From assembly GCF_024138125.1 (NCBI RefSeq), contig NZ_CP099993.1:2790001-2854000 (forward strand): a stretch of DNA of 64,000 nt, given 5' to 3'. Positions 1 through 64,000 of this stretch are shown here, in pieces (the stretch's first letter is position 1; each line of letters begins with the position of its first letter). This DNA is from Halorussus salilacus. Lineage in GTDB: Archaea; Halobacteriota; Halobacteria; Halobacteriales; Haladaptataceae. The notes below the pieces were generated by a model, which worked only from the letters and a program-made list of their open reading frames with translations, did not search any database and was not told where the DNA came from. The position numbers were made by a program, and so were the translations under genes.

Positions 1-191
1 AGCGCTTGCGTGAACATCCGGCCCTCGCTGGCGCGCCAGACCTCCTCGCCGTCTCTCAGTACCGCGAAGTCGGCCGACAGGCCGCTGCGGAACGTCACTT
101 CCTCGGGGTCGTCCCCGACGTTCTCGACCTCGTACTCGAACTCGACCCGGTCGGCCTCGACCGTCGCGGCCACCGAACTTCGTAGCGTCAT
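1..191 (-). CDS. BsuPI-type putative proteinase inhibitor (partial, 3' end cut off)
   Basis: Only the first 63 residues are in the window; the gene runs off the left edge. The start is the ATG at 191, preceded on the minus strand by an A/T run (about 223-233) that could be its promoter. The visible protein is a single beta-rich domain: a VEFEYEVENVG strand, then FRSGLSADFAVL, RDGEEVWRASEGRMFTQA. This pattern of a strand, a G-x-x-A-D-F-x-V stretch and an E-V-W-R stretch followed by R-M-F-T-Q is what I know from BsuPI-related intracellular proteinase inhibitor domains in haloarchaea. No signal peptide is visible, so it probably acts inside the cell. It sits directly downstream of five exported subtilases, which makes an inhibitor role attractive, but inhibition is inferred only from the family name. 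Confidence 0.72.
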   Translation of the reverse strand, partial: MTLRSSVAATVEADRVEFEYEVENVGDDPEEVTFRSGLSADFAVLRDGEEVWRASEGRMFTQA

Positions 192-258
192 ACTTTCTAC
201 TCCGACGCCCCGGGTTGAAAACTTTTTCACGGCGACCGGGAGCGGGGTCGGCCGGAGC

Positions 259-1410
259 CTACAGCCCCAGCGCCGCGGCGGCGTCCACGAGGCCGTCGCC
301 CTGCTCGTCGCTCGGCAGGCCGATATCCTTGGCGGTCTCCCGGAGTCGAGCGCGGGCCTCGTCGGCGTCGTCCCCCTCGGCCATCAGACAGGCCGCGCTC
401 CCGGCCACATGCGCGGCCGCGAACGAGGTGCCGGACACGGACTCGTAGCCGGTGTCGCCGCCGCACGAGAGGGGCGTGAGGTCCGCGCCGGGCGCGGCGA
501 GTTCGATCTCGGGACCGGCCGAGGAGAACGACGCGAGCGCGTCGTTCTCGTCGGTCGCGCTGACCGCGACGACCTCGTCGTAGGCCGCCGGGTAGCTCAC
601 GCAGTCGTCGCATCCGTCGTTTCCGGCCGCGCCGACGAGCAGGAGCCCCCGGTCGGCGGCGTACCGACAGGCGTCCTTCAGGGTCTGAGAGCCCGACTCC
701 GCGCCGAGTGCGAGGACGCCGACGTCTCGGCCCGCGTCCGCGGCGTGCTGGATTCCGGACGCGACGGTCGAGAACGACCCCCGGTCGTCACAGCCCAGGA
801 CCTTGACGGCGTGGAGGGTCGCGTCGGGCGCGACGCCGACGATTCCCCGGTCGTTGTCGACCGCGCCGACGGTCCCCGCGATTCGCGTCCCGTGACCCGA
901 GTCGTCGTCCCAGGCGGTCTCGCAGAGGCCGCAGGAGTTACACCCGTCGTCGCAGTCCACGACGGCGTGTCCGTCGCCGAGGTTCTCCCAGAGGTCGCCG
1001 TGGCTCGCGTCGATGCCCGAATCGATGACCGCGACGTCAGCGCCCGCTCCCGTGTATCCCTCGACGTGAGCGGTCCGCGCGTCGATGGCCCGGACTCCCC
1101 ACGGGACGGTCTGACCGAGCGCTTCGACCGGCCCGTCCCGCTCGACGTACCGGACGCCGGGACGCTCGCCGAGCGCGGCCGCCGCCTCCGCCGGCAGGCG
1201 GAGGGTGGCGGCGTCGAAGGCGAACTCCCGGACCGTCTCGTCGGCGGCGTCGAGCGCGGCATTCCGGCCGCGCTCGGACGCGAACCCGACGTTGACGGTC
1301 ACGCGGTCGTCGGGCGCGGCGGACGCGAGTCCGCCCGCGCCGACGCCCGCGAGCGCGCCGCCGGTCGCTCTGAGAACGCGCCGCCTAGAGGCTCTGTGTT
1401 CCGGATTCAT
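259..1410 (-). CDS. Tat-exported S8 (subtilisin-like) serine protease, copy 1
   Basis: A 383-residue halolysin-like protease. An N-terminal Tat signal (SRRRVLRATGG) ends near residue 31. An inhibitor_I9-like propeptide follows (about 38-95), then the S8 catalytic domain, which ends at the C-terminus with no C-terminal extension. The triad reads Asp130 (VAVIDSGID), His173 (GHGTRIAG) and Ser329 (SGTSFAAAHVAG), with the oxyanion Asn264 (AAGNDG). The substrate-pocket motif that reads SLGG in the other four copies is ALGA here (about 234-237), suggesting altered specificity. Many cysteines lie between the Asp and His boxes (CDDGCNSCGLC) and just after Asn264, as in the sister copies. It starts 16 bp after copy 2 and has no AT-rich promoter of its own, so it is probably co-transcribed with copy 2. 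Confidence 0.93.
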   Translation of the reverse strand: MNPEHRASRRRVLRATGGALAGVGAGGLASAAPDDRVTVNVGFASERGRNAALDAADETVREFAFDAATLRLPAEAAAALGERPGVRYVERDGPVEALGQTVPWGVRAIDARTAHVEGYTGAGADVAVIDSGIDASHGDLWENLGDGHAVVDCDDGCNSCGLCETAWDDDSGHGTRIAGTVGAVDNDRGIVGVAPDATLHAVKVLGCDDRGSFSTVASGIQHAADAGRDVGVLALGAESGSQTLKDACRYAADRGLLLVGAAGNDGCDDCVSYPAAYDEVVAVSATDENDALASFSSAGPEIELAAPGADLTPLSCGGDTGYESVSGTSFAAAHVAGSAACLMAEGDDADEARARLRETAKDIGLPSDEQGDGLVDAAAALGL

Positions 1411-1426
1411 GTTGTAACGTCCGGCG

Positions 1427-2548
1427 TTACAGCCCCACCGCCGCGGCGGCGTCCACGAGGCCGTAGCCCTGCTCGTCGCTGGGCAGGCCGATGTCCTCGG
1501 CGGTGTCTCGCATCCGGGTCCGGGCGTCGGCCGCCGAGTAGCCCTCGCCCGCGAGTAGCGCGGCGACGCCCGAGACGTGGGCGGCGGCGAACGACGTGCC
1601 GCTGAGGGTGGTGCATCCGCCGCCGGAGTCGGTGGTCGGGATGTTCACGCCGGGCGCGGCGAGTTCGATCTCTGGGCCGGTCGAGGAGAACGACGCGAGC
1701 GCGTCGTTCTCGTCGGTCGCGCTGACCGCGACGACCGACGGGTACGCCGCGGGGTAGTTCACGCACCCGTCCCCGCAGGGGCCGCTTCCGCCCGCCGCGC
1801 CGACCAGCAGGACGCCCCGGTCGGCGGCGTACTGGCAGGCGTCCTCGACGGCCGACGACCCGGAACTCCCGCCGAGACTGATGTTGCCGACGTCCCAGCC
1901 CTGTTCGCCGACGTACTCGATTCCCGCCGCGATGTCGGCGTACGACCCCGACCCGGCGTCGTCCAGCACCTTCACGCCGTGGAGGGTCGCGTCGGGTGCG
2001 ACGCCGGTCGTGCAGTCACACGATTGGGATGCCCCGATGACGCCCGCGACGTTCGTCCCGTGGCCGTTGTCGTCGTCCCACGGGTTCTCACAGTCGGTGC
2101 CGAAACACTCGACGAACGCCTTGCCGTTGCCCACGTTCGGCAGACAGGGATTGTCGGCGTCGATGCCGGTGTCGATGACGGCCACGTCGGCCCCCTCGCC
2201 CGCGTAGCCGCTGGCGTTCGCTTCGTCGGCACCGATTCGGGTGCGCCCCCACGACAGCGCCCGCATCCGGCCGTTCGCCTCGACGTAGCGAACGTTCGGG
2301 TTGCTGTCGAGAGTTTCGACCGCCCGCTTCGGGACGCGGACGGTCATCGCGTCGAAGGCGAACTCCCGAACCGTCTCGTCGGCGGCGTCGAGCGCGGCCT
2401 TCCGGCCGCGCTCGGACTTGAATCCGACGTTGATCTCCACCGTGTCGTCGGGCGCGGCCGACGCCACGCCGCCCGCGCCGAGCGCGAGGAGCGACCCGCC
2501 GGTGGTCTGGAGCACTGTTCGTCGGGAAACGCGGTCGTTGTGGAACAT
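1427..2548 (-). CDS. Tat-exported S8 (subtilisin-like) serine protease, copy 2; oxyanion Asn replaced by Gly
   Basis: A 373-residue subtilase. I use the ATG at 2548; an adjacent GTG at 2551 is possible. The Tat motif is SRRTVLQTTGG, followed by an I9-type prodomain (about 38-95) and the catalytic domain. Asp126 (VAVIDTGID), His163 (GHGTNVAG) and Ser319 (SGTSFAAAHVSG) are present. At the place where the sister copies have AAGNDG, this one reads AAGGSG, so the oxyanion-hole Asn is Gly254. Subtilisins lacking this Asn normally lose most activity, so this copy may be a weak or specialised enzyme. The pocket motif SLGG is intact. Cysteines cluster at CFGTDC, SCDC and PCGDGC. It has its own promoter region (2574-2605) and probably leads a two-gene unit with copy 1. 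Confidence 0.93.
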   Translation of the reverse strand: MFHNDRVSRRTVLQTTGGSLLALGAGGVASAAPDDTVEINVGFKSERGRKAALDAADETVREFAFDAMTVRVPKRAVETLDSNPNVRYVEANGRMRALSWGRTRIGADEANASGYAGEGADVAVIDTGIDADNPCLPNVGNGKAFVECFGTDCENPWDDDNGHGTNVAGVIGASQSCDCTTGVAPDATLHGVKVLDDAGSGSYADIAAGIEYVGEQGWDVGNISLGGSSGSSAVEDACQYAADRGVLLVGAAGGSGPCGDGCVNYPAAYPSVVAVSATDENDALASFSSTGPEIELAAPGVNIPTTDSGGGCTTLSGTSFAAAHVSGVAALLAGEGYSAADARTRMRDTAEDIGLPSDEQGYGLVDAAAAVGL

Positions 2549-2573
2549 CACTCGGAATATTCTCTCGAACTAA

Positions 2574-2605
2574 CTAATAATTTATTAGCTAGCTGAAACT
2601 AATAC
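2574..2605 (-). promoter_or_regulatory. Promoter of protease copy 2 (palindromic TATA region)
   Basis: About 26-40 bases before the ATG at 2548 lies a perfect 7-bp-arm palindrome (ctaataa-t-ttattag, 2574-2588) that includes the likely TATA box. It is followed outward by agctagct and by an actaatac element 46-57 bases upstream, at the same distance as related elements in front of copies 3-5. Confidence 0.55.
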
Positions 2606-2653
2606 AACTGCCTGAGTCGGACCCGTGTCGGCGAGTCGCTTCGGACGCCGAAG

Positions 2654-2658
2654 AAAAA
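2654..2658 (-). terminator. T-run behind protease copy 3
   Basis: Five consecutive T on the minus strand, about 50 bases past the stop of copy 3 and before the promoter of copy 2. Short T-runs are the usual archaeal termination signal. Weak but well placed. Confidence 0.35.
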
Positions 2659-2707
2659 CGCGAGGGGACCGGCGGTGTAGCTACGTCGAGCCGCGGATTC
2701 GACGCGC

Positions 2708-3865
2708 TCAGTTGTCGCTGGAGTCGTAGCCGAGCGCGGCGGCCACGTCGAGCAGGCCGTAGCCCTGCTCGTTGCTACCGAGACCGATGTCCTCGGCGGT
2801 GTTCTGGAGGCGCGAGCGGGTGTCGCCCGGGCCGTAGCCGTTGGCGCGCAGGAGGCCCGCGGCACCCGAGACGTGCGGGCAGGCCATCGACGTGCCCGAG
2901 AGGGTGTCGTAGCCGCCGTCGGTGTACGTCGAGTAGATGTCGGCACCCGGCGCGGCGAGTTCGACCTCGGGGCCGGTCGAGGAGAACGACGCGAGGTCGT
3001 CGCTCTCGTTGGTCGCGCTGACCGCGATGACCTCGTCGTAGGCGGCGGGGTAGCCCACGCAGTCCGAACACGGGCCGTCGTTGCCCGCGGCCGCGACCAG
3101 CGTGACGCCTCGGTCGGTGGCGTACTCGACCGCGTCGCGAACCGTCGAGGAGGCACTGCCGCCGAGGCTGAGGCTCCCGACGTCGTAGCCCTGGTCGGCG
3201 GTCCACTGGATGCCGTCGGCGATGTCGGAGTACGACCCGCCGCCGTTGGAGTCGAGCACCTTGACCGCGTGGAGGGTCACGTCGGGAGCGACGCCGACGA
3301 CGCCCTCGTCGTTGCCGCGGATGGCCCCGGCGATACCGGCGCAGTGGGTGCCGTGACCGTTGTCGTCGTCCCAGTCGTAGCGGCAGTCGCCGTACCAGGT
3401 GGAACAACCGGTCGCCGCGTACCCCGCGCCGAGGTTGGCCCGGAGGTCGGGGTGGTCGGAGTCGATACCCGTGTCGATGATGGCGACGTCTGCGCCCGCA
3501 CCGGTGTCGCCGTTCCGATGGGCGACCTCGGCGTCGACGCGGTCGACGCCCCACGGCAGGGTCTCTGCGAGCGCTTCCATCCGGCCGTTCTCCTCGACGT
3601 ACCGGACGTTGGGGTTCTCGTCGAGGGCCTCGACCGCCTTCTTCGGGGCCTGAATGGTCACCGCATCGAACGGGAACTCCCGAACCGTCTCGTCGGCGGC
3701 GTCGAGCGCGGCCTTCCGGCCGCGCTCGGACGCGAACCCGACGTTGACCTCGACCGTGTCGTCGGGCTTGGCCGCCGCGAGTCCGGTCGCGCTGAGCGCG
3801 GCGACGGAACTGCCGGTCGCTTTCAGTACGTCACGCCTCGATACGCCGTTGATTTCACCCAACAT
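2708..3865 (-). CDS. Tat-exported S8 (subtilisin-like) serine protease, copy 3
   Basis: A 385-residue halolysin-like protease. The ATG at 3865 is chosen because it places the Tat signal (SRRDVLKATG) eight residues in and the TATA box 30 bases upstream; an ATG 18 bases earlier is in frame. Order: Tat signal, I9-type propeptide (about 38-97), S8 domain to the end. Catalytic residues are Asp131 (IIDTGIDSDHPD), His171 (GHGTHCAG), Asn262 (AAAGNDG) and Ser326 (SGTSMACPHVSG), all intact. The pocket motif SLGG is present. A Cys pair follows the Asn box (PCSDC), and further Cys lie between the Asp and His boxes. The C-terminus has no extension of the kind found in longer halolysins. Probably activated outside the cell by prodomain removal. 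Confidence 0.95.
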   Translation of the reverse strand: MLGEINGVSRRDVLKATGSSVAALSATGLAAAKPDDTVEVNVGFASERGRKAALDAADETVREFPFDAVTIQAPKKAVEALDENPNVRYVEENGRMEALAETLPWGVDRVDAEVAHRNGDTGAGADVAIIDTGIDSDHPDLRANLGAGYAATGCSTWYGDCRYDWDDDNGHGTHCAGIAGAIRGNDEGVVGVAPDVTLHAVKVLDSNGGGSYSDIADGIQWTADQGYDVGSLSLGGSASSTVRDAVEYATDRGVTLVAAAGNDGPCSDCVGYPAAYDEVIAVSATNESDDLASFSSTGPEVELAAPGADIYSTYTDGGYDTLSGTSMACPHVSGAAGLLRANGYGPGDTRSRLQNTAEDIGLGSNEQGYGLLDVAAALGYDSSDN

Positions 3866-3888
3866 TGCATGTAAACAATGCAACTTAT

Positions 3889-3923
3889 TGAATATAAATT
3901 TTATCTAGCTTTAACTAGAATAA
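3889..3923 (-). promoter_or_regulatory. Promoter of protease copy 3 with adjacent inverted repeat
   Basis: A TATA-like stretch (gaatataaatttta, 3889-3902) is centred about 30 bases before the start at 3865. Immediately upstream is an inverted repeat, tctag-6-ctaga (3904-3919), continuing into agaataa. The placement upstream of TATA would suit an activator site. Confidence 0.55.
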
Positions 3924-4069
3924 ATCCGTTAAATGGTTTTTACGGCTGTTTGGCAGTGGTAGGATGAGCCGTTCGGTGCTGGCCGGAGTGTCAGACGGAG
4001 TGGGTCCCGACGGTGACGACTGGCCGAGAGAGAACGGCGACCGAGGTCGGAGTCGCAACGATGGGTCCG

Positions 4070-4076
4070 AAAAAAA
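4070..4076 (-). terminator. T-run behind protease copy 4
   Basis: Seven consecutive T on the minus strand, 37 bases past the stop of copy 4 and before the promoter of copy 3. Typical of archaeal intrinsic termination; it would separate the two transcripts. Confidence 0.5.
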
Positions 4077-4112
4077 GTCGAGGAGTGGTCTGGTGACCGG
4101 AACCGCGGTCGT

Positions 4113-5303
4113 TCAGTTGTCGCTGGAGTCGTAGCCGAGCGCGGCGGCGGCGTCGAGCAGGCCCGCGCCCGACTCGTTGTCGCCGAGACCGATGTCCTCG
4201 GCCGTGTCCTTGATCTGCTGGCGAACCTCCTCCCGCGTGTTACCGTTCGCCATGAGCAGTCCCGCCACACCGGCGACGTGGGGGCACGCCATCGAGGTGC
4301 CCGAGAACGTGTCGTAGCCGCCGTCGGTCGCGACCGTCGAGTAGACGTCGCTGCCGGGCGCGGCGATCTCGACTTCGGGACCCTGACTGGAGAAGCTCGA
4401 GAGCTCGTCGCTGTCGTTGGTCGAGCTGACCGCCATGACCTCGTCGTAGGCGGCGGGGTGACCGACACAGTCGGTACACTCGCCGTCGTTGCCAGCCGCG
4501 GCCACGAGGAACACGCCCTGGTCGGCGGCGTACTGAACTGCGTCCTGAACGGCCGACGAGGGGTCGCCACCGAGACTCATCGAGGCGACGTCGTAGCCCT
4601 GATCGGCGGTCCACTCGATGCCCGCCGCGATGTCGGAGTTGCTACCGCTGCCACACTTGTCCAGCACCTTCACCGCGTGGAGAGTGGCCTCGGTCGAGAC
4701 GCCGACCACGCCGAGGTCGTTGTCGACGGCGTTGGCGGTCCCGGCGCAGTGAGTGCCGTGGTCGTTGTCGTCGTCCCACGACTGGTTGCAGGTGTTGCTC
4801 GCGGGCTTCGCGCCGAACCGGCAGCCACCGCCCGTGTCACAGGTGACGAACGCCTCGCCCTCGCCGAGGTTGGCCTGAAGGTCCTCGTGGTCGGAGTCGA
4901 TACCGGTGTCGATGATGGCGATGTCGGCACCCGAACCGGTGTCGCCGTTGTCGTGGGCGACCTCGGCGTCGACGCGGTCGACGCCCCACGGGAGGTCCTG
5001 GGCGAGCGCGTGCATCGTGCCGTTCTCCTCGACGTAGCGGATGTTGGGGTTGCTCTCCAGCGCCGTAGCGGCCTTCTTCGCCGCGCGGATGGTGACGACG
5101 TCGATGGAGTTGAACTCCCGGACCGTCTCGTCGGCCTTGTCGAGTGCGGCACCGCGCCCGCGCTCGGACTTGAATCCGACGTTGACCTCGACCGTGTCGT
5201 CGGGCTTGGCCGCCGCGAGACCGCTTCCCGCCGCGGTCGCCACGGACGCACCGGCCACTTTCAGAACGCTTCGTCTCGAAACACCATTGTCATTATGTAG
5301 CAT
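4113..5303 (-). CDS. Tat-exported S8 (subtilisin-like) serine protease, copy 4
   Basis: A 396-residue subtilase starting at the ATG at 5303, which gives MLHNDNGVSRRSVLK with a clear Tat motif; a longer reading frame upstream runs through the promoter and is rejected. Order: Tat signal to about residue 32, I9-type prodomain (38-100), S8 domain. Asp132 (IIDTGIDSDHED), His182 (DHGTHCAG), Asn272 (AAAGNDG) and Ser337 (SGTSMACPHVAG) are intact, as is the SLGG pocket motif. Copies 4 and 5 are the most alike, nearly identical over long stretches including the N-terminus and the C-terminal ALGYDSSD tail, pointing to a recent duplication. A Cys-bearing insert (CDTGGGCRFG...NTC) lies between the Asp and His boxes. 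Confidence 0.95.
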   Translation of the reverse strand: MLHNDNGVSRRSVLKVAGASVATAAGSGLAAAKPDDTVEVNVGFKSERGRGAALDKADETVREFNSIDVVTIRAAKKAATALESNPNIRYVEENGTMHALAQDLPWGVDRVDAEVAHDNGDTGSGADIAIIDTGIDSDHEDLQANLGEGEAFVTCDTGGGCRFGAKPASNTCNQSWDDDNDHGTHCAGTANAVDNDLGVVGVSTEATLHAVKVLDKCGSGSNSDIAAGIEWTADQGYDVASMSLGGDPSSAVQDAVQYAADQGVFLVAAAGNDGECTDCVGHPAAYDEVMAVSSTNDSDELSSFSSQGPEVEIAAPGSDVYSTVATDGGYDTFSGTSMACPHVAGVAGLLMANGNTREEVRQQIKDTAEDIGLGDNESGAGLLDAAAALGYDSSDN

Positions 5304-5326
5304 CGCACTTGGGGAGTGTGCACACA

Positions 5327-5361
5327 CCAATAAAATACTTTCTATTCGCCAGTTAAAATAA
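5327..5361 (-). promoter_or_regulatory. Promoter of protease copy 4
   Basis: On the minus strand an A/T box (aaagtattttattgg, 5327-5341) is centred about 30 bases before the ATG at 5303. A ttaaaataa word lies 50-58 bases upstream (5353-5361), and the same word occurs 55-63 bases before copy 5. A gtgtgcacac palindrome lies between the TATA box and the start. Confidence 0.5.
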
Positions 5362-5584
5362 TACACGACTAACAATATATCCGTGATAAGTATAGAAAAT
5401 TAACCTATCGCTGGATTAATTCGGGGGAGAAAATGGATGACGGAGCCATACTGCGGCGGTCGGAGACCGAACGGACTCCCGTTCGCGGCGTCGGGAGAAC
5501 GTCGGCCTCCGGTGCGAAGACGGTGAAGCGTCCGGCTTCACAGACCCGGAATCGGCGTTACCTCGGTCGTCGCTGGAGGTCGGC

Positions 5585-6772
5585 TCAGTCGTCGCTGGAG
5601 TCGTAGCCGAGCGCGGCGGCGGCGTCGAGCAGGCCCGCGCCGGACTCGTTGTCGCCGAGACCGATGTCCTCGGCCGTGTCCTTCAGCTGCTGGCGGGTGG
5701 TCGCGGCGTCGTTGCCGTCGGCGATGAGCTGACCCGCGGCACCGGCGACGTGGGGGCACGCCATCGAGGTGCCCGAGAACGTGTCGTAGCCGCCGGGAAT
5801 CGTCGAGTAGACGTCGCTTCCGGGCGCTGCGATCTCGACCTCCGACCCGGTCGAGGAGAAGCTCGAGAGCTCGTCGCTGTCGTTGGTCGAGCTGACCGCC
5901 ATGACCTCGTCGTAGGCGGCGGGGTGACCGACACAGTCGGTACACTCGCCGTCGTTACCGGCCGCGGCCACGAGGAACACGCCCTCACTGGCGGCGTACT
6001 CGACCGCGTCCTTGAGCGTCGACGAGGCGTCGCCGCCGAGGCTCATCGAGGCGACGTCCCAGCCCTGGTCGGCGACGTACTCGATGCCCGCCGCGATGTC
6101 GGACATCGAACCGCCACCGCCACAGTCCAGCACCTTGACGGCGTGGAGGGTCGCCTCGGTCGAGACGCCCACGACGCCCTCGGAGTTGTCGACCCCGTCG
6201 GCGGTCCCGGCGCAGTGGGTGCCGTGGTCGTTGTCGTCGTCCCACGGCTCGTTACAGGCGTTGTCGTTGCCCTGGAACGAACAGCTTCCGGTGAAGCCGC
6301 CGGTGCCACACTCGACGAACGCCTTGCCCGCGCCGAGGTTGGCCTGGAGGTCGGGGTGGTCGGAGTCGATACCCGTGTCGATGATGGCGATGTCGGTACC
6401 CTCGCCCGTGTTCCCGTTGGCGTGAGCCACCTCGGCGTCGACGCGGTCGACGCCCCACGGGAGGTCCTGAGCCAGCGCGTGCATCGTGCCGTTCTCCTCG
6501 ACGTAGCGGATGTTGGGGTTGCTCTCCAGCGCCGTAGCCGCCTTCTTCGGCAGGCGGAGCGTGAGAGCGTCGATGGAGTTGAACTCCCGGACCGTCTCGT
6601 CGGCCTTGTCGAGGGCGGCACCGCGCCCGCGGTCGGACTTGAACCCGACGTTGACTTCGACCGTGTCGTCGGGCTTGGCGGCCGCGAGACCGCTTCCCGC
6701 CGCGGTCGCCACCGACGCACCGGCCAGCTTCAGTACATTACGCCTCGAAACACCATTGTCATTACCCAGCAT
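5585..6772 (-). CDS. Tat-exported S8 (subtilisin-like) serine protease, copy 5
   Basis: A 395-residue halolysin-like protease and first gene of the array in transcription order. The Tat motif is SRRNVLKLAG; the mature enzyme probably follows an I9-type prodomain (about 38-100). The triad is Asp132 (IIDTGIDSDHPD), His183 (DHGTHCAG) and Ser336 (SGTSMACPHVAG), with oxyanion Asn273 and the SLGG motif. The loop between the Asp and His boxes is longest here and contains three Cys (CGTGGFTGSC...ACNEPW). A GECTDC pair follows the Asn box. All five copies share this Cys pattern, which hints at disulfides in the exported enzyme. Small 7-bp-arm hairpins in the gap behind the gene (for example 5524-5542) could help end transcription. 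Confidence 0.95.
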   Translation of the reverse strand: MLGNDNGVSRRNVLKLAGASVATAAGSGLAAAKPDDTVEVNVGFKSDRGRGAALDKADETVREFNSIDALTLRLPKKAATALESNPNIRYVEENGTMHALAQDLPWGVDRVDAEVAHANGNTGEGTDIAIIDTGIDSDHPDLQANLGAGKAFVECGTGGFTGSCSFQGNDNACNEPWDDDNDHGTHCAGTADGVDNSEGVVGVSTEATLHAVKVLDCGGGGSMSDIAAGIEYVADQGWDVASMSLGGDASSTLKDAVEYAASEGVFLVAAAGNDGECTDCVGHPAAYDEVMAVSSTNDSDELSSFSSTGSEVEIAAPGSDVYSTIPGGYDTFSGTSMACPHVAGAAGQLIADGNDAATTRQQLKDTAEDIGLGDNESGAGLLDAAAALGYDSSDD

Positions 6773-6796
6773 GACGTGTGATAATTAGACCCATGA

Positions 6797-6843
6797 GGTA
6801 TAAGTTTTACTAATCTACTTTTGTCATTAAAATAAGTAGATTA
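6797..6843 (-). promoter_or_regulatory. Promoter of protease copy 5 with perfect 10-bp inverted repeat
   Basis: A TATA-like box (minus strand taaaacttatacc, 6797-6809) is centred about 30 bases before the start at 6772. Directly upstream are perfect 10-bp inverted arms, taatctactt (6811-6820) and aagtagatta (6834-6843), 13 bases apart. The site lies between the divergent protease and DUF2797 genes, closer to the protease. Confidence 0.6.
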
Positions 6844-6929
6844 CCATAATATTGTTTGTTGGGACGAGAGCGCAACCACTCGCCGAATCGAACGCCACAC
6901 ATTTACCGAGTCGATGCCTACCGGGAGGC

Positions 6930-7685
6930 GTGCAGATCGTCGGCTACGAGACCGAGAGCGAAGACGGCGGTCCGGCGCTCCTCGTCGGCGATGACGGACG
7001 CGTCCGACGCGAGCGCCTGACCCCGGGCCGCGACCTCGCCTACTCGCTCGGTCGGCGGCGGTGCGCCGGGGCCCTCGACGGGACGACCCACCGCGAGTGC
7101 GACGCCACAGACGCCCCGTTCTGCGAGGCGCACGCCTCTACGTGGGTCTGCGCGCGGTGTACCGGCACCTGTCTCAAGGACGAGATGGACTGCCACGAGG
7201 ACCACGCGATATATCTCGCCGCCTTCGCGCCCGCGACGTTCAAGGTCGGGGTCACCCGCGAGTGGCGGCTCCGGACTCGCCTGCGCGAGCAGGGGGCCGA
7301 CCGCGCGGCCCACCTCCGGACCGTCTCGAACGGCCGCGTCGCCCGCGAGATAGAGTCCCGAATCGCCCGCGAGTACACCGACCGGGTCCGGGTCCCCGAC
7401 AAGATAGACGGCCTCCACCGCGAGGTGGACGAGTCGGCGTGGTCGGCGACGCTCGCGGCGTTCGACCACGAGGCGACGTTCGAGTTCGACTACGGCCTCG
7501 CTCTCGACTCGGGGCCGGTCCCCGAGACGATGGCGACCGGGGAGGTGGTCGGGGTTCAGGGTCGGGTGCTGGTCCTGGAACGCGGCGAGACGACCTACGC
7601 GGTGGACCTCCGGGACCTCGTGGGCTACGAGGTCCGCGAGGAAGCGAGCGACAGGGCGTTGCAGTCGAGTCTGGCCGCGTTCTGA
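6930..7685 (+). CDS. DUF2797 family protein
   Basis: 251 residues from a GTG at 6930, chosen because it gives the family-like beginning MQIVGYE; the frame stays open further upstream, but that part resembles no protein and overlaps the promoter. The N-terminal part holds a Cys/His-rich segment (RRRCAGAL, HRECDA, PFCEAH, CARCTGTC) that probably binds zinc. The middle has an IYLAAFAPATFKVGVTRE segment with downstream Arg and Glu residues, reminiscent of GIY-YIG nuclease folds. The C-terminal third is a small beta-rich domain. The biochemical role of DUF2797 is not established to my knowledge. It is transcribed divergently from the protease array. Confidence 0.85.
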   Translation: MQIVGYETESEDGGPALLVGDDGRVRRERLTPGRDLAYSLGRRRCAGALDGTTHRECDATDAPFCEAHASTWVCARCTGTCLKDEMDCHEDHAIYLAAFAPATFKVGVTREWRLRTRLREQGADRAAHLRTVSNGRVAREIESRIAREYTDRVRVPDKIDGLHREVDESAWSATLAAFDHEATFEFDYGLALDSGPVPETMATGEVVGVQGRVLVLERGETTYAVDLRDLVGYEVREEASDRALQSSLAAF

Positions 7686-7748
7686 CTCGGTCTCGGACGG
7701 CGGCGAAGTACCGTAATCGACAAGAATCGCGACTGCGACTCCCCGCTA

Positions 7749-9056
7749 ATGGCCCCGTCACGGCGTCGCCGACTGCTCGGGCTCGTCTCGGCGGCCGCGG
7801 CGAACCTGCTCCCGCTGGTGGGCGTGGCCTTCTGGGGGTGGTCGCTCGGCGCGCTCGTGGCGGTGTACTGGTTCGAACTCGGCGTCCTGCTGGGGTGGGC
7901 GGTCGTCCGGGCGGTGTTCGCCCAGCGACCGTCGGAGTTCTCCAACGACGCGCTCCTCGTCACGGCGGCCGAGCACAAGCGCGGGGGTCTCTCGGTTCCC
8001 GGAACGCATATCCTTGTCCGGGTCCAGCACCTCCCGGCCCTCGCGCTCCTGGTCCCGGTCCTCGCGTTGCTGTGGCTGTTCGTCGGCGCGGTGGTGCTCG
8101 CGGGTCTCGAACGCACCGCGGGCGGCGGCCCGCTCGTGCCGCCGCGGGCCCACGCGACGGTCGGGGTCGGGGTCCTCGGCGTCGTCGCGAGCCAGAGCGT
8201 CTCGACCGTCTCGGAGTACTTCCTGTCGCGCAGATACCGCGAGGTCAACGCCCAGATGGCTCTCCAGTCGGCGCTGTGGCCCATCTTGGTGACTGGCGTC
8301 GTGCTGATGGTCGGGACCGCCGCGGTCCGGGCCACCGAGTCCGGTCTAGTCCTGCTCGGCCTGCTCGTCGGCACCAAACTGCTGTTCGACCTCGCGGGCG
8401 TCTACCGCGACCGACTCCGGGCGTTCGACGAGCGGACGCGCCTCGACTTCGGGTGGGCCTACGACCCGCCGGAGTGGCCGTCCGTAGACGGCCACTCCGG
8501 CCCCGCCGAGACGGTCCGACCCGAGGCGCTCGCGGTCGCGGCCGACGGGGTCGTTCGGGGGTTCGCGTCGGTGGGGGCGGTACTGCTCGTCGCGCTCCTC
8601 ACGGTCGCCGCGCTCGGGTTCGGTCTGTCGGGAGCCGGTGACGCGGCCGGATTCTTCGGTGCGGTCGCCGCCGCGCTCGCCAGCGCGTTCGCGCTGGCTG
8701 GCGTCGCCGACCGCGCTATCCGGTACCTGCCGATGGAGTACCGGGTCGACGGCGACGTGGTGGGCTACGACCGACTCCTCGGCGAACCCCAGTGGCGGGT
8801 TCCGGCGTGGAAGGTCGCCCGCGCGGAGCCCGAACGGACCGGAGTCGACCGACTGTTCGGGACCGAGACGCTCGAAATCGACCACGACGACCGGACCGTC
8901 CGTCTCGTTCACCTCCCGGACGCGGCGGCCGTCCGGCCGCCCGCGTCCGACGGAAGTCCGGAGTCTCGTGGAAAATGCAGGGCCGACCGCGAAACCGACG
9001 CGACCGACTCCGGGGCCGACGCGACCGCCGGAACCGACGCGAACCGGACGCGATAG
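7749..9056 (+). CDS. DUF6498-like multi-pass membrane protein
   Basis: 435 residues. The N-terminus (RRRRLLGLVSAAAANLLPLV) leads into a series of hydrophobic segments at about residues 12-60, 95-125, 135-150, 175-215 and 260-310. The last roughly 120 residues are hydrophilic and acidic, so a C-terminal cytoplasmic tail is likely (RVDGDVVGYDRLLGEPQWRVPAWKV region). The opening region with YWFELGVLLGWA matches what I know of haloarchaeal DUF6498 proteins. No transport or catalytic motif is recognisable. It ends one base before the convergent purM gene. Confidence 0.65.
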   Translation: MAPSRRRRLLGLVSAAAANLLPLVGVAFWGWSLGALVAVYWFELGVLLGWAVVRAVFAQRPSEFSNDALLVTAAEHKRGGLSVPGTHILVRVQHLPALALLVPVLALLWLFVGAVVLAGLERTAGGGPLVPPRAHATVGVGVLGVVASQSVSTVSEYFLSRRYREVNAQMALQSALWPILVTGVVLMVGTAAVRATESGLVLLGLLVGTKLLFDLAGVYRDRLRAFDERTRLDFGWAYDPPEWPSVDGHSGPAETVRPEALAVAADGVVRGFASVGAVLLVALLTVAALGFGLSGAGDAAGFFGAVAAALASAFALAGVADRAIRYLPMEYRVDGDVVGYDRLLGEPQWRVPAWKVARAEPERTGVDRLFGTETLEIDHDDRTVRLVHLPDAAAVRPPASDGSPESRGKCRADRETDATDSGADATAGTDANRTR

Positions 9057-9057
9057 C

Positions 9058-10032
9058 TCAGTCCAGTTCCAGCCCGCGAATCGCCACCGAATCGCCCTCC
9101 CGGACCTCGCCGACGACGCGGCCGTCGGTCTCGTCGGCCAGCGACTCGGCGTCGTCCTCGGGGAGCGCCACCACGAACCCGGTGCCCATGTTGAACGTCC
9201 GGTGCATCTCCTCGTCGCCGACGTTGCCCTCCTCCTGCACGAACTCGAAGACCGGCTGGGCGTCGAAGGGGTCCGTTATCTCGTAGCGGAACTCGCCCAT
9301 CCGAGAGAGGTTGGTCCACCCGCCGCCGGTGACGTGGGCCGCGGCGTGGACCTCGCGCTCCCGAAGCGCGGGCAGGAGGTAGGTGTAGAGCCGGGTGGGT
9401 TCGAGCAGGACCTCGCCCACGGTTCGGTCGGGGTCGAGCGGGAACGGGTCGTCGTAGCCGTGCTCGCGGGTCGCGGCCTCCCGCGCCAGCGTCAGGCCGT
9501 TCGAGTGGATGCCGCTGGAGGGGAACCCCACCAGCGCGTCGCCGACCTCGGCCTCGCCCGGGAAGACGGCGTCCTTCGGAGCGAGTCCCGCGCACGCGCC
9601 CGCGAGGTCGAGTCCCTTGATGACCTCGGGCATCACCGCGGTCTCGCCGCCCACGAGCGCGACGCCCGCCTCCTCGGCCCCGGCCGAGAGTCCCTCGCCG
9701 ACCTGCTCGGAGAACTGCTCGGTGGGTTCCTCGACCGCGAGGTAGTCGACGAACGCGACCGGTTCGACCCCGCTCGCGACGAGGTCGTTTGCGTTCATCG
9801 CGATGCAGTCGATGCCGACCGTCGAGTAGTCGCCCAGCGCCTCTGCAACGAGCAGTTTCGTGCCGACGCCGTCGGTCGCCAGCGCGAGGTAGCGGTCGCC
9901 GATGTCGAGCAGTCCCGCGTACTCGCTCTCGTCGATGTCGCCGACCGCGCCGACCAGCGCCGCGGTGGCGGCCTCGCTGGCCTCGATGTCCACCCCGGCG
10001 TCGGCGTAGGTGAGTTCCTCGTCGTCGCTCAT
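9058..10032 (-). CDS. purM: Phosphoribosylformylglycinamidine cyclo-ligase
   Basis: 324 residues. PurM closes the imidazole ring in purine synthesis (FGAM plus ATP to AIR) in the cytosol. Recognisable family landmarks are YADAGVDIEA at the N-terminus, the GVGTKLLVAEALG nucleotide-binding stretch (about 66-78), MNANDLVASG, ALVGGETAVMPEV and the FPSSGIHSNGLTLAR segment in the C-terminal half. Length is close to the usual size of PurM (about 330-350), slightly short. It is a single-gene unit, transcribed divergently from a small protein gene and convergent with the DUF6498-like gene. A long hairpin (10067-10103) lies upstream of its start. Confidence 0.95.
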   Translation of the reverse strand: MSDDEELTYADAGVDIEASEAATAALVGAVGDIDESEYAGLLDIGDRYLALATDGVGTKLLVAEALGDYSTVGIDCIAMNANDLVASGVEPVAFVDYLAVEEPTEQFSEQVGEGLSAGAEEAGVALVGGETAVMPEVIKGLDLAGACAGLAPKDAVFPGEAEVGDALVGFPSSGIHSNGLTLAREAATREHGYDDPFPLDPDRTVGEVLLEPTRLYTYLLPALREREVHAAAHVTGGGWTNLSRMGEFRYEITDPFDAQPVFEFVQEEGNVGDEEMHRTFNMGTGFVVALPEDDAESLADETDGRVVGEVREGDSVAIRGLELD

Positions 10033-10066
10033 GGTCGAACCGGCGCGCGCGGCGAGTAAAGTTCCA

Positions 10067-10103
10067 CCGTTTGCGCTCGACCGCTCCGGTCGAGCGCAAA
10101 CGG
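10067..10103. repeat. Perfect hairpin between purM and the 80-residue gene
   Basis: 16-bp perfectly complementary arms (10067-10082 and 10088-10103) around a 5-base loop, in a divergent intergenic space of 136 bp. The arms are GC-rich with a central TTTGCGCTCGACC core. It is not followed by a T-run, and both flanking genes point away from it, so it is not an ordinary terminator. Confidence 0.85.
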
Positions 10104-10168
10104 CCGAACGCGGTTCCTGTCAGGGCCCGCCCACAGCGCACTTGGTGCGATAGGTCGGTGACACGAGT

Positions 10169-10411
10169 ATGAGCGAGACCCTGACCGAGAGCGACGAGGG
10201 CAAGCGCGTCGTGGGCCCCGAAGGCGAACTACTCGGCACGATAGACGAGGTCGACGCGGGAGTCGCCCACGTCGAACCCGACGCGGGCGACTACGAGACC
10301 GTCAAGCGATACCTCAACTGGGAGGACTCGGCGAACGACGACTACACGTTTCGGGAAAGCGCAGTCGAAGAGATATCCGACGACGAAGTGGTCCTAAAAG
10401 ACGAGGAATGA
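10169..10411 (+). CDS. Small PRC-barrel-like haloarchaeal protein
   Basis: 80 residues, very acidic. The beginning (ESDEGKRVVGPEGELLGTIDEVDAG) has the strand-turn-strand pattern of PRC-barrel domains, in which a conserved G-x-x-G-x-V/I turn follows a basic K-R-V-V strand. Near the end a second strand (ISDDEVVLKD) closes the domain. No enzyme motif. PRC-barrel proteins often bind RNA or other proteins; here the role is unknown. It is alone between purM and the nucleoside transporter operon. Confidence 0.7.
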   Translation: MSETLTESDEGKRVVGPEGELLGTIDEVDAGVAHVEPDAGDYETVKRYLNWEDSANDDYTFRESAVEEISDDEVVLKDEE

Positions 10412-10510
10412 GTCGCGGTCTCGCAGTCACGTAACCGAGCGAAAGACGCCGCTCACCATGCGTACCTTTTTGTCGGATGAAATGTTACTAGGTACCTCAT
10501 GACGGGGGGT

Positions 10511-11629
10511 ATGTCAGACCGTGACGGGTCAACGAACAGTTCACTCGGTGATTCGAGCGACGTAATCGACCGCCGGACCGTCCTCGCGTCCGGCGCGGCG
10601 CTGGGCGGAATCGCACTCGCGGGGTGTACGGGGTCCATCGGGGGCAGTGGGTCCGGACAGGAGACGACCAACGTGGCCATCGTGTCGAGCCCGGCCGGAT
10701 TCGACGACAGCGCGTTCAACGACCTCGCGCTCGAAGGCCTCCAGACCGCCGCCGAGGAGTACGACATCGAGATCAACGAGGTCGAGGAGACCGAGCAGGC
10801 CCAGTACCAGTCGACGCAGGCCGAACTCGCCCAGAGCGGCGACTACGACCTCATCGTCCTCGTGTCGTACAACCACACCGAGGCGCTGACCCAGAACGCG
10901 GTCGACTACCCCGACCAGAACTGGATGCTCATCAACGACCACGTCGACGAGCCGAACGTGGCGGGGTATACGTGGGCCAACCACGAGATGTCGTACCTCG
11001 CGGGCGTCCTCGGCGGGACGATGACGACCGAGGAACTCTCCCACGAGGGGAGCGAGACCGACCCCGAGGGGACCCAGATCGGCTTCGTCGGCGGCGTCGA
11101 CGAGTCGCTCATCAACGCGTTCGAGCAGTCCTACGTGGCGGGCGCGGAGTGGGTCAACGAGGACGTGGAGGTCGACGTCGGGTACATCGGCGACTACACA
11201 GACACCGACACCGCAGCCGACATCGCGAGTTCTCAGTACGACGCCGGGGCCGACATCGTCTACCACGCCGCCGCGGCCGCGGGCCGCGGCGTCTTCGAGG
11301 CCGCACAGGACAACGGCCGGTTCGCCATCGGCGTCGACGCCGACCAGTCCCAGACGCTCCCGGACTTCCAGGACGTGATCCTCGGCTCCGCCGTGAAGTA
11401 CATCAACGAGGGCACCCGCGAGGTCGCGGTCGCGGTCGCCGAGGGCAACTTCGACAGCGTCACCGGGGCCAACACCCTCGGACTGGAGGAGGAAGCCGTC
11501 GACTGCGTCATCGGACAGGCGTTCGAGGGCGAACTCCCCGACGCAGTCGGCGAGAACCTCGACGAGGCCAAGCAGGGCATCGCCGACGGCGACATCGAGG
11601 TGCCGTGTACCGCGTCGGGTTGCGACTGA
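10511..11629 (+). CDS. BMP-family substrate-binding lipoprotein of a nucleoside ABC importer
   Basis: 372 residues from the ATG at 10511; an in-frame ATG four codons earlier (10499) is equally possible. The N-terminus holds a Tat motif (DRRTVLASG) and a lipobox (ALAGC), so the protein is exported folded and lipid-anchored outside the membrane. The rest is a periplasmic-binding fold of the basic membrane protein type: VAIVSSPAGFDDSAFNDLA at the start, GFVGGVDESLINAFEQSY in the middle, and GADIVYHAAAAAGRGVFEAA and GVDADQSQ later. BMP proteins of this kind bind nucleosides or purines. The ATPase and two permease genes follow on the same strand, making a complete importer. Confidence 0.93.
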   Translation: MSDRDGSTNSSLGDSSDVIDRRTVLASGAALGGIALAGCTGSIGGSGSGQETTNVAIVSSPAGFDDSAFNDLALEGLQTAAEEYDIEINEVEETEQAQYQSTQAELAQSGDYDLIVLVSYNHTEALTQNAVDYPDQNWMLINDHVDEPNVAGYTWANHEMSYLAGVLGGTMTTEELSHEGSETDPEGTQIGFVGGVDESLINAFEQSYVAGAEWVNEDVEVDVGYIGDYTDTDTAADIASSQYDAGADIVYHAAAAAGRGVFEAAQDNGRFAIGVDADQSQTLPDFQDVILGSAVKYINEGTREVAVAVAEGNFDSVTGANTLGLEEEAVDCVIGQAFEGELPDAVGENLDEAKQGIADGDIEVPCTASGCD

Positions 11630-11673
11630 TTCCCAGACACCCTCTCTTCGATCTATGACACCCTATCCCCACT

Positions 11674-13350
11674 ATGGCGGGGAGTAACGCACAGGCCGCC
11701 GTCCGGCTCGAAGGCATCACCAAGCGCTTCGGCGACGTCGTGGCGAACGACGACGTGGACTTCTCGCTGGAGCGCGGGACGGTCCACGCCCTGCTCGGCG
11801 AGAACGGGTCGGGCAAGACCACGCTGATGAGCGTCCTCTACGGGCTGTACGACCAGGACGCCGGGACCATCCACGTCGACGGCGAACCGCGGAGCTTCGA
11901 CTCGCCCCGCGACGCGATGGACGCCGGAATCGGGATGATACACCAGCACTTCCAGCTCGTGGAGCCGATGACCGTCCTCCAGAACGTCATCCTCGGCCAC
12001 GAGCCGACCGAGCGCGGTCTGGTCGACGAGGAGACGGCCAGAGAGGACATCGCGGATATCTCCTCGCGCTACGACTTCGACGTGGACCGCCACCTCGACA
12101 CGCCTGTCCGGGACCTCGACCTCGGCGTGCGCCAGCGCGTCGAGATAGTAAAGAGCCTCTATCGGGGGGCCGACGTGCTCGTCCTCGACGAGCCGACCGC
12201 GGTCCTCACCCCCCAGGAGGTCGAGGGGCTGTTCGAGGTGATGGCCGAACTCACCGCGTCGGGTCGCTCGCTCGTGTTCATCACCCACAAGCTCGACGAG
12301 GCGCTGGCGTCGGCCGACGAGATCACCGTCCTCCGGGACGGGAGCGCCGTCGGCACCGTCCCCGCCGACTCGACCACCGAGCAGGAACTCGCCCGGATGA
12401 TGGTCGGCCGCGAGATAGACTTCGAGCGCAAGCCCCGCGAGACGACGCCGGGCGACCCGGTGCTGGAAGTCGCGGACCTCCGCGTCCGGGGCGACCGCGG
12501 CCTCGAACGGGTCCGGGGCGTCGACCTCACCGTCCGGGAGGGCGAGATTCTGGGCGTCGCGGGGGTCCAGGGCAACGGCCAGACCGAACTGGTCGAGGCG
12601 CTCACGGGTCTCCGGTCGGCCGAGTCGGGGACCGTCCGGTTCGACGGCGAGGGCATCACCGCGCGGAGTCGCAGACGGCGCATCGAGGACGGCATCGCCT
12701 ACGTGCCCGAGGACCGCCACACCGAGGGGTTGGTGCTGGACTACGACCTCGTCCGGAACGCCCTGCTCGGGAACCAGACCATCGAACCGTACGCAAACCG
12801 CGGCTTCCTCGACTGGGGGGCGGTCCGCGACCACGCCGAGGACATCGTCGCCGAGTACGACGTTCAGCCGCGGAACCCCGACGCGCGGGCGGCCTCGCTG
12901 TCGGGCGGCAATCAGCAGAAGTTCATCGTGGGCCGGGAGATCGAACACGACCCCGACGTGCTGGTCGCGGCCCACCCCACCCGCGGGGTCGACATCGGCT
13001 CCATCGAGTTCATCCACGACCGACTGCTCGAACTCCGCGACGAGGGACTCGCCATCGTGTTCGTCTCCTCGAAGCTCGACGAGGTCCGGAAGCTCTCGGA
13101 CCGCATCTCGGTCATGTACGAGGGGGAGTTCATCGACACGGTCGACCCCGAGGGCGTGACCGAGGAGGAACTCGGCCTGCTGATGGCCGGACACGGCCGC
13201 GACGGGGACGAGGAGACCGACGAGCGAGTGACGGAAACGCCCGGGGACGAAACGACCGAAACGCCCGGGGACGAAACGACCGAAACGCCCGGGGATGAAA
13301 CGACCGAAACGCCCGAGAGCGAACTCGACGGGGTGTCCGAGCGTGAGTAG
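11674..13350 (+). CDS. Nucleoside-type ABC transporter ATPase with two nucleotide-binding domains
   Basis: 558 residues carrying two fused ATPase domains, as in sugar and nucleoside importers. Domain 1 has Walker A GENGSGKTT (about 47-55) and Walker B plus D-loop VLVLDEPTAVLTPQE. Domain 2 has a degenerate Walker A (GVQGNGQTE), an LSGGNQQKFIVGREI signature and VLVAAHPTRGVDIGS in place of a typical Walker B, as common in this family. The final about 45 residues are an acidic low-complexity tail with three exact 8-residue repeats (ETPGDETT), encoded by a 24-bp tandem repeat. Start at 11674, 44 bases after the lipoprotein stop. It powers uptake by the permeases at 13343 and 14470. Confidence 0.94.
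   Translation: MAGSNAQAAVRLEGITKRFGDVVANDDVDFSLERGTVHALLGENGSGKTTLMSVLYGLYDQDAGTIHVDGEPRSFDSPRDAMDAGIGMIHQHFQLVEPMTVLQNVILGHEPTERGLVDEETAREDIADISSRYDFDVDRHLDTPVRDLDLGVRQRVEIVKSLYRGADVLVLDEPTAVLTPQEVEGLFEVMAELTASGRSLVFITHKLDEALASADEITVLRDGSAVGTVPADSTTEQELARMMVGREIDFERKPRETTPGDPVLEVADLRVRGDRGLERVRGVDLTVREGEILGVAGVQGNGQTELVEALTGLRSAESGTVRFDGEGITARSRRRRIEDGIAYVPEDRHTEGLVLDYDLVRNALLGNQTIEPYANRGFLDWGAVRDHAEDIVAEYDVQPRNPDARAASLSGGNQQKFIVGREIEHDPDVLVAAHPTRGVDIGSIEFIHDRLLELRDEGLAIVFVSSKLDEVRKLSDRISVMYEGEFIDTVDPEGVTEEELGLLMAGHGRDGDEETDERVTETPGDETTETPGDETTETPGDETTETPESELDGVSERE
13234..13314 (+). repeat. 24-bp in-frame tandem repeat in the ABC ATPase gene
   Basis: Three complete units (13234-13257, 13258-13281, 13282-13305) and a 9-bp partial one, differing at a single base (gac versus gat). 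The unit length is a multiple of three, so copy-number change would only shorten or lengthen the tail. Confidence 0.9.
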
Positions 13351-14473
13351 CGACTCGACCGGCGGCCGCGCGGTCCTCGACCGCGCGGCCGCCCGCATGC
13401 TGAACGCGACGGTGCTCCAGCGACTCGCCATCGCGGTCGCCTCGACCGCGATGGCGTTGCTGATCGGGCTGGTCGTCGTGGCCGCGGCCGGGTACGACCC
13501 GGTCGCGTTCCTCGCCGACGTGTTCGAGGGCGCGTTCGGCGACGAGAACGCCGTCGCGCGCACGCTCAAGTTCACGACGCTGTTCGTGCTGACCGGCGTC
13601 GCGGTCGCCGTCGCGTTCCGGGCGGGCGTGTTCAACATCGGCGTGCAGGGCCAGTTCGTCGTCGGGGGGTTCGCCGCCGTCGTCTCCATCCTCTGGCTCG
13701 CGCCGTTCCTGCCCGAGGGCGGGGTCGGCGGTCTCGCGCTGATGCTGCTCGGAACGCTCGCGGCGGTCGTCGCCGGTGGCGCGTACGCCGCGATACCCGG
13801 CGTGCTGAAGGCCTACGCCGACGCCAACGAGATCATCACCACCATCATGCTCAACTTCATCGCGGTCGGGGTCGTCGGGTGGCTCGTCGAGGGGCCGGTC
13901 CGCGGCGAGGGCCAGCGCGCGCCCAACACCGACCGCATCCCGGAGTACGTCGAACTCCCCCGAGTCGTGTACGACACGCCCGACTTCTCGGTCGTCGGTC
14001 TCGGCGTCGCGCTCGCGGTCGTCGGACTCGTCGCGGTCGTCATGATGCGGACCCGGTTCGGCTACGACATGGTGACCAGCGGCCATCAGGAGTCGGCCGC
14101 GGCGTACTCGGGCGTCGACGCCAAGCGGACCGTCGTCGCGACCATGGCCCTCTCGGGGATGGTCGCTGGCGTCGCGGGCGCGGTGTTCGCCATCATGATT
14201 CAGGGCTACTACAGCGACCCGGCGGGCGTCGGGACCTACGGCTTCGACGCCATCGCGGTCAGCCTGCTCGCGGCGAACAACCCCCTCGGCGTGGTCCCGG
14301 CGGGTCTGCTGTTCGGCGGCCTCGACTCGGCCGGGAGCCACATCCGCATCAACACCGACGTGCCGGTCCAGCTCATCGACGGCATCGTCGGCCTCGTCGT
14401 GCTGTTCGTGGCCGCGCCCGAGCTGTTCCGGATGGCCGCCGCCCGAACCGGCCTCGGAGGTGACGACCGGTGA
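13343..14473 (+). CDS. Nucleoside-type ABC transporter permease, subunit 1
   Basis: 376 residues from a GTG at 13343 that overlaps the ATPase stop by 8 bases; the frame is open further upstream but inside the ATPase tail. It is a BPD_transp_2-type permease of the RbsC/NupP class with about ten hydrophobic segments. The family stretch RAGVFNIGVQGQFVVGG (around residue 93) and GYDMVTSGHQESAAAYSG are readable. Translational coupling with both neighbours (8-bp and 4-bp overlaps) points to equal amounts of the subunits. Confidence 0.92.
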   Translation: MSSDSTGGRAVLDRAAARMLNATVLQRLAIAVASTAMALLIGLVVVAAAGYDPVAFLADVFEGAFGDENAVARTLKFTTLFVLTGVAVAVAFRAGVFNIGVQGQFVVGGFAAVVSILWLAPFLPEGGVGGLALMLLGTLAAVVAGGAYAAIPGVLKAYADANEIITTIMLNFIAVGVVGWLVEGPVRGEGQRAPNTDRIPEYVELPRVVYDTPDFSVVGLGVALAVVGLVAVVMMRTRFGYDMVTSGHQESAAAYSGVDAKRTVVATMALSGMVAGVAGAVFAIMIQGYYSDPAGVGTYGFDAIAVSLLAANNPLGVVPAGLLFGGLDSAGSHIRINTDVPVQLIDGIVGLVVLFVAAPELFRMAAARTGLGGDDR

Positions 14474-15519
14474 GCGTCGCCGACTACGCCGCCCGGAACC
14501 GGACGCGGCTCGGTGGTGCCGCCGTCGCGGTCGTTCTGGCCGGGGTGGTCGCGGTCGCGCTGGACGTGCCGGTCGCGGCCCTCTTCACGGTCGGGTTCGT
14601 CGAGCGGTCGCTTCAGGCGGCGACCCCCATCGCCTTGGCTGCCGTCGGCGGCCTCTACGCCGAGAAGAGCGGCGTGTTCAACATCGGGCTGGAGGGGTTC
14701 ATGATATTCGGCGCGGTCAACGCCGCGGCGGTCGTGGCCCTGCTCGGCGGGGAGTCGCCCACGCAGGCCGACCTCTGGGTCGCCATGCTCGCCGCGGTAG
14801 TCATCGGTCTGGCCTACACCCTCGTCTTCGCTGTGCTGACCATCCGGTACAAGGCCGACCAGATCGTCGCGGGGCTCGCGGTCTGGTTCCTCGGCCTCGG
14901 TTTCGGTCCGTTTACCGCCGCACTCCTCTGGGGAAGCCGCAACAGCGGCCGACTCGTGAGCGTCGACGACGTGACCGTGCCCGTCCTCGCCGAGATACCC
15001 GTCGTCGGTCCCATCCTCTTCGACACGTCGCCGCTGGTGGTCCTGACCGCCCTGTCCGTCGGGGTCGCGTGGGTCGTCCTCTACCGGACCCGATACGGCT
15101 ACTGGCTACAGGCCGCGGGCGAGAACCCCGAGGCACTCGACACCGCGGGCGTCAGCGTCACCCGCGTCCGGTACGCCGCGGTGCTGTTCTCGGGCGCGAT
15201 GGCGGCGCTCGGCGGCGCAGTCCTGCTCGCCCACTCGGGGTCGTTCACCGGCACCGGCGACACGATGGTCAACGGTCGGGGGTGGATAGCCATCGTGGCC
15301 TACCTGTTCGGCAACTACAACCCCCTCGGGGCGGGTGCGGCCGCGCTCCTGTTCGGGGGGCTGGACATGCTCCAGATACAGTTCCAGACCGCCGGAATCG
15401 AGCTTCCCAACAGGCTCGTGAACCTCTTCCCGTACGCGGCGGTCGTCGTGGTGCTGTCGGTCTGGGGGTCGACCCGGATGCCCGCGGCGGTCGGCGAGTC
15501 CTACGAGAGCGAGGAGTAG
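14470..15519 (+). CDS. Nucleoside-type ABC transporter permease, subunit 2
   Basis: 349 residues from a GTG at 14470 that overlaps the preceding stop by four bases. Hydrophobic throughout, with the paralogous family motif AEKSGVFNIGLEGFMIFGA near residue 60 and GYWLQAAGENPEALDTAGV later. It forms the membrane channel of the importer with the upstream permease. The five-T run at 15531 is a likely terminator for the four-gene operon. Confidence 0.92.
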   Translation: MSVADYAARNRTRLGGAAVAVVLAGVVAVALDVPVAALFTVGFVERSLQAATPIALAAVGGLYAEKSGVFNIGLEGFMIFGAVNAAAVVALLGGESPTQADLWVAMLAAVVIGLAYTLVFAVLTIRYKADQIVAGLAVWFLGLGFGPFTAALLWGSRNSGRLVSVDDVTVPVLAEIPVVGPILFDTSPLVVLTALSVGVAWVVLYRTRYGYWLQAAGENPEALDTAGVSVTRVRYAAVLFSGAMAALGGAVLLAHSGSFTGTGDTMVNGRGWIAIVAYLFGNYNPLGAGAAALLFGGLDMLQIQFQTAGIELPNRLVNLFPYAAVVVVLSVWGSTRMPAAVGESYESEE

Positions 15520-15530
15520 ATCGGGGTCGA

Positions 15531-15535
15531 TTTTT
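15531..15535 (+). terminator. T-run after the nucleoside transporter operon
   Basis: Five T directly after a GC-rich stretch, 12 bases past the last stop codon. No long stem; a plain archaeal T-run terminator. Confidence 0.4.
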
Positions 15536-15593
15536 CGCGTGTGTGGCACTCGGACTCGTTTTCTCCTCGTACGTCGGTTTCACGACGATTGAA

Positions 15594-16016
15594 CTACAAG
15601 AACTGTCTCACGTCGGACGTATCGAACAGTTCTCCGGTTAGCTCCTCATAGAAGGCTTCCTCGGACCCGATGTTCGCATATCTGCTCTGAACGCATCTCG
15701 CTTGTCGCTTTTCCACGCCCGCCTTCTCGTATTCGTGTTCGGAGACACCCAAGAGGATGACCACGTTGTCGAAATCGGAAAGGTATGCGAGATTCTGGAG
15801 TATCACGCCGAAGATACGCATTTCGTCACCGCATCGAAACACTTTGAGATCACCGTACTGCTTATACACCAATTTCGTTGGCGTGTACCCCGCTTCAGTA
15901 ATCTCCAGTAACTGCGTTTGGACGTACTCGGATTGCTCCCGAGTGAGGTCCGAAATCTCACCGAGGACTGACGGCGGAATCGCGATTCGGTTCTCCTCGT
16001 CGAGACTGACCGGCAC
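15594..16016 (-). CDS. Putative RelE-superfamily toxin-like protein
   Basis: 140 residues, with codon use visibly more AT-rich than neighbouring genes. After about 25 residues with a strand-like opening (MPVSLDEENRIAIPPSVLG) come helices (REQSEYVQTQLLEIT) and a strand series, KQYGDLKVFRCGDEMRIFGV then NVVILLGVSEHEYEKAG. The pattern of a Gly-Asp-Leu, a basic/aromatic strand, an R-I-F strand and a final hydrophobic strand with a trailing charged helix resembles RelE/ParE folds. The catalytic residues of RelE toxins vary, so this does not prove toxicity. A 42-residue acidic gene lies 50 bases upstream on the same strand, the order expected of an antitoxin-toxin pair. Confidence 0.55.
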   Translation of the reverse strand: MPVSLDEENRIAIPPSVLGEISDLTREQSEYVQTQLLEITEAGYTPTKLVYKQYGDLKVFRCGDEMRIFGVILQNLAYLSDFDNVVILLGVSEHEYEKAGVEKRQARCVQSRYANIGSEEAFYEELTGELFDTSDVRQFL

Positions 16017-16066
16017 TACCGCCTTCTTTCCGCGGGAGAAACTTAAACAACCAGATTAGAATCGGG

Positions 16067-16195
16067 TTAGCTCTGGAAGGCTTCCCTGACTTCCTGTGCC
16101 GAGGTGAACTCGAAATCGAGGGCCTCTTCGATGGCCCGGTCGATATTCTCTTGGGCCTCGTCTTCCGTGTCCTCGTCTCGGACCTCGACGCTCAT
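16067..16195 (-). CDS. Small acidic protein, antitoxin-like
   Basis: A 42-residue reading frame from the ATG at 16195 to the TAA at 16067. The sequence is almost entirely charged and helix-forming (DEDTEDEAQENIDRAIEEAL, then FTSAQEVREAFQS). Size, acidity and position upstream of the RelE-like gene suit an antitoxin, though no DNA-binding domain fits in 42 residues. Alternatively it is a stand-alone small protein. Confidence 0.5.
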   Translation of the reverse strand: MSVEVRDEDTEDEAQENIDRAIEEALDFEFTSAQEVREAFQS

Positions 16196-16292
16196 ACGTA
16201 TCCTGACGTACTCGTAACTAATCAGTATTTCGGACGTCTCCGTAATCGACCCTCGACTGAGGAGGATGGACGGTTCATGGGTAGAGAAGCCC

Positions 16293-16913
16293 TCAGAACA
16301 GGAAGAGCGCCCACGCCGCCAGCGCGAAACACGGAATCCCGAACCCCGCGAACGCCCCGAGGCTCCAGTCCTTGACGGTCGCGCCGTCGAGCGGCCCGAA
16401 CGGGATCATGTTGAACCCCGCGAGCAGGAAGTTGATGACGACGCCGAGATGGCCGATCTCCCCGACGAACGACCCCGCGAACGCGAGCGGGAGGAACAGG
16501 AGTCCGAGCGCGACGTTGGTCAGCGGCCCGGCCAGCGCGATGAGGCCGTTCTCCCGGGGCGTGATGCGGCCGCGGTGGTAGACCGCGCCGGGCGCGGCGA
16601 ACAGGAACCCCGCCATCCCGCCCGCGACGGCGAGAAACAGCATACCGTAGTCGGCGCGGAACTCCGCGACCTGTCCGAACCGGATCGCGACGACCTTGTG
16701 GGCGAGTTCGTGGAGCAGGAATCCCACCCCCGCGGTCACGAGGCTCAGGCCGAACACCCCCGCGAACTCGGTCGGGTCGACGGCGTTCGGCGTACCGAGC
16801 AACTGCTCGACCAGCCGCCGATTGAGGAAGAACGCGAACGCCACGCCGAGCGCCGCCCACGCCACGAGGAGGTCCTGAATCTCCTTCCCGCTGAATCTGA
16901 TGTTCGCGCTCAT
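16293..16913 (-). CDS. M50-family (site-2-protease-like) membrane metalloprotease
   Basis: 206 residues, five to six hydrophobic segments. The zinc-binding HExxH motif is HELAH in FLLHELAHKVVAIRFGQ (about residue 67), and a later membrane segment contains LLAGFNMIPFGPLDGATVKDW, which supplies the NxxPxxxxDG third ligand region of M50 proteases. Its size is at the short end of the family, with no PDZ domain. It would cut substrate proteins within the membrane. Its start overlaps the TraB-family stop by four bases, so the two are translated together. Confidence 0.85.
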   Translation of the reverse strand: MSANIRFSGKEIQDLLVAWAALGVAFAFFLNRRLVEQLLGTPNAVDPTEFAGVFGLSLVTAGVGFLLHELAHKVVAIRFGQVAEFRADYGMLFLAVAGGMAGFLFAAPGAVYHRGRITPRENGLIALAGPLTNVALGLLFLPLAFAGSFVGEIGHLGVVINFLLAGFNMIPFGPLDGATVKDWSLGAFAGFGIPCFALAAWALFLF

Positions 16914-18211
16914 GTCAGGGCATCGACGATGAGCTCGGCGCTGTTGCGCGCGCCCTCAAGCATCAGCTGGGATATCTCGTTCACGCCGCCGACCTCCGCG
17001 CCGAGCAGGGGAAGCACCACGAACGGGAACAGGAGGCTGGCGACCATGCTCCCGACGTTGGTCATCGCCACGATGGCGATGAGACGGAACAGGGGCACGT
17101 CGAGCATGTCGGCGAGCAGTTCCCGCAGCGGGGTCTCCTCGTCCTTCATGAGTTCGTTGAGCCTGCCGATGTCTCCGACGTTGACCGCGGTGTGGCGTAG
17201 CTCCATGTACCCCGCGAACCACCCCGGTGCGAGCAGTGGGTTGACGCTGGTGAGCCACGCCACCGCGCCGCCGACGCCCGCGCTCGACCACCGCGCGCCC
17301 GCGAGCTTCGCGAGCGAGAACGCGAAGACGCCGTTGAACAGGAACCACGCCGCGAACACCTCGATGAGGAAGCCCTGCCGGACCCCGGCCATCGCCAGCA
17401 GGATGAAGAACGCGACGAAGCCGAACGTGATGAGGTAGCCGAACAGCTTGAAGGGTGAGAACCGGCTCCCCGATTCGGTTCCCACGAGCTCCTCCATCGG
17501 CGGTAGCGTCTCGGGATTCCGGAGGTACTCCTCGATTCCCTCGCGGTGGCCAGCGCCCACGACCGCGACCACGCGGTGGCCCGCCTTCCGGAGCGCCACC
17601 AGCTTGTGGGCGATGAAGGCGTCGCGCTCGTCGATGAGCGCCGCCGCGCCGCCGGGAGAGAACTGGCGGAACTCCTCCATCATCGCGGTCACCACGTCGC
17701 CGTCGGTGAGCTCTTCGATGTCGAACTCCTCGTCGTCGGGTTCGCCGCCGACCCCGACCATCGCGAGACACAGCTCCCAGACCATCCGGAGCTTCTCGAA
17801 GAACGACATCCGCGCCCAGAAGCGCTGGATGGTGGTCTGGATGTCGCGGTCGACCAGCGCCACCCCGCTTCCCACCCGCTCGGCGGCGTCGACCGCCGCC
17901 TGCATGTCCGCGCCGGGTTCGATGTCGAACCGGTCGCCCATCCGGGCCTGAACGTACGACAGCATCCAGTAGGCGATGAACTGGAAGACGGTGTTGCCTT
18001 CGAGGAGGTCGGAGGGTTCGAGGTCGTCGGCCACCTCGCCCTGCATCTGGCGGAACCGTCCCTCGTCGAGTTCGACCGCGACCGTGTCGGGTCGCTCCTC
18101 TTCGATCACCTCTTGGACCTCCTCGACGCTCTCGGCGGAGACGTGGGCGGTCCCGACGACGCGGACGGACCCCTCGCCGCCCCCGTCGTCCAACTCGACT
18201 GTGTCGGTCAT
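16910..18211 (-). CDS. TraB/GumN-family membrane protein
   Basis: 433 residues. The N-terminal domain starts with the family motif VRVVGTAHVSAESVEEV, then VAVELDEGRF (about 49-58), and later VVAVVGAGHREGIEEYL. These Gly-His and Glu motifs define the TraB/PrgY/GumN fold, related to peptidases of the ChaN/TIKI group. The C-terminal half holds four to five membrane segments (about 260-420). Related proteins regulate or cleave peptide signals in bacteria; the archaeal role is unknown. It lies upstream of and overlaps the M50 protease gene, suggesting joint function at the membrane. Confidence 0.88.
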   Translation of the reverse strand: MTDTVELDDGGGEGSVRVVGTAHVSAESVEEVQEVIEEERPDTVAVELDEGRFRQMQGEVADDLEPSDLLEGNTVFQFIAYWMLSYVQARMGDRFDIEPGADMQAAVDAAERVGSGVALVDRDIQTTIQRFWARMSFFEKLRMVWELCLAMVGVGGEPDDEEFDIEELTDGDVVTAMMEEFRQFSPGGAAALIDERDAFIAHKLVALRKAGHRVVAVVGAGHREGIEEYLRNPETLPPMEELVGTESGSRFSPFKLFGYLITFGFVAFFILLAMAGVRQGFLIEVFAAWFLFNGVFAFSLAKLAGARWSSAGVGGAVAWLTSVNPLLAPGWFAGYMELRHTAVNVGDIGRLNELMKDEETPLRELLADMLDVPLFRLIAIVAMTNVGSMVASLLFPFVVLPLLGAEVGGVNEISQLMLEGARNSAELIVDALT

Positions 18212-18409
18212 CGTTCGGGTTACACGCCGTCCCTTTTTACCGTTGTCGGTGACCGAGCGTTTTCTTACCGGTATCCAGAACCGGATATTTACGGGCGGCG
18301 TTCCGGTCGGTCTCGTCGCGGAACTGTCGATAATTCCGCGGTTACCCCGGATAAGGCCCGCAATAACAATGACTGCCCGACCCCACGGTTACGACGAGAA
18401 CCCCTCGAC

Positions 18410-19741
18410 ATGAACCGCCGACGACTCCTCCAGTCGGCCGGGGTGGTGGGGATGGCGTCGCTGGCCGGATGTCCCGACACCGGTGACCGACGGCCCGACT
18501 CCGCACCCACCGACGCGCCGGTCGCCAGAGACGGGTTCGACCGCGCGGTGAACGTCGCCGACGCGGGCGCCGACACCGACGGGAGCGAACCCATCGACGA
18601 CCTCGTGGCCGAGCAGGCCGCCCGAGGCGGCCTGCTCGTCTTCCCGGACGGCGAGTACCGACTGGGTCACGTCGAACTGGAGAACGTCGGTCGGTTCGGG
18701 ATGGTCGCCGAAGACGGCGCAGACCCCACGATACTCCCGGCATCCCCCGCCTCCGAGATGGGCCACACCATGCTCGAAGTCCTCGGGGCCGACTCGTTCC
18801 TGTTCGAGGGCATCTCCTTCGACTTCCGCGAGGAGGGGTACGGCGGCCGGATGCACGTCATGGCCGACCGAACCCTCGCGGTCCGGAACCTCCGGGTACG
18901 GGGCACCTACCCGCCGAGCGCCATCGGCTTCCACTTCGGAGTGACGGGCGAGAACGGCCGGGGACTCGTCGAGAACCTCGTCGCCCGCGGCGGCGGCCGA
19001 CAGGGCGGCCGGTCGGTCGGCGTCTTCGTCGACCGGACCCACGCGGGCGAACTCACCTTCCGGAACTGCCACCTTGAGAACTTCCCGAACAACGGCCTGT
19101 ACGCCTCCGCGTCGGGCAACACCGGCCAGTACGAGGGGAGCGACGGCAGGATTCGAGTGCTCGGTGGCTTCTACCGGAACAACAACATCGCGGGTATCCG
19201 CATCGGGGGTCCCGAGGCACTCGTCAGGCGCGCGACCATCGTGGTCGACGACGTGCCCCCGCACAACGACCTGAACGCCCGCGGCCTGCTCGTCCGGAAC
19301 GGGACCGGCCACCGCATCGAGGAGTGCAACATCGTGGTCGGACCGGAAGCGGGCTACAGCCTCGGTGCCGTCGCGTTCAACGCCGACGCCGGACGGGCGA
19401 CCTTCCGGGACAGTCGCATCGTGATGAACCGCAACGGGATTCCGGCGGTGTTCGCGCCGTCGCCCTCGAAGTCCGAGTACGACCCGTCCGGGCCGGTGTT
19501 CGAGAACGTCTCGATAACCGGCCGGGCTGGCGGTGCCGAGACCGTGGTCGTGCGCGACCGAAACCGAAGCGCGTTCCGGAACTGCGAGGTCGTCCAGTCG
19601 GGCGACAACCGCGCGGGCATCTGGTTCGACGGGGCCGACGACGGACTGGTCGCCGACACCACCATCGACGTGACCGGCATCCCGATACAGGAGATAGAGT
19701 CCTCGGTCCGGCGACGCAGCGTGAACGTGGTCCAGCCATGA
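18410..19741 (+). CDS. Tat-exported lipoprotein with right-handed beta-helix
   Basis: 443 residues from the ATG at 18410. The N-terminus MNRRRLLQSAGVVGMASLAGC carries a Tat-like NRRRLLQ motif and a SLAGC lipobox. After a Ser/Pro/Asp-rich linker the protein becomes a repetitive parallel beta-helix, as in pectate-lyase-like carbohydrate-active proteins (LLVFPDGEYRLGHVELENV, then recurrent NGLYAS, FRNCHLENF, FRNCEVVQ turns). The active site is not readable. It begins a four-gene plus-strand cluster and its stop overlaps the start of the glycosyltransferase by four bases, so it likely binds, modifies or presents a surface polysaccharide. Confidence 0.82.
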   Translation: MNRRRLLQSAGVVGMASLAGCPDTGDRRPDSAPTDAPVARDGFDRAVNVADAGADTDGSEPIDDLVAEQAARGGLLVFPDGEYRLGHVELENVGRFGMVAEDGADPTILPASPASEMGHTMLEVLGADSFLFEGISFDFREEGYGGRMHVMADRTLAVRNLRVRGTYPPSAIGFHFGVTGENGRGLVENLVARGGGRQGGRSVGVFVDRTHAGELTFRNCHLENFPNNGLYASASGNTGQYEGSDGRIRVLGGFYRNNNIAGIRIGGPEALVRRATIVVDDVPPHNDLNARGLLVRNGTGHRIEECNIVVGPEAGYSLGAVAFNADAGRATFRDSRIVMNRNGIPAVFAPSPSKSEYDPSGPVFENVSITGRAGGAETVVVRDRNRSAFRNCEVVQSGDNRAGIWFDGADDGLVADTTIDVTGIPIQEIESSVRRRSVNVVQP

Positions 19742-20745
19742 GCCAGGAGACGACGCGCCCCCGCCGCGACGCCGCGACCGACCTCCCGACGCTGTCGGTC
19801 GTGGTCATCGCGCGCAACGAGGAGCGTCGTATCGAACGGTGTCTGGAGTCGGTGCTGGCGGCGGCCGAACCGTTCGACGCCGAGACCATCGTCGTGGACT
19901 CGAACTCGACCGACCGGACCGCCGAACTCGCCGCCGACTACCCCGCGACCGTCTTCCGGATTCCGACCGACGACCTCTCGAACCCATCGGCGGGCCGGTA
20001 CGTCGGCGGGGCCGTCGCCGAGGGCGAGCAGGTGCTGTTCGTCGACGGCGACATCGTGGTCGAGGACGGCGACTGGCTGGAGACCGCCTCGCGGATGGTG
20101 GCCGCCGACCCCCGCCTCGCGGGGGTCGACGGCCACCTCGACGAGCGACCCCACGAGGACTCCGCTTCGGACCGACCCGAGGAGGTCGGGTGGATACGGG
20201 GGGTCGCGCTCTACGACGCCGACGCGCTCGCGGCGGTCGGGGGGTTCGACCCCTACCTGCGCGCGGTCGAGGACCTCCACCTCGGCCACGAACTCACCGC
20301 CGCTGGCTACCGATTCCGGCGGCTTCAGACCGTGGTGGGCCACCAGATACGCGACGACGCGGGACTCCACGAGCCGTTCCGGCGGTGGGAGCGGGGGTTC
20401 TTCGACGGCGTCGCCGACGCCCTCGCTCGGTCGGCCGACTCGCCGTCCCTGCTTGCCAAGCACCTCTGGCGGCTCCGCTACGCCGTCCTCACGGGAGTGT
20501 GGCTGGTCGTCGGGGTCGCGTCGCTGGTCGCGCTCCCCGCGTTCGCGGTCTGGGCGGCGGTCTCGGCGGTCGCGGTGGCCGCGCTGGTCCGTCTCAAGGG
20601 GCCGACGCTCGCCTACAAGGTGGTGATGGGATGGGTATCGGTCGCGCTCGCGGCGGTGCTGTACGACTGGTCGCCCCCGCCCGACCCCGAGGAGTACCCG
20701 CTGGACCGCGTCGAGCGCGTGGCGTCGGGACCCCGACTCGGGTGA
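19738..20745 (+). CDS. Family 2 glycosyltransferase with C-terminal membrane segments
   Basis: 335 residues. The GT-A domain opens with LSVVVIARNEERRIERCLES (about 20-39), followed by ETIVVDSNSTDRTAELA and the DxD-type metal and sugar-nucleotide site LFVDGDIVV (about 100). An ED motif (AVEDLHLGHEL) and a QxxRW-like HEPFRRWERGF region follow. Two hydrophobic segments near the C-terminus (about 250-310) anchor it. It probably adds sugars from a nucleotide donor to a lipid carrier on the cytoplasmic face. Overlaps the upstream gene by four bases and lies seven bases before the flippase gene. Confidence 0.92.
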   Translation: MSQETTRPRRDAATDLPTLSVVVIARNEERRIERCLESVLAAAEPFDAETIVVDSNSTDRTAELAADYPATVFRIPTDDLSNPSAGRYVGGAVAEGEQVLFVDGDIVVEDGDWLETASRMVAADPRLAGVDGHLDERPHEDSASDRPEEVGWIRGVALYDADALAAVGGFDPYLRAVEDLHLGHELTAAGYRFRRLQTVVGHQIRDDAGLHEPFRRWERGFFDGVADALARSADSPSLLAKHLWRLRYAVLTGVWLVVGVASLVALPAFAVWAAVSAVAVAALVRLKGPTLAYKVVMGWVSVALAAVLYDWSPPPDPEEYPLDRVERVASGPRLG

Positions 20746-20752
20746 GATTCCG

Positions 20753-22285
20753 ATGGGACGGAGCCTCACGAGCGCGTTCCTGTCGATATTCAGCGCGCGA
20801 ATCGCCACCACCGCGGTCACGCTCGTCACCCTCCCCATCATCGTCCGGGTGCTGGGCCCCGACAGCTACGGCGACTACGCCTTCCTGCTGTCGGTGTTCG
20901 CCATCGTGATGACGTTCGTCAGCTCCGGGGTGACCGAGGGCGTCCAGAAGTACGTCGGCGAGGACCGCGAGGCGGCGTGGCGCGAGCACGTCGTGGGGTT
21001 CTACCTCAGGCTGGCGGTCGCGCTCGCGGTCGTCGGCGCTCTCGGGACCGCGGCGTTCGCCCTGTTCGGCCCGGTCGAGCGCCTGCTCGACGCCCGGTTC
21101 CGGACGTACTTCCTCCTGCTCGGGGCGTTCATGTTCGCGGCCCAGCTCCGGTCGTTCGTCCGGCGGTCGCTGATGGGGATGGAACTGGAGCGCTACACCG
21201 AACCCCTGCGGGTGGCGTACGCGATTTCGTGGGTGACCATCGGCCTCCTGCTGGCGACCGCGGGGTGGGGCGTCGCGGGTCTGCTGGTCGGCAACATCGT
21301 CGCGTGCCTCGCCATCGCAGCGGTCGGCGGGGTGCTACTGGCCCGGCGACTCTCGATACGGGAGACCCTCTCGGCGACCCCCCGGTCGTTCCCGCGCGAC
21401 GAACTGCTGTGGTTCAACGCGCTCAACATCGTGCTGGTCCTCCTGATGAAGTCGCTGTACAACGTCGACGTGGTCATGCTCCGGACCCTCGGCGGGAGCG
21501 AGATGACCGGCCACTACAAGTCGGCGCTGGTCATCGCGGAGTACCTCTGGTTCGTCCCGGTCTCGTTGCAGACCGTCCTGCTCCACTCGACCTCGGGGCT
21601 CTGGGCCGAGGACCGCCGGGACCGCATCGAGGCGCTGACCGCCCGCATCACCCGGTACACCCTCCTGCTGACCTGCCTGCTCGCGCTCGGCATCGCGGCG
21701 CTCGCGGGCCGGTTCGTGCCCCTCTACTACGGCCCGGCGTTCGCAGAGGCGGTCACGCCGCTGCGGGTCCTCCTGCCGGGCGTGGTGGCGTTCGCGGTCG
21801 TCCACCCGATGTACGCGGTCTCGCAGGCCAACGGCAACCTCAAGCCGCTGGTGGCGGCGACCGCCGGGTCGGCGCTGTTGAACGTCGCCCTCAACGCCGC
21901 GCTCATCCCGGCCTACGGGATGGTCGGGGCCGCGGTCGCCACCGGAATCGGCTACGGTTCGATGCTGGCGTTCCACGTCAGGAGCGCCCGCCACCTCGGG
22001 TTCGACCCGCTGGCCGACCTCCGGGCGGGGCGGGTCGCCCTCACGGCCGGGGTCGCCGCGGTACCCGTCTTCGGGGCGACCCTGTTGCTCGACGACCTGC
22101 TCGCGCTGGCGGTCGTCCCGCCGCTCGGGTTCGCGGTCTACGCGTGGACCGCGGTGGCGACCGGCGCGATAACCGCCGACGAACTCGCCGACCTCGCGGG
22201 GGCGCTACCGGTGTCGGTCCCCGCGAGCGTGCGGTCGTTCGCGTCGTCGCTCGTTCCGCACGCCGGGGAGGGCGGTCGGGAGTGA
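20753..22285 (+). CDS. Oligosaccharide flippase (polysaccharide transport family)
   Basis: 510 residues, about 14 predicted membrane segments. The opening FLSIFSARIATTAVTLVTLP and the VRVLGPDSYGDYAFLLSVF segment are typical of Wzx-like flippases in the MOP superfamily. A polar stretch after segment 6 and LLPGVVAFAVVHPMYAVSQANGN later also match. It would flip lipid-linked glycans made by the neighbouring glycosyltransferase across the membrane. The stop at 22285 is followed by 223 bases before the next gene. Confidence 0.92.
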   Translation: MGRSLTSAFLSIFSARIATTAVTLVTLPIIVRVLGPDSYGDYAFLLSVFAIVMTFVSSGVTEGVQKYVGEDREAAWREHVVGFYLRLAVALAVVGALGTAAFALFGPVERLLDARFRTYFLLLGAFMFAAQLRSFVRRSLMGMELERYTEPLRVAYAISWVTIGLLLATAGWGVAGLLVGNIVACLAIAAVGGVLLARRLSIRETLSATPRSFPRDELLWFNALNIVLVLLMKSLYNVDVVMLRTLGGSEMTGHYKSALVIAEYLWFVPVSLQTVLLHSTSGLWAEDRRDRIEALTARITRYTLLLTCLLALGIAALAGRFVPLYYGPAFAEAVTPLRVLLPGVVAFAVVHPMYAVSQANGNLKPLVAATAGSALLNVALNAALIPAYGMVGAAVATGIGYGSMLAFHVRSARHLGFDPLADLRAGRVALTAGVAAVPVFGATLLLDDLLALAVVPPLGFAVYAWTAVATGAITADELADLAGALPVSVPASVRSFASSLVPHAGEGGRE

Positions 22286-22508
22286 CTGGGGGGAGTCCGG
22301 AGACGCTCCCCGAAGACCGCGGTGAATCGACCGACTGGGTCGGGGGAAATGAGACGTTAGCCCGCGAGACGCGCGCTCGCGTCGGAGGTAACGAGCGTAT
22401 AACAAAAGTCGCGCTCGCTGTAGCGCCCGACAGCAACGTCTGTCTACCGACGCGATGCCGGTCGCGTCCGGAGTTCGAGGCGAAAGACAATGAGACACAG
22501 GGGGATAC

Positions 22509-24473
22509 ATGAGCAGTAGCGAAACGTTGCGGGGCCGGATCGCCGAGCGCCGCCTCGACGTGCTCGCGGCCGTCGCGGGGCTGACGGTCGCGGTGCTTTT
22601 GTTCCCGCTCCGGTTTCTCGCGTCGCAGGTGTACGTCGATACCATCCCCATCGTCGTCGGGGTCGCCTGCCTGCTGTACCTGCTGACGACCCGCGAACCG
22701 ACCTACGGGACCGGCTTCCCGGAGCTGTCCGGCGCGTTCGGTCGGGTCTCGGCGGGGCTGGTGATCGCGGGAATCGGCGTCCTCGCGGCCCTGGGCGTCC
22801 GGCTCGGCGGCCGGACGCCCGCCTTCCTCGCGCTCGCGGGGGCGGTCGGGACCCTCCTTTTGGTCCAGATCGCGTTCGTCCGCGAGTCCGACCTCGACGC
22901 CCGCCTCGTGCTGGCCCAGATACTCGGTCTCTCGGTCGTCGTCCGGTTCGTCGCGCTGTACACGACGCCGGGTCTGGTCGGGGTCGACAGCTGGTCGCAC
23001 GTCTACCACTACGCCGACATGGTGCTGGCGGCGAACTCGCTCGAAGCCATCGCGGAGTTCAAGTACTACGCCGCGCCGCTGTACCACCTCCTCGTGGTCG
23101 CCACCGCGGAGGTGCTGAGCGTGTCGCTCCGACAGGCGCTGTTCCTCTCGGTCGGGTCGCTGATGGCGCTGGTCGTGCTGTTCGTCTACGCGACCGCGCG
23201 GTTCTTCGTGCCCGCCCGGTGGGCGCTGTTCGCCGCGGCGGGAATCGCGGTCGCAGACGAGGTCCTGCTGTGGAGCATCCACCTCATTCCCACGAGTCTG
23301 GGGCTGTTCCTGTTCGCGGCAATCGTCTACACGATGGCGCGGCTGTTCTACACCGACTCGACCCGGCGCAACCTCGCGCTGTTGGTGGCGTTCAGCGTCG
23401 CGGTCATCCTCACCCACCAGGTGTCGTCGTTCATCACGCTCGTGCTCATCACCTCGGGCGTGCTCGCCCAGTTGCTGGTGCGGCTCTCGGCCGCCCAGAG
23501 CTGGATACCCATCGGTGGCGACGGCGACGAGGAGATAAACACGGTCAACCTCCTCGGGGTGCTCATCTTCGACCTCGGATTCCTGGTGTTCATGTGGTCG
23601 ATAACGCCGTACGGAAACGGGTCGTTCCTCGAAACCACGGTTACGTGGCTACTCATCGCCTTGGAGGACTCCGCGGCGTTCCTCAACCTCGCCAGCAGTG
23701 GGGCCAGCGCGGGCGGGGGCGGCGGCGAGTCGTCGTTCCTGATGGACGTGGCGACGTACATGGACGCGGTCGGGAAGCTGCTGTTGCTGTTCGTCACCGT
23801 GGTCGGGAGCCTCGTGGCGCTCCGGCGCAGCCACACTCGCCAGCGCGCCTACACCTTCGTCGGTGCCATCGGCTTCATGCTGTTCTTCTCGTTCGGGTTC
23901 CCGCTGTTCGGCATCCGGACCTTCCTGCCGGGCCGGTGGTTCGCGTTCGTCTACGTGCTGATGGCCATCGTTGGCGTCATCGGGCTGAGCTACCTCGCGC
24001 GGAGCCTTCCGCGCGAGGTAGCGGTGGCGCTACTCCTGATGTTCGCCGCGGTGTTCCCGACGATGATGCTGGTGTCCTCGCGGGGGACGCCCGACGACCC
24101 GGTCATGACGGGCCAGCGCGCGAGTCCGGCCTACACGCAGGCCGAAATCGCCGCGGTGTGGACCGTCGAGGAGATACGCCCCCACCCCGACGAGTTCCTC
24201 TACACCGACCACCCGTACAAGGCGGTGTTCCAGCGGACCAACGTCCATCCGACCGAGCAGTTGCGGTTGGGCGACGACGGGAGACCGCCCGACGACCCCG
24301 CGCTCGTCGTCTACCGGCGCTACCAGTCCTACGGAGCGTCGTACTTCGAGGGGCCGGACGGCGTCGAATCCATCCGCAACGTCTCGCCCGGACAGCTCTG
24401 TGGCTCGGACGCGAGTCGCGTCTACTCGAACGGCGACGTGCGGATGTGCATGACCGAGGACGTCGCGGCCTGA
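22509..24473 (+). CDS. Large multi-pass membrane protein, GT-C glycosyltransferase-like
   Basis: 654 residues with about 13 hydrophobic segments. A first-loop acidic motif (LVGVDSWSHVYHYADMV, about 155-172) lies where GT-C transferases such as oligosaccharyltransferases and mannosyltransferases have their catalytic Asp. A soluble domain follows the last membrane segment (about 540-654). Family not certain; no conserved WWDYG motif of AglB is present. A promoter is likely in the 223-bp gap (gtataacaaaag near 22397). Its position after a glycosyltransferase and flippase suggests transfer or polymerisation of surface glycans outside the membrane. Confidence 0.75.
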   Translation: MSSSETLRGRIAERRLDVLAAVAGLTVAVLLFPLRFLASQVYVDTIPIVVGVACLLYLLTTREPTYGTGFPELSGAFGRVSAGLVIAGIGVLAALGVRLGGRTPAFLALAGAVGTLLLVQIAFVRESDLDARLVLAQILGLSVVVRFVALYTTPGLVGVDSWSHVYHYADMVLAANSLEAIAEFKYYAAPLYHLLVVATAEVLSVSLRQALFLSVGSLMALVVLFVYATARFFVPARWALFAAAGIAVADEVLLWSIHLIPTSLGLFLFAAIVYTMARLFYTDSTRRNLALLVAFSVAVILTHQVSSFITLVLITSGVLAQLLVRLSAAQSWIPIGGDGDEEINTVNLLGVLIFDLGFLVFMWSITPYGNGSFLETTVTWLLIALEDSAAFLNLASSGASAGGGGGESSFLMDVATYMDAVGKLLLLFVTVVGSLVALRRSHTRQRAYTFVGAIGFMLFFSFGFPLFGIRTFLPGRWFAFVYVLMAIVGVIGLSYLARSLPREVAVALLLMFAAVFPTMMLVSSRGTPDDPVMTGQRASPAYTQAEIAAVWTVEEIRPHPDEFLYTDHPYKAVFQRTNVHPTEQLRLGDDGRPPDDPALVVYRRYQSYGASYFEGPDGVESIRNVSPGQLCGSDASRVYSNGDVRMCMTEDVAA

Positions 24474-24512
24474 CGACCGCGGGAAAACGGAGCTCCCGGG
24501 AGAAGACCCGAG

Positions 24513-25628
24513 CTACTCGCCCTCGGACTCGTGGATGGTGTCGAGCCGGAGGGTCACGCTGCGGTAGGCCGACGCGCCGGTCGGTTCGTCCGGAACCGAA
24601 CCCCGAAACAGCATGACGTGGAGGCGGACGTTCTCGGTCGCGTCGGGCGTGAACTCGACCGAGACGTTCTCGCGCTCGCCGTCGTCGAGGCTCACTTCGG
24701 TTCGCTGGACCTCGGTCGCGCTCTCGACCGCGAGTCCGTCGTCGGTCTCCTCGACGTCCTGCAACTGTGCCACCATGGCGTAGGTCGTCGGCTGGCCCTC
24801 GTGGTTCCGGACCCCGACCGCGAGCGACGCGGGTTCGCCGTCGGCGAACTCGGGGTAGTCGTCGGCGACGAGCGTGCCGTTCTCGTCCTCGCTGAGCAGA
24901 TACAGCTCTGTGAACTGGTCGCCGGGCTGGGGGGCCGCCACCGCGTAGCCGATGCCCGCGAGCGCGACCACCACCCCGACCGCGAAGACGGCGTTCGCGA
25001 CGGGGTGGCCGCCGTCCGAGTCGGCCGCCGACGCGGCGTCTCCCGACGACTCCGCAGCCTCACCTCCCTTCGACTCCGGCCCGTCCGAGAACAGCGGCGA
25101 GGCGCTGGGCAGGAGGGTCGGGGCGAACCGGTCGCCGGGCGGGAGCCGCCAGCGCCGGACCGAGCCGAGGAGACACCCGACCAGCGTGACCCCGGCGACG
25201 GCGAGTACCAGCGGTTCGACCCGGATTCCCCACGGCGTGAAGTTGAGCGCCAGCGCGACGGTCGGGGTGACGACCGCGCTGACCCCGACCGCGAGCGTGA
25301 GGCGTTCGAGCGCGTCGATGCCCCGGCGGGCCCGGAACTGGAACCGGGGGGCCATCGGCTCGCCCTCTGGGTCGAGCCGTTCGACTGCGGGCTCGTGGCC
25401 GGGGAACAGCACCGAGACCACGGCGTAGCCGGGGAGGACGAGCAGGAAGGCGAGGCCGAGCGCGACCGTGGTCAGCCGGGCGGCTATCGCGCCCGGCGAC
25501 GCGTCTGCGAGCTCGGCCAGCGGGACGCTCGACTCGGCGTTCAGGACGAGCGCCGCCGCGAGCGCGGTCAGGCAGGCGACCGCCACGAGGTCGAATGGCA
25601 CCCGGCGGGTCAGGGCTCGCGCGCTCAT
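24513..25628 (-). CDS. DUF1616 family membrane protein
   Basis: 371 residues. Two hydrophobic segments at about 14-33 and 48-75 (LGLAFLLVLPGYAVVSVLFPG) are followed by further segments at 113-160. A region rich in Ser, Ala and Glu leads to another membrane segment (about 215-232) and a C-terminal domain of some 140 residues with GDQFTELYLLSEDENGTLVA and beta-sandwich-like strands (VSVEFTPDATENVRLHVMLF) that likely faces outside. This arrangement matches DUF1616, a haloarchaeal surface-associated family often seen near glycan genes. It is convergent with the GT-C-like gene. Confidence 0.85.
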   Translation of the reverse strand: MSARALTRRVPFDLVAVACLTALAAALVLNAESSVPLAELADASPGAIAARLTTVALGLAFLLVLPGYAVVSVLFPGHEPAVERLDPEGEPMAPRFQFRARRGIDALERLTLAVGVSAVVTPTVALALNFTPWGIRVEPLVLAVAGVTLVGCLLGSVRRWRLPPGDRFAPTLLPSASPLFSDGPESKGGEAAESSGDAASAADSDGGHPVANAVFAVGVVVALAGIGYAVAAPQPGDQFTELYLLSEDENGTLVADDYPEFADGEPASLAVGVRNHEGQPTTYAMVAQLQDVEETDDGLAVESATEVQRTEVSLDDGERENVSVEFTPDATENVRLHVMLFRGSVPDEPTGASAYRSVTLRLDTIHESEGE

Positions 25629-25939
25629 CGTCCCTCGCGGGGCCAGCGGTCGCCTTCCTCGCGAAGCCGACCGTCGCTTTCGGGCCGACGTTCGTTTCTC
25701 CCGAGACGCATGTACCGAGTCATCGGCGTGGCCGCCCTTTGTTATGGGCGCGTTTCCGAGCCCCCCGCGGTCGCGCTCAGCCCCGAACCCGCGCGCTCGC
25801 CCCCTCTCGCGGGCGGTCCCGAGCGCGGCCGCGCTCGGGACCGCCCGCGAACCGCGTCGAGTCGCGGTAAACGGAGGCTAACGCCCGGCGTCGCGGGAAG
25901 GCGAAAGCGACATCGGGGTGGCGGCCGACGGTCGAACCG
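25629..25939. other. Divergent intergenic space with a long palindrome
   Basis: 311 bases between DUF1616 and the thioesterase. No credible gene. It contains the perfect 44-bp palindrome described separately; apart from that I see only GC-rich sequence and no convincing TATA box. Confidence 0.6.
25807..25850. repeat. Perfect 44-bp palindrome
   Basis: Positions 25807-25828 are exactly the reverse complement of 25829-25850, with no loop; the centre is a NotI-like GCGGCCGC. Lies 178 bases before the DUF1616 start and 90 bases before the thioesterase start, both pointing away from it. Confidence 0.9.
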
Positions 25940-26425
25940 ATGCCCGAAACCGCGACGCTGATGGACTCGTACACCGAGATGACCGAGCTGCTGCTCCCGA
26001 ACGACACTAACAACCTCGGGCGAGCGCTCGGGGGCGCGGTCCTCCACTGGATGGACATCTGCGGGGCCATCTCGGCGATGCGCTTCTCGAACCACCAGTG
26101 CGTGACCGCCTCGATGGACCACGTCGACTTCATCAGCCCCATCGACCTCGGGGAGGTCGCCATCGTCGAGGCGTTCGTGTTCAACACCGGCCGGACGAGC
26201 GTCGACGTGAAGGTCGACGTGCGCGCGGAAGACCCCCGGAAGGGCGACGAGCGCGAGACCACCACCTCCTTCTTCACCTTCGTCGCGCTCGACGAGGAGG
26301 GGACGCCCACGCCGGTCCCCGACCTCGACTGCCCGACCGACAACCAGCGGGCGCTCCGGGACGCCGCCCGACGACAGCGCCGCGAACAGCTCGCGGCGGT
26401 CGCCGAGAAGATAGACGACGAGTAG
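25940..26425 (+). CDS. Acyl-CoA thioesterase, hotdog fold
   Basis: 161 residues. The opening (TEMTELLLPNDTNNLGRALGGAVLHWMDI) has the Asn-x-x-Gly-x-x-x-G-G-x-x-x-x-W-x-D signature of YciA/BFIT-type hotdog thioesterases, with the likely catalytic Asp at about residue 38. HVDFISPIDLGEVAIVEAFV and TTSFFTFVALDEEG match the remaining core. A basic and acidic C-terminal helix follows. It hydrolyses acyl-CoA in the cytosol; the chain length cannot be judged. Confidence 0.9.
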   Translation: MPETATLMDSYTEMTELLLPNDTNNLGRALGGAVLHWMDICGAISAMRFSNHQCVTASMDHVDFISPIDLGEVAIVEAFVFNTGRTSVDVKVDVRAEDPRKGDERETTTSFFTFVALDEEGTPTPVPDLDCPTDNQRALRDAARRQRREQLAAVAEKIDDE

Positions 26426-26468
26426 CCATCGGGAACGCTTATCGGCGTCGCGAGCGTACCGCTCGGCC

Positions 26469-26933
26469 ATGGGACTCGACGTGTCGGTTCCGGACCCGCC
26501 CGAACTCTCGGAGGGCACCGACCTACAGGAGTACGACGACGTGGAGGTGCGGGGCGACACCGACTACCGGCGGTCGGAACTCGAAACGTTCCTGCGCGAG
26601 GGCGCGTGGGACCAGGCGTTCGACGAGTGGGCCGAGCACACCGACCTCGACGAGCCGGAGTTCGACATCGCCCGCGAGATGGACCTGTTCCGCGAATTCG
26701 ACTTCTTCTGGGACGATTTCGCCGACCGCGTGGGGTATCACGCCCCCGGAATCGCCGAGGACTGGAAGGTCACCGAGTACCACCCCGACCTCGACTCGTG
26801 GAACACCGTCTCGGGAATCAACGCCGCGATGACCGAACTCGGTCAGGTCGTCTGCGACGTGCTGGAGAGCGACTACATCGACTGGGAGGCCGACTACGAA
26901 CCGCCCGAGGACCTCCCGGACTTCGAGACGTAG
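26469..26933 (+). CDS. Conserved-looking acidic protein of unknown function
   Basis: 154 residues, strongly acidic, rich in Trp and Tyr (REGAWDQAFDEWAEHTD, FFWDDFADRVGYHAPG, DSWNTVSGINAAMTEL). No signal, membrane segment or catalytic motif. The regular aromatic spacing suggests an all-alpha domain. Starts 43 bases after the thioesterase and could be in the same transcript. I do not recognise the family. Confidence 0.75.
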   Translation: MGLDVSVPDPPELSEGTDLQEYDDVEVRGDTDYRRSELETFLREGAWDQAFDEWAEHTDLDEPEFDIAREMDLFREFDFFWDDFADRVGYHAPGIAEDWKVTEYHPDLDSWNTVSGINAAMTELGQVVCDVLESDYIDWEADYEPPEDLPDFET

Positions 26934-26951
26934 TCGCGGGCCGAATCCGAC

Positions 26952-27812
26952 TCAGCCGTTTTCGGGCACTGCGTTGGTGAGTCCGACGGCCCGGTCTGCC
27001 CCGGCGGTGACGACGCACTCCCACGTCGCGTCGGCGACCGGGCGGGCGTCCGTGACCGCGACGGTCCGGTCGGGCACGCGCCGCAGGAGGTCGACGGCCA
27101 GCGGCAGCGTCGGGAGACGGTCTTCCCCCCGGTCGAACGCGTACCTGTCGAGCGCGACCCGCCACGACCGTCCGGTCGCGGGGCCGTCTCGCGCGTCGAC
27201 CCGGTAGTCCTCGACCAGCGCGAGGCGGTCGAACCGGGCGAGCGTGGCTTCGAGCGGGTCGCCGTCGGTCGAGGCCTCTCCGAGGCGGTCGGCGGCCGAC
27301 CGGAGGACCCGGTGCTGTCGGTCGGGGGCAAGCCGCGCGTCGAGTTCGGCCCCAACGGTCGAGAGCAGGACGAGACAGAGTTCGTCCGGGTCGTCGACCG
27401 ACTCCGCGGAGTAGAGGTACGCGTCCATCGCGGCGCGCTCGACCTCGGTCTCGCCGAGCGCCGAGAGCGCCTCGAACACAACCGCCGCGACGTCGTGGCA
27501 GAAGTCGGTGACGGCCGTCTCCTCCGGGGGCTCGGTCGCCGGGGCGTCGAACTGCCCGCCGCAGGCTCCGGCGAACTCCTCGGAGACCACCAGCGCGTAG
27601 CGGGGGAGTCGGGAGTCGTAGCGCCGGAGTTCCGCCCGGTATGCGGCCGCGAGTCCCGCGGCCTCGGCCGCGGTCTCGCGGTCCGGGAACCGCTTTCCGG
27701 CGACCGGGACCGGCCGCTCGCCGGTCCGAGCGCAGCTGACGTAGTAGCGTCCGGTGTCGTCGCTGAGGGCCGCGATGCGTTCGCGCACGTCGGAGAGGGT
27801 TCCGCCGACCAT
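26952..27812 (-). CDS. Haloarchaeal protein of unknown function under a metal-regulator-like operator
   Basis: 286 residues, cytosolic, no membrane segment. The N-terminal third (LSDDTGRYYVSCARTGERPVPVAGKRFPDRETA...AAYRAELRRYD) looks like a compact alpha/beta domain; the middle is helical with CHDVAAVVFEAL; the C-terminal part ends in beta strands. I do not recognise a catalytic motif. What stands out is the promoter: a perfect 20-bp palindrome containing TTAGGCTAGCCTAA covers the start codon and the probable transcription start, so expression is probably controlled by a DtxR/IdeR-type iron or manganese repressor. Product function unknown. Confidence 0.75.
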   Translation of the reverse strand: MVGGTLSDVRERIAALSDDTGRYYVSCARTGERPVPVAGKRFPDRETAAEAAGLAAAYRAELRRYDSRLPRYALVVSEEFAGACGGQFDAPATEPPEETAVTDFCHDVAAVVFEALSALGETEVERAAMDAYLYSAESVDDPDELCLVLLSTVGAELDARLAPDRQHRVLRSAADRLGEASTDGDPLEATLARFDRLALVEDYRVDARDGPATGRSWRVALDRYAFDRGEDRLPTLPLAVDLLRRVPDRTVAVTDARPVADATWECVVTAGADRAVGLTNAVPENG

Positions 27813-27845
27813 TTTAGGCTAGCCTAAAATCTCGGTGGATATATA
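27811..27845 (-). promoter_or_regulatory. DtxR/IdeR-like operator and TATA box of the 26952-27812 gene
   Basis: attttaggctagcctaaaat (27811-27830) is a perfect palindrome that starts inside the ATG codon. On the minus strand a TATA box (tatatat, about 27838-27845) lies about 30 bases before the ATG. The core TTAGG-CTAG-CCTAA resembles the known IdeR/DtxR boxes, and its place over the start site is that of a repressor. Confidence 0.7.
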
Positions 27846-27933
27846 GGTTCGGGGTCGATTTCAGGCTCCCGACTGGTCTACCGCAGACAAACCGTCCCAC
27901 GAACTCAAGGGGGATGACGTCGAGTGATACCGT

Positions 27934-28413
27934 ATGGCTTCCGAGGGGGAGATAGCGGTCGTTCACTTCACGGGGCGCATCGCGGAGGGCGAAGACGCCG
28001 GGGAACCGTTCGACACGTCCGACGTGGACGTGGCGCTCGACGAGGGAATCTACCACGACAACCGCGACTACAGGCCGCTGGAGTTTCGGGTCGGCGGCGG
28101 CGAGGTCGTCGACGGTCTCGACGAGGCAGTCCGGGGGATGACGGTCGGCGAGGAGCGGACCGTCCGGGTCGACCCGGACGCGGCGTTCGGCGAGCACGAC
28201 GACGGGAAGGTGGTCGAGATATCCCGCGACGAACTGGAGGAACGCAGCGATGTGACCGCCGAACAGGGCGAACTCGTCGGGTCCGAGACCGGCGAAACGG
28301 GGTGGATAACCGAGGTCGGCGACGACACCGTCACGGTCGATTTCAACCACGAACTCGCAGGCGTCTCGGTCGAGTTCGACGTGAAACTGCTGGACGCCTA
28401 CGAGGACGAGTGA
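27934..28413 (+). CDS. FKBP-type peptidyl-prolyl cis-trans isomerase, SlyD-like
   Basis: 159 residues. Folding catalyst for proline bonds. The beginning EIAVVHFTGRIAEGEDAGEPFDTS, then PLEFRVGGGEVVDGLDEAVRGM and VGEERTVRVDPDAAFGEHDD match an FKBP domain with an inserted IF flap (about 90-130), as in archaeal and SlyD FKBPs. The closing FNHELAGVSVEFDVKLLD is also typical. There is no signal peptide, so it acts in the cytosol, and no His-rich metal tail is present. Confidence 0.94.
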   Translation: MASEGEIAVVHFTGRIAEGEDAGEPFDTSDVDVALDEGIYHDNRDYRPLEFRVGGGEVVDGLDEAVRGMTVGEERTVRVDPDAAFGEHDDGKVVEISRDELEERSDVTAEQGELVGSETGETGWITEVGDDTVTVDFNHELAGVSVEFDVKLLDAYEDE

Positions 28414-28466
28414 GCGGAATCCCGAACGAAGAGAACACCAGCGAGAAGAGAAAATCGGTCGGACGA

Positions 28467-29987
28467 CTACGTCGTCGTCGTGGTCTCGGTGAGTTCGTCG
28501 GTCTCGGTTTCGGTCTCGTCAGCTTCGGTCGTCTCGTCAGCTTCGGTCGTCCCGTCTTCCGCGGTCGTCTCGGTCTCGTCGGGTTCCTCGGCGGCCGCCT
28601 CGACGGTGACGCTCACGCCGTGGGGTTCGTAGGCAGTGGCGCAGTAACCGCCCTGATTCCACGGGAACTCCTCGTCGGTTATCTCGACGAGCTGGTCGTC
28701 CGGGTCCGAGATGGTCGCCGGTTGGCTTCGGCCCTCCTCGTCGGTCGCCCGCGAGTAGACCGTGTACTCGCCGGGTTCGGCGTCCCAGACGTATCTGAAC
28801 TGCCGCCAGGAGTAGGGCGTCTCGACCGGACCGAAGAACTCCGCTTCCTCCCACGAGTCGCCGCCGTCGGTCGACACCTCGACGGTCTCGACTTCGTCGT
28901 CGCCCGCCCACGCGACCCCGATCACCTCGACGGTCCCGCCCGGACCGGGACTCACGGTCGCGTCCTGGACCGGATAGCCGATGAGGGATTTGACGATCTG
29001 GTCGTAGATGTAGGGGTGGCGTATCTCCTCGGACTGCATCTGATCTTCGATGTCGAACAGGTCGATGGTCTCGAACTGCTCGGCCTCCTCGTCTATCGGC
29101 GTGAGCCGATACGAGTACTGTTGCCAGTGGGTGTAGAGGCGCTGGTCGCCCTCCTCCCACTCCTCGCCGTACACCATCATGTCCATGACGTGCATCCGGT
29201 TGACCCACTTGACGTTGTTGTTGCCGTACCACCCCGGCACCAACAGCCGGACCGGGAAGCCGTGGTCGCTCGATATCGGACTCCCGTTCATCTCGTAGGC
29301 CAGCAGGCAGTCGTCCATCACCTTCTCCATCGGAATCGAGCGAGTGAAGATGTCCTCACCGTCGGGTGCCTCCCCGCCCATCACCGACAGCCACATGTCC
29401 GAGTCGGTGTTCGCGCCGTACTCCTCCAGAATCTCGCTGATGGGCGTCCCGGTCCACGCCGTGTTCCCGACCGCGCCGAACGTCCACTGATTGCCCCCGA
29501 CCTGCGGGTCGAAGTACGACCGGCCGTTGCCCGAACACTGCATCGCGTGGATCACCGTCTCGGTCGAGTAGCCGTGACGAATCTCGTCCATCGACAGTTC
29601 GACCTCCTCGTCCACCATCCCGGTCAGCGAAACGGTCCACTCGTCCTCGTCGATGTCGGGCGTCGCGTAGTGGTTGCGTATGTAGTGCTCTTCCCGTGGC
29701 GTGATGTAGCTCTGGTAGGTCTCCAGCGACGCGGCCTCGCCGTTCTCGGGGTCTTCCGAGAGGATTCGAAGCCCCGGATACCCCTCCTGGAGGCTCGGCC
29801 CGTCGTCCTCCGCCGTGGTGGTCTCCTGTTCGCCCTCGGTCGTGGTCTCGTCCTGTCCCCCGACGTTGCTCGAAAGTATCCCGACGCCCGCGAGTGCGCC
29901 GCTCGCCATCAGGAACCGCCGACGGTCGAGATACCGCTGTCGTCGCGTCTGTCCGTTCGTGTCGTCGTCCCCGTTCTCCCCCAACAT
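28467..29987 (-). CDS. Sulfite-oxidase-like molybdopterin oxidoreductase, Tat-exported
   Basis: 506 residues. The signal is a Tat type (DRRRFLMASGALAG). A Thr/Glu-rich linker (about 45-70) precedes the Mo-binding domain. HAMQCSGNGRSYF (about 150-162) contains the conserved Cys that ligates molybdenum; GTPISEILEEYG, HGFPVRLLVPGWYG and NNVKWVNRMHVMD match the SUOX fold. The C-terminal dimerisation domain includes VIGVAWAGDDEVETVEVS. A second Thr/Glu/Asp low-complexity tail of about 50 residues ends the protein. No heme domain is fused, so an external electron acceptor is needed; the two-domain cupredoxin 88 bases upstream is the obvious candidate. Substrate may be sulfite or another sulfur or nitrogen oxyanion. 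Confidence 0.9.
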   Translation of the reverse strand: MLGENGDDDTNGQTRRQRYLDRRRFLMASGALAGVGILSSNVGGQDETTTEGEQETTTAEDDGPSLQEGYPGLRILSEDPENGEAASLETYQSYITPREEHYIRNHYATPDIDEDEWTVSLTGMVDEEVELSMDEIRHGYSTETVIHAMQCSGNGRSYFDPQVGGNQWTFGAVGNTAWTGTPISEILEEYGANTDSDMWLSVMGGEAPDGEDIFTRSIPMEKVMDDCLLAYEMNGSPISSDHGFPVRLLVPGWYGNNNVKWVNRMHVMDMMVYGEEWEEGDQRLYTHWQQYSYRLTPIDEEAEQFETIDLFDIEDQMQSEEIRHPYIYDQIVKSLIGYPVQDATVSPGPGGTVEVIGVAWAGDDEVETVEVSTDGGDSWEEAEFFGPVETPYSWRQFRYVWDAEPGEYTVYSRATDEEGRSQPATISDPDDQLVEITDEEFPWNQGGYCATAYEPHGVSVTVEAAAEEPDETETTAEDGTTEADETTEADETETETDELTETTTTT

Positions 29988-30011
29988 GCACCTTGTGTAG
30001 CGACACCAACC

Positions 30012-30023
30012 AGTATAAAATCC
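30012..30023 (-). promoter_or_regulatory. TATA box of the molybdoenzyme gene
   Basis: Minus-strand GGATTTTATACT about 30 bases before the ATG at 29987, consistent with a short or absent 5' leader. Confidence 0.6.
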
Positions 30024-30075
30024 CGCCTGACGTTGTGAGCGTCCGAACGTACGATTAACGGCGTTGAGCCGGGAA

Positions 30076-31002
30076 CTATTCGGTGACGACGACGGTCCCG
30101 ACCATCCCTTGGTCGGCGTGGGGCGTACAGACGTAGACGTACGTTCCGGGGACCGTGAAGGTGTGCTCGAACGTCTCGCCGACCTCCATGACCATGAACG
30201 ACCGACTGCCCTCGTAGGTGGAGAACGGTTCGGCGTCGTCCGGTATCTCTACTTTCGGGTCGGCGTCGGGCTTGGCGCTGACGTTGTGACCTTCGCTCTC
30301 GGCGGTCCACCGGACCGTGTCGCCGACCGATATCTCGACCTCCTCCGGGACGAATCGGAGGTACTGCCCGTCCGGGCCCACTGCGACGTCCACGACCTCG
30401 CCGTCTCCCTCTGTTTCGGTCTCCGTCTCACCGTCCTCCGTCGGCGTCTCGGTCTCCTCCGTCGTCTCGAACCCCTCGCCGAGTTCGACGTCCCCGACCA
30501 TCTGCTCGGGATGGTACTCGCATCGGTAGGCCGCCAGCGACTCGCTCGCCTCGAAGACGACCTCGCGGGTCTCGCCGACCTCGCTGGCGCTGTCGGTCCG
30601 TTCGAGGGCCTCGCCGTCCTCGTCTTCGAGGCGAAGTTCGTGTTGCTCGCCGTCGAGGTTCATCCAGACCACTCGATACCGCTCGCCATCCCGGAGCGCG
30701 AGCGTCGGGTTCTCCTCGCCAGTTATCGCCGCGGGCGCGAGTCCATACCAGCCCGAGGTTCGACCGCCGAGAGCGACGGTCGTCGCGTCGCCGTCCGTCG
30801 CTTCCTCGGTCTCGGTCGTGGCCGTTTCGTCTCCCTCGGTCGTCGTGTCCTCCTCTGTCGTCGTCTCCTCGCCCTCTTCGGTGGTCTCCTGCGCGCCAGC
30901 GAGCCCACCGACTCCTGCGACGGCACTCGCCGCTCCCATCGCCCGCAGAAACGTTCTTCGCGTCTCGTTTCCCGTCGGTTCCGCGTCGTCGTGTCCCCCC
31001 AT
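30076..31002 (-). CDS. Halocyanin-like blue copper protein with two cupredoxin domains, Tat-exported
   Basis: 308 residues from the ATG at 31002; an in-frame TTG at 31032 exists but sits in the promoter. The Tat motif is TRRTFLRAMG. A Thr/Glu-rich linker of about 30 residues is followed by cupredoxin 1, whose type-1 copper ligands read His in EQHELRL, Cys and His in YRCEYHPEQM and the following Met. A second Thr/Glu linker leads to cupredoxin 2, with His in EGHNVSA and Cys, His, Met in YVCTPHADQGM near the C-terminus. Both domains keep all ligands, so each should carry copper. Likely an exported electron carrier, probably partner of the adjacent molybdoenzyme. Confidence 0.92.
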   Translation of the reverse strand: MGGHDDAEPTGNETRRTFLRAMGAASAVAGVGGLAGAQETTEEGEETTTEEDTTTEGDETATTETEEATDGDATTVALGGRTSGWYGLAPAAITGEENPTLALRDGERYRVVWMNLDGEQHELRLEDEDGEALERTDSASEVGETREVVFEASESLAAYRCEYHPEQMVGDVELGEGFETTEETETPTEDGETETETEGDGEVVDVAVGPDGQYLRFVPEEVEISVGDTVRWTAESEGHNVSAKPDADPKVEIPDDAEPFSTYEGSRSFMVMEVGETFEHTFTVPGTYVYVCTPHADQGMVGTVVVTE

Positions 31003-31047
31003 GACGCGAGTAGTGTCGGTGGTTTCGTCCAAAAGCGTTCGGGTCGG

Positions 31048-31377
31048 CTACCCGTCGAGGTCGTCCAACTGGACCGTCTCGTCGACGACGAGGGTCGGCC
31101 CCTCGTCCATGTCCACGAAGTTCGCGGCGTCGGCCTGAACCTCTTGGCCGATTTCGGACTCGAACGCCTCGCCGATGGCGGCGGTGTCGTCGAAGTAGAG
31201 TTCGAGCAGGCCGTCGTAGCCCGCCTTCTCGGGGTCCTTCGGAACCGAGGTGACGTACTTCCGGAGACCGGGCAACTGCTCGGCGAGGTCGGCGTGGTCG
31301 CCCGTCCAGTACTCGACGAACTCCTCGTGGGTCAGGCCGTCCTTGCGGACGAGCAGGTCGACCAGTTTGACTGCCAT
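31048..31377 (-). CDS. EthD-type dimeric alpha/beta-barrel protein
   Basis: 109 residues from the ATG at 31377. The pattern VKLVDLLVRKDGLTHEEFVEYWTGDHADLAEQLPGLRKYV is that of EthD/YCII-like dimeric ferredoxin-fold barrels (G-x-S/T-x-E-E-F-x-x-Y-W-x-x-x-H). YDGLLELYFDDTAAIGEAF continues the fold. Related proteins support redox or degradation enzymes, or quench reactive intermediates. It lies upstream of the copper protein on the same strand with 45 bases between them, so they may be co-transcribed. Confidence 0.88.
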   Translation of the reverse strand: MAVKLVDLLVRKDGLTHEEFVEYWTGDHADLAEQLPGLRKYVTSVPKDPEKAGYDGLLELYFDDTAAIGEAFESEIGQEVQADAANFVDMDEGPTLVVDETVQLDDLDG

Positions 31378-31426
31378 AATTCCACGCTTGACCCGCGTGA
31401 ACTTCCGTGTGTCGGTCGACGTTTCT

Positions 31427-31538
31427 GTCGTCGCTCGCACCCGTCGGCGACGCGGTGTCGAGTGCGGTCGTCGCTCGCGCCAGTCGCCGACGCGATTTCG
31501 GGTGCGGTCGTCGCTCGCACCGCGAGCGACGACCGCAC
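31427..31538. repeat. 40-bp tandem repeat ending in a perfect hairpin
   Basis: Two 40-bp units (31427-31466 and 31467-31506, both beginning gtcgtcgctcgc) and a partial third. The last unit continues into 31502-31538, a hairpin with perfect 17-bp arms and a 3-base loop. Divergent intergenic space between the EthD-like and HEWD genes. Confidence 0.85.
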
Positions 31539-31603
31539 GGCGATTCCGGCAAGCACTGATGGAGGGGCCTCACTTAAGTACCCGTGCCACCTGTTGGCTA
31601 GCG

Positions 31604-31774
31604 ATGACCGAACTGGAACCGCCGACGAGGCGCGAGTGTCAGCGATGCGGTCGCCGAGAGGCGTGGGACGACGACGCGACGAACTGGACGATACGCGACG
31701 ACGCGCAGACTGGCGAGCCGTTCTGTATCCACGAGTGGGACATCACCGGGACGTACCGTCCGATTCGGGGGTGA
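31604..31774 (+). CDS. HEWD family zinc-knuckle microprotein
   Basis: 56 residues. Two Cys pairs are readable: CQRCGRREAW near the start and a single C in PFCIHEWDITGTYRP near the end, with His/Glu/Trp/Asp giving the HEWD signature. A small metal-binding protein of haloarchaea whose role is unknown. Its stop codon lies in the first unit of a 15-bp tandem repeat. Confidence 0.85.
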   Translation: MTELEPPTRRECQRCGRREAWDDDATNWTIRDDAQTGEPFCIHEWDITGTYRPIRG

Positions 31775-31805
31775 CCGATTCGGGGGTGACCGATTCGGGG
31801 GTGAC
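31761..31805 (+). repeat. Three exact 15-bp tandem repeats
   Basis: cgattcgggggtgac three times without change, overlapping the end of the HEWD gene. Confidence 0.95.
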
Positions 31806-32102
31806 CGCCCCGGAGGGTGAGGGTCGGCCCGGCGGTCCCAGCCCACGTCCCCCTCCGTCCCGCTCTCCCGCCCCCAGCGAGCGGCCGGACCAATCCCGGC
31901 AGTTTTTATTACCGGGGGGCGTAAACCCGTCATAGACCGATAGTTCGCGGGTTCGTGGCTCGGCCACCGCGGGCCCCACCGACGGCCGAAAGACGCCGCG
32001 GCGGGGGTTCGACGCCGCGAGCAGGTTTGAATGCGTACGGACGCCGCGCGACGTGGCTCTCACCGAACCACGGCGCGGCTTTGCGTACAACAGGATGAAA
32101 CT
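31775..32102 (+). other. Long leader region before RNase J
   Basis: 328 bases without a gene. It contains the rest of the 15-bp repeats, a Pro-codon-like C-rich stretch, a TATA-like tttttatta (31903-31911) about 190 bases before the RNase J ATG, and a strong hairpin (32043-32079). If transcription starts near 31930, the mRNA has an untranslated leader of about 170 bases. Confidence 0.5.
32043..32079 (+). promoter_or_regulatory. Stem-loop in the RNase J leader
   Basis: An outer 7-bp stem (gccgcgc/gcgcggc) and an inner 5-bp stem (cgtgg/ccacg) separated by a 2-base bulge, around an 11-base loop, ending 23 bases before the start codon. Might be a processing or autoregulation target. Confidence 0.5.
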
Positions 32103-33455
32103 ATGGAAATAGAAATTGCAACCATCGGCGGTTACGAAGAAGTCGGACGGCAGTGTACTGCCGTGCGCGCGGGCGACGACGTGGTCATATTCGACATGGG
32201 GCTGAACCTCTCGAAGGTCCTCCTCCACGACAACGTCGAGACCGAGAAACTGCACAGCCTCGACCTCATCGACATGGGCGCGATTCCGGACGACCGCGTC
32301 ATGAGCGACCTCGAAGGCGACGTGCAGGCCATCGTGCCCACGCACGGCCACCTCGACCACATCGGGGCCATCTCGAAGCTGGCCCACCGGTACAACGCGC
32401 CGGTCGTCGCCTCGCCGTTCACCATCGAACTGGTGAAACAACAGATTCAGGGCGAGCAGAAGTTCGGCGTCGAGAACGACCTCGTGAAGATGGAGGCTGG
32501 CGAGACGATGTCCATCGGCGACTCCGGGCAGGTCGAACTGGAGTTCGTCAACGTGACCCACTCCATCATCGACGCCATCAACCCGGTGCTCCACACGCCC
32601 GAGGGGGCCATCGTCTACGGTCTCGACAAGCGGATGGACCACACGCCGGTCATCGGCGACCCCATCGACATGAAGCGGTTCCGCGAGATCGGCCGCGAGG
32701 GCGAGGGCGTCCTCTGCTACATCGAGGACTGCACCAACGCGGGCCGGAAGGGCCGCACCCCGAGCGAGGCGGTGGCCCGCCGCCACCTCCAAGACGTGAT
32801 GACCTCGGTCGAGGACTACGACGGCGGCATCGTGGCGACGACGTTCTCCAGCCACATCGCCCGCGTCAAGAGCCTCGTGGAGTTCGCCAAGGACATCGGG
32901 CGCGAACCCGTCCTGCTCGGACGGTCGATGGAGAAGTACTCGGGCACCGCCGAGCGACTCGACTTCGTCGACTTCCCCGAGGACATGGGGATGTTCGGCC
33001 ACCGCAAGTCCGTGGACCGCACCTTCAAGCGCATCATGAAGGAGGGCAAGGAGGACTACCTCCCCATCGTCACCGGCCACCAGGGCGAACCGCGCGCGAT
33101 GCTCACCCGGATGGGTCGGGGCGAGACGCCCTACGAACTGGACGACGGCGACAAGGTCATCTTCTCGGCCCGCGTGATTCCGGAGCCGACCAACGAGGGC
33201 CAGCGCTACCAGTCCGAGCGCCTCCTGAAGATGCAGGGCGCGCGCATCTACGACGACGTCCACGTCTCGGGCCACCTCCGCGAGGAGGGCCACTACACGA
33301 TGCTGGACGCGCTCCAGCCCCAGCACGTCATCCCCGCCCACCAGGACATGAAGGGGTTCTCGCCCTACGTGAGCCTGTGCGAGAACCAGGGGTACAAGCT
33401 CGGTCGAGACGTGCACGTCACGAGCAACGGCAACCTCATCCAACTCGTCGAATAA
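32103..33455 (+). CDS. rnj: Ribonuclease J (archaeal RNase J)
   Basis: 450 residues from the ATG at 32103, chosen because the family begins [18 protein letters not shown]; an ATG 72 bases earlier in the same frame would pass through the leader hairpin. It is a metallo-beta-lactamase/beta-CASP nuclease: motif 2 is [10 protein letters not shown] (about 78-87), later metal ligands lie in [16 protein letters not shown] and YIEDCTNAG, and the beta-CASP part ends with [15 protein letters not shown] and [14 protein letters not shown]. Archaeal RNase J degrades RNA 5' to 3' and takes part in mRNA turnover and rRNA maturation. One base separates its stop from the prenyl synthase start. Confidence 0.94.
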
Positions 33456-33456
33456 C

Positions 33457-34518
33457 ATGACAGACGCGAGCGCCGAGACGCTGGAAGAGCGGGTGATGGG
33501 AGCGGTCGAACAGCGACGCGAGGTCGTCAACGACGCCATCGTCGAGGACCTCCCCGTCGACGAGCCCGAACGGCTCTACGAGGCCGCGCGGTACCTGCTC
33601 GACGCGGGCGGCAAGCGCCTGCGGCCGACCGTGCTGTTGCTCGTTGCCGAGGCGCTCGCGGACGCCGACGCCGACCCCGAGACGACCGACTACCGGGCGT
33701 TCCCCGGGCTCGCGGGCAACGACGTCGACGTGATGGCCGCCGCCGTCGCCATCGAGGTCATCCAGTCGTTCACGCTCATCCACGACGACATCATGGACGA
33801 CGACGACCTCCGGCGGGGGGTCCCGGCGGTCCACCGCGAGTACGACACCTCGACCGCGATTCTGGCGGGCGACACCCTCTACTCCAAGGCGTTCGAGATA
33901 CTGCTCGACGCCGACGCGCCCGCCGACCGCCTCGTCGGCGCGACCGACGTGCTGGCGACGACCTGCACCAACGTCTGCGAGGGGCAGGCCCTCGACATCG
34001 CGTTCGAGGGGCGCGACGACGTGCTCCCCGAGGAGTACCTCGACATGATCGAGCACAAGACCGCCGTGCTGTACGGCGCGTCGGCGACCATCCCGGCCAT
34101 CCTGCTCGGTGCCGACGACGAGACCGTCGAGCAGCTCTACCGGTACGGCATCGACGTGGGCCGGGCGTTCCAGATTCAGGACGACGTGCTCGACCTCACC
34201 GTTCCGAGCGAGAAACTCGGCAAACAGCGCGGGAGCGACCTCGTCGAGAACAAACAGACCATCATCACCCTCCACGCCCGCGAGCGGGGCGTGGACGTGG
34301 ACTCGCTGGTCGAGACCGACGACGTCGAGGCGGTGACCGAGGCCGAGATCGACGAGGCGGTCGCGGCGCTCGCAGACGCGGGAAGCATCGATTACGCCTC
34401 CGAGAAGGCCCGAGAACTGGTCGAGCGAGGGAAGGCGCGTCTCGAAGTCCTGCCCGACAACGAGGCGCGCGACCTGCTCGAAGGTATCGCAGACTACCTC
34501 ATCGAGCGCGAGTACTGA
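33457..34518 (+). CDS. idsA: Polyprenyl (geranylgeranyl-type) diphosphate synthase
   Basis: 353 residues. It joins isopentenyl diphosphate units to make the C20 or C25 precursors of archaeal ether lipids. Both aspartate-rich motifs are present: HDDIMDDDDLRRG (about 108-120) and FQIQDDVLDLTV (about 240-251). GGKRLRPTVLLLVAEAL upstream of the first motif is also typical. Chain length is not readable with certainty. Follows RNase J by one base. In haloarchaea this pair is usually near gltX, as here. Confidence 0.94.
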   Translation: MTDASAETLEERVMGAVEQRREVVNDAIVEDLPVDEPERLYEAARYLLDAGGKRLRPTVLLLVAEALADADADPETTDYRAFPGLAGNDVDVMAAAVAIEVIQSFTLIHDDIMDDDDLRRGVPAVHREYDTSTAILAGDTLYSKAFEILLDADAPADRLVGATDVLATTCTNVCEGQALDIAFEGRDDVLPEEYLDMIEHKTAVLYGASATIPAILLGADDETVEQLYRYGIDVGRAFQIQDDVLDLTVPSEKLGKQRGSDLVENKQTIITLHARERGVDVDSLVETDDVEAVTEAEIDEAVAALADAGSIDYASEKARELVERGKARLEVLPDNEARDLLEGIADYLIEREY

Positions 34519-34554
34519 GTCGCGTCGTCGCTTCGAAGTCGCCAGCGGGGGCGG

Positions 34555-34953
34555 CTACTCGTCGGTGAACTCCTTGTAGTGGGTGTGTTCGAGGTACTCT
34601 TCGAGCGTGGGCTGTCGCCAGTAGCGGACTACCTCGCTCCGGGCGTCGTAGTCCACCACGTCGGCACTGGCGATGGTGGGGAGGTGGTCCTCGCGGAGTT
34701 CCTCGGCGATCTCTTCGCGGAGGGACTCCGTGATGGGCACGTCGTCGGCGCGGGCCTCCCACATCGCAACCTCGTCTGCGAGCGTCTCGACTTCTGCGAA
34801 TCCGTCGTCGGTACCCATCAGGGCGTAGAGTGCGTACCGACGACGTTTCTCCGCGAGGAGGGCGAACAGGGTGTCGAACGAGGGTGTCGTGACTGCGCGT
34901 CCGCTCCGGAGGGCGTGTTCGTCAGTCGCCGAACGTACCGGGTCGTTGCTCAT
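34555..34953 (-). CDS. DUF7344-like winged-helix regulator
   Basis: 132 residues from the ATG at 34953. PSFDTLFALLAEKRRRYALYALMG (with a long charged helix following) is the HTH opening of haloarchaeal DUF7344 proteins; the middle has an E-E-L-R-E-D-H-L-P-x-I segment and the end VVDYDARSEVVRYWRQPTLEEYLEHT. Likely a DNA-binding repressor or sensor partner; target unknown. Convergent with the prenyl synthase. Confidence 0.78.
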   Translation of the reverse strand: MSNDPVRSATDEHALRSGRAVTTPSFDTLFALLAEKRRRYALYALMGTDDGFAEVETLADEVAMWEARADDVPITESLREEIAEELREDHLPTIASADVVDYDARSEVVRYWRQPTLEEYLEHTHYKEFTDE

Positions 34954-35062
34954 GGCGGGTGACCTCCAAGAACTCCTTTCGCCAGAGAGGCCAACAAACC
35001 CATGCCTCAATAATTAGGTGCGGCCGCGAGAGAGTGTCACACGGCCAATATCAGCCGTCTAA

Positions 35063-37045
35063 TCAATCGAGGAACGTCCCGACCAGCTTGCGCTGGGCCG
35101 CCCGGAGGTGCTGGTGGAGGGTGGGCGACGAGACGCCGAGCGAGTCGGCGACCTCCTCGGCGGTGCTCTCTCGGGGGTACTCGTAGTAGCCCGCGAAGTA
35201 CGCGGTCTGGAGCGCAGTCTGCTGTTTCTCGGTGAGCTCCCGGTTCAGGGTCTGTCGGAACTCCTTGGCGGTGTGGACCGGGCGACCGACCTCCTGCTTG
35301 CTCACGAGCTTCGCGTCGGGGAACGTCAATCGGAGGCTGTCGACGACCGACCTGACGTTCGCGTCCGAGGGCGCTTCGGTGACGTACTCGATGTCGCCGC
35401 CATCGATGGTCCCCGACTTGACCACGGTGCCAGCCTTGACGAGCCGGGTGACTCCCGTGTGCGAACAGAGGATTTCGAGCAGGCACTCGTCGGCGTCGTC
35501 GGTGACGACGCGGAACTCCTCGACGCCGCTCGCGTCGACGCCGCTCAGCGCGTCCCGAATCGCAGACGCCGACGCGTCCTCGACCGCCACGTATTCGAGC
35601 AGGCGGTCCTCGGAGACCTCCACGAACCCTTCGAGGACGAACCGACACTCCAGTTCCGCTGCCGTTCGGGCGAGCGCGGAGTCGGCGTCTCGAACCCGGA
35701 ACTCCAGCTCGATGGCGGTGTCGGCGAACAGCAGGTTCCGGTTCTTGACCGCGTTGATAGCGAACGCGACCACCTCCGCGAGGGCTTCGAGCGCGCTCTG
35801 CTCCCGGTCGCCGAACGGTCGCGAGCACGCGCCGCTGATCCCGAGGACGCCGTAGTTGGTGTTGCCGTAGGTCAGCGGCAGGAGGACCGCCGAGGACATC
35901 TCAAGGTCCAGCATGCACTCGCGCTCGTGCTCGGAGAGTCGGGCGTCGGTCGACACGTCCGGGACGACGACCGATTCGCCCGCCTGCACGACGCGCGTGA
36001 AGGAGTTTCCCCCCTCCGACCGGGCGCTAGTGGCCTCGACGAGTCGCTCGACGCCCTCGCGGTCGGCTCCCGCGATGACGCTCGGGTCCATGCGCTCGTC
36101 TTTGACCCACGGCCCGCCGATCCACGCGAACTGGTAGAACTCCGAGTCGGCCAACCCCTCACAGACGGTGCGCTCGACCTCCTCTCGGGTCCCCGACTCG
36201 ACCAGCGAGTCGAGGATGCCGTGGATCAGGTCGTTGATGCGGTTGAGCGTCTCCAGTTCGTCCCCGCGGGCGGTCAGTCGTCGCTCGTTCTCCCGGCGGT
36301 CGGTCACGTCGCGGGCGACCCAGACGACCGCATCGCGACCGTCGATGTCGCTCCCGAGCGGCGCGGTCCGACCCTCGAACCAGCGTTCGCCCGCGTCGGT
36401 GTCGACCCGGTACTCGATGGTCTCGACCCCGCCGGTCGACAGCGTCGTGCGGATGTGTTCGAGGAACCGGTCGGCCATCGACTCCTCGAACGCGTCGTAG
36501 AGGGTCTGGCCCACGAGTCGCTCGCGCTCGACCGTTTCGAGGTCGGCGGTGGTCGGCCCCGAGAGCAGTTCGAGGTACCGGCCGTCCTCGTCGATGATGA
36601 AGGCGACGTCGGGGAAGGCGTTGGTCAGCTCGCGCATGCGGTCGCCGGTCAGTCCCGAGTCGGCCTCGACGCTGGTGGCGGCGACCGCGCGCCCGACCCG
36701 CTTGCGGAGCGACTCGCCGCCCGCGTCCTTGGGGAGGTAGTCGGTCACGCCCTTCCCGAGGGCCTCGCTGGCGACCGCTTCGCTCCCCGAGTCGGTGAAC
36801 AGGACCACCGGCAGATTGGGGTGGTCGTCGCGGATGGTTTCGAGCAGGTCGATGCCGTCGCCGTCGGGCAGGTCGTACTCGGTGACCACGCAGTCGACGT
36901 CGCCGCAGTCGGCGAGTCGCTCCCGCGCGGCGGCGACGGAACCGACGCTGGTGACCGCGACGCCGTGTGAAGCCAGCGACGCGGGCGGTTCCTCGGCGTC
37001 GACGTAGACGAGCCGGACGGCCGTCGCGTCTCGATTGGGAGTCAC
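35063..37045 (-). CDS. Response-regulator receiver/PAS/GAF/bat-type HTH transcription regulator
   Basis: 660 residues from a GTG at 37045. Domains in order: receiver (about 10-120; phospho-Asp in VVTEYDLPDGDG, Lys in DYLPKDAGG), PAS (about 135-250; VAFIIDEDGRYLELLSG), GAF (about 270-415; VPDVSTDARLSEHERECML), a bacterio-opsin-activator (bat) domain (about 430-590) and a C-terminal HTH_10 (TEKQQTALQTAYFAGYYEYP, then LGVSSPTLHQHLRAAQRKL). It probably receives a phosphate and a small-molecule or redox signal and controls transcription. No cognate histidine kinase is adjacent. It is transcribed divergently from gltX. Confidence 0.92.
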   Translation of the reverse strand: MTPNRDATAVRLVYVDAEEPPASLASHGVAVTSVGSVAAARERLADCGDVDCVVTEYDLPDGDGIDLLETIRDDHPNLPVVLFTDSGSEAVASEALGKGVTDYLPKDAGGESLRKRVGRAVAATSVEADSGLTGDRMRELTNAFPDVAFIIDEDGRYLELLSGPTTADLETVERERLVGQTLYDAFEESMADRFLEHIRTTLSTGGVETIEYRVDTDAGERWFEGRTAPLGSDIDGRDAVVWVARDVTDRRENERRLTARGDELETLNRINDLIHGILDSLVESGTREEVERTVCEGLADSEFYQFAWIGGPWVKDERMDPSVIAGADREGVERLVEATSARSEGGNSFTRVVQAGESVVVPDVSTDARLSEHERECMLDLEMSSAVLLPLTYGNTNYGVLGISGACSRPFGDREQSALEALAEVVAFAINAVKNRNLLFADTAIELEFRVRDADSALARTAAELECRFVLEGFVEVSEDRLLEYVAVEDASASAIRDALSGVDASGVEEFRVVTDDADECLLEILCSHTGVTRLVKAGTVVKSGTIDGGDIEYVTEAPSDANVRSVVDSLRLTFPDAKLVSKQEVGRPVHTAKEFRQTLNRELTEKQQTALQTAYFAGYYEYPRESTAEEVADSLGVSSPTLHQHLRAAQRKLVGTFLD

Positions 37046-37107
37046 GCTCTGGGAAGCGGTACGTTCGGCTTCACCTAAGCGTCTCGGTTAGCTAGCGCAC
37101 ACGTTCG

Positions 37108-37147
37108 GCGACCGCGGGGTCGGTCGGACGACCGACCCCGCGGTCGC
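37108..37147. repeat. Perfect 19-bp-arm hairpin before gltX
   Basis: Arms 37108-37126 and 37129-37147 are exact inverted copies, with a 2-base loop. Lies between the regulator and gltX start codons. Confidence 0.9.
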
Positions 37148-37152
37148 TCGCG

Positions 37153-37196
37153 CGTTCGAGCGAATCCGGTTCAGTTTTCCCCCGGACGCTCGAACG
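37153..37196. repeat. Second inverted repeat before gltX
   Basis: Arms cgttcgagcg (37153-37162) and cgctcgaacg (37187-37196), with an additional tccgg/ccgga pairing inside. It ends eight bases before the gltX ATG at 37205. Confidence 0.7.
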
Positions 37197-37204
37197 ACTC
37201 CCCA

Positions 37205-38929
37205 ATGAACGACGAACTCCGAGAGCGGATCGAGACGGAGGCAGAGATTCACGCGCTCGTGAACGCGGTCAAACACGACAGCGACGCCGACGTGGGCGCG
37301 GTGATGGGGCCGCTGATGGGCGAGAACCCCGACTTCCGCCAGCACGGCGACGAGATTCCGGGCGTCATCGGCCCCGTGGTCTCGCGGGTCAACGGCCTCG
37401 ACGCCGACGAGCGCCGCGACCGGCTCGCCGAACTCGCGCCCGAGTGGCTGGCGGAGTTAGAGAGCGAGGACGAGGGCGAGGACCATCCCCTGCCGGACCT
37501 CCCGAACGCCGAGGAGTACGACGACATCCGGATGCGGTGTGCCCCGAACCCCAACGGCCCGTGGCACATCGGCCACGCCCGAATGCCCGCGGTCATCGGC
37601 ACCTACGCCGACCGCTACGACGGGGAGTTCATCGTGCGGTTCGACGACACCGACCCCGAGACCAAGCGGCCCATGCTGTGGGCCTACGACGAGATTCTGG
37701 AGGAGGTCGAGTACCTCGGCTTCGAGCCCGCCGAGGTGTACCGCGCGAGCGACCGCCTCGACATCTACTACGACCACGCCCGCGACCTCATCGAGAAGGG
37801 CGGGGCCTACACCTGCTCGTGTTCGGGCGAGGAGTTCTCCGACCTGAAGAACTCGGCCGAACCCTGCCCCCACCGCGAGAAGGACCCCGAGACGACCATG
37901 GCGGAGTTCGAGGCGATGGTCGACGGCGAGCACGAGTCGGGCGAGATGGTCCTCCGGGTCAAGACCGACATCGAGCACAAGAACCCCGCGCTCCGGGACT
38001 GGGTCGCGTTCCGCATCATCGACACGCCCCACCCCCGCGAGGAGGCCGAGGAGTTCCGGTGCTGGCCCATGCTCGACTTCCAGTCGGGCGTCGACGACCA
38101 CCTCACGGGCGTCACCCACATCATCCGGGGCATCGACCTCCAAGATTCGGCCAAGCGCCAGCGCTTCGTCTACGACTACTTCGACTGGGAGTACCCCGAG
38201 GTGGTCCACTGGGGCCACGTTCAGGTCGACGAGTACGACGTGAAGATGTCGACCTCGACCATCCGGGAGCTCATCGAGGACGGCGAACTCGACGGCTGGG
38301 ACGACCCGCGCGCGCCGACCATCCCGAGCGTCCGACGACGCGGGATTCGGGGCGAAGCGCTCGTGAACGCGATGGTCGAACTCGGCACCTCCACGTCCAA
38401 CGTCGACCTCGCGATGAGTTCGGTGTACGCCAACAACCGCGAACTCGTCGACGACGAGGCCGACCGCTACTTCTTCGTGCGCGAACCCCACGTCGACTTC
38501 ACGGTCACCGGCGACGCCCCCGACTCGGCGCATCCGCCGGTCCACCCCGACCACGAGGACCGCGGAACGCGCGACATCGACCCGGGCAACCGGGTCCGCA
38601 TCGAGGAGGCCGACGTTCCGGCAGACGGCGAGCGCGTCTGGCTCAAGGGATTCGGCTGTTTCCGACGTGCCGACGACGAACTCGACTACGTCGGCGACGA
38701 CATCTCCGCGGTCCGCGAGGAGGGCGTCGACGTGATCCACTGGGTGCCCGCCGACAGCGCCACCCTGACCCAGATGCGCCGCAAGGAGGGCGACGTGGTC
38801 GGCTACGCCGAACCCGGCTTCCGAGAGGCCGACCCCGACGAGATGGTCCAGTTCGAGCGCGTCGGCTTCGCCCGCGTGGACCGTCAGGAGGCCGACGACG
38901 AGACGGTCGTCTACTTCGCCCACGAGTGA
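37205..38929 (+). CDS. gltX: Glutamyl-tRNA synthetase (archaeal, non-discriminating type)
   Basis: 574 residues. Charges tRNA(Glu), and in haloarchaea probably also tRNA(Gln) before amidation. The class I HIGH motif reads PNGPWHIGHARM (about 112-123). The KMSKS equivalent is DVKMSTSTIRELIEDG (about 345-360). FIVRFDDTDPETKRPM lies downstream of the HIGH motif. The N-terminal about 100 residues are a helical extension typical of the archaeal enzyme. Two perfect inverted repeats lie upstream. Confidence 0.95.
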   Translation: MNDELRERIETEAEIHALVNAVKHDSDADVGAVMGPLMGENPDFRQHGDEIPGVIGPVVSRVNGLDADERRDRLAELAPEWLAELESEDEGEDHPLPDLPNAEEYDDIRMRCAPNPNGPWHIGHARMPAVIGTYADRYDGEFIVRFDDTDPETKRPMLWAYDEILEEVEYLGFEPAEVYRASDRLDIYYDHARDLIEKGGAYTCSCSGEEFSDLKNSAEPCPHREKDPETTMAEFEAMVDGEHESGEMVLRVKTDIEHKNPALRDWVAFRIIDTPHPREEAEEFRCWPMLDFQSGVDDHLTGVTHIIRGIDLQDSAKRQRFVYDYFDWEYPEVVHWGHVQVDEYDVKMSTSTIRELIEDGELDGWDDPRAPTIPSVRRRGIRGEALVNAMVELGTSTSNVDLAMSSVYANNRELVDDEADRYFFVREPHVDFTVTGDAPDSAHPPVHPDHEDRGTRDIDPGNRVRIEEADVPADGERVWLKGFGCFRRADDELDYVGDDISAVREEGVDVIHWVPADSATLTQMRRKEGDVVGYAEPGFREADPDEMVQFERVGFARVDRQEADDETVVYFAHE

Positions 38930-38983
38930 GCGGTCCGAACTCCGAGCGAAACGCATTCCTATTTCCGCTGACGAGTTCGCGAC

Positions 38984-39463
38984 GTGCGACATCGCGCCCT
39001 CGTTCTCTGCGTCGCGCTCGCGGCCCTGCTCGTCCTCGCAGGGTGTTCTGCGTTCGCGCCCGTCAGGGGAACCGATTCCGGCCCCGACGACCCGCCGGTC
39101 CTCCGGGACCTCGCGGTCCAGAACTACGACAATACCTCCCACACGGTCGAGCTGGTCGTTCTCGACGACGAGGAAGGCGTCGTCCACTGGACGACCCGAG
39201 AGATAGAGGGCAAAAGCCGCGACGACACCCGAGGCACCGTGGTCGACGGTGCCATCGTCGACCCGCCGAGCGTCGCCAACTCCACGCGCGAGTACACCGT
39301 CCTCGTGCGACTCGACAGCGCATCCGACGGGGTTCGGTATGAGGTACCGCCAGACGGAGCGTCCGACTGCTACAGCCTCGGGGTCCACATCCGCGACGGG
39401 AAACTCACGGGACCGATGACCAATCACTGGAACGACGACCACGGCTACTGTTCGGACCCCTGA
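38984..39463 (+). CDS. Small Sec-type lipoprotein of unknown function
   Basis: 159 residues from a GTG at 38984. The signal (ALVLCVALAALLVLAGC) is of the Sec type with an LAGC lipobox, unlike the Tat signals of most exported proteins here. The mature part is a compact beta-rich domain (VLRDLAVQNYDNTSHTVELV, then REYTVLVRLDSAS) with two Cys in the C-terminal half. Transthyretin-like or immunoglobulin-like folding is plausible; no function can be given. Confidence 0.8.
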   Translation: MRHRALVLCVALAALLVLAGCSAFAPVRGTDSGPDDPPVLRDLAVQNYDNTSHTVELVVLDDEEGVVHWTTREIEGKSRDDTRGTVVDGAIVDPPSVANSTREYTVLVRLDSASDGVRYEVPPDGASDCYSLGVHIRDGKLTGPMTNHWNDDHGYCSDP

Positions 39464-39467
39464 CTCC

Positions 39468-39632
39468 TCACGGCCACTCGTCCTCGCGCCCCGCCAGCGG
39501 TTCGGCGACCACGCCGTCGCGCTGGGCCAGCGCGCGAGCGTGGCCGGGACAGACCGGGCGGTTCTCGGCCCACGGAACATGAAGTCGAACCGCGGCGCGT
39601 TCCGAACAACCGTCTTCGGTGCACTCGGTCAC
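39468..39632 (-). CDS. Zinc-knuckle-like microprotein
   Basis: 54 residues from a GTG at 39632 to TGA at 39468, too short for most gene finders. It begins TECTEDGCSERAAVRLHVPW and continues RPVCPGHARALAQ: a CxxxxC pair, then C and H in CPGH form a four-ligand zinc knuckle. Starts 22 bases past the tmcA stop on the same strand, so it is probably co-transcribed with tmcA. Confidence 0.7.
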   Translation of the reverse strand: MTECTEDGCSERAAVRLHVPWAENRPVCPGHARALAQRDGVVAEPLAGREDEWP

Positions 39633-39654
39633 GGCCGACCCTACTCCCCGGGTC

Positions 39655-41949
39655 CTAATCGGTGTACCGCCGTTTCTCGGCCACCGCCGACTCGTCGCCG
39701 TAGCGGTCGACCAGCGGCTCGTAGGCGTCGCCGAGCGCCCGCATGCACTGGCCCGCCGAGTGGAACCCGAGTTCGTCGGCGACGCGAGGCCACGGGTGAC
39801 CCTGCAGGACCTTCCGGACCAGCAGGCGCTCCTCGCGCGCCGAGAGCGGCGGGTCGGCTCCCGCCGACCCGCCGCTCTCGACGAAGTGCTTGAGCGCGAC
39901 CCGGCGGAACGGCCGGGGCGCGGCGTCGTAGAGGCCCGGTCCGTAGGCGCTGGCGGCGACCGCGCGCCAGTCCCACGGAGAGAGGTCGAGGTCGACCTCG
40001 GCGTCGACCGACCGGAGGAGTTCCCGGACCACGTCGGGGTCGGCGTCGCGCAGGGGGTCGGCGAGCATCGACGCGACTCGGGAGGCGAACCACCGGGCGT
40101 GGCGGTCGTGGAGGTCCGCTCCCTTCCCGTTCAGGGGGTCGAGCATGAGCGCGGAGTACTCGCCGCTCGTGTCGTTTCTGGTGGTCGAGAGCTGGACCGC
40201 GCGGTAGCCGTTCTCGCGCCAGAACCGCAGGAGCTCTGGGGTCGCGCCGTAGCCGACCCCGAGCCAGTCGAGGTCATCGGCGAACTCCCCGCGGACCGCT
40301 GCGAGCAGGCGCGAGCCGAGCCCGCTCGACCGGACTGCGTGGTGGACCGCGATGCGCATCACCCGCAGGCCCTCGGGGACGCCCGCCTCCTCGTCGCGGA
40401 GCTGGGAGGTCAGCACGTCAGGGAGCATGTTCCCTCGGACGCGCCCGCCCTCGTACATGTGTTCGCGTACGTCCGCGGGGAGGTTGCCCTCGCGGGCCAG
40501 TAGCGCCACCGCGACGACGTGGTCACCGCCGGTCGCGGGGCCCTCGCGGACCAGTGCCCGGACCGCGAGGTTGGGCGCGTCCAGCAACCGCGCGAGGTCG
40601 TCGGGCTCGGTCCGGTAGTGGGCCAACACGAGCAGCCCGAACGCCTCCCGGAGGAGCGTCTCGTCGGCGAGGAGGTCGTCGGGCGAGAAGTCGCGGTACT
40701 CGACCGAATCCGGAGTTGCACCTGCGACGACCCCCTCGACCGGCGGCCGCGCGTCGAGCAGGAGCGCGCGGAACGCCCACGCCTCGACGGGGTCGCCCGC
40801 GGCGTACCGGATGGGTTCGTCGAGTCGGGTCTCGACCACCTCGTGGTCGCTCTCTGCGAGTCGGTCGCGGAACCGGACCGCGAAGCCCCTGCCCGCGCCC
40901 TCGTAGCCGTGGACGGTCGTGGCGAACGCGACCCGGCGCGCGTCGAGGAAGCGTTCGAGCAGACGGACCGAGAGCGCGGCGGCCTCGTCGACGAAGACCA
41001 CGTCGGGGTCGCCCGGAAGGTCGGCGGCCGCGGTCGGTTTCTCGAAGCGAACCCGGCCGCCGGTCCCGTCGCACAGACGGATTTCTCGGGGCGGGTCGCC
41101 GTCGGTCTCTACCTCGCGGCCGAGCGACTCCAACAGCGCCGCCGCTCGGACGAACACCTCGCGCGAACTCCGATACTCCGGGGCGGTGACCAGCACGTCC
41201 CCGCCTTCCGCCGCGAGCGCCCCGGCCGCGATGCCCGCGGCGCTCGACTTCCCCCGGCCGCGGTCGGCCTCCACGACCGCGGCGGTCCCATCCTCGCGCA
41301 GGGCTTCGAGGTCCCGGACGACAGCTATCTGGTCGCCCGTGAGACAGGCGTCGTAGGCCGCGTCGGGGAACGCGCGGTCGTCGGGCAGCCGCGGCGCTTC
41401 GTCGGCGGTCGAGAGCCGCGGCGCTGGTCGAGTCAGGCCGTCGCGCTCGATGGTCTCCTCGCCCCCCTCGTCCACGCTCACGATGGCGACGCCGGGGTGG
41501 GCGCGCAGGGTCCCGACGAACCGCCGCCGGAACCGCCCGGTCACGTCGCCGAGGGTCACGGGCGGCACCGCGAGCGTCTCGTCGAAGTCGGTCCGGCGGT
41601 CGGGGAACTCATCGAGCGCGGGCATCAGGATGACGAACAGGCCGCCGCCGTCGGCCGCGCCGACGACTCGCCCCACCGCGTTCGGTCGGAAGTCGGCGTG
41701 GCAGTCGAGGACGACGCACTCGCGGGTCGTCCCGAGCAGGCGGTCGGCGCGCTTCGGGCCGACCCGCTCGCAGTCGAGGCTCCCGGTGCCGACGAGGGTG
41801 GTGGCCGCGCGCTCGACGCCGCTGGCGTCGAGCGCGCGGTCGGCCGCCCGGTAGCAGGCGTCGCGGTCGCCAGCGAGGACGAGGAGGCGTCGCTCGTCGG
41901 TCGCTCGGGCCTCCTCGCGGAGCGCGGCGGCGACCTCGGCGAGGGTCAT
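39655..41949 (-). CDS. tmcA: tRNA(Met)/rRNA cytidine N4-acetyltransferase
   Basis: 764 residues. It acetylates cytidines in RNA using acetyl-CoA and ATP. Domains in order: an N-terminal DUF1726-like domain (about 1-200), a helicase-like P-loop domain with GRGKSSAAGIAAGAL (about 230-245) and DVVFVDEAAAL as Walker B, a GNAT acetyltransferase domain (about 440-590; VMRIAVHHAVRSSGLGSRL is the acetyl-CoA loop, followed by WLGVGYGATPELLRFW) and a C-terminal tRNA-binding part. It matches TmcA/NAT10 family order and length. Confidence 0.94.
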   Translation of the reverse strand: MTLAEVAAALREEARATDERRLLVLAGDRDACYRAADRALDASGVERAATTLVGTGSLDCERVGPKRADRLLGTTRECVVLDCHADFRPNAVGRVVGAADGGGLFVILMPALDEFPDRRTDFDETLAVPPVTLGDVTGRFRRRFVGTLRAHPGVAIVSVDEGGEETIERDGLTRPAPRLSTADEAPRLPDDRAFPDAAYDACLTGDQIAVVRDLEALREDGTAAVVEADRGRGKSSAAGIAAGALAAEGGDVLVTAPEYRSSREVFVRAAALLESLGREVETDGDPPREIRLCDGTGGRVRFEKPTAAADLPGDPDVVFVDEAAALSVRLLERFLDARRVAFATTVHGYEGAGRGFAVRFRDRLAESDHEVVETRLDEPIRYAAGDPVEAWAFRALLLDARPPVEGVVAGATPDSVEYRDFSPDDLLADETLLREAFGLLVLAHYRTEPDDLARLLDAPNLAVRALVREGPATGGDHVVAVALLAREGNLPADVREHMYEGGRVRGNMLPDVLTSQLRDEEAGVPEGLRVMRIAVHHAVRSSGLGSRLLAAVRGEFADDLDWLGVGYGATPELLRFWRENGYRAVQLSTTRNDTSGEYSALMLDPLNGKGADLHDRHARWFASRVASMLADPLRDADPDVVRELLRSVDAEVDLDLSPWDWRAVAASAYGPGLYDAAPRPFRRVALKHFVESGGSAGADPPLSAREERLLVRKVLQGHPWPRVADELGFHSAGQCMRALGDAYEPLVDRYGDESAVAEKRRYTD

Positions 41950-42300
41950 GTCCGGGGGTTGTTCCGACGCGAGTATGGGCGTTGCGACTCGGGGCGTTGG
42001 GACTCGTCGCGTCGAGCGCTCTCTGCTCGCCGGTGAGATGGCTCAGCCGTTTCCGGTTAGTCGGACTGGCGGTCGCGAGGTGGGGGCGGCGGCGTCGCCC
42101 GCGGCGCGGGCGACGCCGCCGCCTGTTCGACACTGCCGACTGACTCGCCGACTATCTGCCCCGCAACCGCGCGAAACGTCCACGCCGGATTGGTCTCGGC
42201 TTCGGATTTAAACCCTCGCGTCGCTTGGGTCGATTCCGGTGCGTTTCGGGTATTCGATAGATTCCGAAGACCTTTGTCATGTGACTCCCTCGCCCGCGGT
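41950..42300. other. Divergent intergenic space between tmcA and a GNAT gene
   Basis: 351 bases with no supportable gene. It holds the 18-bp-arm hairpin at 42085-42123 and an A/T box (atttaaacc, 42206-42214) plus a weaker one near 42250 that may serve the GNAT gene. Confidence 0.5.
42085..42123. repeat. Perfect 18-bp-arm hairpin between tmcA and the GNAT gene
   Basis: Arms 42085-42102 and 42106-42123 are exact inverted copies made of only C, G and T/A at two places; loop of 3 bases. Confidence 0.85.
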
Positions 42301-42855
42301 ATGCCCGGCCCCGTCTATCTCTCCGGCGAGCGCGTCGAGCTCCGAGTCACCGAGCGCGAGGACGTGGAGTTCCTCCAGCGCGCGCGGAGCGACCCGGACC
42401 TCCGGACGCCGCTGACGTTCACCGAACCCCGGACCCGCGAGCAGGTCGAAGCGTTCTACGAGAACACGATTTCGGCCGACAACGGCGACGCGAACTTCCT
42501 GATCTGTCCGGCGGGAGGCGACGACCCCGTGGGCGAGGCCAACCTCTTTCGGGTCGAGGACGACCACGCCGAGGTGGCCTACTGGCTCCTGCCGGAGGCC
42601 CGCGGCGAGGGGTACGCGACCGAGGCCGCCTCGCTACTGGTCGAGTACGCGTTCGAGACCCGGGGTCTCCGGCGCGCGTACGCCCGCGTGGTCGATTTCA
42701 ACGAGGGGTCCCGAACGCTGTTGGACCGACTCGGCTTCTCCGAGGAGGGACGCCTGCGCGACCACGTCTTCCTCGACGGCGCGTATCGCGACGTGCTGTT
42801 CTACGGCCTGCTCCGCGAGGAGTGGGACGAGCGGGACGAGTGGACCGAAGCGTAG
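42301..42855 (+). CDS. GNAT-family N-acetyltransferase, RimJ/RimL-like
   Basis: 184 residues from the ATG at 42301. It follows the RimJ/RimL/ElaA-type plan: LSGERVELRVTEREDVEFLQR at the start, PVGEANLFRVEDDHAEVAYW in the middle, and the acetyl-CoA binding loop PEARGEGYATEAASLLVEYAF (positions about 97-117, here given in part). RRAYARVVDFNEGSRTLLDRLGF is the typical final motif. Substrate unknown; RimJ/L enzymes acetylate protein N-termini or small molecules. Confidence 0.92.
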   Translation: MPGPVYLSGERVELRVTEREDVEFLQRARSDPDLRTPLTFTEPRTREQVEAFYENTISADNGDANFLICPAGGDDPVGEANLFRVEDDHAEVAYWLLPEARGEGYATEAASLLVEYAFETRGLRRAYARVVDFNEGSRTLLDRLGFSEEGRLRDHVFLDGAYRDVLFYGLLREEWDERDEWTEA

Positions 42856-42917
42856 CGACGGAGTGGCCCAACTTCCCGTGTCTTGGTTTCGCACGCCCGC
42901 GGCGGCATTTGAAAGCG

Positions 42918-43029
42918 CTTTTAAGGGGTGACGAACAATCCAATTGTACGACCTGCGCGCGGTTGATGATGCTCCTAGCCGCACAGGACTATCCCGGCAG
43001 GGGAGCCTGAGCCGACGTGCAGGGAGGTG
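42918..43029 (+). promoter_or_regulatory. Promoter and kink-turn-like leader of the L7Ae operon
   Basis: A TATA box (cttttaag, 42918-42925) puts the transcript start near 42947, giving a leader of about 90 bases. In it, tgatga (42964-42969) and ctga (43007-43010) flank a stem gctcc/ggagc (42971-42975/43002-43006), with an outer stem cggt/gccg (42960-42963/43011-43014): the layout of a box C/D kink-turn, the RNA motif L7Ae binds. One extra C (43007) makes the inner helix register imperfect. A Shine-Dalgarno ggaggtga (43022-43029) lies before the start. Confidence 0.5.
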
Positions 43030-43037
43030 AACAACCT

Positions 43038-43400
43038 ATGCCAGTGTACGTAAACTTCGACGTCCCAGCCGACCTCCAAGACAGCGCCGTCGAGGCGCTC
43101 GAGGTCGCCCGAGACACCGGAACCGTCAAGAAAGGAACCAACGAGACGACCAAGGCGGTCGAGCGCGGCAACGCCGAGCTCGTCTACATCGCCGAGGACG
43201 TTCAGCCCGAGGAGATCGTGATGCACCTGCCCGAACTCGCCGACGAGAAGGGCATCCCCTTCGTCTTCGTCGACACGCAGGACGACATCGGTCACGCCGC
43301 CGGGCTGGAGGTCGGGAGCGCCGCCGCGGCCATCACCGACTCCGGCGAGGCCGACGACGACGTGGAGGACATCGCCAGCAAGGTCGAGGACCTTCGGTGA
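43038..43400 (+). CDS. rpl7ae: 50S ribosomal protein L7Ae
   Basis: 120 residues. L7Ae binds kink-turns in rRNA, in box C/D and H/ACA guide RNAs and in RNase P. The core matches: [37 protein letters not shown] (RNA-binding loop) and [20 protein letters not shown]. The Shine-Dalgarno and long leader make this one of the few clearly leadered transcripts here. First gene of the L7Ae-S28e-L24e-Ndk operon. Confidence 0.97.
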
Positions 43401-43408
43401 ACTAAACC

Positions 43409-43636
43409 ATGAGCGCAGAAGAGACCGAAGAAGAAGGCTCCACGCCCGCCGAAGTGATCGAAATCGTCGGCAAGACGGGGATGCACGGCGAGGCCATGCA
43501 GGTCAAGTGCCGCATCCGCGAGGGCGAGAACCAGGGCCGCATCATCACGCGGAACTGCCTGGGCCCCGTCCGCGAGGGCGACGTGTTGCAACTGCGCGAG
43601 ACCGCCCGCGAAGCCGACTCCATCGGAGGCCAATAA
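43409..43636 (+). CDS. rps28e: 30S ribosomal protein S28e
   Basis: 75 residues. S28e is an S1-like OB-fold small-subunit protein. [28 protein letters not shown]-like [12 protein letters not shown] and [13 protein letters not shown] match the family. Follows L7Ae by eight bases; a Gly-rich N-terminal extension of about 12 acidic residues is typical of haloarchaea. Confidence 0.96.
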
Positions 43637-43637
43637 C

Positions 43638-43844
43638 ATGCCCCAGACCCGAGAGTGTGACTTCTGCGGGTCGGACATCGAGCCCGGCACGGGAACGATG
43701 TTCGTCCGCACCGACGGCACGACCATCCACTTCTGCTCCGCGAAGTGCGAGAAGAACGCCGACCTCGGGCGCGAGCCCCGCAACCTCGAATGGACCGAGG
43801 AGGGCGGTTCCGGGGACGGCGAACGGATAGAGGAGAGCGAGTGA
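43638..43844 (+). CDS. rpl24e: 50S ribosomal protein L24e
   Basis: 68 residues with a zinc ribbon: [13 protein letters not shown] and [10 protein letters not shown] supply the four Cys. Starts one base after the S28e stop and ends one base before ndk. Confidence 0.96.
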
Positions 43845-43845
43845 C

Positions 43846-44310
43846 ATGAGCGAGACCGAGCGCACCTTCGTCATGGTCAAGCCCGACGGCGTCCAGCGCG
43901 GCCTCATCGGCGAGATCGTCTCCCGCTTCGAGGACCGCGGCCTGAAGCTCGTCGCCGGGAAGTTCATGCAGATCGACGATGAACTGGCCCACGAACACTA
44001 CGGCGAACACGAGGGCAAGCCCTTCTTCGAGGGGCTCGTGGACTTCATCACGTCCGGCCCCGTCTTCGCCATGGTGTGGGAGGGTCAGGACGCGACCCGA
44101 CAGGTCCGCACCATGATGGGCGAGACCGACCCCGCCGAGTCCGACCCGGGAACCATCCGGGGCGACTACGGCCTCGACCTCGGTCGGAACGTCATCCACG
44201 GTTCGGACCACGAGGACCCGGGCGCGAACGAGCGCGAGATCGACCTGTTCTTCGACGAGGAGGAACTGGTCGACTACGAGCGCATCGACGAGACGTGGCT
44301 GTACGAGTGA
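43846..44310 (+). CDS. ndk: Nucleoside diphosphate kinase
   Basis: 154 residues. It moves phosphate from ATP to other nucleoside diphosphates through a phospho-His. The P-loop-like start [20 protein letters not shown] and the active-site His in [17 protein letters not shown] (about 120) are intact. The C-terminal [11 protein letters not shown] is standard. Last gene of the operon; a six-T run follows at 44329. Confidence 0.97.
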
Positions 44311-44328
44311 GATAGCGTCGGCGTTTCG

Positions 44329-44334
44329 TTTTTT
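44329..44334 (+). terminator. T-run terminator after ndk
   Basis: Six T about 19 bases past the ndk stop, in a C/G-rich context (gtttcgttttttcgcgg). Confidence 0.55.
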
Positions 44335-44372
44335 CGCGGCTCTGCTCGACCGGTAGCGGGAGCTGTCGGGTT

Positions 44373-45782
44373 CTACACCTCGATTTCGAGGTCCTTCCGG
44401 TCGAGTTCTTCGGCGACCTCCTTAACGGCCTCGTCCAGCCCCCGGACCGTCTCGGTCTGCTCGGTCGTCGCGTCGGCGATCTCGCCGGTGCGCTCGGCCA
44501 CCGTCTCGGTTCGGTCGGCGAAGTCGGCCACCTCCGACTCCAGCGACGCCATGCGCCCCGCGTGGTCGTCGACCGCGTCGGCCACCGCGGTCAGTTCGCC
44601 CGCGACCTCCCGGACGTTCCGGCTGATGGCTGTCTGGGTGGTTTCGAGGTCCCGGGTCTCGTCGACCGCCGCGTCGAGGTCCTCGTCGAGCGACCGGACG
44701 TTCTCGACCGTGCTCCCGATGGTCTCTCGGACGGCCTCGACCTGCTCGCCGACCCGCTCGGCCTCCGACCGGGAGCGCTCGGCGAGCTCTTTGACCTCGT
44801 CGGCGACGACCTCGAATCCCCCCGCGTCGGCGGTCGAGTCGGCGACCCGCGCGGCCTCGATGTTGGCGTTGAGCGCGAGCAGGTTGGTCTGCTCGGCGAT
44901 GTCGGCGATGGTGTCGGTGACGCTCGTGATCTCGTCGGCCCGGTCTTCGAGGTCGGCGGCGTTCTCCCGGACCGTCTCGGCGGCCTCGACCGCGCGGTCG
45001 AGCGTCTCGACGACGTTCGCCACCGCCTCCTCGCTGCGTTCGGTGTCCCCGCGGATGGCGTCGCCGCGCTCGTCGATCTGGCGGGCGCGGTCGGCCACGG
45101 CGTCGCTCTCGTCGCTGACGGTCGCCAGTTCGTCGTGGATGTCGGCGAGTCGGTCGGACTGCTCGACCGTCGTCTCCCGGATGGCTTCGCTGTGGTCTGC
45201 GGTCTCCGTGAGCGACGACCGGAGTTGCTCGGTCGCGGTCGCGACCTCGTCGGTGATTCGCGAGTGGAGCGCGCCGAGGTCGCGGTTGCGCTCGACGATG
45301 TCGGTCACGACCGTGTTGACCTGGAGCGCGCCGACGGTGTGCCCGTCGGGCGCGGTCAGGGGGAAGCCCGCGCCCTCGACCGCCCAGAGGTCGCCCTCGG
45401 GCGTCCGGCCGGTCCGGACCCGGTCCTCGACGATGGTCTCGCCGAGTCGGGCGACCTTCTCCGAGAGCACCTCGTCTTCGCCCTCGGTCCCGACCACGTC
45501 GTAGGCCTGCTCGCCCACCGCCTCGCTGGCGGGTATCCGGACGAGGTCGGCCAGCCCCTCGTTCCAGTGGGCGACGACCCCTTGCTCGTCGACCACGCCC
45601 ACCGGGTGAGGGAACGCCTCGACCACCTCCCGGAAGAGGTGCCGGTAGAAGTCCCGCTGGCGGCGGAGCTGTGCGGTGGTCGGCTCCCGGTCGTCGTCGG
45701 TCGCGAACTCCTCGGGGACGAGGCGGTCGGTCGCCATCGCCCGCCCGTCGTCCCCACCGAGTCCCGTGGCACTACTTGACAT
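44373..45782 (-). CDS. Soluble methyl-accepting chemotaxis transducer with PAS domain
   Basis: 469 residues; an in-frame ATG 15 codons later is possible. No membrane segment. A helical start leads to a PAS domain (about 50-165; HPVGVVDEQGVVAHWNEGLADLV) that could sense an internal signal such as redox or a metabolite, then a coiled coil and the MA signalling domain. The hairpin tip, where CheA and CheW bind, reads NIEAARVADSTADAGGFEVV (about 303-322), followed by ADEVKELAERS. Convergent with ndk. Confidence 0.93.
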   Translation of the reverse strand: MSSSATGLGGDDGRAMATDRLVPEEFATDDDREPTTAQLRRQRDFYRHLFREVVEAFPHPVGVVDEQGVVAHWNEGLADLVRIPASEAVGEQAYDVVGTEGEDEVLSEKVARLGETIVEDRVRTGRTPEGDLWAVEGAGFPLTAPDGHTVGALQVNTVVTDIVERNRDLGALHSRITDEVATATEQLRSSLTETADHSEAIRETTVEQSDRLADIHDELATVSDESDAVADRARQIDERGDAIRGDTERSEEAVANVVETLDRAVEAAETVRENAADLEDRADEITSVTDTIADIAEQTNLLALNANIEAARVADSTADAGGFEVVADEVKELAERSRSEAERVGEQVEAVRETIGSTVENVRSLDEDLDAAVDETRDLETTQTAISRNVREVAGELTAVADAVDDHAGRMASLESEVADFADRTETVAERTGEIADATTEQTETVRGLDEAVKEVAEELDRKDLEIEV

Positions 45783-45913
45783 ATCCGTCTCTCGGCGGAG
45801 TAGTCTTATAGAAATTGTGGTGAGCTATCTCGTGGCGTCTCCACGTCGACCCGAGTGGCCGGTCTCGGACCGAGTGGCCGGTCTCGCAGCGAGTGACTCT
45901 GTGCCGACCGCCC

Positions 45914-45944
45914 GGTGGCGATTCGACGGCGTCGAATCGCCACC
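45914..45944. repeat. Perfect 14-bp-arm hairpin between the chemotaxis and acylase genes
   Basis: Arms 45914-45927 and 45931-45944, exact, 3-base loop. A 16-bp direct repeat (cgagtggccggtctcg at 45852-45867 and 45871-45886) is also in this divergent space. Confidence 0.85.
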
Positions 45945-46043
45945 GACAGCGACGAGGGGCAACGCTCCGAGCGCGACGCGACCCGGAACGCTCGTCGGAC
46001 AGCGCACCGGACGTTTTATGCGACCGATGCGACACGTACCGGT

Positions 46044-48443
46044 ATGGACACCGACCTCACTCGCCGCGCGCTCGTCGCCGCCATCGTCGGCGGCGGCGCA
46101 GTCGGCGGGTCGCTCTCGCCGGTCCGGGGGTATCTCGACCGGTTCGCGCCGTTCACTGGGTCGGCGTGGGCGAGCGCGACCGACGGCCCCGACCGCCGGG
46201 TCGAGAGCCCGTACGGCGAGGCCACGGTCCGGTACGACGAGTACGGGGTTCCTCACGTCGAGGCCAACGACGAACGAGCCCTCTACTTCGCTGTCGGCTA
46301 CGCGCAGGCCGCAGACCGCCTGTTCCAGATGGACCTCCAGCGCCGGGTCATGCGCGGCCAACTCTCGGAGGTGGTCGGCGAGTCGACGCTCGACTCCGAC
46401 GAGTTCCACGTCCGGATGGACTTCGCGGGCGGCGCGGCGGCCAACCTCGAACTGCTTTCAGGAACCGAGACGGGGCGAGCGGTCGAGGCGTTCGCCGAGG
46501 GCGTGAACGCCTGCATGGACCGCGAGGAACTCCCGCTGGAGTTCGGCCTGCTGGAGTACGAACCCGCGCGGTGGACCCCCGCCGACACGATGCTGATGGA
46601 GTCTCAGATCGCGTGGGGCCTCACCGGGAACTTCGGAACGCTCGAACGCGAACTGGTCGCTCGGCGGCTCGGCGAGGACGCCGCCGCCGAACTCTACCCC
46701 TTCCGACTCGACCACGACGCGCCGATACTCCGCGACGGAGCGAGCGACGGAGACGGCGGTGAATCGACCGAGAGCCGACCCGTCTCCCCCTCGGGTGAGT
46801 TCGACGACCCCGCCCTGCTCGACTGGCTCCGAGCGTTCGAGAGCCCGCCCGGAATCGGCTCGAACAGCTGGGTCGTCTCGGGCGAGCACACCGACAGCGG
46901 CGCGCCCGTGGTCGCCAACGACCCCCACCTCACGCTGTCGGCCCCGCCGGTCTGGTACGAGATGAACCTCCGGACCGCCGACGCGAGCGTCCGCGGGGTG
47001 ACCTTCCCGGGCGTGCCGTTCGTCGTCATCGGCGAGAACCACGCCGGGGCGTGGGGATTCACCAACGCGGGGGCCGACGTCGTCGACTTCTACACCTACG
47101 AGACCGACGAGTCGGGCGAGCGCTACCGCTACCGGGGCGAGTGGCGCGAGTTCGACACCGAGGAGCGGACCATCCGAGTCGCCGACCGCGACGACCGGAC
47201 GGTGACCGTCCGGAAGACGGTCCACGGCCCCGTCCTCGAACGCGAGGGCCAGCGGATGGCCGTGGCGTGGACCGGACACACCGCGACCGAGACCTCCCGG
47301 GCGGTCCACGAGTACGCAGAGAGCGACGGTATCGAGGACTTCCTCGACGCGACCGAGCGGATGGACCTGCCCACCCAGAACGTCGTCTACGCCGACCGCG
47401 AGGGCAACACCCTCTACTACGTCACGGGAAAGATTCCGCGCCGGACGATAGACGGCGAGGAGGTCCGAGGGACTCGGGTGTTCGATGGCTCGGCGGGGGA
47501 GGCCGAGTGGGAGGGCTTCGAACCCTTCGGCGTCTCGTCGTGGGAGGGGTTCGTCCCCTTCGAGGAGAAGCCCCACGCGATACATCCCGACTACGTCGGC
47601 ACCGCGAACCAGCGCATCGCCGACGACCCCGACCACTACATCGGCGAGCGCTACGGCGCGCCCTACCGGGGACAGCGCCTCTACGAACTCCTCGACGAGC
47701 GCGTCGAGTCGGGCGAGCCGGTGACCCCCGAGTTCTCGAAGCGCCTCCAGCGCGACGCCTACGACAAGCGCGCCGAGCAGTTGGTCCCCGACCTCGTCTC
47801 GGCGGTCGAAGACGCAGACGAGGACGACGACCTCCGAGAGGCCGCCGAGAGCCTCCGCGACTGGGACTATCGGATGGCCCGCGAGTCGCGGGCCGCGCTC
47901 GTCTTCTCGCGGTGGGTCGACCGGTTCCGCGAGGCGACCTTCGGCGACGACTTCGAGGAAGCCGACCTCGACGAGAGCTACTACCCGAGCGACTGGGTGC
48001 TCGCCACCCTTCCGGCCGACAGCCGGTGGTTCGGAGACGACTCCCGGGCCGAGGCGATGGTCGGCGCGCTCCGGGCCGCTCTCGACGGAATCGAGGACGA
48101 CGCCACCTACGGCGACCACAACACCACCGAGTCCATCACTCACCCGTTCGACCAGTCGTTCCTCAACTACCCCGCGTACCCGACCGACGGTTCTCCCCAC
48201 ACGCTGAACAACTACCGCAGGGAGTCGGCGGTCGGGAGCAGTTGGCGGATGGTCTGCCCGATGACCGAGCGCGCCGACTCCGCCTGCGTCCTCCCCGGCG
48301 GCAACTCCGGCGACTACTTCTCGGACCACTACGACGACCAGCTCCGGATGTGGGCAGACGGCGAGTACCGGCAGATGCCCCGCGAAATCGAGGACGAGAG
48401 CGAGGTCGCTATCCGGTTCGACCCGGGGGAGGGGGACCGATGA
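46044..48443 (+). CDS. Penicillin acylase family Ntn hydrolase
   Basis: 799 residues from the ATG at 46044. The N-terminus (TRRALVAAIVGGGAVGGSLS) contains a Tat-like or membrane-anchoring segment. EATVRYDEYGVPHVEANDER is the alpha-chain opening typical of penicillin/quorum-quenching acylases. Around residue 275, GIGSNSWVVSGEHTDSGAPV holds the Ser (SNSW) that becomes the beta-chain N-terminal nucleophile after self-cleavage. The large beta chain has NNYRRESAVGSSWRM and GGNSGDYFSDHY near its C-terminus. It cleaves amide bonds of acyl-amino compounds, acyl-homoserine lactones or beta-lactams, outside or at the membrane. Its stop overlaps the next gene by four bases. Confidence 0.92.
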   Translation: MDTDLTRRALVAAIVGGGAVGGSLSPVRGYLDRFAPFTGSAWASATDGPDRRVESPYGEATVRYDEYGVPHVEANDERALYFAVGYAQAADRLFQMDLQRRVMRGQLSEVVGESTLDSDEFHVRMDFAGGAAANLELLSGTETGRAVEAFAEGVNACMDREELPLEFGLLEYEPARWTPADTMLMESQIAWGLTGNFGTLERELVARRLGEDAAAELYPFRLDHDAPILRDGASDGDGGESTESRPVSPSGEFDDPALLDWLRAFESPPGIGSNSWVVSGEHTDSGAPVVANDPHLTLSAPPVWYEMNLRTADASVRGVTFPGVPFVVIGENHAGAWGFTNAGADVVDFYTYETDESGERYRYRGEWREFDTEERTIRVADRDDRTVTVRKTVHGPVLEREGQRMAVAWTGHTATETSRAVHEYAESDGIEDFLDATERMDLPTQNVVYADREGNTLYYVTGKIPRRTIDGEEVRGTRVFDGSAGEAEWEGFEPFGVSSWEGFVPFEEKPHAIHPDYVGTANQRIADDPDHYIGERYGAPYRGQRLYELLDERVESGEPVTPEFSKRLQRDAYDKRAEQLVPDLVSAVEDADEDDDLREAAESLRDWDYRMARESRAALVFSRWVDRFREATFGDDFEEADLDESYYPSDWVLATLPADSRWFGDDSRAEAMVGALRAALDGIEDDATYGDHNTTESITHPFDQSFLNYPAYPTDGSPHTLNNYRRESAVGSSWRMVCPMTERADSACVLPGGNSGDYFSDHYDDQLRMWADGEYRQMPREIEDESEVAIRFDPGEGDR

Positions 48444-48781
48444 CCCCCTTCGGGTCGGCGCTCGACGAAATCCGCGCGAACCGCCGCCCGCGGTGGCTCG
48501 CGCTGGCGGCCGCCGTCGCCGTCGGTCTCGCCGCGGCGCAGGTCCACTGGTACGGCTTCCTCGTCGGCGGCGCGCTGGTCGGTCTCGTCTCGAAGACGAC
48601 TGCGCGCGCGCTGCTCGCCGGAATCGCGTTCGGCCTGCTGGCGGTTGCGGTGTTCTCGGGGTTGCTGGCGTCGAACGGCGCGCTCTGGAGGGCCGCCGCG
48701 ATGGGAGAGGCGTTCTATCTCGGCGTGGCGATTCCGGTGGTCGGGGCTGGCCTCGGGTCGCTAGTGAGAGGTGTCGTCTGA
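48440..48781 (+). CDS. Small membrane protein following penicillin acylase
   Basis: 113 residues starting four bases inside the acylase stop. Four hydrophobic segments (about 22-35, 38-53, 58-78, 90-108), glycine-rich, no recognised family. The overlap indicates co-translation with the acylase, so it could anchor or assist it. Confidence 0.78.
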   Translation: MTPFGSALDEIRANRRPRWLALAAAVAVGLAAAQVHWYGFLVGGALVGLVSKTTARALLAGIAFGLLAVAVFSGLLASNGALWRAAAMGEAFYLGVAIPVVGAGLGSLVRGVV

Positions 48782-49340
48782 GCGCTATGACGTAATCGCT
48801 GGCCGTTCGTCGATTTCCGATTTTCGTCGCTTCTGCTCGGTTTGTCGGCGACGAAAACATACTCCGGGACCGAAACTGCGAGCGAGGATAGAAGACACCG
48901 AAAGCGCTAGCTATCACTTGAGCCACGGAGACCGCAACCGCACGGCAACCGCGGGCCACACACCTCCCCAGCCGACTGCGCTTCTCGCTCCTTCCAGTCG
49001 CTGCGATGCTCATCCCTCGCGCGAATTGGGCGCGACCCCGCGGTCACACTCGCTTCGCTCGCGTGAGCGAGGGGTCGCGCCAGCGCGCGCCGGAGTGGAA
49101 ATATCGACCTGCGATAGTTCTCCGGGTCCACGAAGCGAACCTTCAAGTACGAAGCCGGGACCAACCCGGGCCGTGACCTGAATCGGGCCGGAACGCGTTC
49201 GCGGTCGCGCGGCGCGCGGCGTTCCGGACGGAGCCAGCGCGCCGCCAGTTAGCCCGACACACCGCCCCTCGAACGCTTCGCGTCCCCCCGCCAACGCTTC
49301 GCGTCCCCCCGCCAACGCTTCGCGTCCCCCCGCCAACGCT
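48782..49340. other. Convergent intergenic region holding repeat copy A and a 21-bp tandem repeat
   Basis: 559 bases with no gene. It consists of dispersed repeat copy A (48907-49092), about 170 bases of unassigned sequence and the 21-bp repeats that run into the permease stop. Confidence 0.7.
48907..49092 (+). repeat. Dispersed intergenic repeat, copy A
   Basis: Begins gctagctat, then a ccgca...ccgcgggccacac block, ctccccag-ccgactgcg, ttctcgctcc and catccctcgcgcgaa, and ends in a hairpin with 11-bp arms (49030-49040/49072-49082) followed by agcgcgcgcc. Same order of blocks as copies B-E. Confidence 0.8.
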
Positions 49341-49345
49341 TCACG
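49272..49345. repeat. 21-bp tandem repeat at the 3' end of the permease gene
   Basis: Three full units (49272-49292, 49293-49313, 49314-49334) and a partial fourth that crosses the permease stop codon at 49341. Confidence 0.9.
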
Positions 49346-50321
49346 ATTCGAGTTCGACCCGCGGGTAGAACAGCGCGTAGCCGACGTCTCGGAGGAAGTT
49401 GGCGACCACCCCGACCAGCGCCGGGAGCAGGACGACGCCGAGCATGAGCGGCAGGTCGTGGCCGCCCGTCATCACGTTCACCGTCAGTCCGCCGAGCCCC
49501 GGCACGCTGGCGATGACCTCGACGACGTAGACCGCGAGTAGCACCATCCCGAAGAGGTCGGTGAAGAACACCGACGCGAGCGGCACCACCGCGTTCCTGA
49601 GCATGTGGCGGCCGACCCGCCAGACGCTCGACCCCTTGCCTCTGGCGGTCTTGACGAACTCCGCCGACGCGTACTCGCCGAGTTCGGCCCCCGCGTACCG
49701 GAGCTGAATCCCGAACAGGTACAGCCCCATCACGGTGGCGGGGAAGACCGCGGCCTGCAGGTTCCCGGGCGCTAACGGCCCGGCCGTCGCGGTGTAGGCT
49801 ATCTCGTCGTTGGTCGCGACGAAGTAGGCCGGAAGCACCCACCACTTCACCGCGTACGCGAACAGGAACACCGGTACGCTCACCGCGACGTACGAGAGGC
49901 CGTCGGTGAGTCTGTCGAGTCGCGTGTCCTCGGCGGCCCCCGTGTAGAGCCGGATGCCGGTGGCCCCGATCACGGCGAACGCCAGCGCCGGGAGGAAGTA
50001 CACCAGCGTGAACGCGACGTGGTCGGCCAACAGCGTTGTCACGGCCGCCTCCCTGGTGTACGACCACCCCAGATCGAGTTTCGCGAGCCCGACCAGCCAG
50101 TCGACGTACCGCTCCGACACGGGGACGTTCTGGTTCGTGGCGGCGAGGTACGCGTCGACCGCCTCCGAGGGGTCCTCGCCGCTCATCGACGCCGACTGCA
50201 CGATGCGCGTCTCAGCCGGGTCGGTCGTGAAGACCACGACCGCGAACGCCGTCGTGAGCACCGCCCAGACCGTGAGGACCATCCCCGCCAACCGACGGAG
50301 GACGAACGAGCGCCGACTCAC
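49341..50321 (-). CDS. Peptide-type ABC transporter permease (DppB-like)
   Basis: 326 residues from a GTG at 50321. Six hydrophobic segments; the N-terminal FVLRRLAGMVLTVWAVLTTAF is the family opening. A periplasm-side segment (DPSEAVDAYLAATNQNVPVS) and the EAA-type cytoplasmic loop EYASAEFVKTARGKGSSVW are present. Typically works with a DppC permease, two ATPases and a binding protein, none of which are beside it except DppC, on the other strand. Confidence 0.9.
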   Translation of the reverse strand: MSRRSFVLRRLAGMVLTVWAVLTTAFAVVVFTTDPAETRIVQSASMSGEDPSEAVDAYLAATNQNVPVSERYVDWLVGLAKLDLGWSYTREAAVTTLLADHVAFTLVYFLPALAFAVIGATGIRLYTGAAEDTRLDRLTDGLSYVAVSVPVFLFAYAVKWWVLPAYFVATNDEIAYTATAGPLAPGNLQAAVFPATVMGLYLFGIQLRYAGAELGEYASAEFVKTARGKGSSVWRVGRHMLRNAVVPLASVFFTDLFGMVLLAVYVVEVIASVPGLGGLTVNVMTGGHDLPLMLGVVLLPALVGVVANFLRDVGYALFYPRVELES

Positions 50322-50499
50322 GGCCTCGACCTCCGCGGGACGCGTTCGGTGCGAGCAACCGGACTCCGTGGCGGAGAACCGCCGCGCCCCACCGGGGGTG
50401 ACTGGGTAGATCTCATCGAGGGCTCTGACCGTAGTGTCTTCGATAAAAAGTATAAATCTTTACGTTTCCTCGGCGAGTTCCCCGGAACGATTGACGAGA

Positions 50500-51663
50500 A
50501 TGAGTTCCGACCCGCCGACAGGAGACGAATCCTTCGAAGCCGTCGACTGGGAACTGATCGATGGGGACGCACACCCGGTCTCTTGGAACGTCCGGGCGTT
50601 CGTCGTCGGAGCGGGACTGCTCGCGGTCGGATACGCCCACCAGCGATTCGCCGCCGCACCGCTCCCGTTGGACTGGACGCTCTCGCACCTCGACTGGCTG
50701 ACCGCCCTCTCGTTGCTCGCGGTCGGCGCGTTCGTCGTCGTACCCCTCGCGAGAAACCTCCGGACGACACTGCGGTACTGGGGCCGGTTCCGGGCGAACC
50801 GACTCGGCGTCGCGAGCCTCCTCTACGCGGTCGCGTTCTTCGCGGTCGGGCTGATCGGCCCGTTGCTCGTCTCCGAGCCCAAACTCGACGTCCTCTACGG
50901 CTATCAACCCCCGGTCGGGACCGCGGTCGACCTCAAGTTCGTCCCGTCGTGTCTGGGAAGGGTGGCCGACGGCCGGTGTCACGGAACGTGGCGGTACCCG
51001 CTGGGAACGACCTACAGCGGCAAGGACCTCGTGCCCTTCGTCGTCTTCGGCGCGCGGACGACCCTGCAGGTCGTTCTCGTGTCCTCGGCGCTACTGGTGC
51101 CGACCGGCGTCGCGGTCGGCCTCGCGGCCGCCTACGCGAGCGACCGGGTGGACGCCGTCCTCATGCGGTCGGCCGAGAGCCTCCAGACCATCCCAGCCAT
51201 CCTCATCTACCTCGTGCTCCGTCCGTGGGTCGGCGACTACCGGCTCCTGCTGATGGTCGGGGTCTTCGGACTGGCGAACTGGGGCGGCCTCGCCAAGCTC
51301 GTCCGTAGCGAGGCGCTCAAGCACCGCGAGGAGTCGTACGTCCGGGCCGCCGAGAGCGCAGGTGCCGACCGCCGGACCGTCGTCCGCCGCCACCTGTTGC
51401 CGAACATCTCGGGGTCGGTGCTCGCCAACGCGACGCTACAGATACCGATGTTGGTCCTCACAGAGGCGGCCCTGTCGTTTCTGGGCTTGGGAGCGCCCAC
51501 GGTCCACTCCTGGGGACAGACCATCGCCCTCGGAATCCGGGACCTTGGAACGCATCCCGCGTGGTGGGTCACGCTCTTTCCGGCGGTACTGTTGACACTG
51601 ACGGTGCTGGCGTTCAACGCGCTGGGGGACGCGCTGGAATCGACCCTCGATCCGCGCCGATGA
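50500..51663 (+). CDS. Peptide-type ABC transporter permease (DppC-like)
   Basis: 387 residues from the ATG at 50500; an ATG 66 bases earlier is in frame but lies in the promoter. A hydrophilic N-terminal about 60 residues precede seven hydrophobic segments. The EAA loop is EESYVRAAESAGADRRTVVRR with the downstream HLLPNISGSVLANATLQIP and LTEAALSFLGLGAP. Companion of the divergent DppB-like gene 178 bases away. Confidence 0.9.
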   Translation: MSSDPPTGDESFEAVDWELIDGDAHPVSWNVRAFVVGAGLLAVGYAHQRFAAAPLPLDWTLSHLDWLTALSLLAVGAFVVVPLARNLRTTLRYWGRFRANRLGVASLLYAVAFFAVGLIGPLLVSEPKLDVLYGYQPPVGTAVDLKFVPSCLGRVADGRCHGTWRYPLGTTYSGKDLVPFVVFGARTTLQVVLVSSALLVPTGVAVGLAAAYASDRVDAVLMRSAESLQTIPAILIYLVLRPWVGDYRLLLMVGVFGLANWGGLAKLVRSEALKHREESYVRAAESAGADRRTVVRRHLLPNISGSVLANATLQIPMLVLTEAALSFLGLGAPTVHSWGQTIALGIRDLGTHPAWWVTLFPAVLLTLTVLAFNALGDALESTLDPRR

Positions 51664-51744
51664 GCGACCCGTCGGGGTCGGAATCGGGGTCGAAATCGGG
51701 GTCGGGACCACCCGGTTCGGGACTCTGCTCCGGTCGGAGCGCCG

Positions 51745-52812
51745 TCAGTCGTCGGCGGTCACGGTCGACTTCCCGACCGCTATCTCGCCCGCGTCGAGTT
51801 CCTGCTCGATTTCCCGCGCGGCGCGCACGAGGTTCGCCATCTTCTCGTAGGCCACCTCGCGGGGCAGGAGCTTCAGCCCGCAGTCGGGGCTGACGGTCAA
51901 CTGCTCGGGCGGGACGACCTCCAATCCCTTCTGGATGTTCTCTTTGATCTCCGCCACCGATTCGACCTCGGCGACGTGGGCGTCGACCACACCGAGCGCG
52001 AGGTCCTTGGTGAACTCGGGCTCTTCGAACACGTCCAACTGGTCGTAGTCGCCGTTCGCGAGTTCGAGGTCGAACTCGTCGACGGGGAACTCCAGTATCT
52101 CGGGGTAGATTCGCGAGTAATCGCCGTAGCAGACGTGGAGGCCGATACGAACGTCCTCCGGAATCCCGTCTGCGATCCGCTCCAGACACTCGCCGACGAT
52201 TGCGTGGTCGTCGGGCGTGGTCGCGAGCGCGGGCTCGTCGATCTGGACGTACCGGGCACCCGCTTCGACCAGCTTCTCGACCTCGGTGTTGACGAGGTCG
52301 GCGAGGTCGTGGGCCAGCGCCTCGGTATCCTCGTAGGCCTCGTTGAAGCTCCAGTTCGCGAGGGTGTACGGCCCCGTGATGGGAACCTTGACCGGCCGGT
52401 CGGAGACGCTCGCGGTGAACTCGTACTCATCGACCAGCCACGTCTCGTCGTACTCCACGTCGGAGACGACCGAGGGCTTGTCGAAGGTGTTGTGGCCCCA
52501 CACCTTCACCGGGCCGTTGAACTCGTAGCCGTCGATGCGGTGGGCGAAGTACTCGACCATCTCGTTGCGACGCATCTCGCCGTCGACGACCGCGTCGAGT
52601 CCGGCGCGCTCGTGTTCGCCGGTGATGAGCCGCGAGGCGTCGTCCTTGGCCTCCTGCCACGCCGCCTCGTCGAAGTCCGCGTCGGGGTCTTCGTAGAGGT
52701 CGCGCGAGCGGTCGACCCACTTGGGCTTGGGGTACGAGCCAACGACGGTCGTCAGCAGGAAGTGGTCGTTCGGGTGGTCCTCGGGTCGGAACTGGTCTCG
52801 GTTGTCGCTCAT
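51745..52812 (-). CDS. metE: Cobalamin-independent methionine synthase, catalytic (C-terminal) type
   Basis: 355 residues. Transfers a methyl group to homocysteine to form methionine. It corresponds to the C-terminal half of bacterial MetE. Zinc ligands are readable as His and Cys in RIGLHVCYGDY (about 225-235), a Glu between, and Cys in TVSPDCGLKLLPREV. VGSYPKPKWV at the start and YVQIDEPALATTPDD are family landmarks. The first gene of the pair overlaps this start by four bases. Confidence 0.94.
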   Translation of the reverse strand: MSDNRDQFRPEDHPNDHFLLTTVVGSYPKPKWVDRSRDLYEDPDADFDEAAWQEAKDDASRLITGEHERAGLDAVVDGEMRRNEMVEYFAHRIDGYEFNGPVKVWGHNTFDKPSVVSDVEYDETWLVDEYEFTASVSDRPVKVPITGPYTLANWSFNEAYEDTEALAHDLADLVNTEVEKLVEAGARYVQIDEPALATTPDDHAIVGECLERIADGIPEDVRIGLHVCYGDYSRIYPEILEFPVDEFDLELANGDYDQLDVFEEPEFTKDLALGVVDAHVAEVESVAEIKENIQKGLEVVPPEQLTVSPDCGLKLLPREVAYEKMANLVRAAREIEQELDAGEIAVGKSTVTADD

Positions 52813-53816
52813 GCTTTCACCTCCGCGATGTCGGTCGCCTCGCCCAGCGCGGCGAGCTTCTCCTCGAACGTCGAGTACGGCAGGTAGAACAGCTCGGTGT
52901 TCGGCGTGAGATAGACGGTCTCGAAGTCGGTCGCCGGGGTGTTGTCCGCCAGCCAGTCGGCGCGCTCGGCGATTTGCTCGGCGTCCTCGACCAGCGTGTT
53001 CTGGCCGTCCACGACGCCCGCCGCGATGGAGTCCTTGGTGCCGTACTCGTTGATGTTGTAGAGGTTGTCCTCGGGGTTCGAGACGAAGTCGTAGCCCACC
53101 GCGTCGAAGTCGGCGTCGAGCAGGTGGGCGTGGACCTTCTCGTCCAGCGCGCCCCAGTAGGTGTGGACGACCACGTCCGCGCCCTCGGGGGCGGCCCCGG
53201 CGACCGTATCGATTGCCTGGCTCGCGCGCTCGTCCTCGCCGTCGCCCGGCGGGTTCTCCACGAGCGAGGGTTCGAGCACGAACAGCGTCTCGACCTCGGG
53301 GAACGCCTCGACCTCTCCGGCGAGGAAGTCGGCGACCGCCGCGAGGAAGTCGGCGTCGTCGCCGTAGTGTTCGTCGGTCGCGAGGTCGGCGAGCGAGTAC
53401 GGTCCCGGCACGACCGCCTGCAGGGAATCGGAGTCTGTCAGCGCCGCGGCCGCCTCCAGCTCGGCCGCGATGTCGCCGTCGAAGGTGAGGTCGCCCGTGA
53501 CCACGGGGTCCCGGTAGAAGTTGTTGTTGTCGTAGTATCGGACGATGCCGCGGGTCTCGACCGAGTCGTGGACCGCGAGCGGGTGGGCGAGCATGTCGTC
53601 CCACCGGAGTTGCCCCTCGACCGCGCGGTCGAGCCCGGCCGACTGCTGGCGCTCGATCACCTCCTCGCGGGCCCGCTCGTAGACCGCGACCACGTCTTCG
53701 CCCTCGTCGCCGTCGATGAGGTCGTGCTTCTGGTGGCCCTTCAGGTCGGCGAGGTCGTCTTTCGCCCAGTCCGGAAGCGGATACACCCCGGGTGTCGTAG
53801 CGACGCGCTCTGTCAT
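52809..53816 (-). CDS. MetE-like paralogue lacking zinc ligands (N-terminal-type partner)
   Basis: 335 residues from the ATG at 53816 (a second ATG two codons earlier is possible). The fold is MetE/UROD-like: RYYDNNNFYRDPVVTG, QAVVPGPYSLADLATDE and TLFVLEPSLVENPPGDG correspond to the catalytic protein. But the HxC motif is VVHTYWGA (no Cys) and the final DCG is replaced by LTPNTELFYL. The zinc site is thus gone, so it is probably a partner or substrate-binding subunit rather than a second methyltransferase. It leads the two-gene unit, with a TATA box at 53843-53854. Confidence 0.88.
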   Translation of the reverse strand: MTERVATTPGVYPLPDWAKDDLADLKGHQKHDLIDGDEGEDVVAVYERAREEVIERQQSAGLDRAVEGQLRWDDMLAHPLAVHDSVETRGIVRYYDNNNFYRDPVVTGDLTFDGDIAAELEAAAALTDSDSLQAVVPGPYSLADLATDEHYGDDADFLAAVADFLAGEVEAFPEVETLFVLEPSLVENPPGDGEDERASQAIDTVAGAAPEGADVVVHTYWGALDEKVHAHLLDADFDAVGYDFVSNPEDNLYNINEYGTKDSIAAGVVDGQNTLVEDAEQIAERADWLADNTPATDFETVYLTPNTELFYLPYSTFEEKLAALGEATDIAEVKA

Positions 53817-53842
53817 GTACATCGGGCTACGGAATGCCGACG

Positions 53843-53854
53843 CTTAATATTTTC
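53843..53854 (-). promoter_or_regulatory. TATA box of the MetE pair
   Basis: Minus-strand gaaaatattaag about 30 bases before the ATG at 53816, in an AT-rich island of an otherwise GC-rich region. Confidence 0.55.
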
Positions 53855-53945
53855 TACTCGGGAAATTACCGATGTTCATAGATGCATGTTAGCACGTCCC
53901 GCTATCTGGCGATTCGCGATTTCGGGAGAGAGGGCGTCGACGGCG

Positions 53946-54527
53946 TTATCGAACCAACTTCAGCACGGTCAGCGTCTCGAACGGGAACGACTCGTCGCGG
54001 AGTGCGACGGCCGAGAAGCCCTCCGCGGCCGCGAGTTCGACCACCTCGTCGACGCCGGTGAGACTGCTCACCAGCAGGTAGACCGCGCCGTCGGGCGCGA
54101 GCGCGCGCCCGACGGCCGCGAGGAACGGTTCGACCACCGCGCGGCCGTCCTCACCGCCCGACAACGCGACCTCCATCCAGTCGTCGCGCTCGGCGTCGGG
54201 GTCGGTCGGCAGGTACGGCGCGTTGAACAGGACGGCGTCGAACGCGTCGTCGCGGAACGGGTCGAGCAGGTCGGCCCGGACGGCCTCGACGCCGCGCTCG
54301 CGGGCCTGCGCGCAGGCGTGAGGATTGATGTCCGACCCGACGACCCGGAGACCGGTCTCGTCGGCGACACGCTCGGCGACGTAGCCCGACCCGGTGCCGA
54401 CCTCCAGCGCGAGGTCGGCGGCCGAACCCCGCAAATCCGTCGTCGCGGCCTCCGCGAGCAGGCGCGAGTCCTCTGCTGGCTGGTACACCTCGGTCTCGAC
54501 GCCCCGGCGGTCGGCGAGGTCGGTCAC
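53946..54527 (-). CDS. HemK2/MTQ2-family protein methyltransferase
   Basis: 193 residues from a GTG at 54527 that overlaps the MscS stop by four bases. SAM-binding motif I is LALEVGTGSGYVAERVA (about 37-53); VVGSDINPHA is motif II. The active-site NPPY motif is NAPY here (FNAPYLPTDPDAE). MTQ2/HemK2 enzymes methylate the Gln of the GGQ motif in release factors, aRF1 in archaea. The linkage to the KsgA cluster supports a translation role. Confidence 0.9.
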   Translation of the reverse strand: MTDLADRRGVETEVYQPAEDSRLLAEAATTDLRGSAADLALEVGTGSGYVAERVADETGLRVVGSDINPHACAQARERGVEAVRADLLDPFRDDAFDAVLFNAPYLPTDPDAERDDWMEVALSGGEDGRAVVEPFLAAVGRALAPDGAVYLLVSSLTGVDEVVELAAAEGFSAVALRDESFPFETLTVLKLVR

Positions 54528-55714
54528 TCCTCGCCCACCCCGTCGTCGCTCGGTTCCGGGCGGTCGGACTGGTCGGCACCCCCGTCCGGGGTGGCCTCGA
54601 CCGCGGTCGTCTCCTCGCCAGCCAGACGGAACCCGCCCGACTCCTCGCGGCCCGTGAGTTCGCGCTGGGGGTACGGAATCTTGACGCCCTCGCGGTCGAA
54701 CGTCTCCTTGACCGCCTTGATGACCGCGGTCCGGGCCCGCCACTGCCTGCGTGAACTCGGCTTGTCGATCCAGAAGCGCAGGCCGAGCACGACCGCGGAG
54801 TCGCCGAACCGCTGGACGACGACCTGCGGGGTCGGCACCGACAGTATCTCGTCGAGGCCCTTCATCGCGTCCTTGGCGAGGTCGGCGGCCCGCTCGACGT
54901 CGCTCGCGTAGTCGACGCCGACCTCGACTTCGATGCGGAGCCGCCCCTTCCGGCTCTTGTTGATTATCTTCTCGCCGCTCACGATGTCGTTCGGAATCAT
55001 CACGTACTCGCCGTCGAACGTCTGGATTCGGGTGTTGACGATGGAGATGTCGGTCACGATGCCCTCCTCGTCGTTTATTTTGACCCAGTCGCCGATCTCG
55101 AACGGCCGGGAGAACATCAACACGAACCCCGCCAGAAGCGAGCCCAGCGTCTGGCGCGCGGCCATGCCGACGATGATGCCGAGGAACCCCGCCCCGACCA
55201 GCAGGCCGCTAAGGTCGATTTTCCACACCGTTCCAATGATGATGGCCCCGGCGGTGACGTACACCGTCAGCTGGAGCACCCGGAACGCGATCTCGCTCTG
55301 GTGCTCGGTGATGGTGTCGTGGCTGTCGGTGAAGCGGTCGACCGCGCGCTTGATGAACCCGGAGGTGACGTACGCCGCGGCCGCGACGACCAGCGCGAGT
55401 ATGGCTCGTGCCCCCGTATCGGCGACGCCGCTGATCTGTTCCAGCGCGTGGGCGGCGTCGTCGCCGACCCCCCAGAGCACGAGCAGGGAGACCACCGCGG
55501 CGAACCCGACGACCGCGATGGACACGCTCAGCACCGCGTCGGCCACGCGGCTGTGGAACCGACCGCGGAGCTTCGGGCGGAGGAATCGGACCGACGCGAC
55601 GGCGGCCGCCACGGCGAGGAGGATGAACGCGCTCACTCCGAGTCGGAGCTGGGTGGTGTCGTACTGCTGGAGCTGGTCGACAAGTGCCAGCAGGTCGGCG
55701 ACCAGCGCGCTCAC
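54524..55714 (-). CDS. MscS-family mechanosensitive channel
   Basis: 396 residues from a GTG at 55714. Four to five hydrophobic segments occupy residues 10-190. The pore-lining helix and family signature region reads LLVGAGFLGIIVGMAARQTL (about 165-184), then SLLAGFVLMFSRPFEIGDWVKI leads into the cytoplasmic beta domain (IVTDISIVNTRIQTFDGEYV). An acidic C-terminal tail of about 50 residues follows. It opens under membrane tension to release solutes after osmotic down-shock. Overlaps both KsgA and HemK2 stop/start codons, so it is in the same operon. Confidence 0.93.
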   Translation of the reverse strand: MSALVADLLALVDQLQQYDTTQLRLGVSAFILLAVAAAVASVRFLRPKLRGRFHSRVADAVLSVSIAVVGFAAVVSLLVLWGVGDDAAHALEQISGVADTGARAILALVVAAAAYVTSGFIKRAVDRFTDSHDTITEHQSEIAFRVLQLTVYVTAGAIIIGTVWKIDLSGLLVGAGFLGIIVGMAARQTLGSLLAGFVLMFSRPFEIGDWVKINDEEGIVTDISIVNTRIQTFDGEYVMIPNDIVSGEKIINKSRKGRLRIEVEVGVDYASDVERAADLAKDAMKGLDEILSVPTPQVVVQRFGDSAVVLGLRFWIDKPSSRRQWRARTAVIKAVKETFDREGVKIPYPQRELTGREESGGFRLAGEETTAVEATPDGGADQSDRPEPSDDGVGEE

Positions 55715-56634
55715 GGGGTCTCACCCCGGTCGGACTCGCCTCGGTCGGCCCCGTTCCGCCCGTACTCGTCGGCGACCGCCGCCAGCGCGGCGAACGTCGC
55801 GGGCGGAATCTTGCCCGCGCGTCTGCTCGTCACGTCCGGGTCGAGGTCGGTCTCGCCCGCCTCGATGGCCTCGACGACGCCAGCGGCGTCGTCGAGGCCC
55901 GAGATGTGGGCGGTGTTTCGGATGGCGTTCCGGAGGGTCTTGCGCCGCTGGGTGAACACCGCCTTCACGAAGCGGAGGAAGAACGCCTCGTCGTCGACCT
56001 CGTAGTCGGGCTCGCGGGGGGTCGTCCGGACGACCGCGCTCCGGACCTCTGGCGGCGGCGAGAACGCCTCCCTCGGGACGGGTTCGACCACTTCCACGTC
56101 GGCGTAGTGCTGGGCGCTGACCGACAGGCGGCCGTAGTCGTCGGTCGCGACCTCGGCGGCCATCCGCTCTCCGAACTCCGTCTGGAACATCAACACGAGG
56201 GGCTTGCCGCGGGGGAGCAGGCGGAACGCGATTTCGCTGGAGATGCCGTACGGGAGGTTCGAGACGGACGCCGAGAAGTCGGGGAGGGCGACTTCGAGGG
56301 CGTCGCCCTCGACGACGGTCAGCCGCCCCGCGGATATCTCGTCGGCGAACTCCTCACGGAGGAAGGCCGCGAGCTTCGGGTCGCGCTCGACCGCGGTCAC
56401 CTCGTCGGCGACCGCGAGCAGGCGGTCGGTCAGCGCGCCGGTGCCCGGACCGATTTCGAGGACGTGCGAGAGGTCGGCGTCCGTCTCTCTGGCGTACTCG
56501 GGAAGCCGGTCGAGCACCCGGTCGTCGACGAGGAAGTGCTGGTCGCGGTCGGGGTTGCCCCGGACGCCCGCTCGGCGGAGCAGGGCGTCTGGGTCCCGGA
56601 AGTCGGCGTCGGGTGGAGAGCGCGCGTCGGTCAT
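55711..56634 (-). CDS. ksgA: 16S rRNA A1518/A1519 dimethyltransferase
   Basis: 307 residues from the ATG at 56634. Dimethylates two adjacent adenines near the 3' end of 16S rRNA during small-subunit assembly. DQHFLVDDRVLDRLPEY is the family start, LEIGPGTGALTDRLLAV the SAM motif (about 65-82) and NLPYGISSEIAFRLL the catalytic motif (about 143-157). The C-terminal helical domain is complete. Normally follows DUF655 closely; here 546 bases with a dispersed repeat separate them. Confidence 0.95.
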   Translation of the reverse strand: MTDARSPPDADFRDPDALLRRAGVRGNPDRDQHFLVDDRVLDRLPEYARETDADLSHVLEIGPGTGALTDRLLAVADEVTAVERDPKLAAFLREEFADEISAGRLTVVEGDALEVALPDFSASVSNLPYGISSEIAFRLLPRGKPLVLMFQTEFGERMAAEVATDDYGRLSVSAQHYADVEVVEPVPREAFSPPPEVRSAVVRTTPREPDYEVDDEAFFLRFVKAVFTQRRKTLRNAIRNTAHISGLDDAAGVVEAIEAGETDLDPDVTSRRAGKIPPATFAALAAVADEYGRNGADRGESDRGETP

Positions 56635-57180
56635 CTTGTCACGGGGATAGCGACCGGAACCGGGTAAAGCCACCGAGTCTTTGCCCGAACGTGTTCGGGT
56701 TCCGGGTTGTTCTGAGTCTCCGACCCAGTCCACCTCGGCGCGAACGCTGGCGCGGCATGAAGCCGCGCCAGCGTTCGCGCGAGGTCTTCGGGAGCGTCGC
56801 GAGCGAAGGCTCGTCAGAGTTCGCTCTGACGGCGGATGCGGACCGCAGACTGCGAGTGAAACGAGCAGTCGAGGACCGCAGTCGATTGGGGAGGCGTGTG
56901 GCCTGCGGTCGCGCTACGGTGCTGTGGCGGTCGGTCGGACCGAAAGGGCCCGCCCGGTCGCGTTTACGTGGTCGCCTCAGCGACCTCTATCGCGGGCCGG
57001 TTCGTTGCGGTGAGGCTCGCGATATGTCGCTGAGCGACCGCGACCGGGGCGGGGGCTTTCTGACTGTTCACGGTTCCGTTCTTTTCGGTTCGTGGTGACC
57101 AGCCAAGGACTGTCGAGGGTGAAATCACGTCACCAGCCATCCCCAATAAGACGGTCTCCAGGAGTGACGAAATAGGCCGA
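56635..57180. other. Intergenic gap between ksgA and DUF655 with repeat copy E
   Basis: 546 bases, no gene. Copy E fills 56738-56932; an imperfect inverted repeat lies at 56975-56998/57014-57036. The remaining sequence shows no clear promoter. Confidence 0.6.
56738..56932 (-). repeat. Dispersed intergenic repeat, copy E (degenerate)
   Basis: The block order is that of the other copies, read on the minus strand: gcggtcgcgctacggtgctgtggcgg, gattggggaggcgtgtggcc, gaggtcttcgggagcg. It ends in a perfect hairpin with 19-bp arms (56738-56756/56762-56780) and a 5-base loop. The outer GCTAGC is missing. Confidence 0.7.
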
Positions 57181-57756
57181 TTACTGCTCCTCGCGCCGCA
57201 CGAACGTCCGGTACTTCAGGTCGTCCTCGCGGAGCTCCTCCAGAATCCGCTCGACCAGCACCTCCTTGGGGTTGTGCAGGCCCGACACCCGCTCTTCGAG
57301 GTCCTCGAAGCTCTCGAAGGGCTTTCGCTTTCGCTCTTCGAGGATGTTGTTGCGCAGTTTCTTGCCGATGCCCGGCAGGAGATTCAGCTGGTGGAGCCGC
57401 AGCGTGATGGGCTGAGCGTCGTTGTAGAAGTCGACGAACCGCCGTTGGTCTTCCTCGACGATGGCCCGGATGGCGTGTTCGAGCTCCGGCTGGGCGCTAC
57501 TGGAGAGGTCCCCGTAGTCGAGTTCGCGCACGCTGGCGACGACGTCGCTGCGCCGGTCGGCGTCGAAGCGGTCGGTGATGGTGAGGCTCACGTCCTCTTC
57601 GAGCGTGACCTCGAACAGCCGGAACTCCTCGACGCCCAGCGCGTAGGCGATAGCTGGCTTCTGGTACTGTGGCCGGTCGTCGTCGGCGCGACCGTTCGGG
57701 AGGTAGTCCAGCACCACCGCTGGCACCCGCTCGCCGTTCTCGTTGTGTTCGCTCAT
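57181..57756 (-). CDS. DUF655 family RNA-binding-like protein
   Basis: 191 residues from the ATG at 57756 (an ATG two codons earlier is possible). YGDLSSSAQPELEHAIRAIV and FVDFYNDAQPITLRLHQLNL fit the family. LNLLPGIGKKLRNNILEERK (about 126-145) is a helix-hairpin-helix motif, suggesting nucleic acid binding. Position between RpoF and KsgA is conserved in archaea and links it to transcription or rRNA maturation. Function unproven. Confidence 0.93.
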   Translation of the reverse strand: MSEHNENGERVPAVVLDYLPNGRADDDRPQYQKPAIAYALGVEEFRLFEVTLEEDVSLTITDRFDADRRSDVVASVRELDYGDLSSSAQPELEHAIRAIVEEDQRRFVDFYNDAQPITLRLHQLNLLPGIGKKLRNNILEERKRKPFESFEDLEERVSGLHNPKEVLVERILEELREDDLKYRTFVRREEQ

Positions 57757-57808
57757 TGTCATCGAATACGCTCACGAAATACTTAAAGAGTCGGTGACAG
57801 TCGGTCGC

Positions 57809-58165
57809 TCAGTCGTACTTCGCGACGACGTTGAGGATGTCGTCGAGTTCGTCGCCCGAGAGCGTGTAGCGCTCCTGGGCGTAGATGGCGCGGAGTTCGT
57901 CGCGGTCCTTGGGAAGGAGGTCGGCTATCTTGTACGCCGTCGGCTCGTCGACCTTCTCGACCTCGAGCAGTTCCTCGACGAGTTCGCGCGACTCCTCGGC
58001 GTCGAGGAGCGCGAATCGGTTGACGTGCTCGATGGCGCGGGCGAGTTCGTAGCGCATCTCGCGGTCCTCGTCGAGCGCGCGCTCGTCCTCGATGTCGGCG
58101 AGCAGTTCCTTGGCCTCCGAGGTGGTCAGGTACTCCTCGTCGAGCTTCTCCTTGAAGATCGTCAT
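57809..58165 (-). CDS. rpoF: DNA-directed RNA polymerase subunit F (Rpb4 homologue)
   Basis: 118 residues. With Rpb7 it makes the polymerase stalk. The HRDC-like fold is visible: FKEKLDEEYLTTSEAKELLA, RYELARAIEHVNRF and AYKIADLLPKDRDELRAIYAQ, ending DDILNVV. One base after the L21e stop, 53 bases before DUF655. Confidence 0.95.
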   Translation of the reverse strand: MTIFKEKLDEEYLTTSEAKELLADIEDERALDEDREMRYELARAIEHVNRFALLDAEESRELVEELLEVEKVDEPTAYKIADLLPKDRDELRAIYAQERYTLSGDELDDILNVVAKYD

Positions 58166-58166
58166 G

Positions 58167-58457
58167 CTATTCCTGCGCCTTCAGGTGCGCGGGGATGGCG
58201 ATGAGGGTCTTGTCCTTGCCGCCGTCGTTGACCGAGACCTTGTAGGCTCGTCCCTGCGTGCCCTCGACCTCGCCGGTCTGACCGTTGAAGCGCGGGTGGA
58301 ACCGGCCCTTCTCGACGCTCGGGTCGATCTTGAGGTGGACCTTCTGACCGACCTCGAACTCCTGGACCGCGCGCTGGGGCGGGGAGGTGCCGCTCTCGCG
58401 GGGACTGTTCTTGAGTTTGTTGCGGGTGCTGTGGTAGGGTCCGTTCGAACTCGGCAT
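58167..58457 (-). CDS. rpl21e: 50S ribosomal protein L21e
   Basis: 96 residues. SH3-like large-subunit protein. [40 protein letters not shown] and [20 protein letters not shown] match L21e. First gene of the L21e-RpoF-DUF655 transcript. Confidence 0.97.
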
Positions 58458-58486
58458 AGTCGTACGACCCTCTTGTCCTGTCGTCG

Positions 58487-58495
58487 TTATAAATG
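58487..58495 (-). promoter_or_regulatory. TATA box of the L21e operon
   Basis: Minus-strand ATTTATAAC about 30 bases before the ATG at 58457; a gtcgtacgac palindrome lies just upstream of the start. Confidence 0.6.
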
Positions 58496-58642
58496 CCGCG
58501 TTCCACGCTTCTCGGTGACGCGGACGCGCCTGCGCTCCAAGCCCAGTCTCGGCCCGCGTTGCCGACTCACGGCGGGTGCGACGCGGCGGGACCGGCGTAA
58601 TCAGCCATCAGGCCCTTTCCGGAGCGGACCCTGAATCTGGAC

Positions 58643-59206
58643 ATGGTAGACGTACTCGGTCACCTCGGGATGGCGCTCATCTGGCTCGCACCGGCGTGGT
58701 ACTTCATCGACCACCGGAAGACCGCCGCCGCGTTCGTCGCCGCGGGGTTCTGGTTCGGGATGTTACCGGACGTGGACCTCTACCTCTCGAACTGGGTCGC
58801 GGGCATCCACCACCACGGTGTCGTCCACACGGTGCTGGCGGTCACCGCGATGGCCGCGGTCGTCGGGCCGATGTTCGGGTGGGTCCTCAAGACGGTCGGC
58901 CACGACTCCGAGTGGTTCTCCGAGCGCGCCGAGTCGAAGGCGTACGTCCTCGGCTTCATCGCGGTCTGGGTATCGGGCCTCGCGCACCTCTTCGCCGACA
59001 TGCTGTCGGCACCGGACGTCTCGACCCAGATAGAGCCGTTCTGGCCGGTGTTCCACGGTGGACTGTTCCACGTCGACGTGCTCTGGTACCAGTCGTTTTG
59101 GGCAACGTGGGCGCTGTTCGGTCTCGGCATCGCGCTCAACGTCGCGGCGTGGTACTGGAAGGACGGCAGTGCGGACTCGCGCGGAGCGATCATGTCCTCG
59201 AACTGA
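58643..59206 (+). CDS. Inner-membrane metal-dependent hydrolase-like protein (DUF457/YdjM type)
   Basis: 187 residues with four hydrophobic segments. Conserved His and Asp residues sit at FGMLPDVDLYLSNW, VAGIHHHGVVHTVLAV and LAHLFADMLSAPD, a distribution seen in DUF457 membrane hydrolases (YdjM/YbcI), whose substrate is unknown. It is divergent from the L21e operon. A 116-bp C/G-only tract follows the stop directly. Confidence 0.88.
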   Translation: MVDVLGHLGMALIWLAPAWYFIDHRKTAAAFVAAGFWFGMLPDVDLYLSNWVAGIHHHGVVHTVLAVTAMAAVVGPMFGWVLKTVGHDSEWFSERAESKAYVLGFIAVWVSGLAHLFADMLSAPDVSTQIEPFWPVFHGGLFHVDVLWYQSFWATWALFGLGIALNVAAWYWKDGSADSRGAIMSSN

Positions 59207-59322
59207 CCCCCGCCCCGCCCCGCCCCGCCCGCCCCGCCCCGCCCCGCCCCGCCCGCCCCGCCCCGCCCCGCCCGCCCCGCCCCGCCCGCCCCGCCCGCCC
59301 CGCCCCGCCCCGCCCCGCCCCG
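59207..59322. repeat. 116-bp tract made only of C and G (CCCCG/CCCG repeats)
   Basis: Contains no A or T between 59207 and 59322: ccccg units mixed with cccg. The complementary strand is a GGGGC-type repeat, able to form stacked G-quadruplexes. It starts one base after the stop of the membrane protein and ends 104 bases before the cystathionine synthase start. Confidence 0.95.
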
Positions 59323-59426
59323 ATTCGCGTTTCACACTACTTCTGTCGCGCGATTCCGGTCGGTCCGTTCCGGCCGTTCGCGCCGAAAGGACAAGAGTAA
59401 CCTGTCGGCCCTGCGTTGGTCGGGAC

Positions 59427-60593
59427 ATGACCGACCGCGATGAGTTCCGATTCGAGACGCGCTCCATCCACGCCGGACAGGAGCCCGACGAGGAGACGGG
59501 CGCGCTGATGACCCCCATCCACGCCAACTCGACCTACGTGCAGGACGCCCCGGGCGACCACCGCGGCTACGAGTACTCCCGGACGGGCAACCCCACGCGC
59601 ACCGACCTCGAAGCCAACGTCGCCAGCCTCGAAAACGGCGAGTACGGCCGCGCGTTCTCCAGCGGGATGGGCGCGATAAACACCGTCCTCAATCTGCTCG
59701 AAGCGGGCGACCACGTCGTCGCCAGCGAGGACGTGTACGGCGGCACCCACCGCATCTTCACGCAGGTCTACGAGAAGTACGACCTCGAATTCGACTTCGT
59801 GGACATGACCGACCCCGACGAGACCGAGGCCGCCATGCGCGAGGAGACCGAACTCGTGTGGGTCGAGACCCCCACGAACCCCCTGCTCAACGTCGTGGAC
59901 ATCTCCGCGACCGCCGACATCGCGGCGGAGTACGACGCCCTGAGCGTGGTGGACAACACCTTCGCCACGCCGTACCTCCAGCGCCCCCTCGACCTCGGCG
60001 CTGACGCCGTCTGTCACTCCTTGACGAAGTACATGGGCGGCCACTCCGACGTGGTCGGCGGCGCGCTCGTGACCAACGACGAGGACCTCGACGAGGAGTT
60101 CGGCTTCTACCAGAACAGCGTCGGCGCGACGCCCGGCCCCCACGAGTGCTTCCTCGTCCTCCGGGGGACCAAGACGCTCCCGGTGCGGATGGACCGCCAC
60201 TGCGACAATGCTCGGGAACTCGCCGACTGGCTGGAGGGCCACGAGGCCGTCGACCGCGTCTACTACCCCGGCCTCGAATCCCATCCGGACCACGACCTCG
60301 CCGCGGAACAGATGGACGACTTCGGCGGGATGGTGAGCTTCGAGCTAGACGCCTCGCTGGAGGAAGCGGCGGACGCGGTGTCCGAGACGGAGGTCTTCAC
60401 CCTCGCGGAGAGTCTGGGCGGCGTCGAGAGCCTCATCGAACAGCCCGCGACGATGACCCACGCTGCGATTCCGCGCGAGGAGCGCCACGCCGCGGGACTC
60501 ACCGACGGCCTGATTCGGGCCAGTGTGGGGATAGAGAACGTCGAGGACCTGAAGGCCGACTTGGCGCGGGCGTTCGACGCGGCGCTGGACTGA
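59427..60593 (+). CDS. Cystathionine gamma-synthase/lyase family enzyme (PLP-dependent)
   Basis: 388 residues from the ATG at 59427. Transsulfuration enzyme: TRSIHAGQEPDEETGALMTP at the start, NPTRTDLEANVASLE (PLP phosphate region) and the PLP lysine in CHSLTKYMGGHSDVVGG (about 206, within SLTKY). LGGVESLIEQPATMTHA near the end is family-typical. Synthase and lyase activities cannot be told apart from sequence alone. Fits with the MetE pair 6 kb upstream in methionine supply. Confidence 0.92.
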   Translation: MTDRDEFRFETRSIHAGQEPDEETGALMTPIHANSTYVQDAPGDHRGYEYSRTGNPTRTDLEANVASLENGEYGRAFSSGMGAINTVLNLLEAGDHVVASEDVYGGTHRIFTQVYEKYDLEFDFVDMTDPDETEAAMREETELVWVETPTNPLLNVVDISATADIAAEYDALSVVDNTFATPYLQRPLDLGADAVCHSLTKYMGGHSDVVGGALVTNDEDLDEEFGFYQNSVGATPGPHECFLVLRGTKTLPVRMDRHCDNARELADWLEGHEAVDRVYYPGLESHPDHDLAAEQMDDFGGMVSFELDASLEEAADAVSETEVFTLAESLGGVESLIEQPATMTHAAIPREERHAAGLTDGLIRASVGIENVEDLKADLARAFDAALD

Positions 60594-60660
60594 ACGATTC
60601 TGCAGTTCTGGCGATTTTCCCGCGGTCTCGGTAGTTCGGAGTCGGTGACGAGAACGCGAC

Positions 60661-60824
60661 GCTAGCTATCGCCGTCACCTATGAAACCGCACCGCGACCG
60701 CAGGCCACACCCTCCCCAACCGACTGCGTTTCTCGGTCCGGCGCTCGCTCCGGTCGCGCCGTCCCTGTGATACTCGTCCCTCGCGCGAACGATGGCGCGG
60801 CATGAAGCCGCGCCAGCGCGCGCC
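60661..60824 (+). repeat. Dispersed intergenic repeat, copy B
   Basis: Bounded by gctagctatcgccgtcacct and gcgcgcgcc; contains ccgcaccgcgaccgcaggcc, accctccccaaccgactgcg, tttctcggtccggcgct. Terminal hairpin: 8-bp arms (60794-60801/60807-60814) with loop atgaa. In a convergent intergenic space. Confidence 0.85.
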
Positions 60825-60851
60825 GAGTCGGAAACCCCGGCTTCTCTCCGT

Positions 60852-61481
60852 TCAGACGCCCGACCCGGTCGGCGCGTCGGGGAGGTCGTAGCGCTCGATT
60901 TCGATACCCAGCTCCCTCAGCGCCCCCTCGATGTGGCGCTCCTCGGCGAACTCCGCGCCGTCCTCTTCGCGGATGCGCTGGGCGGTCGCCAGCACCTCTC
61001 CCCGGCGGTCGTCGGGAATCGCCCACTTGTCGGTCGAGAGCTCGATGACGAGTCCGTTGTGGTCCTGCGTGTACAGCGAGTGGAAGATTCCCCGGTCGAA
61101 CTCGTTGTAGCCGCGCCACTCCTCCGCTAGAGCCTCGCGGATCTCGACGAACTCCTCGGGGTCGATGCTGAAGCAGAGGTGGTGGACCCCGCCGACGCCG
61201 GTGCGCTGGGGCCCCCGATGGGACTGGCGGTCGTCGCTCACGAAGAACGTGAGGATGCGGCCGTCGCCGGTGTCGAAAAAGAGATGGGTCGAGTCGGGGT
61301 CGTCGAGGTTCGGCTGACGGAGGATGAGGGGCATCCCGAGGATGTCGCGGTAGAACGCGATGGTCTCCTCGGCGTTGCTCCCGACCAGCGTGATGTGGTC
61401 GGTGCCCGTGGTTCGGATGGGGCTGTCGGGAAGTTCGGACGTGACCTCGAAGTCGTCGGCGGGACGGAACCGTTCGGACAT
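60852..61481 (-). CDS. VOC-family (glyoxalase/dioxygenase) protein
   Basis: 209 residues with two VOC beta-alpha-beta modules. TTGTDHITLVGSNAEETIAF starts the first; VGGVHHLCFSIDPEEFVEIR starts the second, and His residues in these and the Glu in LVIELSTDKW are the likely metal ligands. Resembles ring-cleaving dioxygenase or glyoxalase relatives. Substrate unknown. The C-terminal roughly 50 residues form a charged helical tail. Confidence 0.88.
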   Translation of the reverse strand: MSERFRPADDFEVTSELPDSPIRTTGTDHITLVGSNAEETIAFYRDILGMPLILRQPNLDDPDSTHLFFDTGDGRILTFFVSDDRQSHRGPQRTGVGGVHHLCFSIDPEEFVEIREALAEEWRGYNEFDRGIFHSLYTQDHNGLVIELSTDKWAIPDDRRGEVLATAQRIREEDGAEFAEERHIEGALRELGIEIERYDLPDAPTGSGV

Positions 61482-61610
61482 GCCAGGGGGTAGTCGGTCG
61501 AGGGCAATAGGTCTCAGGTAACCCTCACGTCACCGGCTGTGTGATTGGTGTGTCGGCAGAATTTCATCCGGATGGTCGGCGACGGTGACGTTCGGACGGG
61601 TCCCTTCGAC

Positions 61611-61823
61611 GCTAGCTATCGCCGTCACCTGTGAGAACCGCACCGCGACCGCACCACGTCCTCCCCAACCGACTGCGTTTCTCGGTCCGGCGCTCCCTCC
61701 GGTCGCACCGTCCCTACGATACTCGTCCACCCGCGGACAAACCACGTCCGCCGAGCCTTCGTTCGCTTCGCTCACGAAGACCTCGCGCGGTTGTCGGCCC
61801 ACGAGGGGCCGACAGCGCGCGCC
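61611..61823 (+). repeat. Dispersed intergenic repeat, copy C
   Basis: Same block order as copy B; bounded by gctagctatc and gcgcgcgcc. The terminal hairpin has 9-bp arms of different sequence (tgtcggccc/gggccgaca, 61792-61800/61806-61814) and a 5-base loop. Longer than B by about 50 bases. Confidence 0.85.
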
Positions 61824-61862
61824 GGGGTGAAAGGACGAGGGTTCGAATTTCCACAACCGAAC

Positions 61863-62014
61863 GGCGCGCGCTGGCGCGACCCGGCGGTTTTGGGTCGCGC
61901 CAAGGCGTGCGAGGGATGACCGAGCGACCGGAGGGAGCGACGGAATCGGCTGGGGAGGCGTGTGGCCTGCGGTCGCGGTGCTGTGCGGTCTCATAGGTAC
62001 CGGGAGTAGCTAGC
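61863..62014 (-). repeat. Dispersed intergenic repeat, copy D (inverted to C)
   Basis: On the minus strand it begins at the GCTAGC (62009-62014), then ctactcccggtacctatgag, the gcaccgcgaccgcaggcc block, a ctccccagccgat block, catccctcgcacgc and a hairpin with 10-bp arms (61873-61882/61892-61901), ending with gcgcgcgcc. Inner ends of C and D are 39 bases apart. Confidence 0.85.
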
Positions 62015-62102
62015 CGCGATGCTGGTGAGCCGTGAACGCGAACAGCACGAACGAACTAGAATCTACACTCAACACGAAAACCGCGAACCGCGAATCGAAC
62101 CG

Positions 62103-62107
62103 AAAAA
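62103..62107 (-). terminator. T-run after EF-1beta
   Basis: Five T on the minus strand, seven bases past the EF-1beta stop codon, in a lower-GC stretch (gaaccgaaaaagccgaatta). Confidence 0.4.
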
Positions 62108-62113
62108 GCCGAA

Positions 62114-62380
62114 TTAAATCCGACCGACGTTCTCGACTTCGACGCTCTCGACGCCCTCGACGTTCGAGAAGCCCTCCTCGACCGCCTCGGTCCCGCCCGT
62201 GTCGTCGGGGACGATGACGGTCGGCAGGAGCGCGACCAGCCCGAACGCGACGTCGTCGCGCTCGAAGCCGTTGATCTTCGCGCCCTCGGGGAGCGACTCT
62301 TCGAGTCGGTCCTGGAGGTCGTCGAGGTCGATTTCGGGGCTCTGCGGCATGACCTTGATCTTGGCTGCTACCTTCCCCAT
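62114..62380 (-). CDS. ef1b: Translation elongation factor 1-beta
   Basis: 88 residues from the ATG at 62380. It exchanges GDP for GTP on elongation factor 1-alpha. [20 protein letters not shown] (start), [19 protein letters not shown] and [15 protein letters not shown] match the archaeal EF-1beta, a single guanine-exchange domain. Two bases after the zinc-ribbon stop on the same strand; co-transcribed. Confidence 0.96.
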
Positions 62381-62382
62381 GG

Positions 62383-62562
62383 TTACGGTCCCATAAATCC
62401 GCAGTCGGGGCACTCGTAGAGGTTGCTCTGCTTGCGGCACTTCGCACAGCGGTAGATCTGCTGGCCGCAGTCCGGGCACTTGAACGACGCCGCGTTCGTG
62501 CCGGAGATGTTGATCCCGCACGAGACGCACCGTCGCGCCTGTTTCTGTTGGGACTGGCTCAT
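62383..62562 (-). CDS. Four-CxxC zinc-ribbon protein (HVO_2753-like RNA-binding type)
   Basis: 59 residues from the ATG at 62562. Four CxxC pairs are readable: [29 protein letters not shown] and ECPDCGFMG, giving two treble-clef or ribbon zinc sites. This small protein upstream of EF-1beta is conserved in haloarchaea; the name refers to Haloferax volcanii. Function uncertain; linked to translation by context. Confidence 0.9.
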
Positions 62563-62584
62563 ACCCTCCCATTCCCGCGCACGA

Positions 62585-62593
62585 CTTTTAACC
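62585..62593 (-). promoter_or_regulatory. TATA box of the zinc-ribbon/EF-1beta operon
   Basis: Minus-strand GGTTAAAAG about 25-30 bases before the ATG at 62562. Confidence 0.55.
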
Positions 62594-62648
62594 GCTTCGA
62601 AAGCGCGACCGACCGCGGAGTCGGCCGATTCGCAGTCGCGGGCTCGGT

Positions 62649-63875
62649 TCACCCGCGACCGCCCGCGAGGCGACCCGCCGCGGGAAGCCCCCGCAGCCGG
62701 AGCATGGCGAGCGTGCCGAGGACGGGGCCGACCGCGAGCGGCGCGAACGCCCACCGCCAGCCGACCGCGTCGGCCACCATCGGAAGCAACTGAATCGAGA
62801 CGGTGGTCAGCAGGAAGCCGACCGCGGTCTGGAGCGTGAGCGCGGTACCGACGTACGACTCCTCGGCCAACTCCGAGACCGCGGCCGAGAACTGCGCGGA
62901 GTCGGCGACGATGGCGAATCCCCAGATCAGTACGAAGGGGACGAGCAGGGCGAGCGACGACCCGAAGACGACGCCCGCGGCGAGGCACGCGACCCCGCTG
63001 ACGCCCATGCTGAGTCCCGTTATCGTGGTCCGGCCGAGTCGGTCGGCCGCCGACCCCGCGACCGCCGCTCCGAGTCCGCCGACCGCGATGGTTCCGAATG
63101 CGAGCAGGGACGCCAGTTCGCCGCCGACGCCGCCGTTTCCGCTCTCGGCGAGGCTCGCCGCGAGGTACGCCGGAATCCACGTCCAGACCGCGTACAGCTC
63201 CCACATGTGGCCGAAGTAGCCGCCGTTTGCCAGCATCGTGGCGCGGTCTCGGACGATGCGGCCGATGGCTCCGGGGTCGAAGGGAGCGGTCGGTGCCTGA
63301 TGCGGGCCGGGTTCGACCAGCAACGCCAGCAGGCCGCCGACGGCGGCGAGTCCTCCTGCGCCGTACAGCACGACACGCGGCTGGCCGACCCCGCCGACCG
63401 CCCGGAGCAGGTGGGGGAGCGCCGACCCGACGGTGAGCGCCCCGACCAGCACGCCGATGGCGAACCCGCGGCCCTCCTCGAACCACCCCGCCAGTATCTT
63501 CATCCCGGTCGGGTACACGCCCGCCAGCGCCATCCCCGTCAGAAATCGGAGCGCGATGGCCGGGGTCGCGGCGTTCACGACACCGGCGATGAGAACGGTG
63601 AAGCCCGCGCCAGCGAGGGCCGACCCGGCGAACAGGTAGCGGGGCCGGACCACGTCGGCGATGGTGAGCGCCGACGAGAGGAACGCGCCCGCGACGAACC
63701 CCAACTGGACCGCGATGGTGAGCCACGCCGTCTCGGACGCGGTCAGCCCCCACTCGGCCGACAGCTCGGGTGCCGCCGCGGTGGCGCTGAACCACAGCGA
63801 CATCGCCAGCAGTTCGGCCAGCGCGACCACGAAGAGGACGCGTCGCCGCCGCGAAACCGAGGCTCGGTTGCTCAT
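62649..63875 (-). CDS. Major facilitator superfamily transporter
   Basis: 408 residues, about 12 membrane segments. [20 protein letters not shown] is the first segment; the family loop between segments 2 and 3 reads [18 protein letters not shown], and [24 protein letters not shown] resembles the segment 4-5 region of MFS antiporters. A cytoplasmic loop ([20 protein letters not shown]) separates the halves. Substrate unknown; could be an efflux pump or nutrient importer. Confidence 0.9.
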
Positions 63876-63906
63876 CGATTCGTCTGCCCGAGTCGTTCGC
63901 AGAGGC

Positions 63907-63918
63907 CCGTGATAAATA
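63907..63918 (-). promoter_or_regulatory. TATA box of the MFS gene
   Basis: Minus-strand ggtatttatcac about 32-42 bases before the ATG at 63875. The remaining bases to 64000 hold nothing I can name. Confidence 0.5.
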
Positions 63919-64000
63919 CCTGTGAAGGAGTAGGACGGACGCCCGCCCGGACGACCCGCCGATTTGGCGCGGGGCCGGGCGTCGCTCGCACCTCGAATCT

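Follow-up and report, generated by a model that had tools for sequence, protein, structure and literature searches.

A predicted DtxR-family operator at the start of a DUF7552-DUF7551 gene in Halorussus salilacus

A perfect 20-bp palindrome, ATTTTAGGCTAGCCTAAAAT, overlaps the start of a gene for a 286-residue protein in Halorussus salilacus. In all likelihood it is the operator of a DtxR-family repressor activated by metal, most likely by iron, which would control this gene together with iron-uptake genes. The protein, a fusion of domains DUF7552 and DUF7551, very probably belongs, as a conserved component, to the iron regulon of haloarchaea. We infer the binding itself, the identity of the metal, the direction of regulation and the DtxR protein responsible from comparisons of genome sequences. 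As we picture it, a single metal-loaded dimer would occupy the transcription start, immediately downstream of the TATA box, as long as the iron supply is ample, and would keep a leaderless transcript from being initiated; once iron becomes scarce the repressor would leave, and DUF7552-DUF7551 would be made along with the iron-uptake proteins. The candidate repressor is a 142-residue DtxR-family protein encoded beside sufBCD (C1:760904).

The palindrome and the gene at its side

The features of interest within the window, a stretch of 64 kb, are listed in Table 1. The initial annotation described a TTAGG...CCTAA palindrome at the start of a leaderless transcript and likened it to the boxes bound by IdeR and DtxR. 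The palindrome is exact, with its arms 4 bases apart; a search for the TTAGG/CCTAA pattern with a 10-base gap was accordingly unproductive. The last two minus-strand bases of the palindrome are the AT of the ATG at 27812-27810. Given the distance between TATA box and ATG (Table 1), transcription is predicted to start in or next to the box, and the transcript would be leaderless. Thus, the location ascribed to the box at the gene start was confirmed: it overlaps the ATG and covers the predicted transcription start downstream of the TATA box. This is an operator-type position, over or next to the promoter, and relatives share the layout.

Table 1. Features at and around the palindrome (window coordinates).
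Feature	Position	Strand	Basis and remarks
Perfect 20-bp palindrome ATTTTAGGCTAGCCTAAAAT, predicted DtxR-family operator	27811-27830	.	Sequence; same place kept in genus
14-bp core TTAGGCTAGCCTAA, exact one-dimer IdeR/DtxR consensus TTAGGNNNNCCTAA	27814-27827	.	Sequence, compared with PMC8464063
TATA box TATATAT	27839-27845	-	Sequence; ~30 bp upstream of ATG
Gene for 286-aa protein, DUF7552 + DUF7551	26952-27812	-	ORF and Pfam
DUF7552 domain, residues 5-79	27576-27800	-	Pfam PF24422, E 1e-31
DUF7551 domain, residues 102-279	26976-27509	-	Pfam PF24420, E 1.5e-59; predicted fold like H-NOX/V4R/TRAPP
Divergent FKBP-type prolyl isomerase gene, neighbour outside the regulated unit	27934-28413	+	Pfam FKBP_C

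Three perfect 20-bp palindromes are found in the window, the other two being GC-rich, so symmetry by itself is weak evidence. The rarity of the sequence is more telling. Allowing up to 3 mismatches, the window holds no second match to ATTTTAGGCTAGCCTAAAAT, and 100 shuffled versions yielded none. Searching the genome for the same box, a check proposed in the initial annotation, yielded 7 exact copies of TTTAGGNNNNCCTAAA in 3.6 Mb against 0.02 expected from base composition, while TTAGGNNNNCCTAA occurs 9 times and its reversed pattern once. Exact copies of TTTAGGNNNNCCTAAA are present in all of 18 genomes of the genus (3 to 16 per genome; reversed control, 0). The 102 exact boxes collected from relatives show a preferred centre, C/T-T-A-G/A, with which the window box agrees. 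The window also carries two tandem repeats: a perfect one with a 15-bp unit in 3.2 copies (CCGATTCGGGGGTGA, 31760-31807) and one with a 40-bp unit in 2.4 copies (31427-31521), the latter around the start of an EthD-domain gene.

In structural work on IdeR, binding of a half-site by one dimer was shown and the minimal IdeR/DtxR target was then redefined as the 14-bp TTAGGNNNNCCTAA, occupied by one dimer, rather than the 19-bp TTAGGTTAGSCTAACCTAA, occupied by two (PMC8464063). When the cores are aligned, the window site agrees with the 19-bp sequence at 14 of 19 positions, indicating that the full IdeR box is absent. The IdeR-type assignment therefore stands for the 14-bp single-dimer form with A/T flanks and falls for the two-dimer form. 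The likeness to the actinobacterial IdeR/DtxR operator consists in the identical 14-bp core, the overlap with a promoter and the presence of DtxR-family proteins in this genome. Unlike the actinobacterial operator, haloarchaeal sites are associated with an archaeal TATA promoter, around which they stand singly or in pairs spaced 34-37 bp (or 20-21 bp).

The product of the gene had been described as a protein with no known role, which proved correct: it is a DUF7552-DUF7551 fusion of a type widespread in haloarchaea. Both domains score far above the curated Pfam cut-offs (109 versus 27 bits for DUF7552, 202 versus 52.6 bits for DUF7551). NCBIfam holds no model for the 286-residue protein, a PDB sequence search with it gave chance matches only, and none of the papers searched names DUF7551. 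The divergent FKBP gene was dismissed as the target of the box, since the box lies about 100 bp from the FKBP start and, in other haloarchaeal families, stays with DUF7551 when the neighbour changes.

Conservation of the box and its siderophore-uptake partners

Scanning genome contigs with the single protein found no relatives; an alignment-based scan gave 156. DUF7551 is present in 113 of 194 sampled genomes. Boxes were counted in a sample of 80 named haloarchaeal DUF7551 loci taken from the profile search. An exact box lies within 300 bp upstream of the gene in 44 of them, where the surrounding DNA would lead one to expect about 1.2, within 400 bp in 47, and within 4 kb in 21 more. Throughout the genus the box occupies positions -16 to -1 relative to the start codon of the DUF7551 gene and the sequence upstream varies; one of 11 genus copies at this start bears two changes. 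The box is also found upstream of DUF7551/7552 genes in other families, at shifted positions, suggesting that function is conserved and not a frozen sequence. The only other DUF7552 gene of this genome, a stand-alone gene for 148 residues, has two exact boxes upstream, whose ends lie 2 and 22 bp ahead of the gene start.

Nine of the 80 loci have no box within 4 kb. Eight belong to Haloferax and one to Halogeometricum (L120, L122, L125, L130, L137, L142, L144, L149 and L152), all in a TrkA/TrkH context, and this branch of DUF7551 may have left the regulon. In Haladaptatus pallidirubidus the DUF7551 locus is present twice, 0.55 Mb apart (L095, L096). The two copies agree in their protein match and in their boxes, which hints at a large duplication in the recent past.

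Many of the 21 loci with a distant box have DUF7551 as a distal gene of an iron-siderophore ABC operon headed by the box. The partners ahead of DUF7551 are Peripla_BP_2 siderophore-binding proteins, a FecCD permease, an ABC ATPase and an FAD oxidoreductase; in several loci the first or second gene downstream of DUF7551 encodes a DtxR-family protein (Fe_dep_repress). For 70 exact boxes a start codon was called no more than 60 bp away; of these, 26 precede siderophore-binding-protein genes, usually by 2-5 bp, and 25 precede DUF7551 genes. The exact one-dimer consensus, the conservation of the box and its presence before siderophore-uptake genes all argue for the proposal that a DtxR/IdeR-like box controls the gene; conservation of the box and the siderophore operon partners likewise support the suggestion that the protein is a new member of the metal response.

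When boxes with at most one mismatch each were considered, 58 pairs were found at a spacing of 34-37 bp, 36 being the commonest, against one pair at all other spacings below 80 bp. A BRE/TATA element lies within the 18-21 bp between the paired boxes, which would place one dimer on the upstream side of the TFB site and the other on the start site. This framing is seen at siderophore and DUF7551 promoters (L123, L094 and L157 among others). The Halorussus DUF7551 gene has only the downstream box of the paired layout. Stand-alone DUF7552 genes have box pairs 20-21 bp apart instead of 34-37 bp.

Signal for FerR, a DtxR-family protein, has been reported on all fhu genes of Haloferax volcanii, several of which are induced by iron starvation (PMC11349517). 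Like the FerR signal, the window box occurs upstream of siderophore (fhu-type) ABC genes, and presumably the same box is involved. A related arrangement is found in Haloferax alexandrinus: three boxes with one mismatch each are common to a divergent pair of binding-protein genes that neighbours an HVO_A0556-type zinc-finger gene, and 36 bp separate two of these boxes. By position only, one of the two genes is probably the counterpart of HVO_A0557, whose expression rises 7-fold on iron starvation.

The match between boxes and siderophore genes in H. salilacus itself is incomplete: its two Peripla_BP_2 genes have no box, and several boxes stand before genes for which no role in iron is obvious (cupin, RGP-like, DUF7522). 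A box precedes a gene for an RGP-like (reversibly glycosylated polypeptide) protein and a one-change box the following SBP_bac_8 ABC transporter gene (L022:4423-5700; C1:283422, 284646), which together probably make up another iron-regulated unit. Further exact boxes lie near the DUF7522 gene (L025:6906) and the cupin gene (L024:5545), and another separates an lplA-like gene from an unannotated ORF (L023:5442).

Candidate repressors, metal and direction of control

Two clear DtxR-family proteins are encoded in the genome. The gene for the 142-residue protein adjoins a suf block that reads as sufCBD from inspection of the translations; some of the canonical metal ligands of this protein are absent in the alignment. 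The second protein, of 240 residues (C1:766276), is SirR/MntR-like, has a FeoA domain and is the better match to the DtxR family. Its metal ligands are MntR-like, with Asp replacing Met10 and Cys102 of IdeR, and its gene adjoins that of a GDT1 cation antiporter. At its own start this gene carries TTTAGACGAATCTAAA, containing the sole TTTAGANNNNTCTAAA of the genome (C1:766466-766481, just before the ATG; L029:11467). The 240-residue protein is thus likely to be autoregulated through a second, different box, suggesting that this is the sequence that it reads. Since the 240-residue protein has a palindrome of its own, the 142-residue protein is the likelier reader of the TTTAGG box. We take the Haloferax DtxR gene beside suf to be that for TroR, described as the main iron regulator.

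Alternatively, the 240-residue protein might read the TTTAGG box, placing the DUF7552-DUF7551 gene in manganese rather than iron homeostasis. This would fit the better family match and MntR-like ligands of that protein, the cation antiporter beside its gene and a near-box upstream of a ZIP gene. Nonetheless, it is siderophore ABC genes that the TTTAGG box accompanies across haloarchaea, whereas the MntR-like gene has a distinct palindrome that occurs nowhere else in the genome. On these two grounds iron is favoured over manganese, and a manganese role for the gene appears unlikely.

A different objection concerns the direction of control. DtxR-family proteins are capable of activation as well as repression, and Corynebacterium DtxR is called a dual regulator by the title of PMC1382209; the box could thus recruit an activator, and the gene be switched on by iron as a storage or detoxification gene. 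Against this stand the position of the box, which covers the predicted start downstream of the TATA box as repressor sites classically do, and the fact that the position is common to siderophore-uptake genes, which are starvation-induced in Haloferax. Activation by iron seems, if anything, slightly more improbable than a manganese role. The idea that the palindrome is a chance or structural element at a gene start (terminator, cruciform), which the further perfect 20-bp palindromes of the window might have encouraged, is ruled out by the retention of the sequence at the same place in the genus despite diverging flanks, its shifted places in other families and its strong genome-wide enrichment. 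Repression by an iron-loaded DtxR-family protein accordingly remains the preferred reading.

The DUF7551 domain and its possible role

Structure prediction gave models of high confidence (pLDDT 91 for the whole protein; pLDDT 95 and pTM 0.91 for DUF7551 alone). A Foldseek search with the DUF7551 model returned H-NOX heme domains as its first 17 matches (E 3e-3 to 6e-2), followed by TRAPP subunits, and VIA gave Z values of 6-7 to H-NOX, V4R phenol sensors and TRAPP. H-NOX, V4R and TRAPP form one structural superfamily. The predicted model would thus be weakly alike to the H-NOX/V4R/TRAPP (Bet3) ligand-binding fold; since Z stays below 8 (about 6.5 against H-NOX, with rmsd 4.4-4.8 over some 153 aligned residues), the link is tentative. 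At the sequence level, Pfam HNOB matched none of 62 DUF7551 members at E up to 1, V4R had no Pfam match, and hhalign of DUF7551 against two haloarchaeal V4R-type sets detected no profile similarity (probability ~0.2%, P 0.23-0.91). With the V4R profile tests negative, the fold link comes from predicted structure only.

DUF7551 differs from H-NOX in the heme-ligand region, where no histidine is conserved in residues 180-200 of the 62 sequences; the only conserved histidine is H106, in the first helix. Three cysteines, C27, C105 and C146, are invariant in these sequences instead. Over about 70 residues, the helical first half of DUF7551 shows homology to the N-terminal part of PAS-histidine kinases from haloarchaea (hhalign E 1e-9; weak Pfam matches). 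Kinases with such a DUF7551-like N-terminal helical region are found at L181-L185.

On these grounds, a sensing or ligand-binding role of DUF7551 is plausible. An auxiliary or sensing role in siderophore or iron use is our leading guess, and a tentative one. It seems conceivable, at longer odds, that DUF7551 is an iron-starvation-induced sensor or carrier whose H-NOX/V4R-like pocket, lacking the heme histidine and equipped with invariant cysteines, binds an iron-siderophore or another iron-related ligand, its helical half partly serving kinases too. If true, archaea would have a cytoplasmic iron-response protein of a new type.

The haloarchaeal boxes extend support for the 14-bp one-dimer target proposed for DtxR to a second domain of life and show a regular layout in which paired operators frame an archaeal TATA promoter. 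They further suggest that boxes differing by one base pair per half, TTTAGG and TTTAGA, are read by two different DtxR proteins in the same cell. A widespread haloarchaeal family of unknown function thereby gains a testable place, in the iron-starvation response beside siderophore uptake.
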